From: Acrasis kona
Taxonomy: Eukaryota; Heterolobosea; Eutetramitea; Acrasida; Acrasidae
NCBI GenBank assembly: GCA_026419775.2
Contig: JAOPGA020000904.1
Span: 1 to 64,000 of the forward strand
Length of the DNA stretch: 64,000 nt
Direction: 5' to 3'
The first letter of the stretch is position 1, and each line of letters starts with the position of its first letter. Shown piece by piece: positions 1-64,000 of this stretch. Below the pieces are notes generated by a model. That model was not told the origin of the DNA, did not search any database, and worked only from the letters and a program-made list of their open reading frames with translations. Made by a program: the position numbers and the translations under genes.

Positions 1-818
1 ACTTGTTAGGGTTACTTAGGGTTGCTCTAGCACAGGTAAAAATTGTTGCCAATATATCTTCTTTTCTGGGCGGAAGAAATGGACCTGAGCAATCCTGTGC
101 TACACCGCTATTGCCATCGTCTCAAGAAAGTCAACCAAACAAGTGGAACACACCGTGACCTTAGGAAGATATTCGTTCATAGTTTATAAAATCATTTTGC
201 TAATGTGAACCTGTTCAGAAAAGAGCGGCAATGTTGCTAGGGAATCTGATTCATAAAATTACAATTAATGATCTGAGCACTTGAGTTTGACGTTGTATAT
301 CGCGCACAAGGAGCATGACGAAGTAAAGAAATTAAGAGAGAATAACTAAGTTGTGCATAATCACTTTTGAGAGTGAGACATGTAATATAAGAGGAAATGA
401 TACGATGTAAAAAGGAGAGCAGATTTTTCGCCCCACGATATCTGCATAAATCGCTGCAATAAATAAAAAAACAATTTAGTATGGGCTTATTGTTCGTTTC
501 CATTATGCTTGCATTTGGTCCTATTATCGAAGGAAGTACAAAAATCAATACCACCAAAAACTAAACTTGGATTTATTATTTGAGGGTGCTCTGTGTATTG
601 ACGACACAACGTATTCGATTAAAGTTTTGATACCCAACCAAGTCCCATTATTGCGTCTTTTAGCGCCATTCTTGATTTTTTCGATTTCAGGATTGACCCA
701 AAATTGCAATAAAAAGTTTTAGGGGGTATAGTAACATTTTAAAAATACTTTTATGCAAGCCCTACAAAAGAAGACAAGACGTTGACAAGTTTTAATCGCA
801 CAATCTAGCACTAGAACC
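1..818. other. 5' flank; possible tail of an upstream gene
   Basis: No complete gene is supported. A stop-free plus-strand frame runs from about position 3 to a TGA at 156-158 (51 codons) and could be the last exon of a gene starting outside the window, but I recognise no family in it. Two TTAGGG hexamers near positions 6-23 fall inside that frame. The rest is AT-rich and looks like intergenic or promoter sequence for the channel gene that follows. Confidence 0.3.
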
Positions 819-1922
819 ATGGATGGTGAGGATACACCGAAGAGTAACGTGGATGAGGAAATCTCAATAGAACAGAGTCTAACAAATGATGACGTGTTTT
901 GCTACGTTTGCCAGTGCAACCATCCGAGAGAACATTTTAAACAAAACCATCAAATAACGGACGCCAATGTGGCAGTATTTGGCGATACTTTTGTTAAATT
1001 TGAGAGGGATGAGGGTCGTATGATGGTTTGTGACGCTTCCTATTTTGTAGCATCCAACAGGCATGCCAACCACATTGATAAAAATGATGATGTGAATGAT
1101 GTTAGACAGTTGATGAGATTGATTCTCCTCTCATTCTTATTCATTGTAATAGCTTATATAGTGTTAATCGCATTCGCGGTGGTGTTTGCTGTACCTATTT
1201 GGGTCATCGAATCAGCATATGAGAGGAAAACTATTCTCATGAAATACAATGGTGTTATTCCAGATAATTATGTTTTCACGTGGACATATGGAAACAGCGT
1301 GTATTTTATGATTGTAACTCTCACTACAATTGGTTATGGAGACATTATACCCGTCACTTCAGAAGGCAGGGCATATATGGAAGTATTAGTAATGTTTGGT
1401 TTAGGTTTGACTGGTGCCTTAATAGGTCTAGTTGGAGCAGAGACTGTTCGAAATTCTCAAAATGTGTGTTTTTTGATCATATACTGCGCAAGATATCTAG
1501 TGAACAAGTGTAGAGGAAGAGTTACGGTCCGCATTACTATGCAAGATTTTGAAGACGATTTGAAGGGATTTGAAAAAAAATTGTACTGGATTGTAAACAA
1601 TCAATATCTTCAAACTCTTCTGCTACTTGTATTTGCTTGGGCATACATACTGATCGGTGGTGCAGTTTTATCTCGCGTCGAAGGCTATGACTGGAGCGAG
1701 TCTCAGTGGATTTGTTTTATAACAATAACTACTATTGGTTATAATCACGCCCCCGTGACCAATGACGGCAAGATATTGTTTTGTTTCTATTCATTGGGTG
1801 GGCTTGGTATACTCGCCTCGTTCTTTAGTTTATGCGGAGTCAAGACAATCGACCTTGTTAAAATAATTATAGTAAGGATAAGGTCACTGATTGTGCGCAC
1901 AAAGGTCGTGAAAGTGGGTTGA
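819..1922 (+). CDS. Two-pore-domain potassium channel-like protein
   Basis: Single-exon protein of 367 residues with the layout TM-pore-TM, TM-pore-TM of a tandem-pore (K2P/TPK type) potassium channel. A long acidic N-terminal region with a short Cys/His cluster precedes TM1 at about residues 95-130. The first pore loop carries the canonical selectivity filter TIGYGD at residues 170-175. A cytoplasmic linker is followed by TM3 (about 265-285). The second pore loop reads TIGYNH at residues 305-310, so the usual G-D after TIGY is replaced. The final TM is followed by a basic tail. It would sit in a plasma or vacuolar membrane as a dimer. The altered second filter may change selectivity or conductance. 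No calcium-binding EF-hands are visible, unlike plant TPKs. The family assignment is secure; activity is not. Confidence 0.9.
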   Translation: MDGEDTPKSNVDEEISIEQSLTNDDVFCYVCQCNHPREHFKQNHQITDANVAVFGDTFVKFERDEGRMMVCDASYFVASNRHANHIDKNDDVNDVRQLMRLILLSFLFIVIAYIVLIAFAVVFAVPIWVIESAYERKTILMKYNGVIPDNYVFTWTYGNSVYFMIVTLTTIGYGDIIPVTSEGRAYMEVLVMFGLGLTGALIGLVGAETVRNSQNVCFLIIYCARYLVNKCRGRVTVRITMQDFEDDLKGFEKKLYWIVNNQYLQTLLLLVFAWAYILIGGAVLSRVEGYDWSESQWICFITITTIGYNHAPVTNDGKILFCFYSLGGLGILASFFSLCGVKTIDLVKIIIVRIRSLIVRTKVVKVG

Positions 1923-2413
1923 GATATTTTGGTAATTCATTAATTTGAATATATACTAGTTACCACTGTAAGGCCTCTGGGTCATATAAATAAATAAGTA
2001 TATATTCAAAATTTATATCATTATTATCGTTGAAACGTAACTGATCATATTCATAGCCAACAAGCAATAAAAAACTGTCATGTGCCAAGAAGATCTTTCA
2101 AAGTCTGGTAAAAAATATTGTCTTCGAATACGTGCAATATAGTACTGTCACCTCTCAAATGAAATCCATTTTCCCATGTATTTAGACCACGACGGGATAA
2201 CCGACATTGATGTCGTCTTTTTGCTTGACGTGGAAAATTATTGTTTTTAGGATTAGAAAATAGTTTTAGAAAAATAATATAACACTCAAAAAGATGATCT
2301 CATTTATTCTTCTATTGCTTTACCTCTCCCACTCTCTGATTTATTATGTTGTAAACCAATCTTTTACTTTACAATCGCAACTTTTGTTCTGGTTCAATGA
2401 ATAATTTAAGGTG
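1923..2413. other. Intergenic, no gene seen
   Basis: About 490 bases of AT-rich sequence between the channel and the hydrolase. It contains an AATAAA-like run soon after the channel stop (around 1989) that could serve polyadenylation. I see no tRNA, repeat or long reading frame. Confidence 0.6.
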
Positions 2414-3010
2414 ATGAGCAGTTTTCGTAATATATTAACATTTGGTGATTCCTTAACAAGGGGATATCATTGTGGTGGAAGAAAATATTCTCCTTACTCT
2501 GAGGCATTGCAAACAATGTTAAACAATGAACACAGAGGGTGCCGTATTTATAATGCTGGTAAGAACGGGGAAACATCTCAAGAGATGACATCCAGATTAC
2601 CTTTTGAGTTGCGAAAAAACAAATTTGAAGTCGCCATAATATTAGGTGGCACAAACGATATTGCACATTTTACTGCAATCGATATATTTAGCAACATTAA
2701 ACGTATGCATGAAATTGCTCTTGAGAATGTAAATCACTCTTTGGCTGTAAGTATACCCTGCTCCTGCAATGAAGAAACAAAATCAGCAGGCCTGAGAAAG
2801 ACAAAACAAGATGTCAACAACATGTTAAAGGAATATGCCTCTGGAAACGAGAGGATACAATTTGTGGACCTCTTCAACGACCTGCATGTCAAGAACTTCA
2901 AAGGAATGGAATACGATATCTGGGATGATCAGATACACCTCACATCTGCTGGATATAATAGAATGGCGGAGATGATATGGCCAAAGTTAGTAGCTGTTCT
3001 AGACGGATAA
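2414..3010 (+). CDS. SGNH/GDSL-type hydrolase
   Basis: Protein of 198 residues that fills one SGNH-hydrolase domain, the family of esterases, lipases and acyl-hydrolases with a flavodoxin-like fold. Block I is FGDSLTRG near the N-terminus, with the nucleophile serine. Block II has the oxyanion glycine in the NAGKNGETS stretch. Block III is GGTNDI with the oxyanion asparagine. Block V is DQIHLT near the C-terminus with the catalytic Asp and His. All four catalytic positions are therefore present. There is no signal peptide or membrane segment, so it is probably cytosolic. The ATG at 2414 is used because the codon in front of it is GTG. The substrate cannot be told from sequence. Confidence 0.9.
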   Translation: MSSFRNILTFGDSLTRGYHCGGRKYSPYSEALQTMLNNEHRGCRIYNAGKNGETSQEMTSRLPFELRKNKFEVAIILGGTNDIAHFTAIDIFSNIKRMHEIALENVNHSLAVSIPCSCNEETKSAGLRKTKQDVNNMLKEYASGNERIQFVDLFNDLHVKNFKGMEYDIWDDQIHLTSAGYNRMAEMIWPKLVAVLDG

Positions 3011-3143
3011 GCAGCAACTTGAAAATAACGAGACGTGTACAATCATCCGTATCCGATTGATCGGCCAATTAGATGAGCCCGTGGAACACGCACATTCATT
3101 TTTGCAAACAAGAATAAAAGACAATTATTATAACATTATGCTT

Positions 3144-5355
3144 TTAATCAGCAAATGCAGAACTTTTTACAAGATTTTTAAAAGTAGAGCCTGACACAAT
3201 GCTGTTTGTGACCTTCTCTTGAATGACATCAAACAGCTCCAATTGTCCTGAACCATTCAAAATAGAATCCAACTCAACATCAACCGGAACCTTTAACCTA
3301 CGGGGTGCAGTCTTCAGAAGGTATTTATCTAAGAATGTAAGAATTCAATATAAATTGTTCGCATACCTATTATTTGGTTCATTTTGACCATACGTTCTTC
3401 AAAGTTCATGTTCCTGTATTCGGACAGATCCTCCAAAAAGTCTAAGCTTCTAGAATCTCTTGTTTTCTGGCAGAAAGATTTCATGGTCTGTCTCTTTCGT
3501 GAAGAACTCATTGCTCTATCAAATAATTCTCTGTAAACTTCCATCGGCACACCATCTTCAGAACACTCCTGTGAACATTTTCTTGCAATGATGACGTTGG
3601 CTACAAAATTCAAATGAAAGGAGTTGGGATGTTACTTACCTTGTACAAGTTCATCTGACACAAAGCAACTATAATGAGAACATAACAATGTGACGGGTAC
3701 AGTTTTTAGAGGCGTAGTTATCATTGCTTCAAGAGAGGTTGAGTTGACGGAACTTGATTTGATGTCGGATAGATCCACACCCTTTAGAATGGTTATAATG
3801 TTCATCACATCAAACACTTCCTCCTTAGATAGTTTGAACTCTTTGAAAAATGCATCATTGGCATGGTTGATTGTACCGTCATTATGGATTGTTACCACAA
3901 AATCGGGAATGGCATTCATGATGGCTGTCATTCTTTGCTCTTGTACTGCTGTTCTCTCTAAAACTTGTTTTGTTTGTAGTTGAGATGAATCAAGAGATTC
4001 TAACATTAAATTAACGCATTGCGACATGGCTCCAATTTCGTCGCCAGTGTCCTCGTTACCAACATGTTGACTAAAGTCACCTGTTTTTGTAACAACTTCC
4101 ACATCCTTTTTTAACTTTAAAATTGGACTCACAACAACAAGATGAACAATAAGTTGAACAATAACAGCAAGAACAAAAACTGTTCCTAACAAGACACCCA
4201 AAGCAATACCAAGAGAAGTCATCCCTAGTTTAAGAACTGATCTACTCACATCAACAGACAATATAATAGAAGGCACGCCGTACCAGTCCTCAATAGCAGC
4301 AAATGTTTGCATTCTAGCTTCGGATATTTTTGAAGACAATCCAACCCTCCTACAAATCCTACCCTCCGTGAAATCCTGGTCAATTAATTTTACAGGCGTA
4401 GCACCATCTGTCTGCCATTGCTGGTCGTTGGAAGGAACGGTATGCTTTATTGATTGAACCAAATTTTCATATCGGTTAGTAAAGTCAATTTGACTGCCAG
4501 GACCAGAGAATATATTAAAGTGAAGACATACTAACGCAATGTCAGCATATGTTTGTAATACATTAACATCTTGAAATTGTATATGAAACCCAACACCTAA
4601 TGGAGGCCCACTTAGGTCTGTACGTAGAATAGGTGCGGCTGTTATTAGTAATAACCTTCCGTTATAATTTCCATATCCAATGGTAGAATTGGTTAGATTA
4701 TTAATAATCTTTTGTATCATTGACTGTGTAATGTTTGTTATCTCCACTGGTGTTGGTATTCTACTCTGATTTCTGGGTAATGAGTAGTCATAACCCACAG
4801 AGAAGACAACTGAACCATTTAAATATAGGTATGACTTTGAATGTGTTATTCGTTTAGAGTGTTTAAACTTACAACGAATGAAAGATCTAGATTTTTGCAT
4901 TGAAAATACCCAAAATTGTTGTTCACAAAATCTGTAATGTCTTCATTTGTTTTACTATCGTTCAGTAGTCCTTCCATTAATGTATAGCTTCCGTCCCAAG
5001 CCACATTGTTGTACAATAGCCTACTCAACCCATTGAATTGGTATCCTACTGCTGAAATGGTGTTCGAGAGATAACCACGAGCGTTTGTAGCCTCCAGGTT
5101 TAAAAAAGTATACGGAAAGATTCCAAGCAGTACTGCCAGGAATGTAAAGCATAAGATGATGAAGAGAAGTAAAAGAACGACCGTTACTTTGAACCTCAAA
5201 GAATTAATTGATATTGCCAAGCTATCTTTCCATCTTGGAATTTCTGTTGTGTTCAATAGTGGTGTTGGTGACGAAGGTGAGGCTGGCGTAATCTCCATTA
5301 ATTTTAAACGCTCGTTAAAAAATGGAATATTTGACGTTGACACATTGTAGACCAT
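3144..5355 (-). CDS. Two-TM receptor with CHASE-like, HAMP, PAS and RGS domains
   Basis: Four exons (4873-5355, 3640-4834, 3367-3600, 3144-3328) with introns of 38, 39 and 38 nt give 698 residues. A short cytoplasmic N-terminus leads to TM1 (about residues 57-80), then an extracellular domain of some 285 residues resembling CHASE4-type sensors, then TM2 (about 367-397). A HAMP-like linker (about 395-450) and a PAS domain (about 465-555) follow. The last two exons encode an RGS domain: helices around FLEDLSEYR and IIDKYLLKTAP, then FDVIQEKV and an F-x-NL ending. RGS domains accelerate GTP hydrolysis by G-alpha, so the predicted job is ligand-tuned shut-off of heterotrimeric G-protein signalling. 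No histidine kinase, cyclase or kinase domain is present. All exon joins keep frame and restore conserved text. Confidence 0.85.
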
Positions 5356-5761
5356 AAAAGTCTGTCATAAACCCCCCAATCCACCAATCGAACTGTGGTT
5401 ATGATAGCCTAAACTATAATAATTATACTTGTTTTGTTGAAACTACTGTATGAATGAAGTGGCAGGGTGTCATCATAATTTCTCTGACTACTAGTAGGTT
5501 GGCTTGTAAGCGAGGTGAACATAGTTGAGTAGAAAATCATTTTATAAGATTTTCCCTTCGCAGACCTCATTATGCTCTGATTACTTCGGAGGCATCATGG
5601 GAACTAATTGCTACGTAGAAACATTTCTTTTCCCAAGTGACCACGATCGAACCGTGATAAGCGTGCACAATTAATTGAATGTAAAAGTTACACTGGCAAC
5701 GGGAAGCATGAGGTCAATCTAATCACACAAGAGATTTAAGGTTTGCATTATAATTTAAAAA
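5356..5761. other. Intergenic between receptor and tRNA
   Basis: About 400 bases between the divergent receptor start and the tRNA terminator. The sequence is AT-rich and shows no convincing reading frame or repeat. It probably holds the receptor promoter. Confidence 0.55.
5757..5761 (-). terminator. Pol III T-run terminator of the tRNA-Gly gene
   Basis: Five consecutive T on the minus strand begin immediately after the discriminator base. This is the standard RNA polymerase III stop signal and supports transcription of the tRNA. Confidence 0.75.
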
Positions 5762-5843
5762 TGCATTGACGGGGATTTTCGTACTTATCGAACCCCGGTC
5801 TAGACGATGGCAACGTCCAATTCTACCACTAAACCATCAATGC
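5762..5843 (-). tRNA. trnG(GCC): tRNA-Gly (GCC) with 11-nt insertion in the T-loop
   Basis: Read on the minus strand the gene has a perfect 7-bp acceptor stem (GCATTGA with TCAATGC), discriminator A, a D-arm with AGTGGTA as in eukaryotic tRNA-Gly, a 5-bp anticodon stem with one G-U pair and loop TTGCCAT, giving anticodon GCC. The T-stem CGGGG/CCCCG is perfect, but it closes an 18-nt loop instead of 7. Removing 11 nt (AAGTACGAAAA) leaves TTCGATT, the normal tRNA-Gly T-loop, and a 71-nt tRNA. The insertion interrupts the 3' half of the internal B box. A run of five T directly follows the discriminator, as expected for RNA polymerase III termination. Intact stems argue against a pseudogene. Confidence 0.9.
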
Positions 5844-6050
5844 TTACGAAAAATTAATAGTTCAAAATACAGGGAATAATATTTTTTGTGAATAAAAAAT
5901 GACAAAACCTATTAAGAGGAAGATCAAAACTATACATCATTACTACCATTCAACAAAGCATGTTGGAAATAAAAAGAATTTTAACCATATCCCTTGTGTT
6001 CTTTGGGTTATTTTGTCTTCTTTACAATTCTTTGTTGAGTTCAAAATAGA

Positions 6051-7265
6051 ATGGGAAAGAGGAAGAGGAATAAGGGAGGCGTCGATCACGCGGTAGCACA
6101 ATTCGAAGCCAAACTAACGAGGCCCTGGTGCTTCTATTGCGATAGAGATTTCGATGACGAGAAACTGCTCATGCAACATCAAAAAGCTAGACACTTCAAG
6201 TGCATACACTGTAACAGAAAACTAGGTAGTGCATCTGGGATGGCCACTCACGTGCTACAAGTCCACAAAGAAGTTGTACTAAAGTAAGTCAACACCACCC
6301 AGTGCCCCACTCACACAAACCAGAATACCTGGTGCCAAACAAGGAAGATGTTCCATAGAATTCGAAGTAGAGTTAATTTTTCAAAACAATCCATAACATT
6401 ATAGATTTTCGGAATGGAAGGAATACCGCAGGAATACATTTTACAAAGACAAGCTGCGCTCGAGTTACAAATGAACCAAGAAGCGCAACAAAACGGGGAG
6501 GCCCCTACCAAAAAGCTAAGATCCGCCGAAGAAATTATCACCGCAAACTTACAAAATTCACAATCCCTAAACTCTGCATCATCATCCACAACAGGTCCCA
6601 TATTCGCATTACCGACCATTTACAATCAACCCATCTCCGCTGCGCCCATGCTCACAAAACCACCACCGCCCAATCAACCACCACCGCCCATCACACAACC
6701 ACCGCCACCGCCTCCACCACCAACACAACCACCTCCACCACCTCCAGCCCCCACAACTGCTCCATATCCCTATTTCATGCCGCCGCCACCAGTCATGGGT
6801 GGTCATCCACCAGGTATGTTACCTCCATTCATGCCATCACCACTCGGCATGCCACCACCTCCAGGTATGATTTTTCCACCTCAATTTGGCGGACTCATGA
6901 TTCCTCCACCTCCTTTTGCAAACAGCTCTCCTGTTCCTCCCATGATACAACCAATCATTACGAGATCAAATTCCACATCACCTCCTCCTCCGGTAGTGCC
7001 CATGTCGACGAATGTAACGTCGCCGACTGCCGGCGTAGCTTCTTTTGATAAGGGCGAACCGGAGACGAAATTGATTTTTGAAGATGGGGATGTTTCAATG
7101 GTTAGTCATTTTTTTCATTTTAGTGTTTAATGTTTTTTATAGGAGGAGAAGAGAGCGGATTTGTTGATGTATGCATTACAGACGACGTCGAGCGAACCGG
7201 TGGCACCGGATGTTCCGCCGGTAGAGGAACAATCGGTTCCGATTGATTTGAACAATGAGTGTTGA
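6051..7265 (+). CDS. BuGZ/ZNF207-like zinc-finger spindle protein
   Basis: Four exons (6051-6283, 6324-6366, 6405-7100, 7143-7265) with introns of 40, 38 and 42 nt give 364 residues. The N-terminus carries two C2H2 fingers: WCFYCDRDF with a later QHQKARH, and FKCIHCNRK with HVLQVH. Next comes the family signature [10 protein letters not shown], restored only after splicing. A long Pro-rich, low-complexity middle follows. Near the C-terminus the splice joins IFEDGDVSM to EEKRA, forming a GLEBS-like motif, the Bub3-binding element of BuGZ. In animals BuGZ protects Bub3, helps kinetochore-microtubule attachment and forms condensates through its Pro-rich part. Similarity across all three regions makes the family call good; Bub3 binding is inferred. 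Confidence 0.85.
6655..6960 (+). repeat. Proline-codon-rich low-complexity tract
   Basis: Runs of CCA, CCG and CCT codons within the BuGZ-like gene encode polyproline clusters separated by Thr/Gln and hydrophobic residues. The tract is compositional and not a tandem array of one unit. Such regions drive phase separation in animal BuGZ. Confidence 0.7.
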
Positions 7266-7590
7266 GGATGAACAAGGTCATTAAATGAGTATGTCTACAT
7301 GTTTTTTTTCAATCAATAAAATGTTTTATTTTGAACAATTCATGACGTGAATAAATCTATTGTGAAACCTCCAATATGATTGTTACATATTGCGGCGCCG
7401 TTGTTTTGTGAGTCAGCGTCATTTGTGGTGTTTATATTCTATAAAGGTGCTCAGTTGTCTTCTTGATCTTGTAATATCGAAGACATTAAATTATAAATCT
7501 TCAACCTTTCATCTTGTAATATCACGACTTAATGTACTCTGAAAATAGATCTTAAAATCAGCCAAGGAACGCCGAAATACACAACACATA
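7266..7590. other. Intergenic, no gene seen
   Basis: Separates the BuGZ-like and ankyrin genes. The 13-mer ATCTTGTAATATC occurs twice (near 7467 and 7512), possibly a short regulatory repeat. An AATAAA near 7315 may polyadenylate the upstream gene. Confidence 0.5.
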
Positions 7591-8817
7591 ATGCGATTAA
7601 AACGTTTTTTTAAAAAAAAAAGCCTAGAACAGGATGAGGATCAATACTGCTCTAGAAAAAGAATTAAAAGAGAACACGAAAATAAAACAGATCCGCCTGT
7701 GCCTGCGGAAAATACGAACATTAAAGCGCTTCCAATAGAATTGTGGACAATTATTGTAGAGTTTTATTTGGAAGACCAAGATTTTAATGGTTATCCAACC
7801 AGCGCAGGGCGAGGCCAACGATACCAGAATTTCATTTGTCAATTAAATGTTTTGTACTCGATTAACAAGGAGATGAAGGAAATATATGACATTTTTATTA
7901 ATAAATGTTATCAAAACAATTCGGAACCAGACGCAATAGAACAGATATTTGAAGAAGAAAGAATAGAAGTTATCAGATGTTTTTATAAAAAGTTGAAAGG
8001 GTCTGAACGTCTTCATAAGCTAATGAAATATGGATTTTTAGAAAGAACAGGGTATGATGAAATAATGCAAGTACAGAAAGAAGAAGACAAACTCATCAAC
8101 GAAGTCAAAAGATTGTTAAAAGATGATCAAATTATTGCCAACGAACATAGTAGTTATATCATATCCTGTGCTTGTAAAATTGGATCGACAGATATTGTTC
8201 AATTTCTCATCAACCACAAAAATATTGATCCATCTGTAGTTAAGAACTATGCTATCGGAGAAGCTAGCACGTATGGACATAAAGATGTAGTTGCACTACT
8301 TCTCAATGATTCACGTGTTGATCCATCTGCATCTGATAACTATGCTATCGGAGAAGCTAGTAAGTATGGACACAAAGATGTAGTTGCGCTACTTCTCAAT
8401 GATTCACGTGTTGATCCATCTACATTTGATAACTATGCTATCAGAAAAGCTAGTAGGCATGGACACAAAGATGTTGTTGCACTACTTCTCAATGATTCAC
8501 GTGTTGATCCATCTGCAGTTAAGAACTATGCTATCAAAGAAGCTAGCACGTATGGACATAAAGATGTAGTTGCGCTACTTCTCAATGATTCACGTGTTGA
8601 TCCATCTGCATCTGATAACTATGCTATCAGAGTAGCTACTAAGTATGGACACATACATCTTGTTGATTCACGTGTTGATCCATCTGCAGTTAAGTATGTT
8701 ATCAGAGGAGCTAATAATAATAATAGATTCAAAGATGTAGTCGAGTTATTACTTAATGATCCACGAGTTCAAAGGGAATTGATTTCAAGGCTTTTACCCC
8801 TAAAAAAATTGATCTAA
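7591..8817 (+). CDS. Ankyrin-repeat protein with F-box-like N-terminus
   Basis: Single-exon protein of 408 residues. A basic N-terminal stretch precedes ALPIELWTIIVEFYL, which resembles the first helix of an F-box. A helical middle part leads into ankyrin-type repeats from about residue 195. Four consecutive steps of the repeat have exactly 31 residues, with core YAIxxASxYGHKDVVALLLND and joining phrase SRVDPS. One later repeat has lost five residues (LLLND region). Repeats of this style are common in amoebal proteins. If the F-box is real the protein would pair with Skp1 and present targets bound by the repeats to an SCF ubiquitin ligase; that is inference. Confidence 0.8.
   Translation: MRLKRFFKKKSLEQDEDQYCSRKRIKREHENKTDPPVPAENTNIKALPIELWTIIVEFYLEDQDFNGYPTSAGRGQRYQNFICQLNVLYSINKEMKEIYDIFINKCYQNNSEPDAIEQIFEEERIEVIRCFYKKLKGSERLHKLMKYGFLERTGYDEIMQVQKEEDKLINEVKRLLKDDQIIANEHSSYIISCACKIGSTDIVQFLINHKNIDPSVVKNYAIGEASTYGHKDVVALLLNDSRVDPSASDNYAIGEASKYGHKDVVALLLNDSRVDPSTFDNYAIRKASRHGHKDVVALLLNDSRVDPSAVKNYAIKEASTYGHKDVVALLLNDSRVDPSASDNYAIRVATKYGHIHLVDSRVDPSAVKYVIRGANNNNRFKDVVELLLNDPRVQRELISRLLPLKKLI
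8220..8700 (+). repeat. Near-identical 93-bp tandem repeats encoding ankyrin units
   Basis: The segment GTTGATCCATCTGC starts at 8317, 8410, 8503 and 8596, exactly 93 bp apart; the next copy at 8674 is 78 bp on because of a 15-bp in-frame deletion. Copies differ by few bases, including synonymous sites, which points to recent unequal crossing-over or gene conversion. Confidence 0.9.
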
Positions 8818-9362
8818 AATTTTTCGCATGCGACTGTCAAGAAGCGAAGAAGGACAAATAGGTTCAATAAATTTTTGCTTTTATCACCCCATACGTCATC
8901 GATAAAATCTTACCCCTATGCTGCACCGTCTCTAGAGCTAATGAATTTTCTGCAGCCGCCGATATGGAAATGATATTCCTGAGTTTGTGTTTGATGGTGA
9001 GTTTCTGTTCGTCGAAGAGTTATCACCAAGTTGCTAATATGTTTAGTAATATAAAGTTTTAAATTGCCGTTGTTGTATTGAATTAGTTCATGAGATGGCT
9101 CACGACCATAAAAACTTGTTTGAAATTTATGTGTTTTGTATAAAGTTTTGAACAATCTATTCTTATTGTTTAATGATTAAATGAGAAGAATCCTAGTCAA
9201 ACTCAAAGATGTCTTTTTGTAAACTAAAGAAAATTGAACCTTCAAAAAGAAATTACGTCACATTGCGATGTGTTCAACTGGAATGCTTTGTCACAGGTTT
9301 CTTTCATGTAAACAAAATCAAATGATTTGTGAGTTCAACAAAATAAAAATACAAACAACGAT
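8818..9362. other. Intergenic, no gene accepted
   Basis: About 545 bases between the ankyrin and Rab genes. A 79-codon minus-strand frame (8916-9155) has no recognisable motif and I do not call it. The part next to 9363 is AT-rich and probably the Rab promoter. Confidence 0.5.
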
Positions 9363-9992
9363 ATGAATTCCTCATGGGATTACGACTACGTCTGCAAAAT
9401 TGTTGTTGTAGGAGACGCGGGGTGCGGAAAATCTAGCATGCTTATGCGGTACATTGACTCTGAATTTCATACCGACATGCTTACGACAATTGGCGTTGAT
9501 TTTAAACTCAAAACAATGGAGGTAGAAGGAAAGATTATAAAAGTACAGTTTTGGGATACAGCTGGACAAGAGCGCTTCAAGAGCATAGTTTCAGGTTATT
9601 ATCGGGGTGCTGATGGTGTGCTTGTTACATATGATGTTACAAACAATAGCTTCTACAACGTACCAAGGTGGTTGAATGAAATTCATCAAGGAAGTGGTAG
9701 AGACACAAAGATTATGCTAGTGGCTACAAAGTGTGACGATGTTTACAACAGAGTCATAGATAGACAAAAGGGAGAGGAGCTGGCAGCACGACACAACATT
9801 CCTTACATTGAGACTAGTGCTAAAAAAAACATGAACATTGACGAATGCTTTGATGGCATTGTAAACAACGTGATAAAATCTGACTTTATTGCATCCAAGA
9901 GAGCCAAAGCAGCTCTTGTACCACTACCGACTACTCAACCTATTCGTGAGGAGTCGATGTGCTTTGGCTCCAATGGTTGCTCTATTATGTAA
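9363..9992 (+). CDS. Rab-family small GTPase
   Basis: Single-exon protein of 209 residues covering a full Ras-like G domain. G1 is GDAGCGKS at residues 17-24, switch I contains TTIGVDFK, G3 is WDTAGQE followed by the Rab-typical RFKSI, G4 is TKCD instead of NKxD, and G5 is ETSAKK. The C-terminus ends CSIM, a CaaX box predicted to be prenylated, whereas most Rabs end in a double cysteine. Switch and RabF-like elements place it near the Rab1/Rab8 group, but the C-terminus and TKCD make a lineage-specific Rab likely. It would recruit effectors to a secretory or endosomal membrane. Confidence 0.9.
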   Translation: MNSSWDYDYVCKIVVVGDAGCGKSSMLMRYIDSEFHTDMLTTIGVDFKLKTMEVEGKIIKVQFWDTAGQERFKSIVSGYYRGADGVLVTYDVTNNSFYNVPRWLNEIHQGSGRDTKIMLVATKCDDVYNRVIDRQKGEELAARHNIPYIETSAKKNMNIDECFDGIVNNVIKSDFIASKRAKAALVPLPTTQPIREESMCFGSNGCSIM

Positions 9993-10065
9993 CGACTTAT
10001 ATACTGTCATCAAAATAAATATGTTTTCTCAACAATTGAAGGCCCTATATTGAGTAATAAATATT

Positions 10066-13000
10066 TTATTTTATTTTATTATTTACCATACTCCAAAACA
10101 CTCCTCCACCAAGTAGCAATTCTCTTGGTCTGCCATTTTGAACGACCTTACCATCACTCATCACAATGACACGATCATAATCCATAATTGTTTCTAGTCG
10201 ATGTGCAATGCAAATCACTGAACAATTGGAGAATTCTCTCCTGATGGTACTTTGGATTAATGCATCTGATGCATAATCAACATTTGCAGTGGCTTCGTCG
10301 AGTATTAGTGTTTTACAACCCTTGAGCAAGGCACGACACAAGCTCAACAACTGACGCTCTCCTGTCGAGAGGTTTGATCCATTCTCAGCAATTTCTGAGC
10401 TCAAACTATTGAACTTTTTATTGAGTTCAACATGACAAAGAGTTTGCCATATTTTGGTGTCCTGATATTGATTTAAGGGATCCAAGTTATCACGAAGAGT
10501 ACCTTGCATGAGTATAGGATCCTGTGGTATGATGGCCATGGATGACCTTAACTCTGACAGGTGCAAATTACGTGTATCAATACCCTCAATGGATATCGAC
10601 CCCATCTCAATTTCATTTAGACGGAATAATGCATTGATCAATGATGTTTTACCACTTCCAGTTCTACCAACAATTGCAACTTTTTCACCAGGATTAATGT
10701 GAATAGAGACATTATCAAGTACATATTTTGGAATTTCTGTATCGTACCGCATACAGATATTTTCAAAATCAATAGAAGGACCTTTCAACATAGTAGGAAG
10801 TTCTTTTGAGCATAATGGTTCGTATTTTTCAGATTTGATTCGACTGTACTGCTCAATACGTTCCACTGAGGAAACTTGACTTTCTACAGAAGCTAATAAT
10901 TCAGTCAATGCATAGAAGGAACTTTGGATATCGGTTATGTGCAGAACAGCAACAGCAAAGAATGCCACAATGTTAGCGGAAGAGGAGGGATCAACGGAAG
11001 TGATGAATGGTAATGTGCACATGCACGCCATCAAGAGAGTGGAAGCTATAGTAACACCAATACACTCAATACGTAAATCGAACCATGAGGATGCAAAATT
11101 CATGCATCCTTCCAACTTGAAGGCTTGTTTAAGTTTATTTGAATTTTGTTCTAAGAAATCTTTCTGAACACCAAAAGCACGAATTACCGATAGTCCTGAT
11201 AGCGTCTCACTCAAGTGACTGATTGATGGTGCATAAGCTTTGGATTCTAAACGAGAAAGATCTCTATTCAATGCTTTAAAATAACGATACAATTTGAAAC
11301 AAGAATATAGAAGAGGTATAATGGCAGCGATTAAACCAACTCCATAGAGATGAGACATTCCAAAAGCGATTGAACCAATAATAAACAAGGACACTATCAA
11401 ATTACAACTAATCGAGATTAAATAACGAGCATCAGATCCGAGGTGATCTAATCGATTCATATCCTTACTGAATCTAGAAATAATCTTGCCGGAGGATGTA
11501 TGATCGTAGAATTGAACCGGAGCACACACAATGGACTTTAACAGTCCGACATGATACCGTTTATTAGTTTGAAGCATGTAGTGACCACCAAGAGCATTGG
11601 AGAAGATTTTCAAAATGGAAGAAACGACTCCAAATCCAATGTAGAGAGAAACAGGATTATTAACAGAAGTGCTCCAATTAGCCAAGTACCAATCACTAAC
11701 AGTCATAAATACTTTATAACCCAGTTCCAAAACAATAATAACAACAAATAAACATACGTTGTAGTTAGTAACGTATTCAAACAATAACTGTAATTTACTT
11801 TTATCGTCATCAGGAATTAATTTATTATTTTCAACGCCAACTACCTCTTCATCACTTTCGCTAACTGGCTCTTCATCATCAGACAATGATCCAAGGTCAT
11901 CACTACAGCTCAATGACTCATTTTCATTTTTTTGAGTTCTGGACATATCGATAGCAAATTCACTATTCAACAATTCATCAAAAGAAGAAAAAACACTTTG
12001 GATCGCTCCATCATCAATTACAACAATTTTATTAGCTTTTTCTAACATATCCAGGTGATGAGTCACCAAAATACGTGTTTTATCAGCTAATAACCCAAGT
12101 ATTAACTGATTCATGATATGCCTACCAGTATTAACGTCCACTGCAGATAATGGATCGTCCATCACGATCAACTCGCATTGATTTCTTCTATAAGCAGCTC
12201 TAGCCAAATTCAATCTTGATTTTTGACCACCACTTAACATGACGCCGCGTTCGCCTACAACCGTTTCATCTCCATTGGAGAATTGCTCCAAATCTACATC
12301 AAGATGACACGCTTTGATGACCGACTCGTACAAAGCGTCAACGAGATTTTCTTTACTACCGAATAAAATATTATTGCGAATGGTATCGCTTCTTATCCAA
12401 CCATCTTGAGATGAATAAGAAACGCCAGAGTTGATTGGTTGACTGGTGCCTTTAGTAATGTTCATTTCGTTGAGCATGGCTGATAATAACGATGTTTTAC
12501 CAGACCCTACCTTACCAACTATAGCCACAAATTCTCCCTTTTGAATTCGTAAAGTAATGTTTTTTAATGAAAATGAATTTTCATTCTTGTTCCATTCGAA
12601 TGATGCATCGCGAATGTCGACAACTAATGATTGTTGAGCGGCGGTATTGTTTTTGGTTAATGTCGATATTTCGTCTAGATTTAAAAATGTAAAAATGCGA
12701 TCTGATGATTTTTTTGCTTCGGATAAAATGACGATGGCCTCTGGAATGGCCTGTAGAGGATATTCCAACAATCCGATAGCGACGAGGCAACTAAAGGATT
12801 GTGAAATGGTGAGTCGATGTCGAGATGTAAATGTGTGGAATAAAAAGATGGCAGAACTCACTGTGAATGTGCATGAGCTCCAAATGAATTCGATAAATGT
12901 GTTGCAGTGAGCGAGTGTTGTTTTTGTGAGTGTTTCGGTTGACCACACTTGATTGATTTTTTCACACATGATGTTTTCCCATGCAAATGATTTGACGAGT

Positions 13001-13830
13001 CGAATGGATGACACCAACTGAGTGATTAGTTTTGATTGTTGGTCGTTGAGATTGTCGCATTGTGTGGAATGGTCGTCGTAGATTTTTTGAACGTGTACGT
13101 AGATGGGCACGATGCAAAACATGACTAGGAAGCCAACTATTGCAGAGGAAAGATCTACGGATGTGCTGACTAGATAGAATGCCATGATGATTTTGAAGAG
13201 AGATGCCCAGAGAATGTGTAATTGGTAGAGCATGCGAACAATACGATCCACGTCGAACGTAGTCAAGTTCATAATCTCTCCTGTAGTTGTTTGTTGTTTG
13301 GATTCGTTACTGATTAAAAGTGATTTTGAATAAATGGCTGTTGATAGAATGTATCTCAACTTTTTTTCAAAATCCTTCAAATGATTTGCAAAGTTGTGAT
13401 ACAAGATGATTTCCAAGAACTTGAGAAATGTGTATAGTATGGATAATAAGAGCACCCAGGTTACATATGTTGTGTACGTGAGGTCATTGTGATTCTCCAC
13501 CATGAAAAGTAAATGTTGCATTACGAAGGGGGAGAGGGTAAGTGCAAGATCGCTGGCGAATCTTCTTATTCCACACAAGTAGAATTCTTTACCAAAAGCG
13601 TGATGTAGAGCGTATAGAATAGGCCATCTTTTGTTTGTTAGTGCGTCTTTCGCTAACTGGGTGTTGAATTTGTGGAAGTTGCTTTCTGTATCAAGTCTTT
13701 CGACATCAAAGTGTTTTGTTGTAATGTCCTCTTCCGATAAAGTCTTTTGGTGAGATAGTGCAATTAACTCTGATATTTGAGAGTATAGATAGTCTTTGGC
13801 TAGACTGAAGTTTCCGGTTATTTTCTTCAT
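10066..13830 (-). CDS. ABC transporter, subfamily C (MRP type), full length
   Basis: Single-exon protein of 1,254 residues arranged TMD1-NBD1-TMD2-NBD2 without the extra N-terminal TMD0 of long MRPs. TMD1 spans about residues 90-370. NBD1 has Walker A GKVGSGKT (439-446), signature LSGGQ (532-536) and Walker B LIVMDD (554-559). An acidic Ser/Asp-rich linker (about 640-670) looks like a phosphorylated regulatory region. TMD2 follows (about 690-990). NBD2 has GRTGSGKT, signature LSTGE and Walker B TLILDEA. The Asp following Walker B in NBD1 (not Glu) is the usual degenerate site of ABCC proteins. Family members export conjugated organic anions and drugs at plasma or vacuolar membranes. The substrate is unknown. 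Confidence 0.93.
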   Translation of the reverse strand: MKKITGNFSLAKDYLYSQISELIALSHQKTLSEEDITTKHFDVERLDTESNFHKFNTQLAKDALTNKRWPILYALHHAFGKEFYLCGIRRFASDLALTLSPFVMQHLLFMVENHNDLTYTTYVTWVLLLSILYTFLKFLEIILYHNFANHLKDFEKKLRYILSTAIYSKSLLISNESKQQTTTGEIMNLTTFDVDRIVRMLYQLHILWASLFKIIMAFYLVSTSVDLSSAIVGFLVMFCIVPIYVHVQKIYDDHSTQCDNLNDQQSKLITQLVSSIRLVKSFAWENIMCEKINQVWSTETLTKTTLAHCNTFIEFIWSSCTFTVSSAIFLFHTFTSRHRLTISQSFSCLVAIGLLEYPLQAIPEAIVILSEAKKSSDRIFTFLNLDEISTLTKNNTAAQQSLVVDIRDASFEWNKNENSFSLKNITLRIQKGEFVAIVGKVGSGKTSLLSAMLNEMNITKGTSQPINSGVSYSSQDGWIRSDTIRNNILFGSKENLVDALYESVIKACHLDVDLEQFSNGDETVVGERGVMLSGGQKSRLNLARAAYRRNQCELIVMDDPLSAVDVNTGRHIMNQLILGLLADKTRILVTHHLDMLEKANKIVVIDDGAIQSVFSSFDELLNSEFAIDMSRTQKNENESLSCSDDLGSLSDDEEPVSESDEEVVGVENNKLIPDDDKSKLQLLFEYVTNYNVCLFVVIIVLELGYKVFMTVSDWYLANWSTSVNNPVSLYIGFGVVSSILKIFSNALGGHYMLQTNKRYHVGLLKSIVCAPVQFYDHTSSGKIISRFSKDMNRLDHLGSDARYLISISCNLIVSLFIIGSIAFGMSHLYGVGLIAAIIPLLYSCFKLYRYFKALNRDLSRLESKAYAPSISHLSETLSGLSVIRAFGVQKDFLEQNSNKLKQAFKLEGCMNFASSWFDLRIECIGVTIASTLLMACMCTLPFITSVDPSSSANIVAFFAVAVLHITDIQSSFYALTELLASVESQVSSVERIEQYSRIKSEKYEPLCSKELPTMLKGPSIDFENICMRYDTEIPKYVLDNVSIHINPGEKVAIVGRTGSGKTSLINALFRLNEIEMGSISIEGIDTRNLHLSELRSSMAIIPQDPILMQGTLRDNLDPLNQYQDTKIWQTLCHVELNKKFNSLSSEIAENGSNLSTGERQLLSLCRALLKGCKTLILDEATANVDYASDALIQSTIRREFSNCSVICIAHRLETIMDYDRVIVMSDGKVVQNGRPRELLLGGGVFWSMVNNKIK

Positions 13831-14041
13831 TGTAGAATTGAGTTGTGAAAGTCGTTCTTATTATACTTTTTTTTGTGGAACTTAATGAGGAACTTCTTAC
13901 CCTAAAACGAAGGAGTGATTTCGATCTTGAACTTTTGTTGCAGACAATAACTGTGCTGGTATTTAACATGGATCACAGCAGTAGTATAATTATAATAAAG
14001 CATTTAATGATTTGAGTATTATATCTTGATATTGATACATA

Positions 14042-16701
14042 TTAGAACTGCTTCAACTGGTCTCCACATTCCAACATATCACCAACTGCAACAAGTTTGG
14101 GCCTTCCTTCAAATGTAATTGGATTACCATCAAACAATACAAAATTAGCTCTTGTACCCACTTTGATTCTGCCTACACCATCTGGTAATGAGAACATGTC
14201 AGATATCTGACTGGTGATACTTTTTAATGCAAAAGATGGAGGTAGAACACCAAAGCCATCTGTAGATAACAAACCAGCGGCCCACCTCAGATTTCTCGTG
14301 CTTGCAGCAGCACTACCAATTCCGACACCGAGCGAGACGCCATTTTTATATAAAACAGAACTACCAAAGTCGTCAGACGACCGGCGCATGTCCCAGTCTT
14401 CCAACCACTGCTCACCTTCGGCAATGGGCGTCACAATAACAGAAACATTTTTTGTAATCATGTCAGATATTAAATGAGCTTCTGCACCGCCCGTCACAAT
14501 AAGTTTAAAACCAAACTCTTTTTGCAGAGATAACAATTGATCCAGATCATCTGCTTGATGACATTTCGCCACAATAAGTGGGATATCGGACATTTTATTA
14601 AAGAAACCTCTTAATTTGCTGACTTGTTCACTAACGGAGTTAAACTGTTGCTTTGAAGTAGATTTTATAAGGAGACCTATGTTAACATGCAAGGCCACTT
14701 GTTCTTTGATGACACTATCGCTGATCATTTTTCCATTAGTATGAAAAGCGACGCTCCACCCATTAACAAGAGCGTTGCCTTGACGACGAGATATGACAGT
14801 AGTTACACCAGATTTGAATGCTGCTCTCATTGTTCTACTTTCCATTCGAACAGCGTCTCTCGCCCTGAGATCTTCATTAAATGGAGTTGTACTGGTGCCG
14901 TCATTCGTGGTGACTTCGGATGAAATATCTTTCAATCCAATGTCAGTAGTTGACTCAATCATACCAGGAGTTAATATCCCGTTTTGATTAGTAACACTAA
15001 ACACCACAGCGTCGGATGGTATAACACAAGAAGATCCCACACATGATACATTACCATTTAAAACAACGACATTTCCTCTAGAAGCATCCTCTGTTCCATC
15101 CATTGTGTACAGAAGAGCATCTTTGATAGCATAAGAAGAGTAGCGAGTACGAGTAGTGCACTCACCACCTATAGACTGCTCTACAACAATATGATCTGGA
15201 CGAGAAGTAGATTCAATTTTATTTGGGTTTGAATGTAGAGGTATCTTATTATCAACTAGTAAGGCTCCATCTACAAAGACTTTATCAGCACGAGCACCAA
15301 GTTGCAATGGATGTCTGTCATAAATCACCACATCAGCATCATAACCAGCCCGTAACGCACCTACTCTGTGACCCAACTTCAGTGCCTTTGCAGGGTTGAT
15401 TGTGATTGCATCCAAACTACCCTGCAGAGACATACCAAAATAATACGCCTTTCCAGCGCTCATTAATAACCACTTGGAATGAGTGACTGGATGATCGCTC
15501 TTCAAGATGACATTCACGCCTGCTCTTTCTAATATGACTGGAGTGTCAACACTAGCTTCATAAGCTTCAGTTTTAAATCCGAACCTATCGGCAAATATTG
15601 CAGCTGAAATATTATTTTTTAAAAACAAATCTGGAACTTTGTGTGCTTCGATGGCATGTTGGAAAGTGTCAATTTTAAAATTAAATTCTTTGCTTAACCT
15701 GACAATCATTTCAAAGTCATGAGTCTGATAGCAATGCACATGTAAAGTAATATTAGGATGATTACGCAACAAATAAGATAAACCATTCAATTCTAAATTC
15801 TCTGGTCTATGTAAAACAGATTTTGATGTGATTCCACAATCAAAATCATCTTGCTTTTTTATTAAATCTTTAGCTTGTTGTAATTTTTCTCTCATAAACC
15901 AAGCGCTACCCATTCTACTACTTGGAGCCTTACCTCTGTTGTAGTAGTGTTTGGGGTTTTCACCACATGCCATCTTGAGGGCCATGGGCGCTCCTGGAAA
16001 TAACATATCGGAGTTGGAAGTTCCGATTTTATTTTTCACAATTACTCCTTCTCCGCCCATTGTGTTGCTGCTTCCTGGTAGAACCAGAGAAGTAGTAACA
16101 CCTGATCTAAGAATGTGATCTATTGCAAAGTCTTCGGAATCTAGTGCATCTATTGCCCGCATCTGAGGCAAGACGGGATTTGTGATTTCATTTACGTCGG
16201 TATTACCAGAAAGTCCTTATGGATTTAATAAAAATTATCGACGTAATTACTTACCTGGTTTGCCGTGAACTCCTAAATGTGAGTGGCAGTCAACTGTCCC
16301 TGGCATGATGTACTGTACAAAGAGTTAATTTTAATAAATGCAGCGCCACTAACCTTTCCCTCTGCATCTATTATTTCATACGCGTCAGATTCTTTGACGT
16401 CTTGTCCGACGTTCACTATTTTACCATTTGTGCCAATTAACACAGAGAATCTTTCAACTATGGATCCGTTGAGAACTGTTCTTCCATTTTTAATCAAAGT
16501 TTGTTTTGAGTACTTGATGGGGGGACGATCTGGATTAATATCGTACTTCTTCGGAGAGAATATTGGCGGCTGTTTGCAACGTATAGCTCTTGGTGATCCG
16601 CCTAATGTGGTGTCGAAGTTTTTCTCAGCTCCTCTAAATATGATCAACGGTGCAACCACCGACAAGGCCAGGCAAATGCCCAACAAAACGTACTTTGACA
16701 T
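14042..16701 (-). CDS. Membrane-anchored tandem amidohydrolase-like protein
   Basis: Three exons (16354-16701, 16255-16312, 14042-16215) with introns of 41 and 39 nt give 859 residues. A signal anchor at about residues 4-22 predicts an extracytoplasmic protein. The first half is an imidazolonepropionase/dihydroorotase-like amidohydrolase: the spliced exon restores PGTVDCHSHLG with the metal-binding HxH, then LHVHCYQTHD and KSDHPVTHS supply further ligands. A second amidohydrolase-like unit begins around residue 480 but reads PGMIESTTDIG where HxH is expected, so it has probably lost metal binding. The order suggests internal duplication with decay of one active site. The substrate is unknown. 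It starts only 33 bp from the divergent Mpv17-like gene. Confidence 0.85.
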
Positions 16702-16734
16702 TGCTTACAAAAATAAGAAGATAGATTGTCTCAG
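16702..16734. promoter_or_regulatory. 33-bp divergent spacer, presumed bidirectional promoter
   Basis: Only 33 bp separate the start codons of the amidohydrolase (minus) and the Mpv17-like gene (plus). Both 5' UTRs and core promoter elements must overlap the spacer or each other's coding sequence. Confidence 0.5.
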
Positions 16735-17372
16735 ATGGTCAGGAGTTGGGTCAAGGCACTTTTGGACCCTTATCTAAATCTCCTACAGAAATATCCAATA
16801 CCAACAAAAAGCGTCTCTGCAGCAGTTGTTCTTGGAGCAGGTGACATTGTAGCCCAAACAATGGAGAGGAAGACAGCAGAACAGAAAAATTGTGTGCATC
16901 TTGGTCATAATTATGTTCGCACCGTAAAAATGGCATCTTATGGCCTTATTTTTCTTGGACCATTCCTTCACAACTGGTACAAGCTTCTACAGAAAGTTGT
17001 CGTTGTGAGTAAGACACCAGATTCGAAACTCAAAATTATGAATGGCCTGAAGCAAACTATCATAGACCAAACTATTGGAGGACCCTTTGTTGTCGCAGTC
17101 TTCATGTCTTATATGACAGCTTTAGATGGTGGCGATGTGAAGCAGAAGTTGGAAAATGATTATCTCAAGGCAATGTCAGTATATTATAGGATTTGGCCGA
17201 TAGTACAATTCCGTAAGCTTCTACCTTCCAATGTCTAATAATGTTAGTTAACTTTACTTTTATACCAATACATTTCAGAGTTCTGATTGCAAACACTGTG
17301 AGTGTATTATGGAATGCATTTTTATCCCACTTGCAGTATCAGAAGAGTATAGTTTATGTAGACAGAATTTAA
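16735..17372 (+). CDS. Mpv17/PMP22 family membrane protein
   Basis: Two exons (16735-17212, 17248-17372) separated by a 35-nt intron give 200 residues, the usual family length. The N-terminal half has the family pattern W-x-Y-L-xx-L-xx-P-x-xT followed by GDIVAQ. After splicing the signature YYRIWPIVQFLNFTFIP is followed by FRVLIANTVSVLWNAFLSHLQ, the most conserved Mpv17 block. Without removing the intron the protein stops early and loses this block. Four hydrophobic segments are expected. Members sit in the inner mitochondrial or peroxisomal membrane and act in channel-like or metabolite-balance roles. Which organelle applies here is not clear. Confidence 0.9.
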
Positions 17373-17508
17373 ACAGAGACCATAAACAGTCAACACGAAT
17401 AAAACGACGAAGGCGACATCATCTATCCGGAAAATACAAAATGAGGATGTGACGATATGTGACCTCGGTAACATAAAATAAATAAGCATTAATCATAATT
17501 TCCTACTT

Positions 17509-18444
17509 TTATTTGGTTTTGACAACATATGATATGACCAGGTATAAAATACCAACCAAAGCAATTAGAACAATAATTATGATTCCGCACACCATAAGAC
17601 GAGTTCCTCCTCCAACTGCTGCCACTGCCTTTTCCAAGTCCTTATTCAAATGTCCAAGCTTGGCATTGTATTTGTCTACATCAGCGCTCATCTTGTCTAA
17701 CATAAGTGCTTGTTTGTCCAACTCCAATCCAATCGAGTTTGCAATGTCGGCAAGTGTATCCAACTTACCATCTAATAGATCTAATTGATTATCTAATCTC
17801 TTCTTATTAGCTTCAATCTGTGCAAGACCCTCGCTGATATCTAGTGTGGGAATCTCGATCTGTCTCTCTTGTTTTACCAAGTCATCAACATTGTCGAACT
17901 TTGGCTTCTTTGAACTGATCTTTTTATCCTCCTTGCCCCCCATCAATAATGTTTTCTGACGACTCTTGATTGATTTAATACACTCTTCGATGGCGCTGAG
18001 ATCCTTCTCTCTTTGCAACCTCAATTCCTCTGGCATGGTACTTACTTTCGACCATAGTGCCTTCTTGGCCTTGGCGTCCTCGTGAATCTTTTGCATTTCC
18101 TTGAACAGTTTTTCTACTTTCATGATGTTCTTAATCAATGCTTTGTTGTTGAGCTCATCGCCTCCTCTTTCTTTTGTTTCTAGTTGTTCAATCACTTGTC
18201 TTAAAAGTTTGTCCATGTTGTATTTTTTTTGTTCAAACAAGTCAAGCCTCTTTAATCCGTTCTTTGCAGCCTCGTCGGCTTTTCTGCGCATTTCTTCATC
18301 TTCAAACTGCCCACAATCAATTCTTACTTCGTACAAGCGACGCATCAAGTCGCTCATACCTGGGGTACAGCTTCCAATCTCAAACCCAGTACCCTCTAAA
18401 GCCTCTTGGGACTCTTTTTCCGCACGTCTAGATGCTTTGGCCAT
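17509..18444 (-). CDS. Qc-SNARE, SYP7-like
   Basis: Single-exon protein of 311 residues with long N-terminal coiled coils, a SNARE motif at about residues 220-275 and a C-terminal anchor (about 283-306) ending in a short VVKTK tail. Heptads such as LDNQLDLLDGKLDTLADIA and LDKMSADVDKYNAKL are typical, and the glutamine in ELDKQALML occupies the ionic zero layer, making it a Q-SNARE of the Qc class. The resemblance is closest to plant SYP7 proteins, which have this N-terminal length and work at ER and plasma membranes. Exact compartment is inferred only. Confidence 0.85.
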   Translation of the reverse strand: MAKASRRAEKESQEALEGTGFEIGSCTPGMSDLMRRLYEVRIDCGQFEDEEMRRKADEAAKNGLKRLDLFEQKKYNMDKLLRQVIEQLETKERGGDELNNKALIKNIMKVEKLFKEMQKIHEDAKAKKALWSKVSTMPEELRLQREKDLSAIEECIKSIKSRQKTLLMGGKEDKKISSKKPKFDNVDDLVKQERQIEIPTLDISEGLAQIEANKKRLDNQLDLLDGKLDTLADIANSIGLELDKQALMLDKMSADVDKYNAKLGHLNKDLEKAVAAVGGGTRLMVCGIIIIVLIALVGILYLVISYVVKTK

Positions 18445-19111
18445 GTATCCGTTTCAAATGTCAATGCCTTAAATAAATAGTTATTGTAAAAGTCATGTCT
18501 ATGTGACAAACTCTTTAACAAACTAGAATGTGCTTAGAAATTTAAACAAAAAAGGAAAGTGTATGTTGATTACGATCTGGCCTCCAGCACTTAGTATTTA
18601 GTCTCTCGCGAGTCATGAGAACATTTAAAATTACCACATTTTCAGGATGCGTAACAATGTCGCATCCATTAGTAGATTTCAAAACAATCCGCAAAAGAGA
18701 CACGGTCACAAAAATTGAGTTTTAAAATTTCACTTCTCAAGTTCCTCTTTCTGATTACTTTGACTCTTCATATTATACTCTCAACACACTCCACCAAATG
18801 AAACACCATTATAGCCATGATAAGTGATTATATTTTGGTTAGCCGATGAATGGCATTCGATCAAAATGCTGGATGTGCTGACAAAAAAGATCTAGGTGAT
18901 TATATGCTTCAGAAAAGTATCATCAAGGTGTGATGAATATCCTCCAGCCTAACGATTAATAGTGATGAGCTCTCAATAACCAATATTGCTCTCCGTACAT
19001 TTCAATGTAAAATAAAATAATCATTTAATTTTCTAGTTGACAGCGCCAACAATATCCGTTAGGTTTGAAACGATTTTTCAAATTCGTAATAGAAAACAAA
19101 AGAACTACAAC
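18445..19111. other. Intergenic, no gene seen
   Basis: About 670 bases between the divergent SNARE and kinesin genes. AT-rich, without a convincing frame, tRNA or repeat. It should contain both promoters. Confidence 0.55.
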
Positions 19112-22100
19112 ATGTTCAATGCTAGACCTGATGACCTTAAGGTCGCACAGGTATTTAGAGCGAGCACTCCCAATAGAGTTTTATTGAACAAGAATCTCAA
19201 TAAAGAAAAGTATGCAACACTACATTCATTAAACTAATCCAATAGCATCATGGCGATGTCAGTACCAAATAGCCCTAAAGGATCTCCAGTTTCTGTCAAG
19301 TCACCTATGTCACCTAAATCACCCATGTCACCTAAATATACATTATCACCAAAAAGTCCACTTTCACCCAAGTCTCCAATGAGAACACCAGGAGGAAGGT
19401 AAGTACCATGACATGTTTTTAGTTGTTTACTTTGCAGTGTATCTCGCAGATTAGACTTCACCCCCACCCATGGATCAACTTCAGATTATTCTGATAAGGA
19501 TTCAATAGTAAAGAGGACGGACAACATTAATGTTTTCCTACGTATTAAACCTCTTCCTAACGACGAAGTGGATGAGAGTATAACTTACATTGATGAACAA
19601 AATGTGGACTTTAAATCAAACAAAATGTCACAGAATTTTGCCGAGTCAAGTCGGTTCAAGTTCATGCACATCTTTAGAGATTCTTCACAACAGAAAGAGG
19701 TCTTTGATAGAACTGCAAGGCCGCACATCAACAGCATGTTTGAGGGAAGGGACTCACTACTATTCGCCTACGGTGTCACCAACTCCGGTAAAACATATAC
19801 TATGATGGGGAAATTAGAGTATTGTGGAGAAGGAGAAAACTTCACACAAATGAACAAAAAAACCAAACTACAAAAGAAGAAGAATGTACAGATGAGACAA
19901 AATGGACAACAGGGCATTATTCCTCGTGTATTGAATGACATGTTTGAAACTATTGATGCTCGTCAAGGTGATTTGAGTGAAGGTGAGGAGTATGTCGTGT
20001 CTTTGAGTTTCTTTGAGCTTTACAACGAATCCATTTATGACCTTTTATCTGAGGAGAGTGAGGTACTTCAAGAGAATCAAAATTCTGTATCCTTCATTGC
20101 AGGTGACAATACAAGGCCTCGCCGAAAGAAGTTGAGGATTGTCGAAGACAACAATGGAAGGCCTTTCGTTTCAGGATTGAAAGTGAACCAAATAAGCTGT
20201 TCGTCTGAAGGTTGGGACCTCTTGATGAAGGGAAACCAGAGGCGTCAAGTTGGAACTACCCAATTGAACTCCGACTCATCAAGATCACATGCCGTGTTCA
20301 TTTTAAATCTTCAAATCAAGAATGAAGCACTAGGAAAAGTCACTGAAGTTTCCAAGATGAGCATTGTCGATTTGGCAGGATGCGAAAGAGCCAACAGAAC
20401 TGGTGCTGATGGAGAGAGACTCAAAGAAGCTGGAGGTATTAACAAGAGCTTGTTGGTGCTTGGAAGATGCTTGACTGCCATACGTTCCAATCAAACAACA
20501 AAGAAATCCAAGCCTATTCCCATCCGTGAATCAGAGGTCACAAGGCTATTCAGAAATGAACTGTTAGGAGATGCCAGCGTTGCGATGATCGTTACAGTCA
20601 GTTCCTCCATGGCTGATTCTGACGAAACAGTTAATGTTATGCGTTACAGTGCTGTCGCCAAAGACATTAAAACTTCTTCAAAGGTTGACTCACGTCTAAG
20701 ACGTGTCACACAAACACCACAGCACAATCTACCTGTTTCCTCACCTTTTGTGAATCCAAAAATCCTCCCAACCGTTTCTGCACTTCCATCTCCTAGAAGA
20801 GCAAAACCAACAATCTTCACATCCTTACCAAAGGGGGCGATAAGCAATGAGGCCGAAGTTGAGGCACTCAGAGAACAAATAAAAAATCTTGAAGATGAAG
20901 TCGCAAGGAACCACAAGCCAATCAACAGAGTTGAACTAGAGAATAGCATCAGAAGAGAAATTGCTGAAAAGATGGCCCAACAGGAAAAGGAACGTGCCAG
21001 AAGTTACAACGAGTACATTCAATCCGAAATAGGATCCCATGAAGAGCAGATGGAAAGAATACAAAAACATTACTTTAAGGAACTCAACAGACTCAGACAA
21101 GAATGTGACGATTGTGATGCTCAAGCACAAACTTGGCGCGGAAAGTGCGACGAACTCACAATGAGCAATAGAGAGCTATTAGACGAGATCAACATTCTAG
21201 AACAACGCATAGAATCAACCAAAAACATTGACTCCGAATCACACGTCAACGAATTAAAAGGACTCAGAGAAAATCACATCAAGTTGATGAACAAGGCCAG
21301 AGAAGATCACGAAAAGATTGAATTATCACAAAAACGTCAAATTATAGACCTTCGCAACGAAAACACTAATCTGAAAGAACAGCTCTCACAAACCAGTCGA
21401 TTGGAATTCTACAACAGTCAACTAGAAAAAGAAGTCAACACACACAAGGACTCTGTAACTAAATTGGAAAACAAGATCTCCTCACTAAATGTTTTGACCA
21501 CCACACAGTCCGATCGCATTCACAGTCTCGAACAAGAACTCAAGGCTTCCTCTCTCCAAAGCGATGCAAGCATCAGAAACGCACTACAACATGCAGAAAC
21601 GTCCGTATCGGCCATGAACGCTCATTTGGAACAAGAGATGAAAATCAATTTGGATCTAAACAATCAACTCAAAACCATTCACTCTCCCAAACCACGCGTC
21701 AATTCACCCGCTCTCGTCAAAGTCAAAAACTTTTTGAAACGTAGTTTGAGCTCAATAGCCTCTCCAGATCGCATCTCTGCTCTAAAACCATCACAACCAG
21801 TCAGGAAGAGTCTTAAACGTAACAGCGGATGTTTGGAAAATGACGAAGCAGATGATCAACCCGCTCAAGTAAAAAAGAGAAAAGTAACGAAATCCACACA
21901 ATCTAGGAAAAAAACTGAAAATCAAGATGAGAATGTTACATTATCACCCAAGAAGAAAATTGTAACGAGGGGTAGATTGAAGTTGAGCAGCAAGAGCGCT
22001 CACACGAAAATTCAAATGGAGAGCGATGATGATTCGAGCGAAGATGAGAAGAAGGTTGTTGTCAAGATGAAAAAGAAATCAGAAGATGCGGTTGTTGTGG

Positions 22101-22213
22101 ATGTTGTTCCGGAGGAGGAGGATGCTGTTGTTGAGAAGAAGGCACCGGCACCACCTGTCGCGACCACTACTACTACTGTTATTAGGAGAAGAAAAAAGAT
22201 TGTGCAAAAGTAA
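19112..22213 (+). CDS. Kinesin-6-like (KIF20/MKLP2-type) motor
   Basis: Three exons (19112-19209, 19246-19398, 19438-22213) with introns of 36 and 39 nt give 1,008 residues. If exon 1 is not used, an in-frame ATG at 19250 is the start. Exon 2 encodes about eight SPK or SPM-type sites, matching CDK consensus. The motor (about residues 95-500) has the P-loop in YGVTNSGKTYT (about 195-205), switch I SDSSRSH and switch II DLAGCE. NSGKT rather than QTGSGKT, plus an insertion between the P-loop and GIIPR, is typical of kinesin-6. Coiled coil covers about 550-800 and the tail is basic with an acidic patch. Kinesin-6 motors organise the central spindle and cytokinesis. Confidence 0.88.
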
Positions 22214-22461
22214 ATGTAAATATAGTTCATTGATTTTTGAACATGGCGTTCAGGATTGAATAAAGATAAAATTTTTGAAGGATTGACGTTGACTGCTTTC
22301 TTGTTGTAACCCAGATCTCGAATGGTGTAGTTGGTAATGTGAATCAAGGTTGACCCTGATTGTTTTGTAAAGTTCCCATTGTCAAATTTAAAAACCAAGA
22401 ACTGAAACAAACATTGAAACATTGATGCAATGGTTATATTTAATTTTATATCAGGCGGTGT
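22214..22461. other. 3' spacer between kinesin and Cys-rich gene
   Basis: Convergent spacer. AATAAAG at about 22258 may be the kinesin polyadenylation signal. No further structure seen. Confidence 0.45.
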
Positions 22462-22683
22462 TTATTTGGTAGATTTATTCTGCTTCAGCTCCTCCTTTAA
22501 TTCTTTGATTTGTTCGAGGAGATGAGAAATCATATTACCATGGTTTTTTTCTTTCTCCATTAATAGTTGCATCAACGTTGCATCACTTGTTTGATGTCCG
22601 CTCGCTCTTATACAGCACTTGCAATCAAAACAGCAGATACAGTTTGTTCCTGCACATCTTCCACAACAATTTGGACATCTCAT
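22462..22683 (-). CDS. Small Cys-rich, coiled-coil protein
   Basis: 73-residue frame opening with ATG. The first 25 residues contain nine cysteines in CxxC, CxxCC and CxCC spacings, suggesting a zinc-binding or disulphide-rich knuckle. The second half is a charged amphipathic helix (EQIKELKEELKQ). I do not recognise the family. It could also be the last exon of the neighbouring minus-strand gene, but no clear splice joins them. Confidence 0.45.
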   Translation of the reverse strand: MRCPNCCGRCAGTNCICCFDCKCCIRASGHQTSDATLMQLLMEKEKNHGNMISHLLEQIKELKEELKQNKSTK

Positions 22684-22754
22684 ATTATTTGTTGGTGATG
22701 ATGTTTTGTTTTTATTATCTGGTGTTTTTGTTGGAGAGATTGGGTTGTCTGCTC

Positions 22755-23022
22755 TTAATTGATTAAGTTCGATCCTGGGACCCGTATGGCAGCATACTCT
22801 GCAAATGGGATATCTTTGTTCATCACTGTGTCATAGTAAATATGCTCACTGTATCTGTCAAAATCTCTACCCTCGCGCTTAATTGTAATTGCTGCTCTTC
22901 CCGACGTATCTAAAGGATCTCTTGAATCTACTATATGGAAGTCAATCATACTAGATTTAGCTTTATAGATTTTGATATCAGTTATCAGACCTGATATAAT
23001 CTCATATCTCTTAGACTGCCAT
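22755..23022 (-). CDS. Unplaced C-terminal exon, probably of the USP-like gene
   Basis: A coding-looking minus-strand frame runs from a CCCAG acceptor at 23023 to a stop at 22755, with text such as WQSKRYEIISGLITDIK and FAEYAAIRVPGSNLIN. It lacks a good start codon, so it is most likely the last exon of the USP-like gene upstream. Two donors would keep frame: GTATTG (99-nt intron) or GTACGT (about 215 nt). I cannot decide between them or exclude a separate gene. Confidence 0.4.
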
Positions 23023-23111
23023 CTGGGTATTGGTGCCCAAAATTTATTTTGGTTTCAATCTACTCTTTATATACTGCCGTGATGGTGTGTGAAGTTTCAA
23101 TCAATTTTATA

Positions 23112-24094
23112 TTACCAATACGTCACTCTACAGGCGCTCAAAGGGATATATATGCTCAGAAATATTGACGCAGATTGTACCACAAGGCTTGTCTTCCTCA
23201 AGAGTTTGTCGGGGGACACATTGAATGTATATACGTACCCAAGTCTCATCTTCGTACTTATGTTATTGGTCATGAATTTATAAATCAATGATTTTAAGCC
23301 AGATGATGAGTGTTCCATCACGGCCAAAATACAATTAGATTTTTCTTCTTTCATGTCAATTGTGGTATCGCATGAGACATTAATGACCTCAAAGTCATCT
23401 TCTTTTATTAAGCGAGATTGATCTTCAAACACCGACTCGGAGTCACGAACGTAGATCAATGTTTTTACCCTCACGTGATCTTGCTGTGGAGCACTACTAC
23501 ATAGACTGTATTTCACAATTATGGGCCTTTGTATCCCTTCTTTAACCAATATGCTTAAAGTACCCAGTCCCTTGCTGTCTGTTCCATTTTCGCTAACGTG
23601 GACAATTAAAGCTTTGGGCAATACAAGAAACTTTACATCATTCTCGACCAAATACGAGTCAATCATGTGTTGAATGCTATGCTCTCCATTTCTTGTAAGA
23701 TGCAAGAAAAACCCACCTTGTGTCTGTCCATTCTTTTGAAAATGATATATTAGGCCGAAAATACTCCTCAATTCCCGCGCCATGGTGATACTCAGATTTG
23801 CAAATAGAGTATTCATAAAATCTGTGACACATTCTTGTGCGTTGTCGCTGGACCATGGTTTTCCCCCTTTTTTAGTGTAAGGTAACTCATCAATAACCAT
23901 TGACGGGGGTTTGTAAACTACCAATAAACTTTCAGGCTTAACCCTGTTTTTTAAAAAAAAGCATCAAAAAGTAAAACATACTGCTTAAACTCTTTTACAG
24001 AATAGAGAGCAATAATGGCACTATTATAATAGCACCCGTTTCCGATCCGGATAAGTCCTACTTTTGGGGGGCTTGTCTTTGCTTCTCCTGCCAT
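23112..24094 (-). CDS. USP-family (ubiquitin C-terminal hydrolase) like protein, 3' end uncertain
   Basis: Exon 1 (23982-24094) and exon 2 (from 23943) are separated by a 38-nt intron. The first exon supplies the Cys box, GLIRIGNGCYYNSAIIALY, matching the GLxNLGNTCYMNS motif of ubiquitin-specific proteases with the nucleophilic cysteine retained. The second begins with a DNAQECVTDFMNTLF segment like the QQDAxE box, and later has LPKALIVHV, like the LPxxLIxHLKRF motif. The expected His box (GHY) is not visible; SAPQQDHVRVKTLIYVRD is the nearest match. It may therefore be inactive or highly diverged. Read without further splicing the protein is 314 residues, but the downstream exon at 22755-23022 probably belongs to it. 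Confidence 0.65.
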
Positions 24095-24710
24095 CACGTT
24101 TTAAAACACGTCAAGTTTGACATTTGACACGAGAAATTGTTGTAATGCCACCTATAAACTGGACAAAAAGAAGTTAAATTATTAATAAAGGACTGTAATA
24201 ATAGTAACCATACTAGAGCAAACAAAACTTTCCGTCACAACAGAATTACAAACTTTAATAAATTTTCACCTAATTTCCATTGAATAAAGTGTCCGCGAAG
24301 TTGTATTTCTTTCTGCTTCTAGTTCGAGCCACAGGTCATTGAGGTCAATATTTGACTTGATTAAATTGATCTGATTAGCTGGCTTCTTAATTCATTCCGT
24401 TCTTGTTGTTCCTTTGGAAGTAACTTTTTCCCATCTTTCGAATAAACAACACCTTACAATTAAAGCTTTTCGCTGAATTTTAAAAATAACCAACATCTTA
24501 CAACATTTTAATAACCGAATCAACCGAAAATTGATTGAACCAGTACAAAAAGATTTTGATTGAGATGTTGATAAGTCATGTTCATCCTCTGGGAATGCCA
24601 CACTAGATGTTTACTACACAATATATTTTGGATTTAAACGAAGAACGATAGATATGAAAGGTGTCAAGTATATACAGTTTAATAGTACACAAGATACATC
24701 ACCATCTACC
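24095..24710. other. Spacer with a possible small unresolved gene
   Basis: About 615 bases. On the minus strand, stretches such as VVYSKDGKKLLPKEQQERNELR and DLNDLWLELEAERNTTSR look protein-like but lie in different frames, with candidate donor GTAAG near 24490. I could not assemble a convincing gene model or recognise a family. The rest is AT-rich. Confidence 0.3.
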
Positions 24711-25592
24711 TCAGAACTTTGTTGCTCTCATGATGTTGGTATGGATCTCAAGGTGCAGATTGCCATTAGAGTCAATTTTGTCTTGACTCACCTTCAAGAA
24801 GTTAAGGCGGAATTTCTCCCTTCCATCTTCATCTAACCTGGACAAGATCTGGTCGGCAATAGGATTACGGGAGATGACAGGGTAGCTCTTTTCAAGACAC
24901 CCCACATTAAACTTCATGGATACTCCAGAGACATTGACATTTCTCAATCCAGCAGAATTTGCAATCTGAATCAATTTGGACTCGTCGGCAAATCTATGGG
25001 CATGACTTGTTGCTATTCCTTCAGAGTTTTCTCTCCAATCGGAGCCCACTGTGAGGTCGGCGGCTTGTTCAATCAAAGTCATTACGTCGGTATACTTCCA
25101 GGTTGCAATAACACATGTACCGTTTGGTTTCAATAAACGTGTCATCTCGTTAACAGATTCCTGAGGGGAATAAAAATGGTCAATGGCAAATTGGCAAATG
25201 ACGTAGTCAAATGAGTCACTACAAAGTGTGCTCATGTTTGCGGCGTCCATCACGGCGGTCTCAATATTATTAATGCTCTTCTTCTTGAGGCAGTTCCCCA
25301 CTTGTCTTATCATTTCCTCCGAAAAGTCGGTTGCGATGAAGTGAAACTTTTTAGGGCAACACAACTCTTGGGCAACAAGAACAACTTCCCCCATTCCACA
25401 GGCCACGTCTAGTATTCTAATCTTGTTGTCTTGACCCTCTTGCAGTTGTATGTTACTTGGGGGGAAATCTGCAATGGACAGTGTTTTCTTGGCAAAAGAA
25501 GTAACGATGTCACTGAATGACTTGTGCTCGTCTACTACCTTGTTCCATTCGTCACACTTTGATGTGCCCTTGTCAATACAACTGTTGTTCAT
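24711..25592 (-). CDS. Class I SAM-dependent methyltransferase
   Basis: Single-exon protein of 293 residues with a Rossmann-fold methyltransferase domain at about residues 50-200. Motif I is ILDVACGMGEVV, the SAM-binding loop. ATDFSEEMI supplies the acidic residue after beta-2, motif II region is DYVICQFAIDHF, and LLKPNGTCVIATWK is the post-II/III strand. This is the Methyltransf_11 (UbiE/COQ5-like) pattern. The C-terminal third, with GVSMKFNV, may form a substrate lid. There is no targeting peptide. The acceptor (small molecule, lipid or protein) cannot be predicted. Confidence 0.85.
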   Translation of the reverse strand: MNNSCIDKGTSKCDEWNKVVDEHKSFSDIVTSFAKKTLSIADFPPSNIQLQEGQDNKIRILDVACGMGEVVLVAQELCCPKKFHFIATDFSEEMIRQVGNCLKKKSINNIETAVMDAANMSTLCSDSFDYVICQFAIDHFYSPQESVNEMTRLLKPNGTCVIATWKYTDVMTLIEQAADLTVGSDWRENSEGIATSHAHRFADESKLIQIANSAGLRNVNVSGVSMKFNVGCLEKSYPVISRNPIADQILSRLDEDGREKFRLNFLKVSQDKIDSNGNLHLEIHTNIMRATKF

Positions 25593-26779
25593 GTTTTTTT
25601 AGTTTGGTATAAGAATGATAAGATTTGAGCGGAAGTTTGAGCAGTACTGGTAACATTTTTTTCTCCGAGGACGAGTAAGATCTACAGGCTATTTTTAAGT
25701 TGTATTTTTATTTTGAATTTATCTTATTAGGATCACCCGGCTCCAAAAAAAACTGTGTTCTTGAGAAGTGATCAAAATTCGGTTTTCATACTGATAGCGA
25801 AAAAAAATGGTGAGTAGCAACAAGTATTTAGTGGTCACTAAAGGTAATTGTAACGCTGTAAAGAGGAAGTTTTTGATCTGTTGTTTATTATTTTCTCTTG
25901 TGTTGTATCGTAAGAGCAGTACAAGTAGAATTGAATTAAAATACTTATTGTGTATGTGACAGTATGTCCAGTACCTTAGTATGATGGAGGGAATCATAAA
26001 TTGCGGTTGTTACGAAAGTAGACTTGCTATTTTGGTAAAACAGCATTATTGAAAAGGAAAGTGTGGTTCTCAACAAGACAAATTTTAACCGCCCACTCTT
26101 CATGTACTATTACTCTGAATCTGTTGGTGTAGAGGTATTATTTGTATGATTTGCCTCCAGTTTGATGGCTTTATGAAGTAAATTTGCTTGACTCATTTAG
26201 TTGCCCGAATTCACAATTTGAAATTTATTTTTGAGGCTTTACGAGGGGAGAAGGAGTAGAAACATTAATACTGATCCTCACCTGACAAGAATACAAAGCA
26301 TTGTAATTTATGCATTTGGCATCAATGTAAATTTCTCAACTAAAGCTCTGTAACTAACTTATAATCAAGATAAGTCCGAGAATCATATGGGAGGTTACAT
26401 GCAACTGATGTATTTGTCAACAATTTGTAATCCCGGGCACAATAAAAGTGAGTAGTTATAGAATTAATAGATGTAACGCGTTTCTCTTTACTGTGTATGC
26501 TATTACTAGATGTAGACCTAACCTAAATACAAAACATCGAATATATTATAGCCACCACTTAATTATTATATTACAACCCTGACTTGCCAAATCAAATCAT
26601 GATTGTAACTAATGGCGTCTATTTTTGTATAAAACATGTATGCTTTATTGAACAAGCATGGAAAGCCAAACCATTCGTCACTAGGGTTGTATGCAATATG
26701 CGGTGCTGTTTGTTGCTTTGCATTGATATGCTTGACCGGCGGAGCAAGTAATAATAACTGCAACCAATTTTAGCTAACA
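25593..26779. other. Long intergenic region, no accepted gene
   Basis: Nearly 1.2 kb, the longest spacer outside the accessory island. A 50-codon plus-strand frame beginning at the ATG near 25807 encodes one hydrophobic stretch (LICCLLFSLVLY), but I see no support beyond that. No tRNA signature or clear repeat found. Confidence 0.5.
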
Positions 26780-27467
26780 ATGACAGTATTTGCGCTTATC
26801 ATCCTGGTAAATTCGGTATCACCATTTAAAGGATGTGTTACTATGAATCACTTCAGCATTAATCAAACCGTTATATTTAAATCATACGATAATGGATTTT
26901 CATTTACTATTCAAGATGCCAATGCCTCGAGGATCGCTAGAGTTGTTTCAAGAGGATTTACAATACCACAGAAAGTAGATTTAGTTGATTCACTTGATCA
27001 GCTGTCCGCAACAGGTTCTAATTTCGTACAAGCGTAAGTTGTATGTAAACTTTTTTATTGAAATTTATAGAGTTGGCGGCACAACCACAGTGTATGATTG
27101 CCAGGGATCAATCGTAGGCTATATAAAAAGACAACCAACCTATATATACTCAAAATTCACATTAATGAATTCAGCAGGGGTGGAAGTAGCCAGCATTCAG
27201 GTATGTATATTCCAAGCATTTAAAAGTTAAGTAATCCTTAAGCAAAGCCGAGTCGTACCTCCTGCATTTTACATAGTCCCGTCCAACATCGACTCGTACA
27301 CAACAGCATACAATGGATACTTTGAGAGAAGTACATCACCTTTATACAGCGAGTGGAGTCTAACAATTTATGCACCTAATCCTAAACCATACGATCAAAG
27401 GCTTTTGTACTTCATTCCAGTAATCTCCTCAGTGCAGGGGCTGGATAAAACTAGCGACCAACTTTAA
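26780..27467 (+). CDS. Secreted LURP-one/tubby-C-like protein
   Basis: Three exons (26780-27033, 27071-27200, 27243-27467) with introns of 37 and 42 nt give 202 residues. The first about 15 residues are hydrophobic (TVFALIILVNSV) and look like a short signal peptide. The rest is beta-rich, with alternating phrases such as TVIFKSYDNGFSFTIQDA, VYDCQGSIVGYIKR and KFTLMNSAGVEVASIQ. This pattern resembles the LURP-one-related/tubby C-terminal fold, where strands wrap a central helix. Intracellular relatives include phospholipid scramblases; a secreted form is unusual. All exon joins preserve frame and the last exon is missed by simple ORF reading. Confidence 0.6.
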
Positions 27468-27517
27468 AAAGTATTTTAATAGAACACTAAATTTTATTAC
27501 AAAAACAACATTTTTAT

Positions 27518-28602
27518 CTATTTACCGCTCAATCTCATGATTGAATTTTCTAAAACATCCAATTCACTTGATAACTCATATAGTGCAGAATCACTAATAA
27601 GGTCTTGTTGATCTTCTAGTAATCTTTTAATGTGTTGAGAGACTGGACCGTGAGTGATGCCTGCTATCATCTGCTGTATGGTTTGTAGGTTGACCAAAAC
27701 AGAGTCGATTTTCTTAAAAGTAATAAGGACTTGAGTGCTAGTGGGACCCAAAATGTTTGTGTTTGCGTCGAAGCTTTGAGATGTGTTTTGAGTTTTTTGA
27801 ACTTGATTAACCCAAGGAGTGAATTCCTGGTTGAAAGTTGTTACGAAACGTTGCATGAGGACTCCTAATGTGTTCAGTTTTGAAATGATTTGTTCTACTG
27901 GGTCATCGATGCTTTCCGTGTGAGCAGAATCAAGGTTGACATCAGAGTCGATGAGGGAGTGTTGCTGTCTCAATTCGTCCACCTGTTGTTTTAAAGTTTC
28001 CAGATTCTTTTCTGAAACATTAATCCTCTCTTTGAACTCTCCTTGTGACGGACTTGGAATGTTAAATAATTATTATAAAATTAATGAACAAACACTTTAT
28101 GCTCTGAGATTCTACTCAACATGTCATTGTTAAAGAGTTTGTATTCTTTGGTGAAAATACGATCACCGTTTTGTACAATCTGCTTTGTAAAATTAATGTC
28201 TTTTATCAATTGTGCCTGCCCAAAGTTCAAATCCTTCTTGGCCTCGACCAGATCAAGCAACTGGTTTAAAAGTCTATAATTTTTCTCAGCATCACATTGA
28301 CCTTGAATAAGGGACAGGTCACTTTGACCGCATATACCCAGCATGGAGAAACATTTCAAATAAACATGCTCCCTTTCGTCGTTGCTCTGTGCTCTCTTTA
28401 ACGTGTCAAGTAAATGAGAGGGAAAGAAACTTTCTTCATCTCCTCCTGAAAAGTATTTGAGGAGGATGTGTTGCATTAAATCATATCGTGGATTGCCTGA
28501 CTGACATAGTGTTTGGTGAGATAATCTATAAGAAGCTTGGTAATCTAAGATTGACTGTATCCGACGAAGTGCACTTTCACTAAGAAAATCTGTGTTGCTC
28601 AT
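27518..28602 (-). CDS. HAUS7: Augmin subunit 7-like (HAUS7/AUG7)
   Basis: Two exons (28094-28602, 27518-28052) with a 41-nt intron; only this donor/acceptor pair keeps frame and gives 347 residues. The first exon has CQSGNPRYDLMQHILLKYF and LGICGQSDLSLIQGQCDAE followed by NQLLDLVEA, matching the conserved N-terminal region of augmin subunit 7. The second exon is helical coiled coil. Augmin recruits gamma-tubulin complexes to existing spindle microtubules to branch new ones. The call rests on remembered family motifs, so moderate confidence is appropriate. It is divergent with the aminopeptidase gene, with 56 bp between start codons. Confidence 0.7.
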
Positions 28603-28658
28603 TTTGGGGGCATGGTTGACAAGAGATCATCAATTATCAAAAACAAACTCAAATCAAG
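28603..28658. promoter_or_regulatory. 56-bp divergent spacer, presumed bidirectional promoter
   Basis: Lies between the start codons of the augmin-like gene (minus) and the M18 aminopeptidase (plus). No TATA-like element stands out. Confidence 0.45.
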
Positions 28659-30062
28659 ATGACAACACCATTCACTTTAGAAAATTCATTGCCTCTTGCA
28701 AAAAAGTTCGTGGAATTCGTAAACAAGTCAAAATCTCCATATTTTGCGGTTGATACCGTTAAGAAGACATTACTCAACAATGGTTTTCAACATTTGAGCG
28801 AGAAGGAAAGTTGGTCTCTTAAACCAAGTGGTAGATATTTTTTCACAAGAAATCACACATCCATTGTTGCTTTTGCAATTGGGGCCAAATACAAGTCAGG
28901 TAACGGCTTCAAGATCATCGGATCGCACACAGATTCACCAGACCTTCGACTCAAACCAGTGAGTGCAGTAAACAGCCAAGGGTACCTTGAGATTGGAGTT
29001 CAAACCTACGGAGGAGGGTTATGGCACACATGGTTTGATAGAGATTTAACCGTATCAGGTAGGGTCATGGTTCAAGAAGGTGATCGCATCGTCCAAAAGC
29101 TTGTTGAAATCGATAGACCCATCTTAAGGATACCAACACTCGCCATCCATCTTGACAGGTCGGTCAACACTGAAGGTTTCAAGTTCAGTACCGAAACTCA
29201 GTTGCTTCCCGTTCTAGCAACAACCATCCAAGCGCAATTAACACATCCCAATAAGTCTCAAAATAAATTAGACCATCATGGGCTTCTTTTAGACATGCTT
29301 GCCGAGAAGTTAAAGGTTGATGTACAAGACATTAAAGATTTAGAATTATCTGTCGTCGACACGCAGCCTTCTACTGTAGGAGGCGCTCTTAATGAGTTTG
29401 TTTTCTCTCCAAGGTTAGATAATCTTTTATCATGCTTTTGTTCTTTGGAAGCATTGATTAATTCTTTACCAACCCTTGATCAGGACAAGGACGTTAGAGT
29501 GATTGCCATGTTCGACAATGAAGAAGTTGGAAGCGAGAGTGCACCCGGAGCCGGTTCTAATTTGATGGATGACACCATTCGTCGCATCAATTTGTTACTT
29601 TCTTCTCAAGACACTCCTGTCGACAGTTTTAGCACCACCAAGAGCAGAAGTTTCCTAATTAGCGCAGACATGGCCCATGCCGTACATCCAAATTATCCAG
29701 AGAAACACCAAGCCCAACACAGACCAGAAATACACAAGGGATTAGTCATCAAAATTAATGCAAATCAGAGATATGCCACAACAACTCCAAGTGCTTTATT
29801 GATCAAATTATTGGCAGAGAAAAGTAATTCACCTTTGCAAAAGTTTGTTGTGAGGAACGACAGCTTGTGTGGAAGTACCATTGGACCCATGTTGTCGGCT
29901 TCGACAGGCATCAGAACGGTAGACGTTGGAATACCTCAATTATCCATGCACAGCATCAGAGAACAATGTGGAGTTGTGGACATTAATAGTGCGACCAAAC
30001 TATTCCAAGTATTCTTTGATGAATTTACTGAGATGAACGAAAAACTTGAAGTTGATAATTAA
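28659..30062 (+). CDS. DNPEP: Aspartyl aminopeptidase (M18 family)
   Basis: Single-exon protein of 467 residues, the normal length for M18 peptidases. Metal-binding and catalytic motifs are in order: IGSHTDSPDLRLKP (His ligand and Asp), then the acidic pair in MFDNEEVGSESAPGAGS, DMAHAVHPNYPEKH and LCGSTIGPML with later ligands toward the C-terminus. These cytosolic dodecameric zinc enzymes remove N-terminal Asp and Glu from peptides. No signal peptide is present. It converges with the Alba-like gene downstream. Confidence 0.95.
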   Translation: MTTPFTLENSLPLAKKFVEFVNKSKSPYFAVDTVKKTLLNNGFQHLSEKESWSLKPSGRYFFTRNHTSIVAFAIGAKYKSGNGFKIIGSHTDSPDLRLKPVSAVNSQGYLEIGVQTYGGGLWHTWFDRDLTVSGRVMVQEGDRIVQKLVEIDRPILRIPTLAIHLDRSVNTEGFKFSTETQLLPVLATTIQAQLTHPNKSQNKLDHHGLLLDMLAEKLKVDVQDIKDLELSVVDTQPSTVGGALNEFVFSPRLDNLLSCFCSLEALINSLPTLDQDKDVRVIAMFDNEEVGSESAPGAGSNLMDDTIRRINLLLSSQDTPVDSFSTTKSRSFLISADMAHAVHPNYPEKHQAQHRPEIHKGLVIKINANQRYATTTPSALLIKLLAEKSNSPLQKFVVRNDSLCGSTIGPMLSASTGIRTVDVGIPQLSMHSIREQCGVVDINSATKLFQVFFDEFTEMNEKLEVDN

Positions 30063-30186
30063 ATTAATTTTACTAAATGTGTTTTTTTGAGTAACGCGAT
30101 CCTTTGACTTTCCTTGTACTATGATCCTGGTGTGTGCCAAGCGAATTGATGATTGTTGTGATCTGTAACGCATCATTGGACCTTCC

Positions 30187-30558
30187 TCACCCATTTCGTT
30201 TCGAACGCCGTGATTTTTTCTTTTCTTTTCTTTCCTCTTCTTTTTCAAGCTCTTCAAGAGCCATTTTATCGAAAAAAGCGTCTGTCTTCTCTAACCAAAT
30301 CTCTATTTTGGCCTTTAGAGTGTCTTCTTCTGAATCATACTCTAATGAAGTGTGTATTTTCTCAATTGTTACCAACCCCTGGTCGCTAAGCATGCTCGCT
30401 ACGCATACGATAGTGTTTATTGAAGTACCAGATCCTGTTAGTTCCACAACCTGCTGGGTCTTTAAAAACTGCTTTGAGTGTGCAATGTAAAATGAAACCC
30501 CCTTTGTTGGGTCGGCAGGTGATGAGTAAGTGCTTTCTGTTGGTGATACACAGTCCAT
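30187..30558 (-). CDS. Alba-domain DNA/RNA-binding-like protein
   Basis: 123 residues from the ATG at 30558. The core, IAHSKQFLKTQQVVELTGSGTSINTIVCVASML, matches the Alba fold pattern of helix, strand and glycine turn before a hydrophobic helix, and a later strand reads LKAKIEIWLEK. The tail is a Lys/Arg-rich region (EERKEKKKSRRSKR) suited to nucleic-acid binding. Alba proteins bind RNA or chromatin in protists. A 28-nt candidate intron after the stop region could extend the C-terminus, but it would overlap the aminopeptidase gene on the other strand, so I prefer the stop at 30187. Confidence 0.65.
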   Translation of the reverse strand: MDCVSPTESTYSSPADPTKGVSFYIAHSKQFLKTQQVVELTGSGTSINTIVCVASMLSDQGLVTIEKIHTSLEYDSEEDTLKAKIEIWLEKTDAFFDKMALEELEKEEERKEKKKSRRSKRNG

Positions 30559-30898
30559 CACTTTTAGCAAGATCTGTCGACTGGGAGATTGTTGGGGTTT
30601 GTAATGATTCGCTTTACCGACCGTTGGCCGAAAAACTGGGAGGGATTTTACTCAAAAACAATCATGCGGAGGAGGAATCTACTTATCCCAACAACTATTT
30701 TAACATTTTGATTCTACACCATCAGAACTCCTTCATCCGCTTCCTTTCCACGGTTAAGTGAGACACACTATTGTGTTTCATGCTTTCCGAACTATTTGAA
30801 AACTGCCATTGACAGCAAAACCAAGAGGATTGCTACTTCTTGGTGAAGGAGTGTTTTGGAGTATGGTAAACAATAATCAATAAAAATAATGCAATAAT
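30559..30898. other. Spacer, no gene seen
   Basis: About 340 bases between two minus-strand genes. No convincing frame or RNA. AATAAAAATAATGC just before 30898 may be part of the WD40 3' end. Confidence 0.45.
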
Positions 30899-31927
30899 TT
30901 ATTCCCAAATTCTTATTGTTTTATCAGCACCTGCTCTTGCAATCCTTCCATCTTTTAATTGAATAACAGAGTTCATAGAGCATTGAACATATTTTACGTC
31001 CTTGTCTTTCAATGCTATTACTAATCTACCTGATCTTGGATCATATATTTTAACACCTGCACCAAAAGTAGAACACACAACCCTTCCATCACTTAGCTCC
31101 GAAAGTGCTGTAACAGCATTACCAAAGCCACCCTTCCAACCACCTACGCAGGCGCCAGTGTTAGCGTCCCAAATTCTAATGCTATTGTCCCAGCTACTGC
31201 TTGCCAACCTTCCATCGGAGAGTATGGTGAGCGCTGAAGTATTTAAATAATGACCAGTAAGAGTGTTGACACAAGAATGATCTTTTATGTTCCATAGTTT
31301 TATTGTGCGGTCAACACTACCGCTTGCTATTCTCTCATCCTTGAGTTGTACCATACACAAGATGTTATGCTTGTGCCCAACTAGAGTACCGATACATTGA
31401 CTTTTCTCAATGTTCCAAATTTTGATTGTTCTATCAAAACTTCCAGTTGCAATATTGCCGTCTTTTAAAAGTATAATATTTTGTACAATGCCCTCATGAC
31501 CAGTAAGGGTATCTATGCAGAGGCCAGAAGTGACATTCCACAATTTTATGGTCAAATCCGCTCCGCTTGTTGCTATTATACCCTTAGTGGACGTCTCCAC
31601 AACGCATTTGACTTCAGCAGTGTGGCCAGTAAGAACCAAAAGACATTTGCCGCTTGTAACCCTCCAGAGTCTTATTGTGGTGTCGTCGCTAACACTTACG
31701 AGTCTGCCGTCATGCATTTGCACAATGTCGTTGACAGCTTCAGTATGACCGGTTAAGATTGCAGAGGTCAAACATTTGTTAGTGAACTTGCCAGTGTATT
31801 TTCTAACAGCCATCGCTTCTCTCAATAAATTAAATAGCACAACAGACGTAGTATCATCTTTTTCGTGTATAACATTCCATGATGTGACTTGAATGTCTGT
31901 GAAGAACGTTTCCGGAATCCCAAACAT
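30899..31927 (-). CDS. WD40-repeat protein
   Basis: Single-exon protein of 342 residues with about seven WD40 repeats after a short N-terminal helix. Units end in IRLW, IKLW, IKIW, IKLW, IRIW, VKIY and IRIW, and most contain the GH dipeptide (LTGHTEAV, LTGHTAEV, LTGHEGIV, LVGHKHNI, LTGHYLNT). This predicts one closed seven-bladed propeller and little else. The sixth unit is degenerate (WKGGFGNAV, KIYD). WD40 proteins act as scaffolds; the partner is unknown, and no F-box or other effector domain is present. Confidence 0.88.
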   Translation of the reverse strand: MFGIPETFFTDIQVTSWNVIHEKDDTTSVVLFNLLREAMAVRKYTGKFTNKCLTSAILTGHTEAVNDIVQMHDGRLVSVSDDTTIRLWRVTSGKCLLVLTGHTAEVKCVVETSTKGIIATSGADLTIKLWNVTSGLCIDTLTGHEGIVQNIILLKDGNIATGSFDRTIKIWNIEKSQCIGTLVGHKHNILCMVQLKDERIASGSVDRTIKLWNIKDHSCVNTLTGHYLNTSALTILSDGRLASSSWDNSIRIWDANTGACVGGWKGGFGNAVTALSELSDGRVVCSTFGAGVKIYDPRSGRLVIALKDKDVKYVQCSMNSVIQLKDGRIARAGADKTIRIWE

Positions 31928-32048
31928 TTTTTGTAAGAGTCAAACGCAGTTTAGTTGAAACACAAAACAAGAGTAACTACGATATTGCAAATTGAATTCA
32001 AAAAGACTGGGAATAAGCTGATATGATCTATTCAGAATAATTACAATA

Positions 32049-33794
32049 ATGAATGATGAAGTTGACTTCCAGTCTTATGTGGAGGATTTGTGTCACCGCC
32101 TTAGCCTAGAAAAAGATGAACCTACCTTAGCAAATACCTCAAATGCCCTAAAATCATTTAAAATAAACAAAAAGCAAGCAGACAGCGTTAAACAAATAAA
32201 ATCAATAATCCAATCCAACATAAAACAAAAATCGTTTGAACAGCTAAATAGTCTCTTCCAAATACACAAACCTAATTTCGTCGCAATTCCACCCACCAAT
32301 CATAACCAAACATTTTTCGAAGAACCCTACGAACCCAAAGTCAAACAAGACTTGTTCAATAAAGTTACATTCTACTTTGTATCTGGTGGTGGGCTAACCA
32401 CCTCACGCATTAAAATTCTTAAGGAAAAGGCCCACGCAAGAGGAGGAACAACATTAGACATTTTCAACGAAAATAAAGTTACTCACATCATCTCCCTATT
32501 GCCCCACGAACAATTAACCAAACATTTCCATTCAAACATTCCAAAACACATTCATCTCCAGTCCCCTGAATGGATATCAAAATCACTTTGTGACAATACT
32601 TTATGCAGCACAAATTCATTTCAAATACATCCCATCATTCCAGTTAACGACTCCCCCATAGAAACTAAAAGTTCAGATGAAGAAGAGGACGAAGAGGAAC
32701 TTCATTCCAAAACTCCAACAACATCATCATTCAAACCATTCGCTCACATTCGTGCACCAAACAAAAAATACTTTGTGTGTAGTCAATCATCAACATCAGA
32801 TAATCTCAACAAGGACATCACCGACGAATTAGAACGACTAGAAAAAATATACGTTCAAACAGGGGATCACTGGAGGTCAATGGCCTATCGCAAAGCCATC
32901 GCTGCCATCAAGAGACATCCCATCAAAATCACCACACCACAACAAGTCAAGGACATTAAAGGAGTAGGTCACAAAACTGCGGAGAAAATCGGAGAATTAT
33001 TGTCCAATGGAAATATTTCGAGATTACAAAACTTACAAAACAACGAAAACATACAAACCATTCAATCCTTTTGTCAAATATGGGGTGTAGGCATAGAAAC
33101 CGCGAAGTTATGGTATTCTCAAGGAATGAGATCCATCTCAGATGTGTCACAATCTGCAAAATTGAACAAACAACAAAAAATAGGATTAAGGTACTTGGAA
33201 GAGTTTAAAATGCGTATACCCAGATTGGAAGTGGAGGAAATTAGTAATGTTGTAAAGAGCGCTGCGTTGGAGGTGAGGTCAACCCTGGAAGTTATTACTT
33301 GTGGTTCTTATCGCAGGGGCAAACAAGATAGCGGAGATGTTGACATTTTGATTGCTGATTTGAAAATGAACAAATCTCATTTGGGATTGTTAAATAAAAT
33401 TTTGGAGAAAATTAAAAAATTAAATATAGATTTCCTGACCGATGATTTGTCTGTGTCGACTAGGAAAGATGATGACCATTGTGAAACTTATATGGGTGTT
33501 TGTAAATTAAATCACGAAAATAGTCTTCATCGAAGATTAGACATAAAAGTTTATGACAGAAGGGTTTTCCCTTTTGCTATTTTGTATTTTACTGGTTCTG
33601 ATCATTTTAATCGATCCATGAGATTGTTTGCTCATAAAATGGGTTTGAGCTTGAGTGATAGGTCGCTTACAAAAGTGTTGCGGGTTAAAAATCAAAAAGT
33701 AAGTGAGGGAGAGTCTATCGAATGCCATTCCGAACAGGACATTTTTAATGCACTGGGATTGGATTATAAGGAGCCTCATGAGAGAAATGTGTAG
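32049..33794 (+). CDS. DNA polymerase family X (pol lambda-like)
   Basis: Single-exon protein of 581 residues. An N-terminal BRCT domain lies at about residues 100-195 (FYFVSGGGLTTSR, ending PEWISKSL). A Ser/acidic linker follows. The 8-kDa lyase-type domain begins near 255 with helix-hairpin-helix text VKDIKGVGHKTAEKIGELL. The polymerase core has GSYRRGKQDSGDVDILI, giving two catalytic aspartates, and LDIKVYD with the third; FAILYFTGSDHFNRSMR is the steric-gate region. BRCT plus full polymerase matches pol lambda/mu, which fill gaps in base excision repair and non-homologous end joining. The nuclease-like lysine of the lyase domain was not verified by alignment. Confidence 0.92.
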   Translation: MNDEVDFQSYVEDLCHRLSLEKDEPTLANTSNALKSFKINKKQADSVKQIKSIIQSNIKQKSFEQLNSLFQIHKPNFVAIPPTNHNQTFFEEPYEPKVKQDLFNKVTFYFVSGGGLTTSRIKILKEKAHARGGTTLDIFNENKVTHIISLLPHEQLTKHFHSNIPKHIHLQSPEWISKSLCDNTLCSTNSFQIHPIIPVNDSPIETKSSDEEEDEEELHSKTPTTSSFKPFAHIRAPNKKYFVCSQSSTSDNLNKDITDELERLEKIYVQTGDHWRSMAYRKAIAAIKRHPIKITTPQQVKDIKGVGHKTAEKIGELLSNGNISRLQNLQNNENIQTIQSFCQIWGVGIETAKLWYSQGMRSISDVSQSAKLNKQQKIGLRYLEEFKMRIPRLEVEEISNVVKSAALEVRSTLEVITCGSYRRGKQDSGDVDILIADLKMNKSHLGLLNKILEKIKKLNIDFLTDDLSVSTRKDDDHCETYMGVCKLNHENSLHRRLDIKVYDRRVFPFAILYFTGSDHFNRSMRLFAHKMGLSLSDRSLTKVLRVKNQKVSEGESIECHSEQDIFNALGLDYKEPHERNV

Positions 33795-33807
33795 TGCTCA
33801 ATAAAAT

Positions 33808-33972
33808 ATGCGAACGTGTCGCTCGATTGGTTTGTTGATGGCGCTCAAATCAGAAGAATTTCCCGGAGCATGTTGTAAATATTGTCAATACTCTCCCATT
33901 TATAACGATACTCAGGAAATTACTCATAAGGTATATTTCCTGGTACTAGGGCCAAAATGTCAGCCTGAATAA
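33808..33972 (+). CDS. Possible small Cys-rich protein
   Basis: A 54-codon frame opens with ATG at 33808 (second in-frame ATG at 33838) and contains CCKYC and a closing PKCQPE. It begins just after the polymerase stop. No family recognised and no intron needed. It could be a true short gene or a chance frame in the spacer. Confidence 0.25.
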   Translation: MRTCRSIGLLMALKSEEFPGACCKYCQYSPIYNDTQEITHKVYFLVLGPKCQPE

Positions 33973-34161
33973 TTTTGAATTATAATTTAAGGTGAACAAG
34001 AATAAAAAAGTTGTGAATAAAAAAGACAGTTGACGAGAACTTTTTTGTACACTTAATACATATTTAGTTATTTTACAACCCTGATAAATAAATAGGTAAA
34101 TAAAAATTAACCTCTTTGGTGAGAGAACGTTTATAATAAACATAGACAAGTTTCATTGCAC

Positions 34162-35439
34162 ATGATTGAAGACCGGTGGGAACTGCCGTTTGAGTATGTA
34201 GCACATAGAACTCTTGGGAATGGCACCTATGGTGTGGTAAAGGCTGGAGAGCACACCATCACTAAAGAACTGGTAGCCATAAAGAAGAACAAGTTCGTGT
34301 TTCCATCAAGTGGTGCACTATACAATCACGATACGGTTCAAAATTTCAACGGAGTTAATAGCAGATTGAGGCAGATGAGGATGATTAGAGAGTTGAAGAT
34401 ACTTTCACACTTGAGCAAAGTACCCCATCCTCACATATGCAACATACTTGACGTAGTTGTACCAAAGTCATTCGATTCCTTTCAAGATGTCTACGTTGTG
34501 CAGGAATTGATGGAATCCAACTTATATGACGTGATGCACAGCGGCACAATACTAAGCCAGGAGCATATAAAGTTTTTCATGTACCAATTGTTCTTGGGCA
34601 TGTCCTATTTACACTCTGCAGGAATCGTTCACCGAGACTTGAAACCAGAGAACATTCTTGTAAACTCGGACTGTGACCTGAAGATTTGTGACTTGGGTCT
34701 TAGCAGGGGTCTAAACTTTAAAGAGCACGGAGACGGCACCGCCAACATGAGCACGTGCTACATTCAAAGTAGATGGTACAGAGCTCCTGAACTCCTCCTT
34801 GAAAGCAAGCGTGTTACGAAGAAAATAGACGTGTGGAGTGCAGGTTGCATCATGGCCGAGATGTTAGGAAATGGAAGAGTCATGTTCGCCGGAAGAGGTC
34901 CTATCGACCAATTACAATCAATCATATCGAAAATCGGAACGCCTAAAAAATATCCAAGATTCATATCAGCAAACGCAGCATCCGTGTTGAAACAAATAGT
35001 CAAAAAGAACCCAACGGACTTGTCCGAAACATTTCCCGACGCAGAACCGTTGGCAGTTGATTTATTGAAGCTACTACTCAAGTTCGATCCCGACAGCAGA
35101 ATCGACGTTTACGACGCTCTACTTCACCCATACTTTTCGGATTTGTACGATGAATCGCATTTGATGCCACATACTGATTGTTTCGACTTTTCGTACGAAG
35201 CAGAGCTGTGGAACCATGTTGTTCGCAGCGAAGACGAAATGGCTCTACAGGACGACATGTTCTTGAAAAAGGCGTGCTACCGCACATTGTTGAATTTTGA
35301 AGATTCAATCTTGGACTGCAACGACCAAGAAGGATGGGAGGAACAAATTCCGACCGTCATCAGCAGAAGAAAAACGGAGGGAATGATTACCGACTGTTTA
35401 ATCACACAGAATAGAAGATCAAGTATAAGTTACACATAG
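34162..35439 (+). CDS. MAP kinase-like CMGC kinase with TCY activation loop
   Basis: Single-exon kinase of 425 residues; the ATG at 34162 is used because the upstream in-frame codon is TTG. The glycine loop is LGNGTYGVV and the catalytic lysine is in LVAIKK. A 25-residue insertion lies between beta-3 and helix C. The catalytic loop is VHRDLKPEN, the metal-binding motif is DLG rather than DFG, and the activation segment reads STCYIQSRWYRAPE. A T-x-Y with Cys in the middle plus RWYRAPE is MAPK-like. A 90-residue C-terminal tail includes RRKTEG and RRSSIS. This should be a lineage-specific MAP kinase; its activating MAPKK is unknown. Confidence 0.88.
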   Translation: MIEDRWELPFEYVAHRTLGNGTYGVVKAGEHTITKELVAIKKNKFVFPSSGALYNHDTVQNFNGVNSRLRQMRMIRELKILSHLSKVPHPHICNILDVVVPKSFDSFQDVYVVQELMESNLYDVMHSGTILSQEHIKFFMYQLFLGMSYLHSAGIVHRDLKPENILVNSDCDLKICDLGLSRGLNFKEHGDGTANMSTCYIQSRWYRAPELLLESKRVTKKIDVWSAGCIMAEMLGNGRVMFAGRGPIDQLQSIISKIGTPKKYPRFISANAASVLKQIVKKNPTDLSETFPDAEPLAVDLLKLLLKFDPDSRIDVYDALLHPYFSDLYDESHLMPHTDCFDFSYEAELWNHVVRSEDEMALQDDMFLKKACYRTLLNFEDSILDCNDQEGWEEQIPTVISRRKTEGMITDCLITQNRRSSISYT

Positions 35440-35523
35440 CAATGTGTTATCAAATGAATGTAAATAAAGAACAAACCCAACACAATTCTTAAAATACAAG
35501 CTTTACAATTTTATTTTTTACAT

Positions 35524-38500
35524 TTAAAAATAATCCTTCATCAACAACTCTATATCTTCCTTCTTGATGGGCTTATGAACATAAATATTCATACCCGCCT
35601 CAATGCCAGCATTCTTATATTCTTGTCTCACGTTTCCGCTCAACCCAACAATGATTACCGGTTCGTAACCATTCTGCTTTTCAATCTCTCTAATTTTTCT
35701 AGTGCACTCAAAACCATCCATACGAGGCATGCTCACGTCCATAAACACCAACTTAAAATCAAAACAATCTCCTTCCAAAACCTCCAACGCCTCCACACCA
35801 TCGCCAGCTGCTTTACATTCACACCCCATATTTTGTAACAAACGAACCAATACTTTTTGATTAATTTTATTATCTTCCACCACCAACACTTTTGATTTTT
35901 TTACAGAAGAATAAACAACATCAGAAGAAGGATGCGCATCACCAACAGCAGGCGACACTTTTTTATTTTTAGCAGGACTATCCGGAGCAACAATTTGAAC
36001 CTCCTCCTGATGATACCCATTACTATTTCTCCTTGCCAAATTAAAATGTTGAGATTGCAAATCGGATGCAATTTCACAAACGATGGTGAAATGGAATTTT
36101 GTAAATTTCCATTTCCTGCTCTCCACCCAAATTCTTCCGCCCATCAATTCCACCAAATGTTTACTGATGAATAATCCCAACCCACTGCCTCCATACTCAC
36201 TATAAGGCCTCTGAGCGACCTGTTCGAATCGATTGAACAAATGTTGCATTTCTAATTCGGTCATTCCACATCCAGTATCCTCCACCGTATATATGACCTG
36301 ACAAGTATGAGCATTCATCATTTTGTGTTGACAAGAAACTTTGATATAACCTTGTTTTGTGAATTTGATGGCGTTGGAAATTAAATTAATCAAAATTTGA
36401 CTGATTCGATTTTGATCGCCGATCAATACCAAATAATCCATATTTTGAATGTCGCGCACCAGATTCAAGTGACGCTTGCTCATTTCCGGATGAAACATTT
36501 TGGTCACTCCATCGGCCACCTTCACGGGCGAAAACAATTCCTTTTGAATTTTGGCCTGATTGAATTCTAATTTACTCAACGTCAACACGTCATCGGTAAT
36601 CGTTTTTTGATACTTTGCACATATTTGTATGCTCTCCGTATAATCGTCCAAAACCATCACCTTGTGATTTAATTCACAATGATTCAAATTCTTCAAAATC
36701 AAAGACAAATCATCCAGCGTGTTCTTCATCATGTCACAACTGCCCACGATTCCTTGGATCGGATTTCTAATTTCGTGACAAATTCGATCTATAAATTCCT
36801 CTTGTTTCTTTCGATACATTTCTGCTTCTTTGGCCCTACTTTCTTGAGTTTCTGCCAATGCCTCCATCGCCTTGATTTGTTTGGTATAATTCCTGCTGTT
36901 CTCGAAGGAAATGGCCATTTGGGTGGTCAAAATGTTCAACACGTTGATTCTCTCCGAAGTGAAACATTCGGTGACGAGATCATTTTCGCAATATAGAATG
37001 GCCTTGAGACTATTGCTTTGTAAGATGGGCATGCACAGTACTGATTTTGTTTGATTGGACATGACGTAGGGATTACTTTTTATGAAACCGAATTCTTGAT
37101 CGCTGGATGCATCCGCCAACACCATTATTTGTTTGGTTCTAGAAACGTACTCGATGATTGCCGTACATCCGTGCGACCAATTCGATAATTCGATACAGGA
37201 ACGAACGTTATCGTGATTGTGGTATTCTCCATTGTATTGTCCCTCCACGATTCCATCCACGATGATTGCTGCAGAAGTTGCCCCTGCCGTCTCGACGATG
37301 ATTTTTAAAATGTTGATGAGCAATTCGTCCATGTCGATGGTGCTGGATATGGTTTGACTCGCTTTGAATATGCTTTCGATATCGAACATGGCTGCATTGG
37401 TCGCCAACGTATTTGCTTGTGCGCTTCTTGGTTGCGAAGTTACTGCTGGACTGTTGCTCGATGCGCTCTGTCTGCTCGACGACGAATGTAAAATCAAATT
37501 GCTGGACGAAGATTGAACTTCCAATTGCGAACTGCTCGAGCTGTTGTGACCGTTCGACACGTTGCTCGTGTACTTGCGATCCGATAACAAATTTGGAAAT
37601 TCGTCATGTAATTGATCTAATTTGTTGATGGCGCCCCATTTTTGATAGCCCTCGAATGCTTCGTTGAGGTAATCGCTCATGAATCGAATTTTATTTGCTC
37701 TCTGCATGCATCGAGATGCCAATTCGCACGCCAACGATGCCTCGTGTGGAAACGAATGAAGAGCAGCTGCTTCGATGCTCTTATCGTAATATTCGATGGC
37801 CGTCCAAAAATCAGATTGTACGCTGGCCATTTCTGCTTTCAACAAGTATAATTTGTTTATGAAATTAGGTTGGTAATGAGAATTCCACATTTCGAATCTA
37901 GAAATGTTTCTTTTCAAACGTGATTCCAAATCATGACCGATCGACGATGTTGATTTTAATTTCAAAATGAACAAACTAGAATAAAACGTATAAATGATTT
38001 CCAAATAAATTCCTCTGCCCGATTGAATCAATCGATCCGTGTGATTCAAAATCTTTTCCAAATCATTTTCGTCGTTCGACAAATTCAAATCTCTTCTCAT
38101 GATGAATTCGATCATCATGTGATTCGAAATGTAATGACAACTCATGGCATCCGATACATCGCTACATTTCATTTTCGCAACCAAATCATCGCTCAAGCAC
38201 AATTCTCCCAAAAACATTTCGATCAATTTCGTAATTTGTATGGCTGGTTCGTTTTTGGTGGCATATGAATAATCATAACACTTTCTAACTTCGGTAATGC
38301 TTTCTTGTACGGTATGAGCGGCGCTATATAAAAAACTAGGACAGTATGCTGCAAAACTAACTCCTGCAAAAAAGAATTCTCCGCATGAAACGGCCATTCG
38401 GTGCACTTGTCTGCTCAAGTTTTCTAATTCGTGCACGCTGTGGAAATAATGTCGACCCATGATGTTAAAGACTTGATTGTTGCGAACGATAATGTTGGTT

Positions 38501-41500
38501 CGATCGGGATAGTATTCTCTTAGAATGTAATGGCTCAAATCGCTTAGTTCTTTTCCTTGTTTGATCAAATCTTGACTGTACAAATGAGATGCGTATAGAT
38601 TTAAACTCGTGCAGAAATCAGGAGTGATGGTCGTCTCGAGAGCGTTGCTGACGTGATAAGCGGAGATTAGAGGGAATAAATTAGGGTACATCATGTAACA
38701 TGTAATTTCGATCAAGTAAAACATGGTCGAGTAGATTGATTCTTGATTGGTCGGAATTCGAGTCAAATCCTTCAGATCGTAATCTCCATTTTCATTTTTT
38801 AATTTTGAAATGCGTCGAGTGATGATTTGAAATTGTTGTTGGTAGATGCGATCGATACTTTCTTGATCCAATGGAACGAACGCATCGACGCATTCGAGGC
38901 CCTTGATGATGGTCGATAATTGATCGGGTCTTAACGACAAATTGGAACAATTAATTTGCAAAATGTAACATTCTGCCAAATCAAACTTGTTGTTGGCATG
39001 GTCCATCATGATTTGCATGGCCTGATCGAATTTTTCGAAATTCGATAATTGTAAGTAATTCGTAGCGATCGATTTGTAACATGTCATGCTCGTTGGATAA
39101 TCTCCATTCCACATGGAATCAACATCGGGCGGATATAATCGTTGTAAGCACCACAAGGCGCTCGTTGCATATTTGAGAGCTGCGCTGTATGCAATTGCTT
39201 TGTGTGCCTTGTCGCTGACTTGTAAATTGATTTTACATAATTGATCGAAAGTGATTCCTCCGGGATCCTTGTGCGATCCGATCAAATCTCTGCTCTTGTT
39301 TAGATGATCGGTGACCTCGAATAATATGGGCGAATCGATTTGGTGACTGTAATATAAACTTTTTCCAATGTTGAAATGCATCAACATGCTCTCACTAACA
39401 GTCATTTTGGAATAAACTGCTTCTTGAACGCGATCGTGTGAAAAGTGAAATTGATCTTCGGTGACGGTTGCTAATCCTGCGCTTAGTACATTTTCGAGAC
39501 GATTGATTAATTCTTGTTTGGTCATGTTTGATGCTGTTTCGAAATCATTTAACGAAACGTGACTTCCGAAGCAACTTGCTAATTTTAAAAGTTCGATGGA
39601 TTCTGATGATGTGATGGCGTCGATGAAGCGAACCATGAATTCGATCACATTGTCCGTCGCGTGTTCCTTTGTGATTTCTTGAAGGTTCCATTCCCACTTG
39701 TAACCGTCTTTGCTGATGGAAAGTAATTTCTTGTCGTAGAGCATCCTTAAAAAGTATTTGACGAAGAATGGATTTCCTTCCGTTCGTTTGTGAACGACTT
39801 CTGCTAAGGTGTACAAGCTGGAGTCAACTTGACTTTTTTTGGTTGAATATCGAAGCAAGTCGACGATCCATTCGTGAGCTGATTGTAACGAAAGTGGAGA
39901 TAAATGTATTTCTTGAACTGGTATTTTGTTGTCCTTGACGATTTCTGTGATGGCTTGTCGGAAGGGATGCGTGCATGTGACTTCGTTGCTGCGGTAAGCA
40001 CAAATAATTAACATGTGTTCGATGCTCTTCGTGTCCTCTGTTAAGCTCTTGATCAAATTAATGCTATCAGGATCTGTTCAATGGTTAGACAATGTGAAAG
40101 TATGTACTTACCGGCCCATTGTAAATCATCCAAAAATAGAACGAGAGGATGTTGCTTTTGTGCGAAACAAGATACGAAGGAACGGAATACGGATCTAAAG
40201 TGGTTGCCAATTTCATCTGAGGGCGTGTCGACTTGTGGTTGGTCTCCGATCAGTATTCTCAACTCTGGAATGACTTGAACGATGAGTTGACCATTCTTTC
40301 CTAAAGCATTTTCAATGTTTTTGCGCCACATTTCTATGCGACTTCCACCTTCTGATAATATTTGTCTGATCAACATTTGAAAGGCATACTTCAGCGCTCC
40401 AAAGGCTACATTTCGTTCCATGCGGTCGAATTTTCCTACAAGAGTTAGTTGTCATGAATCGAAGTGAAGCTTACCAGAAATAAAGTATCCTTTTTTAATA
40501 CATATTGGTTTCTGAACTTCTGATATAAGAGAGCTCTTACCTTTTATATTGATTAGATTTTTTAATGTAAAAAAAACTTACCGACACCACTATATCCACT
40601 TACAAGTAACATCTCTCCTTTTCCTTTCGTGGTAACGCGATCGAACGTCTGTATTAGTTTGGATATTTCGTCCTCGCGACCATATAATTTATCAGAAAAG
40701 TGAAAATGCTCCGAAAAGTCATAACGAGCAATTTCAAAAGGAGCAATGTCATCATTATCCTTATTTTCGTTTAGTCTAGCTGCACACAATTCGAGATCAT
40801 AAAGAAGTCCACGACAAGATTTATATCGGTCCTGTGCATCCTTTCGCATCAATTTAGAAATAATGTCACAAAGAACTTTTGGGACTCTAGAGGGAAGAGG
40901 TGGTGGATCGATCGCAATGTGACAGTATATTAGTTCTACGAGATCGTCTGTCTTGTATGGTGGCTCTCCACATAATAAGTGATACATTGTGGCACCTAGA
41001 GAATAAAAATCAGTCCTAGCGTCTGTTGTTCTGTTAAGCCTCCCTGTTTGTTCTAAACATGATCAGTAAAACGCGAACAGCAATTGACAGTACCTGGTGA
41101 CATGTAAGCAGCAGTACCACAAAGCCGGTTCAAGTGCGCTTTTTCTACACAAAGACGTGATGAGCAACCAAAATCAACTAAAGGGTAAAAATGTCCTTGA
41201 AAGTTTTTAAACTAACCAATCTTCACTACTCCGTCCTTGCATACAATGTTTGTTGGCTTTATGTCACCTAGTCATCATGTGAGAGAATGTTATTGGTCGT
41301 TGACGTACGGTGCATGACGCCCTCGGCATGTATATCCCTAAGCCCTTTTACGCACTGTATAAACATATCGACCACTTGACGAACGGAGAATCCCTCGGCC
41401 GGTAACATTTGGTATAAATTAATACCCCCATCCTCCATAACAATACTAATATTACGAACTACTCGTTCACGTCCCTTCCCCCAATATGCTTCCGAAACTC

Positions 41501-41732
41501 CAAGGTACTTTATAACATGTTCCGAGTCAGCTGGTATTGAAGAACCTACAGTGTGCTCGTTCAAAAGCCTCGAAAGTTGTTTTGGTGATGCGACCGGGTT
41601 TGGATGAGTTTTCACAACAACAAATTGTCCGTTCCCTTCGCATCTGTATATAATACTATTTGTGGTTGGTCCGTGAATGACTTCAATGACCCGATAGCCA
41701 GCGACATGAGAGGGCTGGTCAAATACCTCCAT
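35524..41732 (-). CDS. Protein kinase/AAA-ATPase/GAF/histidine kinase/response-regulator hybrid
   Basis: Seven exons (41309-41732, 41217-41267, 41094-41177, 40582-41052, 40475-40540, 40112-40435, 35524-40073) with six introns of 38-41 nt give 1,989 residues. A Ser/Thr-kinase-like domain comes first: Lys41 in VVVKTH, HRDIKPTN at 141-148 and VDFG with Asp160, restored only by splicing. A predicted ATPase follows with P-loop GYSGVGKSSL near 338-347 and Walker [11 protein letters not shown] long helical TPR-like middle leads to a GAF domain (about 1370-1500). The histidine kinase has H1573 in [10 protein letters not shown], an N-box [15 protein letters not shown] and GSGLGLF. A C-terminal receiver has Asp1919 in MDVSMP. 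This is the fungal group X (Mak/Chk1-like) architecture, used in stress phosphorelays. Confidence 0.93.
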
Positions 41733-41928
41733 ACTTGCTTGAAGGAAGTTTGTTTCAGGAACAAATCAAGATAATTACTTACAACGAGCAGCGGTGGACT
41801 TTTGGCCAATTCCGGTCGATCTTCCTTCATGAAGATCTCGTCCAAAAAAAGAATCCGTCTCCGATGACTCATCATGAAATCACAACAACAAATAAACATG
41901 CACGATCAAAAGCTCTTATTTATTAAAA

Positions 41929-44900
41929 TCAACTCGACAATTTAATCACCATATTAATATTCATACCAGCCAATTCATTCGCCAAATAACGCAACACATA
42001 AGGAATGGTAATGACTTGCAAGCCATTTGCATCGTTCTTACAAGTCTTGCAAGTATGTTTATTTCCGGCACCCTTCTCTGTGCTCAACACCGTGCTCAAC
42101 ATGCTTCCACAATTCGTACAAACGTGTGCAATGTCCTCGTCGCTACAATGCAACAAACGATCTCTGACGATGAACGAAGCACCATAGGCCAACAATCCAT
42201 CACGCTCCATCTCTCCGAAACGTACGCCACCTCCCTTCTTTCTTCCCTTGACAGGTTGATGCGTCAACCGATCGATGGGTCCCTTGCTTCTCACTTGGAA
42301 CTTGTCGCTCACCATGTGACGAAGTCTTTGATAGTACACGACTCCTAAAAAGATGTCGGCTTGCATTTCTCTACCGAGGGTTCCGCTGTACATCATTTCG
42401 TTTCCGTGATAGTTGAATCCAGCTTTCGAAAGTAGAGCCCCGTAATGGTCGACCGCACGATTGTCATGTTCGTCGAATTGGAAGGCGGTGGCATCTGGAT
42501 AGAAACCATGAAGCGCACCTGCTTTGCTGGCCATGCTCTCGATCAACATGCCGATGGTCATTCTCGAAGGGAAGGCATGGGGATTGATGATAATGTCGGG
42601 CGTGATTCCTGAATTGGTGAACGGCATGTCCTCCGTGGGCCACAACATGCTCATGATACCTTTTTGTCCGTGACGCGATGAGAATTTATCTCCAATGGTT
42701 GGATTACGTGGAAGTCTGAATGTAACAATGACCGTTGACACCGAGTTGAGTGGTTGTCCTCTTTCGCTGGCTCCTCTATCTGGCGTAATTCTGTATCCAA
42801 CAATCTTGATGTTATCGACGTAACCTGGATCTACGCTCTTCCATTTGATCTGTTTGTGACTGTTGCTGACGGAATCATAGTAACAGAAAATGGGATCGTC
42901 CAATTCCAAGAGCAACCCGACGGGAGGTAATCCATCGGAATCTAATGTGGGCACGATGAGCTCTGACTGTTGTGCTTCATCTTTATTTTTTTTTGGTTGA
43001 CCGCCGGACTTTATGGACGATCTCCGGTTATCAAAATAGATTTTTCCGTCCTTGTCATAATCGAGTAAATCAATGGCTTGTGTCTTGTATATACTTGCTT
43101 TACCCAATCCACGATCATAACTGCTCTTGTTTACAATCATGGCATCTTCCATGTCATATCCGGTGTAACTAATCACGGCAACTACTGCATTGGTACCTAA
43201 TGGATAGTCATCGGCTGGAATCTTATCCTGATGTTGTGTCCTTGCTAGTGCCTTTTGAGGAGTTTGTAAACGATATAATTTGTTATCGGTACGATATGGG
43301 AAACTAAAGAGTGGGAAACCCATGGTTTGTTTGGCCATCTGACATTGATAAACATTTCTTGGAGATTGATTAAAGTCGCTGAATGGCGTCAAGTTTCCAA
43401 CGTTGGACAACATGTTGTTCGGATTGATTTCAATGTGAGTGGTTCCCTTTTTGATGTGTTCGGTCGTGATTGCAATGTTGAGGAAAATGCCTTCTAGGGC
43501 GCCGATGCTTTCGATTTGGTTGGTTGCTAACGATATGACTGGTCTCTGGAATCTTCCTGAACTAGTTGCCAAGTATAATGTGCCGCCCATTTGTTCTGGG
43601 AGTGGAACGATCTCAATGTGGCTTGGAATGCGAGGATCTGATTTTGTGACCTTGATGTGACGTAATTTGTGTGCGAAGGAGACCAAGTTCGATTTTTGAA
43701 TGACACCGACGACTTGACCGTTTAATGTGACCTGACGCATGTCGTGTTCCTGATCAACGTTTGGTTGGATGCGATGATGACGATGGAACCTCATTCCTAA
43801 TGAAAGTAATGCTTCAATCAATAAATGTTCCTCTTGTTGTCTTTCCGCCTTGTCCATCATGTTCATGTGAATGGTGCATGGATGTGTCAAATGGTTCAAA
43901 AGACCACAAGGCGCACCATCAGGCGTGTGCACTGGGCAAATGAAACCAAACTGATCGGGACGAAGTTTTCTGACGTCTGTAACTCTTGAGTCCATCCAGA
44001 AGGCACCACGATGGATGGATCTGAAATGTGAAATGAAACGGAAGTAGTTAATCTTATCGGCCATCACTGACAGTCCGGAGAATTGTGTCAAGACTGCTTT
44101 CTGGTCATTATATCTTTGTGTTGCTGTGGTGTTCAAGTTACCGGTACTAATGAAGGTCCTGACTGCGCTTGCAATCGATGGATAAGAAGCTTTGATTAAT
44201 TTGGCTGCATAATTGTCGCTCTCAAAATCAACTATTTTTTAGTAAAACGAAGATCACGTTCGATACCTTTTTTAATGTTGGCCATACAGTTGTTGACTGC
44301 TTGTCTCAAAACTGCAGTATAAGTTTGTCCGGGCGATTGACATTCTTGAAGACCAAACACATCAGGACTGTCCGCATCAATTTTATTATCGACGTATCGA
44401 AGTAATTTTTGAATCATGAAAATTAACATGTCGAACTTGGCGGCATTGCTGTCCAAGTGGACCAACAAATCACGATCTAAAATGTCTTGTCCCTTTCTGA
44501 CTCTCTCCTTCTTTGTAAGACCCTCATTTGATGACTTGGAAGAGTGACTGATTAAATCGAGGAAGTCCTCACATGTGTGTCTATCTGGTTGCGTCGTTCT
44601 AATGACGCTCAACATGGTCAACACACGATCCACATTCAACTTGTTACGAATGTCTTTTGGCTCTAGAATGCGCAAGAATAAATCGAGATCGGATGTCTTC
44701 TTTAAAGCTTTTAAAAGTATGATTGAACTCAATGTTTGTGTATTTCCCGAACCAAACGTCATTGTGGTTGTTCCATCATTGCAATAAATTACAATGTTTG
44801 TTTCAAAAGTGCCGTCATCTCTTACGCAACGAATCATGGCACCCTTTTCGGTTGCATTTGGATTTCTCTTTGCCCATGATGATCTCGAGATGCAAAGTGG

Positions 44901-45413
44901 GTATCCTCTCAAATTGGCAATGAGAAGCCTACAAACCTTCTCCGAACCTTTAATGATGAAATAACCTCCAGCTTCGTGTGGCTCTTCGTGTGCTTTTGTG
45001 AGCTCAACTGGGTCCTTGCCCTTCAAATAACAAAGGTCACTTGATACCATGACAGGTACGTAGGCAGTTTTAAATGTGAGGGGGATAGGAGGGTTATTAT
45101 TTACTTTCACCATAAATGTGATATTAAGTGCCCCAGAGTAATCTGCATGTGATATTCTTGCTTGGTATGGGAGCATTTTTCTTGTTGTTTCTGACTGGTG
45201 GACAGGTTTTTCAATCTTCATATTTTCTAATGTGAGTTCTATGGTTTGTCCTCTTATTTGAGTATTGTGCATGCGTAGTGGAGGAATTGTTTTAACCATT
45301 GAACGTAATCCATATCGAACCATGTAATTGAAACTGTCTATATGAGGAGCAGTCATCGCCTGGACTGACTCCTGTAGACGTAAATCGTCCTTGACATTTG
45401 GTTCAAACACCAT
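41929..45413 (-). CDS. POLR1B: RNA polymerase I second-largest subunit
   Basis: Two exons (44267-45413, 41929-44231) with a 35-nt intron give 1,149 residues, the usual RPA135 size. The N-terminus has APHIDSFNYMVRYGL; later HEEPHEAGGYFIIKGSEKVCRLLI is diagnostic for the Pol I paralogue. The second exon has FISTGNL, HRGAFW and RKLRPDQFGFICPVHTPDG, then the catalytic-cleft blocks GYDMEDAMIVNKSSYDRG and GDKFSSRHGQKG. A C-terminal zinc site is CTNCGSML with CKTCK. It forms half of the Pol I active centre for rRNA synthesis in the nucleolus. The exon join could alternatively be explained by a one-base difference in an A6 run (44235-44240), discussed separately. Confidence 0.93.
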
Positions 45414-45487
45414 TTCTCAAAAGTGTGAAATCAAATAGTTCGTTGAATTGTATGCTCAACTCTTGGGTCAACCTTTAAACATAAAAA
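45414..45487. promoter_or_regulatory. 74-bp divergent spacer, presumed bidirectional promoter
   Basis: Separates the start codons of the Pol I subunit gene (minus) and a small membrane-protein gene (plus). No distinct promoter motif is obvious. Confidence 0.45.
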
Positions 45488-45820
45488 ATGCCAAGCTTCT
45501 CTGAACTCCTAACCAGCGCAAAGACCTACTTGAACAGCCCCGTCCCACAAAAAGTGATTTACGGATTAAGGCAACTTTCACCATATGCACCGGCACGCAG
45601 ATTCCAAGATGCCGGAAAAACACATTTGGTATGTTTTTAATCATTGCAACATTCTTACCAATTATTAATTTAGGTCGTAATTTATTTCTTATCTCTTTTA
45701 GTTGTTGCACCATGTGTTTACGTTTTTGCCAACAAGAGATATCAAGCATTTAAAATCCGTCAGGAGATTAAGCAAATACAAAGAGCAAGAGAACAAGAAT
45801 GGGCGCAAGAACATAATTAA
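45488..45820 (+). CDS. Small single-TM protein, possibly mitochondrial
   Basis: Two exons (45488-45628, 45674-45820) with a 45-nt intron give 95 residues. The N-terminal half is amphipathic and basic with few acidic residues (VIYGLRQLSPYAPARRFQ). Splicing fuses it in frame to a hydrophobic segment (VVIYFLSLLVVAPCVYVFA), followed by a highly charged helix (RQEIKQIQRAREQEWAQE). This layout is typical of accessory subunits of mitochondrial inner-membrane complexes, but I do not recognise a specific subunit. Each exon is too short to stand out alone, so it is easily missed. Confidence 0.65.
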
Positions 45821-45931
45821 ATTGAGGTTTAGGGTATTTTATGTTTTTTATGTATACCTGTTATATAAAGGGCTTGTACTAACATCGTGCTTTTTGTTTT
45901 TGTTTATTTTTGATTAATTTTTGAAGACAGT

Positions 45932-47782
45932 ATGCTAACCAGGCTTTTTAAAAACACTCCGCGGTTCGTAAGACCTTATTCAATCGCATTCTCTTCGATA
46001 AACAAGCAACGCGTGAGAGCATTCTCCGTTAGTCGAGTGAAAAACTATGACCCCATTACAGAAATGGCAATGGAGGCTGAAAAATTCAAACCGAAGGATC
46101 ACGAAGAGATTGAGAGTAACTTGGAACAACTCGAGAAGGATTTAGACCATGTGGATGCGCACAAAGCTAATGATGCATTTGATAAGTTGTTGGAGTCATA
46201 CAAATCATTATACATGTTTAGAGAAGCTCTAGACCTTCTTAAGCGTCGCGGTTTGTCTTTCAAAAAAGATGTGTTCGGATCACAAAGCAAAGAATTTGCT
46301 CAAGTGTATTCTGAAGTCGCGAAGGTGTCGAAAATACTCGGTATGTGGAGGGAGGCTTTAGTTAACCAACAATCCTGCATCGAGTTAAAATCACAAGTCT
46401 ACGGCTTCGATGAGGCGGAATTCAACCAAGTTCAAAGGCGCGATCTTGCAAAAGATTACGATCATCTGGGTGTGATTAACAACAGGATTGGTAATAAAGA
46501 TGGAGCAAAAGATAACTTTGAGAAGGCTATTTCACTATTTGAGTTCGGTGAGCAAGAGAACATACCAATAGAACATGTTGAAACACTATATCACTTATCA
46601 TCAATGTTTTACACAAAGAGACAGTTCGAAGAGTCTTACAAGTTATTAGACAAGGCTTCTCAACTTTATAATAGGGTATCTACAAACGTACCTACTGAGA
46701 AAGTTGCAGACGTCATGAGTGAAGTTTACTTGTCCATGGCTAATTCGTCAATGTACCTTGAAGCACATACCCAAGAGTCGGAACCATTGTATATGGTAAG
46801 TTTCAACTTTAGTTAACCATTAATGTTGTAGAAAGCAGTAACTATTTTGGAGAATGCTTTCGGACCAAAACATGAACGTGTTGGAAGATTATACTATTCA
46901 CTCGGTGTCCTCAAAAGTTCAAGAGGTGATCCCGATGCAGCAGAAAAATACACCAATCAAGCACTGTCCATTCTCGAGGCAGGAGAAGAGGGATCCAACT
47001 ATCATGAGAGGAAACTAGAAATGGGAAAATGCTTCTTGACTTTGGGCACACTTTACAGAGAATCCAACCCAGAGAAGGCGATCGACTTTTTCAAAAAATC
47101 TCTAGAGCTTCATTCTAGTGTTGCAGCAGGCCCACAATCATCTACATATGACTTTAATGATGTGAGTACCAAATTAGGTAACATCAACGGCTTAGACGTT
47201 GCTCATGCATTCAACGTTTTGGGTTCGTTATACCTAAACATTGAAACACCATCGTACAATTTGGAAGAATCATTCAAATACTTGAACAAGGCTTTAGTGG
47301 TGTCACAAACAATTTCACAAGGAGACGGACCGCCTGGTGACAACATTGTAGCCGCCAGTACTTTAATGAACATGGGTTTGTACTTCCAAAGAAAAGAAAA
47401 CTTTGACGAAGCCCACAATCACTTCAAGTCATCTTATGATTGTTATTCAAACATTTATCCCAACGACTTCCATCCTGACTTGGGACCCCTGTGTTACCAA
47501 TGGAGTCGCAATTACCTAGCACTTGGTAAAGTCTTGGAAGCGAAGCGATCGTGTGAACTCAGCAGAGATATTGTGCTTGGCACATCTCCAACTGCATTTC
47601 ATCCTCTCCTGGACGCAAACTTTGAACTATTGCGCGAGATCCAACCAAAAATTGACAAGAGCAAAATGACTGAGGATGATTTGGAAGAGGAGAACAGGAA
47701 AGATAAAGATAGCGACGTGAGAGAACGTATGGTTAAAATGAAGAGAAAAGTGGAAGAGATGGAAAAGAAAGGAGAGCTTTAA
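45932..47782 (+). CDS. Mitochondrial-targeted TPR protein
   Basis: Two exons (45932-46795, 46832-47782) with a 36-nt intron give 604 residues. The first 35 residues are rich in Arg, Ser and Phe without acids (MLTRLFKNTPRFVRPYSIAF), a likely mitochondrial presequence. The rest is a chain of helical pairs resembling tetratricopeptide repeats of the kinesin-light-chain type: YDHLGVINNRIGNKDGAKDNF, LYYSLGVLKSSRGDPDAAEKY, LTLGTLYRESNPEKAIDFFKK and LMNMGLYFQRKENFDEAHNHF. A charged C-terminal helix closes the protein. TPRs mediate protein contacts. No catalytic domain is seen, so a role in mitochondrial assembly or scaffolding is inferred. Confidence 0.85.
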
Positions 47783-47796
47783 TAAATCAAAATTGT

Positions 47797-48586
47797 TTAT
47801 ATAAAGTCTTCATCACTTATTTGTCGTGCATGGTCCTTCAAGTATTTAATTAGTACTTGTATGCTGTCCTCCACACCACCACCTGTCAAAGCCGATATTG
47901 TTTTTACAAAATATATATTGTCCTTTGTTGAACCTGCACCTTGGTCCAAGGAGTCTATAAATATTTTCCGGAACACGACTTGTTCTCTCTCGGTTCCAAT
48001 GACTGGATGTGCAATGTGAATGGTTCCACGCTCTTTGGCTATAATGGGAGTTGGCATTGGAGTTTGGGGAGAAGGTGGTTCTGTAAATGACCTGTAGTTA
48101 GCCATTATCATGAGCGGTACGCCATCTAAATCTTTTTCACTTCGCAACATTTCAAATTCTTTTTGTGACTCTTCTAAATTGTGTATGTTGCTGTCGCTTG
48201 CGTCAACAACATAGATGAGTGCATGGCAAGATTTAAAGTACTCTTTCCATAAAGACCTAAAGTCTTTTTTACCACCCATATCCCAAAATTTCAGTTTTAC
48301 ACCATTTACCTCGACATCCGCAACTTTCAGAGCGTAAGTTCAAGCACTAATTAAATATGTATATACCATTAAGTCCAAAAGTGGGTGTGATTTTTTCTGG
48401 GCCCATTCCTTGTGTTTTGGTGAAGATGGTCTTGATGCTTTCTATTAAAAGCTACTGCATGTTATTTGTGAGTACAAATGTATTATATCATACAGTTTTA
48501 CCCGCTCCGTCGAGACCGAGCACAAGAACATTAAATTGTTTCTTTTGAGTGGCATAAACAAATAGTCCATGGAGCAGACTGAACAT
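47797..48586 (-). CDS. ARFRP1/Arf-like small GTPase with altered G4
   Basis: Three exons (48494-48586, 48367-48451, 47797-48323) with introns of 42 and 43 nt give 234 residues. G1 is LGLDGAGKT, switch I region is KITPTFGLNVADVEV, and G3 is FWDMGGKKDFRSLW; WDMGG with a downstream YFKSCHALIYVVD is the Arf/ARFRP1 type. No myristoylated glycine follows the start, as in ARFRP1. The G4 position, normally NKxD, reads ANYRSF and is followed by a Pro-rich insertion of about 25 residues; G5 is present as TISALTGGG. Guanine specificity may therefore be altered. ARFRP1 controls Golgi recruitment of Arl1. Family membership is good, nucleotide behaviour uncertain. Confidence 0.82.
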
Positions 48587-48797
48587 TTGTGTACGTCAAC
48601 TGAAATCTCGTTGGAAGAGTCCAATTTACTAATAATTGTAATATAGCAACAATTTTATCGCACTGTGCAAAGAAAGTGGTTCTACAGTTTTTAAGGTCTT
48701 TTAGACCATCTAGACTGTGTCGAGAAGAAAATACTCAAATTAGAGGTAAACTATACAAAGAACATGATTGTAACGTCAGTTCCGAAAAGTGAAAAAA

Positions 48798-49076
48798 ATG
48801 AAGAAAGTCAAGTACTGCCATCCGTTGGACTTGAATAAACTGAACAAAAAAGTAGGATATGATGACGTGTATTCAACAACCTACCACCTTTCATGTCCTA
48901 GTTGTGGAGAGTTAATGTACACCTACGTTTCTTTGTCCTCCGACAGTAGAGACCCACCAAATAAAACCACGCATGCCAATTATGACTGGTACAAAGAGGC
49001 TTTTACATCCACTTACGGAAAGGAGCAATGGAACTTGTATGGAAGGGAGGTAGAGGTTGTAGACTGTTTAGATTAG
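48798..49076 (+). CDS. Small protein with one CxxC motif, unknown family
   Basis: 92 residues from the ATG at 48798. An N-terminal basic stretch is followed by YHLSCPSCGELMYTYVS, a single CPSC knuckle that could bind metal with another Cys pair or a partner. The end is WNLYGREVEVVDCLD. No signal peptide or membrane segment. I do not recognise the family; composition and clean boundaries suggest a real gene. Confidence 0.55.
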   Translation: MKKVKYCHPLDLNKLNKKVGYDDVYSTTYHLSCPSCGELMYTYVSLSSDSRDPPNKTTHANYDWYKEAFTSTYGKEQWNLYGREVEVVDCLD

Positions 49077-49222
49077 TTTCTTGTCAAGATGATATCAGTT
49101 TTATTTGTACCTTATGTTGCAAAATAAAAAAAAAAGAAAGAAACAGTATTTTGAAAACAAAAGATGAATTACTTTTGCGTTGTAAGAATTATCTTTAATT
49201 TTAGAAATTCATTTTTAGAAAC

Positions 49223-49519
49223 ATGATTGATAATGTCGAAAACACCGAAGCAAAAAGTGTGGATGTAGTGGTTGGAAATGCAATTGTACCGAATGCGGAC
49301 TTATCCGTACATCAAGGAACTCTTCCAACACATTCTAGCGAGGTATAGTCTGATAATTTTTGCATCTTTGACGTAAAGGTTGGCAAAGGTGTTTTGATTG
49401 GGGGAGTATTGGGAAGTGTTGTCCCTGGAGTGGGTACTGTAATTGGTGCGGTAGTTGGTGGTGCAGTTGGTAGACACGCCAAGAAAAAGCACATAAAGGA
49501 AGGAACACATAAATTCTAA
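49223..49519 (+). CDS. Small glycine-zipper membrane protein
   Basis: Two exons (49223-49342, 49379-49519) with a 36-nt intron give 86 residues. The first exon is polar. The second encodes a glycine-rich hydrophobic hairpin, GVLIGGVLGSVVPGVGTV then IGAVVGGAVG, with G-x3-G spacing typical of glycine-zipper proteins that pack in membranes, followed by a basic tail (RHAKKKHIKEG). Similar short proteins occur in bacteria and protists without one shared role. The exon join keeps frame. Opposite-strand frames here look like shadows. Confidence 0.6.
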
Positions 49520-49934
49520 CAACAGTGTATAGATTGACAATAAAACAACATTTCATCATTATTGTATATACACCAAGGAACGCCAGTATAAATTTTTTTA
49601 AAAACATCACCCGTCCGTAAATCTTCCCTTGATCCGAGCAGGTGCTTCATCATGATGTAAAAAGAGTGTACTCCTTCAAACTCTGCACCAGTTCTTACAT
49701 AATTAATGACAAGAGTATACCTTTGAGATCAACAAATGCTCCTCTAAAAACTTTGAATTTCTAATTTATACCAGTTATGACACCGCTACATGAATCAGTA
49801 AAGTCCCTTGATTATAAAAATGAACCAACTCAAAGAGACACCCTTCTGGCACTCCTACACAAGATATCATAATACTAATTCATAATAAAATTTAACTTTT
49901 ATAATACATGATGTCTTTTAGCGGAGAAATGTCT
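49520..49934. other. Spacer, no gene seen
   Basis: About 415 bases between convergent genes. AATAAAAC just after 49540 could be a polyadenylation signal. No frame or repeat supported. Confidence 0.5.
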
Positions 49935-51604
49935 TTAAAAAGAGTTTACAACACTACGAGCAACATGACCCATAAGGAAGGGTCTAAACATTTTCAACAA
50001 CAAACCAATAATATACATTTTGATTTCTTGCATTAGAATCTTAGCCTCAAAAAAGTATCTAACGACCAAAGGCGCCTCTTCACCACCTCTAATTGTTCTG
50101 TCGGCCACCCTCGCCATAATTGTAAATCTGTTCACGGGCGACCCAAGCTCAATGTTAATCGCTCTCAATAGAGCACTGGTCCGCAATACGATAGCTAATT
50201 CCTTTGGAGCTTTTCTAGCCAAGTCATCGAACGAATCACTCATTTGTTCGAACTTTTTCATTAATTCTTCTAATTCTTCCTTTTTCATCACCTCTCCGCT
50301 GCTTTGTGATAGATCAACGTCGTATCCTGAAAAAGTGTTTATCATTTTGAAAAGTTTGTAATTTTTAATTCCTAACGAATCGCAGTATTCTTTGACTCCA
50401 TCATCATCTCCCATCACGACAGCTCTCCAAAACTTTGCATATCCTAAAAACGTCAGAACGTGTCAAGTGTTTTATTACCTTGTGAAACTGATTTTGGAAG
50501 CTCCATGTAGAGTCCGTGATCTAGAAGGACTATTTGAGGACGTCCATGGCGGTTCCTAACAAAAACATTTGCAGCATGTAAGTCACCATGAACAAATCCA
50601 TGTTTGAAAACCATCTCTGCAAAAACTTCATTTAAGGTGGCAGACACTTCTTTTACGGAAAGACCCAATGATGTGATCCCAAGTTTGTCGTTCACCTTGA
50701 CTGCAGGATCGTCCCTGGTTCCAATGTATTCCATCACCAACAAGTTCTTACCGCTAATTTCATCAAGGACAATGGGAACATGGACGTCTGATCTGTCCCT
50801 AAAGTTGTACTTTGTTCTCTTTGAGTTGTTGGCCTCTCCTATGAAATCCAATTCTAAAAGTATTGCATCTTGTACTTCTTCGGGCTGCCCAACTTTCTTT
50901 CCTGTTAGGTACGAGATAAGCCTGTTCATCACCCTTTGTGAGAAAAGGTCGCTGTTTAAGTAATAGGAAACTTTTGGATATTGTATTTTGACGGCTACTT
51001 GTCTTCCATCAACTGTGACGGCTCTATGAACTTGAGCAAGTGAAGCTGCTGCTATTGGCTCTTCTTCGAATTGACTAAATAGCTCCTGCCTGGTTCTACC
51101 AAGCTCTCTGATGAACACGCCTTCTACTTCACGAATGTTCAAATGTGGTGCTTTATCTTGAAGTTGTTTCAAAGTGTCTGCGTAGACATCAGGAATAAAA
51201 CCTCTCATGGCAACAAACTGCTGACCGAATTTTACGTACAGACCTCCGTTACTTTTAAATAATTTGAGCAGCTTGTTCGCACTCCTTTCGTCTACTTCAT
51301 CTCTGTACGAGTCGCACAATTTGAAGTCCTCAACAAGGATTTTATGAATGTAATAGTCAAGTGCAATGCCTGCCATGCAGGAGATTGAAATTGTTGAACG
51401 AGCACCACCTTCTAAAACTCTTACAACTGGCGTCACAAAGGGTTGTACAATCTGTTTATAGTAGAACCTTTCATGGTGGAAAACTGGGTCATCCAAATGT
51501 AGTGCGTTATAGGACCTCACGAGTGCGTATGACGACAACCCTACACCAGTCAGGCTCAGTAGAAACTTTTTAAAGAGACCTGCTTCCTTCAGTGTTGATA
51601 GCAT
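49935..51604 (-). CDS. ABC1/ADCK (UbiB-family) atypical kinase
   Basis: Two exons (50479-51604, 49935-50443) with a 35-nt intron give 544 residues. A hydrophobic N-terminal segment (LLSLTGVGLSSYALV) may be an inner-membrane anchor. Family motifs are in order: KFGQ of the KxGQ box, AAASLAQVH in place of a glycine-rich loop, VAVKIQYP with the catalytic lysine, HGDLHAANVF as catalytic loop and LLDHG as the DFG equivalent. The pattern is closest to ADCK1-type proteins. UbiB kinases support coenzyme Q synthesis or lipid homeostasis in mitochondria and plastids. The second exon completes the C-terminal lobe. Confidence 0.9.
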
Positions 51605-51855
51605 ATGTTGATATAATGTGGATTTCTAAAGAAATTTTGATATCCGACCATGAATTTTCATATTTTATGTCGGCGTTCCAACTTCGGTCGGGCTGTTACA
51701 AACACAAAAAAATAATTACGAATGGCGCAGCTTCTATTTGAATCATCACAAAGAATGAATCCTGTTCATATTGCTATTTGACAATAGGATTCACACTTTT
51801 GTTAATTGGGCAAATAGATTTTTAAGAGGGTTGGTTCTTATTACGTTCAAGTTTA

Positions 51856-53514
51856 TTACAATTCTACAACATCAGATTGGTGAACTATGCTGATTATTAT
51901 CACATATGACTCCTGGTCACCTTCTGAGTCCTCGTGCTTTTGGTATTTCAATGTCACATTCTTCATAATTGTTGGTGTAGCAGCATCCAAGAGGCTATCA
52001 TCGATTATACTGGACACCTTGACTTGAACGCCAATTTTATCAACATCTTTTGTCTTCATAAAGGTGTTTACAAGCTTATCATCCGCACTCTCAAAAAACA
52101 TTGGATCCAATTCCACAAGTATACTACTCAACATAACGCCGGCGGTCCATTCCTGCTCATTGAACTCAAAAAGTTTGTCAAAATTTTTGTTTGATTGTAA
52201 AATCTTGCCAACCATATTCACCACAACGACAATATCAGGAATCGAGTTGATGATGCTCCTAGACTTGGCTTCGGATTTGACTGACTTTTTTAAGAGACTG
52301 GATAGCTTTGTTCTATGGTTTTCCAATACTCCAACCCGATCCCTCGTCACATCCTGCATTCTTTTAACTACTACGACTCTTCTATAACCACAGACAGATA
52401 CCAGGCCAACCTCAATAATTAGCAGTACCACCAAACAAACACAAAGTGGAATGGCCTTATAGTACGACGAAGACCGAGCCGTGGAAAAACAAATGATTTT
52501 ATATTGTTTATTGTATAGTGTAATGCTATGATAGGGGCTCCTGAACATCGACTGACTGAGCAGAGCCTCAACGTCGCTGAAAGTATAATTTCCATCCTCC
52601 TTACCTATTTTAATACCATTTGTGAAGATGGTCATAACGTTATTTTTATCGTCGAGCATGGCTAACCCCTGTTGGTTGTCTAATGTAGTTGATGCATTCA
52701 TTAGATTTTTTAGTAACATGCTGCTACTAATAAATCCTACCGTTACATTGTTTTTGACGACTGGTGCGTATGTTATAACCCCGCTGGCATCCCCTACGAC
52801 TCCGGCGATTGTCACCTTGTCTGACACAATGATTTGCTTGGATGCGCGAGCCGCCTGCAGAGTTCTATTACGAAGCGGATTACTCCCCAGATTCGTGCTA
52901 ATATTACCGTTTAGTGGCAGGTATAATGTGACTAGGAAGTATTCCGAACGCACGACATCCAATTTTCCTGTGGCTCCAAACTCTTTAACATTCGATATGT
53001 TGGAATACAATCCGCCCCATGATCGTATAGTTGAAAAGTAATTTGTCAGATTGTTGTTGTCTACAATTTGTATGTAGTTGTATGATTTGATGTAGTCCTT
53101 GAGTTCGACGTCCCCATTACTATAGGTAACCGAAGACAGTGACGAAGTAAATGGGAGGAATTGCTTGTAGAAAGTAACGCCGTCGAACAATGATAGCATT
53201 GTTCTTATCATGAGCAGGTCGCTCGTAATTTCATCCATGTTCTTGTTCAGTTCAAACGTGATATCTAGAGCACCCCTCTGAAAGTTATCGTTATCTTGAA
53301 TGAGTTGATCATTTTTCATGACGAAGAACCCGGTGAGGCCTCCAGTTAAGCATAGGACCAGAAAAACGATACCTACCAGTACAAATACCCAATCGGCAAA
53401 TGTGATCTTTGATAGATTTTTGTACTGACGTTCCAAATAGTTCTTCGAGGTAGAATCTTTCGACGATTGTGTATCGCTGCCACTAGACTCGTTCGCCTTG
53501 GTATTAGAAGGCAT
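51856..53514 (-). CDS. Two-TM receptor with CHASE-like sensor and terminal PAS domain
   Basis: Single-exon protein of 552 residues. A Ser-rich cytoplasmic N-terminus precedes TM1 (about residues 42-68). An extracellular domain of roughly 290 residues follows, with several N-x-S/T sites, then TM2 (about 352-375). A coiled linker (about 385-420) leads to a PAS domain (about 425-545; SIINSIPDIVVVVNMVGKILQSN). It ends shortly after PAS with no kinase, cyclase or RGS domain. The layout parallels the receptor at 3144-5355 but lacks HAMP-like conservation and the RGS output, so it may act by dimerising with another protein. Confidence 0.78.
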   Translation of the reverse strand: MPSNTKANESSGSDTQSSKDSTSKNYLERQYKNLSKITFADWVFVLVGIVFLVLCLTGGLTGFFVMKNDQLIQDNDNFQRGALDITFELNKNMDEITSDLLMIRTMLSLFDGVTFYKQFLPFTSSLSSVTYSNGDVELKDYIKSYNYIQIVDNNNLTNYFSTIRSWGGLYSNISNVKEFGATGKLDVVRSEYFLVTLYLPLNGNISTNLGSNPLRNRTLQAARASKQIIVSDKVTIAGVVGDASGVITYAPVVKNNVTVGFISSSMLLKNLMNASTTLDNQQGLAMLDDKNNVMTIFTNGIKIGKEDGNYTFSDVEALLSQSMFRSPYHSITLYNKQYKIICFSTARSSSYYKAIPLCVCLVVLLIIEVGLVSVCGYRRVVVVKRMQDVTRDRVGVLENHRTKLSSLLKKSVKSEAKSRSIINSIPDIVVVVNMVGKILQSNKNFDKLFEFNEQEWTAGVMLSSILVELDPMFFESADDKLVNTFMKTKDVDKIGVQVKVSSIIDDSLLDAATPTIMKNVTLKYQKHEDSEGDQESYVIIISIVHQSDVVEL

Positions 53515-53698
53515 TTTCGTTTGTGAAGAGTGTCAAAATAAATGTCATCCGTCCATTTTACCTGTTTTATTTTCGGGTAAGTTAAACATCAATCAATCAC
53601 AGTCCGACAGGAGTCTTTATTCAGTCTTTATTCAATAAAAAAGATATAAATCTCCTTGAATTATTTTTAAAACTTCTATTACAATAACTTTTCACACA
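53515..53698. promoter_or_regulatory. Divergent spacer
   Basis: Separates the receptor start from the signal-peptide exon of the broken RCC1-like gene. An imperfect direct repeat of GTCTTTATTCA occurs near 53611-53631. Confidence 0.3.
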
Positions 53699-54182
53699 AT
53701 GTCAAAAGTCATGGCAGTGTTTTCATTTTTGCTGTTGTTGGCTTACGTCAAATGCAAGACATTTAATTATGGTGCTGAAGGTTTTGTGTTATCAAAAGCC
53801 GAGTTCCACACTTACCAGTTTAATACTCGCGAATGATGTCGGTCAATTAGTAAGTCCACAATTTTCAGGGCTCTGGGTTTGAAGGTATAGTCTCAGTCAG
53901 TCCTGGCCATTATTTCAGAGTAGTTGATAAATTTTATAATGAGCAACCGGTCTTTGAAACTATCGCAAAACATAACATTGGACAAACGGTTGCGGCAATT
54001 ACAATTAAAGGGGATTTATACCTGTGGGGGGAAGGTGCAGTAGGTGTGTATGAAGGAGATTCAATATATGCTACCAAGTTTAATTTAAGTAATGTTACAT
54101 CCGTAGCCTTGACTTCAAAACAAAAAGCAATATTTGCGGTATCAAATCAAAATAAATTATACGGATGGGGGCTTGACATTCA
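53699..54182 (+). pseudogene. Broken secreted RCC1-repeat-like gene
   Basis: An ATG at 53699 opens a signal-peptide-like stretch (VMAVFSFLLLLAYVKC). The text that follows suggests an RCC1 blade: FNYGA, then NDVGQLGSGFEG in another frame, then IKGDLYLWGEGAVGV and NKLYGWGLDI. Joining these needs introns I cannot place with confidence (one candidate is only 19 nt). A good donor at 54183 is followed by only a few codons (HGGAG) before retroelement-like sequence starts. The rest of the propeller is absent from the window. The gene is probably disrupted by insertion. Confidence 0.55.
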
Positions 54183-54223
54183 GTAAGTAACAATTTACAA
54201 CATTATTCTTAACAATCGCTTAT

Positions 54224-54760
54224 CTAGTGGTGGTGCAGGTTGAAGAACTTTCTGTTAACCTCTGCAGTGATGTAAATGATGTGTCCATCATGACCACCAT
54301 CAGCGGAGAAGTGAGCGCCCAGATACCTTATACACTCTGTAGGTAGTAGCGAGGTGATAGTGGAGTTGCAGAGTGTAATGGAAGGGTGGGTACCACTGGA
54401 GTTGAATGCGGTTGGATTGCTACAGAGATATATCTTCGATACATTTATATCCAATCCAGTGCCTTTGATGGCGTTCTCAAGGTAAGTGCATCTCAGGCAA
54501 GTTGTCAGATGCTATAGCAACATTATCAGCATATAACAAGCTGGATAAAATCAAGGAAGTATCATTGGTGAAACGATAACCAATTTTGAGCTTGTTAATC
54601 TCGTCTGCAAGTCACCAATGAAGAAGTTGAAGAGGGAAAGAATATCACTCTGTATAATACCTCGTTGCAGTGGGCCTGTGATACCAATTAGATAGGCTTG
54701 ACGGTCTGATATCTTCCAACTTTATCAGATTGTCTATCATCAAACGCCGTCACCACAGAA
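54224..54760 (-). mobile_element. Degenerate non-LTR retrotransposon RT fragment
   Basis: The minus strand encodes reverse-transcriptase debris in shifting frames: a GPLQRGIIQSDILS block, then SLLYADNVAIASDN where YADD is expected, then SKIYLCSNP and IRYLGAHFS near the end of the RT/thumb region. Stops and frame changes break it. YADD to YADN would destroy the catalytic site. Confidence 0.7.
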
Positions 54761-55530
54761 GTGATTGTTGGCCTGCACAAAGCGCTTAACACTAGACTTG
54801 ATTCTCATCTAGCTTATTACAAAACGGCGCTTCCTCGATATCCGATCTGAGAACAACCTCCCTGTTCACTCCACCATGTCTAGTTGCCGCATTACCAGAA
54901 CAAATATGACAAACTCATATCTTGTCAATGCTTGCAACATGCTTTATATGGAATGGATCCACCTTCGTGATAGCACCCTTGTGAATAACCCTACCACTCA
55001 CATACTCCTCGCTCTCAACAAAAATACAACTGACATTCACACATAAAGACTCCTCTGCACTGTCTGTGTATTGCTGTTGAATGACCCCTTGTGGTCTAAT
55101 TCTGCCCGTGTTGATGAGCTATCCATTCACCTAAACACCAATCTTCTCGACTTCCACTCTAGATGCACAACTAGATCATAACGCCACACCAACAAAGGTC
55201 TAGCGTCTTACTATGTGGAAATTAGCAGAAAGGACCTCTCCCGCCCTCACAGGTTGATATCACCGATACTATTAGCAGTGTCACCTAGTATACTGACGGT
55301 TCTGCTACTGCTGATAAAAGTATTGCGGCATATGTGGTTGTTAATGTATCTGATTTAAGAAGCATGAATTGAACAGAAATTCCTACTCCGCCTCCGCTCC
55401 AACCAACTTTGCACATTGTCAAAGATGCGTTACTGGAGCAACAATTTTAATTATGACACTAAATGTCCTCGGTGTCATTCATCGCATGAAGACCAGCAGC
55501 GTCTTCTTGACTGTCGCTAACAATAAATCC
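54761..55530 (+). mobile_element. Retroelement 3' fragment: RNase H-like and zinc-knuckle end
   Basis: On the opposite strand to the RT fragment, YTDGSATADKSIAAYVVV at about 55289 resembles the start of a LINE RNase H domain, and CPRCHSSHEDQQRLLDC at about 55464-55514 resembles the C-terminal zinc knuckle of non-LTR elements. Stops interrupt the frame between them. The opposed orientation of the two pieces indicates inversion or nested insertion. Confidence 0.6.
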
Positions 55531-55775
55531 GAATTACATGATGCGATGGTCAGGATCAATAAGGTTATCCATGATAATCCGAAGCCTGTCTTTGTGATTC
55601 GAGAGGTCCATATATGCAAGTTTACTTGGATATGTAAGTATGGACACTTCCCGAAGATTTAACAACCATTTCAGAGTTCTCAAGTCTCTTTCTGTGCTTC
55701 AAAAAATCTCCACAATACTTATGGAAACATCCCTTTCCATTTAGACCGCTCAATGTTTACAAGCAATCACTTTAT

Positions 55776-55983
55776 GGGGAGCGGCAGGAATCATCTTTTC
55801 AATATTTCTAGTGGGGGGGGGGTATACAATGATTTCGGTTCAAAGTAGGGAGGTCAAAAGAGGAGCGGCAGGAATCATCTTTTCTTTAAGTAAACATGAT
55901 TTTGTTTTTGGAGGGGGTTAGAAATGATTAAAATTAAAAATTTTCGAGGGGGGGGTGGGTAAAAATGATACCTGTCGCTCCCC
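55776..55983. mobile_element. Small inverted-repeat (MITE-like) element with G-tracts
   Basis: The 23-mer GGAGCGGCAGGAATCATCTTTTC occurs at 55778-55800 and again at 55862-55884. An inverted version ending GTCGCTCCCC closes the element at 55965-55983 (17 of 19 bases match the reverse complement of the left end). G-runs of 10 (55813-55822) and 8 (55948-55955) lie inside, each followed by AT-rich sequence containing AATGAT. The layout suggests two tandem copies of one element, the first with a decayed right end. No clear target-site duplication. Confidence 0.65.
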
Positions 55984-56558
55984 AAACTTGCCCACCTTCT
56001 AGCTCACTGAATCGAATTGCACAAGCAGTTCCTGTGGTCTTGTCATATAAGAACTGTTTGATCGTGAAGCCCCTAAAAGTTTTAGTTATGAATTGATGAG
56101 CATGTTACCCTCGCCTCATATAATGCACCATACATGTCATGATAACGGCACGTTGACTGAGTCGGATTACTGGTCAATATGTAACCGCAAGCCAACATTG
56201 TATCTCAATCTCATTTTACTTGAACCTACATTTCCAACATCCTGTCATGTTGGATATTCAGATTATAAGTACCATCCAGATAGAACATATTGCTAAATTT
56301 ATAGAAGCAAACAAAGTCACCATTGACAACCAAAGTACAATAGGAGCGATTTGTCGATGAAGATTCTAGTAGAAAAGGAAGTTGGTCTAGATCGTGATCA
56401 CCATCCAATGGAAGCCGAGTTACGATTCAATGAAGTTGCCAAAGAATGGGTTAGGGGCAATGTAGTAGAAGAGATGATTGATTTAGATTCCTACAGGACA
56501 TACTAATACCAATCAATAAATTGATCGAAAGTGATTACCGTTCGATTACCAATAATGT
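55984..56558. other. Unassigned island sequence with a short protein-like frame
   Basis: No recognisable gene. A frame ending at 56506 (ATG at 56357, 49 codons) reads smoothly, for example LRFNEVAKEWVRGNVVEEM, and may be the last exon of a broken or spliced gene. A second frame at 56093-56296 is His- and Cys-containing but unsupported. Confidence 0.3.
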
Positions 56559-57872
56559 TTATTTTATGGCTGGAGTAGACTCTGGGAGAGATGTTCCAAC
56601 TAGATTATCTTGAGTGGCAAGAAGATCATCTCGCGATACAATTACATAGTCAATATTTGGTATGTTTGCACAACAAAATACTTTTAAAATAAAACAATTA
56701 TCTATGTTCGCTAATCCTGTTAATGAAACATTGTTGCAGTATTCCAAACCAACTAGCATCACTCTGCCCAGATGCTTGAAACTATCATCAGTTACTCCGT
56801 TAGCGTGCAATAAGTACAACGATTTTATCCCTCTTAAATAATGCAGTCCCACATTGGTGATTAAACGACCATCCATGCGTAAATTTAAAATGCCTGCTAA
56901 ATAAGACAAACCAACATCTGTTATTTTATGTGATTCTTCCAAATCCAAAATCTCTATGCCTCTTAGGTAAGATAGTCCCTCATCGGTAATGTTTTTTCCG
57001 TGGGCCTCGAGAGAACGAATGCCCTTTAGATAAGAGTAGCCTACGTCTGTTATATTTTTGCATTGATTTATACCGAGCGTGTCGATGCCTTCGAGATAAG
57101 ATAAACCAACATCAGTTATGTTACTCCAGTGAGCGAACAAGACACTGATGCCCTTTAAATAAGAGAATCCTTTGTCAGTAACCAAAACATTAAACGTAAT
57201 GTCCAATGTGTGGATGCCTGTTAGATAAGACAAACCAACATCTGTTAACTGGATGCAGTTACTAATGTCTAATTTCCAAATACCACTCAAATTTGATATT
57301 CCAGCATCCGTGATCACTTCCGCGCTGGAAAAGTCTACAGTTAGTACACGGATGCCATTCAAGTAGGAAAGTCCATGGTCATTCATACGAGATCCGATCA
57401 TCGTCAATTTTTGTATTCCTTTCAAGTGTTTAAATCCCTCTGCACTTATATTTGTGCAGTTCAATAGTTGTAGATGCTTGAGGCCCCTAAGATGAAAGAG
57501 TCCTTTATTGGTGATATTGTTGCAATCAAACATGTTTAAATTGCATATGCCTCTTAATTGAGACCCATTTACATCACCTTCTCTAGTAGGAAAAATTCTT
57601 CCAAGATCGTCATCTGTGGTCTCGGGGCTAACTGTATAATTTTTATTAGAATTAATTATAGTGTTGCTCCTATAAGATTCAACTGCCTTGCATGTTGTAG
57701 AAAAATTCAACCATGCATTTGTTTTAAGAAATAAACTTATCAAAATAAGTGCATCCTCTCCAACATCTAGAAGGCATTTCACTACGATGTTTTCTTTACA
57801 TGTTCGTTTACGTTTCAGGTCACGGTCGTCAACCTCTTGAGGACGTCTGGATTCTGATTCAAAACAGGTCAT
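56559..57872 (-). CDS. Leucine-rich repeat protein (AMN1-like repeats)
   Basis: Single-exon protein of 437 residues. A basic N-terminus and a helical region (ALILISLFLKTNAWLNFSTTCKAV) that resembles an F-box precede about twelve LRRs of 21-24 residues from about residue 105. The repeat core is ITDVGLSYLxGIxxLDIxxC, the cysteine-containing type seen in F-box/LRR proteins. Phrases ITDVGLSYL, LSYLRGI and FSYLKGI recur with high similarity, suggesting recent expansion. The last 45 residues are non-repetitive. A role as substrate receptor of an SCF ligase is plausible but inferred. Confidence 0.82.
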   Translation of the reverse strand: MTCFESESRRPQEVDDRDLKRKRTCKENIVVKCLLDVGEDALILISLFLKTNAWLNFSTTCKAVESYRSNTIINSNKNYTVSPETTDDDLGRIFPTREGDVNGSQLRGICNLNMFDCNNITNKGLFHLRGLKHLQLLNCTNISAEGFKHLKGIQKLTMIGSRMNDHGLSYLNGIRVLTVDFSSAEVITDAGISNLSGIWKLDISNCIQLTDVGLSYLTGIHTLDITFNVLVTDKGFSYLKGISVLFAHWSNITDVGLSYLEGIDTLGINQCKNITDVGYSYLKGIRSLEAHGKNITDEGLSYLRGIEILDLEESHKITDVGLSYLAGILNLRMDGRLITNVGLHYLRGIKSLYLLHANGVTDDSFKHLGRVMLVGLEYCNNVSLTGLANIDNCFILKVFCCANIPNIDYVIVSRDDLLATQDNLVGTSLPESTPAIK

Positions 57873-58377
57873 CAGTTTGCTAAGATTACAATTTTCAAAA
57901 CTAACTCAGATAATAAGTTCATCGGTTGAGGTCGATGAAGGATAATATTCACGTATTTGCGTGAGGTCTAAACTAAATACGACACGTGAAGAGAAAAGTC
58001 CCGTCGTGATAAATAGATTTGTTATTTCAAACACACGAAGAGAAGGAGGAAATCAACATACCATGCTGAAAATATCGGTTTTTTGCCACTTGATAATCTA
58101 CATAAAAGACTGCAGCGAACAAATCACCAACAACAAGCAAGCATAGAGTTTATTCGGAACGTCAGGTCGCTTCACACTGCGGGAGCAAATACTCTTCGTC
58201 GTTTGGTCGACTCGTCATAGATTCATCATCTACATAATTTTTTGACCTGTGTACACTACAGTTTGATAAATAAATATTGAAGGATTTTCTTATTTAATAG
58301 TAAGTTGATGTAATGTGTTGTGAGAATTTGTTTATTGCAAGTTGAACATAGGAAAGCTCTATAGATTGTATTGAAGG
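57873..58377. other. Intergenic, no gene seen
   Basis: About 500 bases between divergent genes. No tRNA, repeat or credible long frame. Likely promoters of the LRR gene and the small gene. Confidence 0.5.
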
Positions 58378-58596
58378 ATGGTTTTGAACCTTAAACGTCA
58401 TCTCTACCGGATTCTTGCAGAGAAAGTAGCCTACTCGGATGAGTTGAAATCAATTTTTGCAATTGCAGAAAGAGTGAGAAAGGGAGAGAGGCCGATCGTC
58501 GATAACGATCTCAGCCTCATGAAGAAAATCAAATACCATCATTCAGATTACAAAAAGACTTCACGTCATCAAATATTTATTGAATCAACAGCATGA
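58378..58596 (+). CDS. Small basic protein of unknown function
   Basis: 72 residues from an ATG at 58378, rich in Lys, Arg and His with an amphipathic start (MVLNLKRHLYRILAEKVAY) that could be a mitochondrial presequence or LYR-like helix. No family recognised. It converges on the RME-8 gene, with 27 bp between stops. Confidence 0.4.
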   Translation: MVLNLKRHLYRILAEKVAYSDELKSIFAIAERVRKGERPIVDNDLSLMKKIKYHHSDYKKTSRHQIFIESTA

Positions 58597-58623
58597 TAGA
58601 TTTCCAAGTAATAATAAAAATAT

Positions 58624-61600
58624 TTAATCATCAAAATCAGAATCGTCGCTCGAATCATCTTCTTCATTATGAATGGCTCCTCTTCTTCCACCTATCGCAG
58701 CAAACAAGTCATTCTCCAGACTTGGTTGAGAAGTCTTCTTTTCGCTCTCTATGCTCGAAGTCGAATCAGTCTTCTTCAGCACTGTTCCCCTTCTAATCTG
58801 TAGCAACAAGTCGTCTCTACCAGGCGCTACATTTGGTGGTGATGCTATAGGAGGAGGTGGCGGCATGTTTTGTGGTGGAGGTGGTGGCATGTTTTGTAAT
58901 GGAGGAGGAGGTGGCGGTATATTTTGTGGTGGAGGAGGTGGCGGTGGTATATTTTGTGGTGCTGGAGGAACAGCAGAGAATGAAGGAGGAGGTGGTAAGT
59001 TGTTCTGAACTGGCGGCGGAGGCACCACAGCTTTAAGTGATGGAGGTGGTGGCGGGGGTGTTGAAGTAACTATGACTGGCGTTGGAGCAGCAGACGTCGA
59101 TACAACAGCTGCATCAACTGGTGGTGCAGCTACAGAAGTAGAAGGTATTTGTGGAAGCATCAAGCTATGTTTACGAGTACTGGTGATGATTGGAGCATCG
59201 AATTCAACAGCCGTAGGTAGAGATACCACTGGAGGAGGTACCACTTGTTCGTGACTGTTAGTATTAACGTACGTGCTTCTTCTAACATCTCTTTCTTTTG
59301 TGGTGGTCACCAGTGCATCTTCGAACAAAATCTTTTTTTGTTTCAAATTTTCCTCTCTCTTATCAATGTGTATGTTCATGTACGCTAATGTAGAGGAAGT
59401 GACTGGTGGTTGTAATAACATCTTTTTCAATTCCATCACATCCAAATCGGATGCAGATGCGATCTGACCATTTGCGTCCAAATTAGCCAAATTTGGATTC
59501 TTGGGCAACAAGTATTTACATAACTGCAAGCACTTGTTCTTGGTGGTATATCCCTTGGTCGCATTCACAATCATGTCGAATGCCTTTTCTGCGAAATGCA
59601 TCGCAAAGTAATCTGCAATCTTCACATTGCCATAACATGCTCTAGAAATGGTATCTAATAGCATGTCAGTGTGATCGGGTTGACTTTGGATGGCATCTAA
59701 AAATAGATCACATGCCACATTCGCCACATTACTGATTTGTTCCAAACAATTAGCATCAAAAGTGCACTTGGATATGCATTGTAATAAACTCCACGAGGCA
59801 ATCGAATCGCGCTCGTTGTAACATTTTTGTAATAATTCAGGAATGTGAGATGCGGAATTAGACACCATCTGAGTGTTATGATAACCAGCACCTCCCAAAC
59901 AAGTCAACAAACTAGCACAAACGTCTCGTTGATCGGATAAATTTTGTGGTTGAGCGGACAATAATGATCCAATAAAAGAATCCGAAACGGGATAACTCTC
60001 CCCTCTATTGGCGTACACGCTCACATAGACGCCTTGTACACAAAATGGTAATTTGTAATCAATTTGATTCAAATTCAAATTAGATTGTAAAGAATCTTTT
60101 AGTAATTGTTTCATGTCATCGTTCCAAATGAACTCTGGATACTGATGAGCTCTGGAGTAGATTGGAATGGCGTCGATGGGATCTTGCTTCATTACCATTG
60201 CAATCACGTGGGGAACGAATTTACCGACCACATCCAAATGTAACGATCCCATCACAAATGCACATTTCATCCTGAGCAAAGTGGACGCGGACGTGCAGAA
60301 TAGGTGCATTAGTATGGGTAACAATCCGTTGGTTTCGCAAATTTCGATCGGTGATTGTAATGTCATGTTGGATGAGATGGCGTCTTGGTTGACCAACATG
60401 TGATACAACAACGTGACATTGGCTTCCACCATCCACTCGTCATCCACCAGATATCGATTGATGAGCGTCAGAATCATGTTCATGATTCCAGATTTGTGTA
60501 GATGCGATTTGACCGAATTGGAATTATTCTCATTTTCGCTCACCAGAGAATAGAACAGAACGCTCAGGGCATCTCTGGCATCAGTGGATTCGATTTGTTC
60601 GGCGTGAATGATGCACACTTCCAATGTGTCCAAATGATTTTTGAGTTGGCTGCGGGAAATTGCAACATCTCTACAAATCAGTTCCAAGCTCTTAACGGCA
60701 ACGCATACGTGTTGAGTGTCCCTCGTAATCAACGAACAAATTTCGTCAATGAAAATCTTGAGGTCAACCTGATCGGGCAACAATTCCCCGCGACCCATCA
60801 AATTATATTGATTACAAAAAGACACCACAACTCATGGGTTCGTGATCGTGAGAGTGATATTTGAAATCGTGAATCAATTGAACATCAAATCCATTTCCCA
60901 TCATCATGTTCAATCTCAACGAATGTAAAAATTCCAACAATTCATTTCTGGAATCTTGATTCCACATTACAGTAATTGTGGATTCGTCTTGATTGAACAA
61001 TTCGTAAAATTCAGAATCGCCACGATTCATTAGACAAGCACACAAGTGATCCGGCAATAGCGTTCGTAGGGAACGATCGACTATCAAGTTGACGGAGACG
61101 GATGAATCGTCATTTGGTAATCTCCATCCGGCCATTCTCCTGGTTGACCGAGATCCCTTTAATGCAATTTCAGAATCAGATGCATTTAGTGCATGTATCA
61201 AAGTACATACCAACGCACCGCTGGTCAACGCTCGTTCTTGTAAAGAAGGATCTTTGAATAGACTACTCAAGGTATCCAAGGAAATACTTATGCATTCCTT
61301 GGTCGTTTCGTTGTAGGGCAACATGCATAGAGATACAACGGATTTCATGAGCGTTAAGCTCTGTTGAAGTTGACCGCTGCTTGATTCGTGATAATTTTGA
61401 CTCACGAACAAAATCAATTTCACACATTGAGAAGCTACGTGAGCTAATTGATCCCTTGGATCGCTCAAATGAGCCAATGTGTAATCATCACCAGGCGTCA
61501 TGAATGGATTGGCACCAGATGATGACATTTGATTTCCGTCGTAATCTACATTGTTGTCTTCTTCTGGCATGTTGACTGCCATGGTGTCCTCTCTTTCATG

Positions 61601-64000
61601 ATGTAGAGATTTACGCGCCAAATCTTTTTGTAAGATCGCAATTTTACGATTTTCGAAATAATTTTGTAATTTATCATTCGGAGTGATTCCATCGGGAGAT
61701 GACTCTGGTGGATTGGATGATAATTTGAAACTAATTTTATCAAAGATTGAAATGATGGGATTGATCACATTTCCTTTGATCAACCCGACGGAATTCTCTT
61801 TTGATAATTTCATCAATTGATGGATCAATTCCAAAATTTCATGTTGCAAATGCAATTGGTCCGAATCAACCAGACAATTACAACATTTCAAAATCACCGC
61901 AAAATGAGACGAGAAGGATTTGAATGTGGTGTGATCCGTGTGGTTCATCACCAACAATAAACATCTCAAGCATTTACTGGCATGATCCCAATTTTGTTTG
62001 GTGATGGATTGATCTAATTGCAAAATCAACTCATCTTGTAAAATGGTTGCATCTTGAATTTTGAAATCGGATGGCCATGTGGATGTGTCCATCAGATTGT
62101 TCAAATAATAATGTGCACAAACTGGTTCGTCCATCAATCGTTCGTAAATCACGGGTTGCCTTAGCGGTTCGTATTGATAAATTGCATTTTGATCTTGAGA
62201 GATGACATTTATGAAATTCGATAAATGACTCGAAATGATGTTCTTCAAATCACATCTCATTTTTGCGTTCCATATAATGTCGGGAGTACAAATGTCTTGT
62301 GCTTGATAAGCGGTGCAGAAATCTTGTACGCTCCATGTGTCCAATCTGTAAATTAGCTGATCGGGTAAAATGTCGGACAATATACTTGTCTCGCTGCTCT
62401 GTGCTCGATGTGCGTATTGTAAAATTTGAACCATGTCTTCGATGCTCGATCCATCGTATAAAAATAGCAAATAGAACAATCCAGTTCGGTACAGTTCGGG
62501 AATCAAATCATCATTGTACATGATGAGTGATTTCAAAAGTTGAGTGATGAAAATAAACATATTTCCGTGATCTCCGAAAAGTAACAATTGAATCAAATGT
62601 GGAATAATGTTGGGCGTGCTCAAAATGTTTTTTGCGACTGGCATGGGAACGATGATGCGATCTTTGTGATCCATGTCGGGATGATGAGTCAAAACTCCTA
62701 ATAGGATTCTGACGCTGCTTTGAATTACGGTGACGTGAATGTTGGGTTGATCGGAAATGCGATTGGGGTTGATCGAATTGTGTTCTTGGTAATTGAGAGC
62801 CGACATGATTAGTGGTGTGGTTGAGTCGATGGTTCCGTTCAAGTCAACTTTGTCCGGAACATCCGGAAGTTGACCATGGATCATTGAAATGTAACCCAAA
62901 ATAATTTGTATTCCTCCGAAGCGCACAAAACTTTCGATATTCTCCGAGTTGACCAGTAATTGACGAACGAAATTTAACACGTCCACCAAAACCAACATTC
63001 GTTGGTATTGTGACTGGACCTGATGACTTCGGTCCTTTAAAAGTTCGCAAATGTGGTGCATGTATGGATAAGGTCCAATCTCTTGTTTGTGGAACATGTA
63101 AACGCATGTGGCAACTCTCAAACATAAACACACCATGGCGTCGCTGGGACTCAACATGATTTGATCGTGTAATTGTTCTATAAAGTCGACGGGATTGTCG
63201 ACTACTGCATCGTCACCCCATCCCATGTCGAAACGAGGTGATAGGAAGAAACGTAAATAGTATTTACCGACTTGAGGTTCGTTCGAAAGACATTCGTAAC
63301 TAATGTTGAATTCTTCGTGGTTCCAAACTACGTTTTCTGGTAATTTGTCATTTTGTGAAATTTCTGTTTGTAACCTGGTGATCAGTTCTTTTTGCGTGCG
63401 TTCGTCCCATATTAAATTTGCACTTGATGTTTTTGACTCTGGACCCATTACGCTAGAGAAGAGCATTTTCCAATTCTGGGATAATTTGTTATAGGGTTGG
63501 ACTGGAATTTGAACTTCGCTGGAACCTTGAATCTTTTTTATCAATCCATGTTGAGTGTTTTTCGTGTCGTTGAATAATGTTAATTTTTTGATAAGGGTGG
63601 GAGAGAAGATTCTTCGAAGAAGGAACATGGCTTCTTTGTAGCCTTCTGATAGGTAACCAACATTTTCGGCATTGACGGCGGCTCTAATCGGATCTTGTTC
63701 CCCGGAACTGGCCAATAAAATTTGTTGTAAAAGTTGAACTGTGTGAACTGCTCTATATTTTACATTTCGGTGCGCCTTCTCGTCTTCTCCATATTGTAAA
63801 ACTACTCTTAAAAGTAAGGCTGCATTGTAACGAAGTGAGAGACTGGGCGAGTCGAAACTCAAAGTGAATAAATCATCCGCATGAGATCTACAATATTGGA
63901 CCAACCGAACGAACACATGACGATCGGTACTATAGGCACCCGAAAACATCAGGTTCTCAAGTAAACTTAATACGGAATGATATGCTAATGTGAAACCGTT
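58624..64000 (-). CDS. DNAJC13: RME-8/DNAJC13-like protein with C-terminal VCA-like tail, partial
   Basis: The reading frame enters from beyond 64000, so the N-terminus and the expected J domain are outside. About 1,790 residues are seen. IWN-type repeats mark RME-8: VVWNHEEFNISYECL followed by VGKYYLRFFL, then DIIWNAKMRCDLK, VMWNQDSRNELLEFL and FIWNDDMKQLLKDSL, each followed by armadillo-like helices. The frame shifts by one base at the T5 run (60816-60820); either side matches the repeat pattern. After the last helices comes a Pro-rich stretch (about 58825-59070), then WH2 motif RDDLLLQIRRGTVLKK, a central-like LFAAIGGRRGAIH and an acidic EEDDSSDDSDFDD end. RME-8 works with Hsc70 on endosomes. 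The tail resembles the Arp2/3-activating VCA of WASP proteins. Confidence 0.85.
58825..59070 (-). repeat. Polyproline-encoding repeats in RME-8 gene
   Basis: Imperfect repeats of about 24-30 bp encode NIPPPPPPPQ and NMPPPPPQ units, giving at least five proline clusters. Such tracts recruit profilin-actin in actin nucleators. Confidence 0.8.

Follow-up and report, generated by a model that had tools for sequence, protein, structure and literature searches.

An RME-8 homologue without a J domain carries a predicted WASP-type proline-WH2-C-A tail in Acrasis kona

The stretch of DNA that we analysed, referred to here as the window, comprises positions 1-64000 of contig C440 (97,161 bases) in the 37.35 Mb assembly of Acrasis kona. 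An RME-8 gene is located on the minus strand and is laid out in two frames (Table 1). The second of these is free of stops from its armadillo block to its tail, and closes with DSDFDD. The database protein for this gene, P0002 (1590 aa), uses the 37-nt intron and lacks the VCA-type tail because it ends at the frame break. Next to the RME-8 gene, on the same strand (window 56559-57872), is a gene for leucine-rich repeats whose units (GLSYLxGI) are nearly identical.

Table 1. Features of the RME-8 locus, given as window positions unless stated otherwise.
Feature	Position	Strand	Remarks
RME-8 gene, 5' end	ATG at contig position 65621, outside the window	minus	
Upstream RME-8 part, most of exon 2	60815..64000, continues beyond the window	minus	RME-8_N and IWN/armadillo; no J domain, no GYF_2
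Intron, 37 nt, GT-AG	near the 5' end of the RME-8 gene	minus	
Frame break within RME-8 homology	60812..60828	minus	the upstream frame ends in a stop that overlaps the beginning of the downstream one
734-codon frame (P0001)	58624..60828	minus	last armadillo/IWN block, linker, proline-rich stretch, WH2-C-A tail, stop
C-terminal RME-8 armadillo/IWN block, residues 23-452 of the frame	59473..60762	minus	AlphaFold2 and alignment with P0007
Conserved linker, residues 489-507	59308..59364	minus	alignment; counterpart in P0003 is NKKEENKRQIEVLF
Proline-rich stretch, residues about 589-667	about 58828..59064	minus	
WH2 motif GRDDLLLQIRRGTVLKK, residues 668-689	58762..58827	minus	Pfam PF02205 and N-WASP match in PDB
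C-like amphipathic segment LFAAIGGRRGAIH, residues 708-720	58669..58707	minus	aligned to the C region of N-WASP/WAVE1
Acidic end NEEDDSSDDSDFDD, residues 721-734	58627..58668	minus	Phe and no Trp
Stop codon of the tail frame	58624..58626	minus	

The initial annotation had described this region (58624-60830) as an Hsc70 co-chaperone, RME-8, fused in one uninterrupted frame to a WASP-type actin-nucleation tail. The frame, the order of its parts and their coordinates were as claimed, with 734 codons open from 60828 to 58624 on the minus strand. The uninterrupted frame held for the stretch from the armadillo block to the tail. It did not hold for the upstream half of RME-8: this half lies across the break at 60812-60828 and is in another frame, so that no single frame of the assembly covers the whole protein.

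The body of the predicted protein has clear similarity to RME-8. P0002 matched the Pfam family RME-8_N (PF19432) at 1e-39 (136.9 bits, cut-off 25.4). Residues 24-401 of P0001 aligned with residues 1706-2114 of the insect RME-8 P0007 (92 of 363 aligned residues identical), with a score that was reached by none of 100 shuffles, and collinearity of the IWN/armadillo body with canonical RME-8 extended to approximately residue 2114 in the insect protein. Alignment of the N-terminus against the PI(3)P-binding PH-like region of RME-8 was unreliable. An AlphaFold2 model based on an eight-row alignment was almost wholly helical between residues 23 and 452, with pLDDT mostly 52-89. Past residue 500 the model was disordered apart from two late helices, one spanning 671-680 and the other 704-721, at the expected places of WH2 and C. 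Mean pLDDT was only 58.9 and the tail scored below 50; helix 704-721 is of low confidence.

The same architecture was found beyond the window, in line with the fusion that had been proposed. When the upstream frame was used as query in a protein search, three proteins were obtained: that of the window itself, P0003 (40% identity, 2126 aa) and P0004. Querying with P0003 gave four: P0003 itself, P0002, P0006 and P0005, which is 1523 aa long and 55% identical to P0003. P0003 and P0005 are JGI metagenome proteins, and each has the armadillo-linker-proline-WH2-C-A order in a single frame. Alignment indicated that the linker at the junction is conserved between these two proteins and the window protein. 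The A. kona genome itself contains a second such gene, on C937 (L012:1625-8215, minus strand), with Pfam matches to RME-8_N (3.3e-41) and to WH2 (2.9e-4, 20.8 bits). This gene has several frame breaks in the assembly, and its armadillo part and tail are in neighbouring frames with breaks between them, making the fusion less direct. The four fused proteins, all without a J domain, grouped together with 99/98 support in a 14-row tree that came with a warning on long branches and letter make-up.

The J domain expected of an RME-8 co-chaperone was absent from all four of these proteins. Pfam gave no match to the J domain (PF00226) or to GYF_2 (PF14237) in the window protein, C937, P0003 or P0005, while PF00226 was listed for all 12 other RME-8 proteins retrieved (P0004, P0006 and P0007-P0016). 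The BLASTP alignment of P0002 with the J-bearing P0006 spanned residues 73 to 1198 and stopped just short of the J domain, and at the J position of the multiple alignment the four fused proteins had either a gap or armadillo sequence. Each contains one HPD tripeptide, located elsewhere and in an armadillo context. The YLT motif was likewise not found in the last 300 residues of the four, and was present in 7 of the 11 other ends listed.

A genome search using P0006 gave nine matches: two on C440, five on C937, one on C435 and a weak one on C546. We rejected C435 as a J-bearing RME-8, as its match covered the J domain only and it reads as an ordinary Hsp40. C546 was also rejected: the gene there (L028:779-5544, plus strand) reads as a third, very divergent IWN-like relative that has no J domain, no HPD and no WH2 and matches no Pfam family. 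Among the best candidates across the genome, which were scored exon by exon, there was no RME-8 with a J domain, and a much divided gene could be missed by these searches. The description of the window protein as an Hsc70 co-chaperone is thus unsupported, with the J domain absent from all four fused proteins and no RME-8 bearing one among those candidates. Judged by sequence, the protein is a homologue of DNAJC13, yet it is not a DNAJC13 in the strict sense because no J domain was found in it.

We then compared the tail of the window protein with known WH2 and VCA sequences. The 130 residues that precede WH2-C-A are 38% proline. Pfam WH2 matched the tail with E = 3.4e-4 and 20.6 bits, which is below the curated cut-off of 23.1. 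A search of PDB (177,635 sequences) with the last 65 residues gave six matches at E <= 1, all of them N-WASP or WAVE1 (entries named WASP family member 1), with N-WASP as the best (E = 5.2e-6). The last 158 residues, searched against the same set, also gave six matches at this threshold, again all N-WASP or WAVE1. Several of these alignments continue through C and A up to the end of the protein. We accept the WH2 motif on its E-value and its N-WASP match, albeit with a bit score under the curated cut-off. The score of the whole tail against N-WASP or WAVE1 was reached by none of 2000 shuffles, and against the tail of the genome's own WASH by four of 2000. For C-A alone the counts out of 2000 were 4, 0 and 6 against N-WASP, WAVE1 and own WASH, respectively. 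A loose WH2 expression, composed after the site was known and run on stop-free pieces of 60 or more residues, matched once in the window's 32,271 stop-free residues, at the tail site with its acidic end at the stop. When the whole genome was searched with the WH2 profile at E <= 0.001, two other places matched, and neither the window tail nor the C937 tail was among the matches. A gene on C921 (L001) has a WH2 match that exceeds the cut-off; on visual reading it contains an SH3-like piece and closes with an acidic stretch that includes Trp (DDDWNND), and it perhaps encodes a WAVE/SCAR-type protein.

WH2 bit scores for the four tails were 20.6, 20.8, 16.6 and 12.7, all under the Pfam cut-off, and proline content before the tail was 33-47% over 130 residues in all four proteins. 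In PDB, the C937 tail had four matches at E <= 1, all WAVE1 or N-WASP. At E <= 10, the P0005 tail had four, all N-WASP or chimeras bearing the N-WASP tail, and the P0003 tail had three, two N-WASP and one MTSS1 WH2 peptide. When the four tails were compared pairwise, each of the six pairs scored above all 1000 shuffles. Results for C-A alone were weaker in the relatives: the scores against N-WASP, WAVE1 and own WASH were reached by 1, 15 and 72 of 2000 shuffles for C937, by 121, 21 and 71 for P0003, and by 0, 491 and 1 for P0005. The score of the whole P0005 tail against WAVE1 was reached by 187 of 2000. The RR of the C segment is absent from C937. The terminal aromatic is Phe in the window protein and in P0003 (DGDFE), Tyr in P0005 (DDSDY) and Trp in C937 (EDEWDD), so that three of the four ends have no Trp. 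Together, the profile and sequence matches, the two single-frame metagenome proteins and the C937 paralogue support the proposed fusion of an RME-8 scaffold with a WASP-type tail in Pro-V-C-A order, as predicted from sequence.

Several other explanations of these data must be weighed. The proline-rich/WH2 part could be a separate gene that merely adjoins RME-8, and third-position GC does fall from 0.35-0.60 in codons 1-500 to 0.27-0.33 beyond codon 500. However, this shift coincides with the proline-rich stretch, and there is no stop between the two parts. The same junction is crossed in a single frame by P0003 and P0005, with the linker conserved across it, which led us to reject a separate gene as highly improbable. 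We consider it scarcely credible that a disordered proline-rich end has acquired a WH2-like stretch by accident. The WH2 score under the Pfam cut-off and the low-complexity surroundings would be consistent with such a chance resemblance, but recurrence in relatives contradicts it, and it was discarded on the strength of the shuffles (0 of 2000 against N-WASP and WAVE1, 0 of 1000 for each of the six tail pairs), the PDB matches, nearly all of them WASP family, and the single match of the WH2 expression in the window. The frame break raises a different concern. If it is real, the gene may have decayed, or a tail-less protein of 1590 residues may be made, leaving the tail frame as a remnant. The break is present in the assembly, P0002 ends there and C937 is broken too. 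Against this, the 734 codons that follow are open, with RME-8, linker and tail matches still in frame, and P0003 and P0005 are open across the equivalent place. Indel errors are hinted at by an enolase copy of the same assembly (C504, L030:556-1917) whose frame is likewise interrupted close to the 3' end; however, C932 carries another enolase copy, so the interrupted one could itself be decayed. We judge a real break to be quite improbable, and assembly indels a likelier cause than gene decay.

More weight must be given to the possibility that the tail binds G-actin and profilin without activating Arp2/3, and either tethers endosomes to actin or passes monomers to WASH or formins. The Phe, Phe and Tyr in place of Trp at three of the four ends are consistent with this, as are the weak C-A scores of P0003, and of P0005 against WAVE1, the lack of RR in C937 and the presence in the genome of a WASH with its own Pro-WH2-like-C-A end. 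However, the Pro-V-C-A order is kept in all four proteins, with a C-like segment and an acidic end at the very C-terminus, and aromatic ends other than Trp are known among WASP-family proteins (PMC3298513). That paper reports Phe endings for invertebrate WHAMM and some WASP proteins, treats the terminal Trp as not strictly required in the family, and calls it an open question if Trp specifically, or just any aromatic residue, is required in the acidic region. The doubt that the initial annotation expressed over the terminal Phe was a real one, yet Phe and Tyr recur in the relatives, and C937 has Trp. Overall, we regard binding without Arp2/3 activation as unlikely.

The reading we prefer, and consider probable, is that the window gene encodes a J-less scaffold derived from RME-8 whose Pro-WH2-C-A tail starts branched actin on endosomes. 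In animals, RME-8 reaches endosomes by means of a PH-like N-terminus that binds PI(3)P, a binding opposed by the J domain and by the disordered end with its YLT motif (PMC12404652); FAM21 and the WASH complex connect RME-8 to retromer (PMC4110399). By analogy, the RME-8 body of the fused protein would sit on endosome membranes, where the proline-rich part may bring profilin-actin, WH2 may bring G-actin and C-A may bring the Arp2/3 complex. The protein would then initiate branched actin at the endosome itself, alongside a WASH complex to which animal RME-8 does no more than bind. We infer its endosomal location, its binding of actin and Arp2/3 and its regulation. The absence of the J domain and YLT motif might in addition strengthen membrane binding. 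The genome contains a WASH gene on C605 (L013:1501-2950), with a WAHD match of 2.2e-21 and a proline-rich end closing GSWDSDD, which by eye is proline-rich, WH2-like and acidic. It also has a weaker WAHD match on C530, and genes for ARPC2 and strumpellin, the latter named in PMC8296547. Because WASH, strumpellin and ARPC2 are all present, the fused protein would be expected to act beside WASH. A further evolutionary proposal could equally be right or wrong: that loss of the J domain and gain of a VCA able to activate Arp2/3 preceded the duplication, giving a new, self-sufficient class of endosomal nucleator in a genome without a J-bearing RME-8.

If the tail works as proposed, RME-8 in this organism would itself nucleate actin instead of visiting the WASH complex as a co-chaperone. 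This would suggest that the scaffold and its link to actin, rather than its link to chaperones, is the part of RME-8 able to stand alone. It would also be a covalent counterpart to the animal RME-8-WASH contact, with two endosome jobs joined in one molecule. With tails that are otherwise similar but end in Phe, Tyr or Trp, the family lends itself to a natural test of the Trp-or-any-aromatic question (PMC3298513). In a literature search we came across neither an RME-8 described with WH2 or VCA nor an Arp2/3 activator on an RME-8 scaffold, and the 2012 survey of the WASP family (PMC3298513) has none of the words "RME", "DnaJ" and "armadillo" in its main text.

The fused protein shares with RME-8/DNAJC13/GRV2 the RME-8_N match and a collinear IWN/armadillo body. 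Unlike these proteins, the window protein has no J domain, GYF_2 or YLT motif, and a Pro-WH2-C-A tail replaces their short disordered end. A fusion of Sec10 with a formin has reportedly been described, to judge by a title cited in PMC12050087, and is similar in that a trafficking protein is covalently linked to an actin nucleator; however, it joins an exocyst subunit to a formin and not RME-8 to a VCA. The WASH complex (WASH1, strumpellin and FAM21) carries out VCA-driven Arp2/3 activation at endosomes, as the fused protein is predicted to do, whereas WASH is a separate gene here and no WAHD (PF11945) was among the Pfam matches of the window RME-8, C937, P0003 or P0005. N-WASP and WAVE/SCAR have the same C-terminal order of proline-rich, WH2, C and acidic segments and gave the best PDB matches. 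They differ in having WH1/GBD or a WAVE homology domain in place of the RME-8 body, and the fused proteins differ from them in the Phe or Tyr ends of three of the four. The fused protein would thus work like a VCA-type nucleation-promoting factor, and as a putative VCA protein its N-terminal architecture is new.
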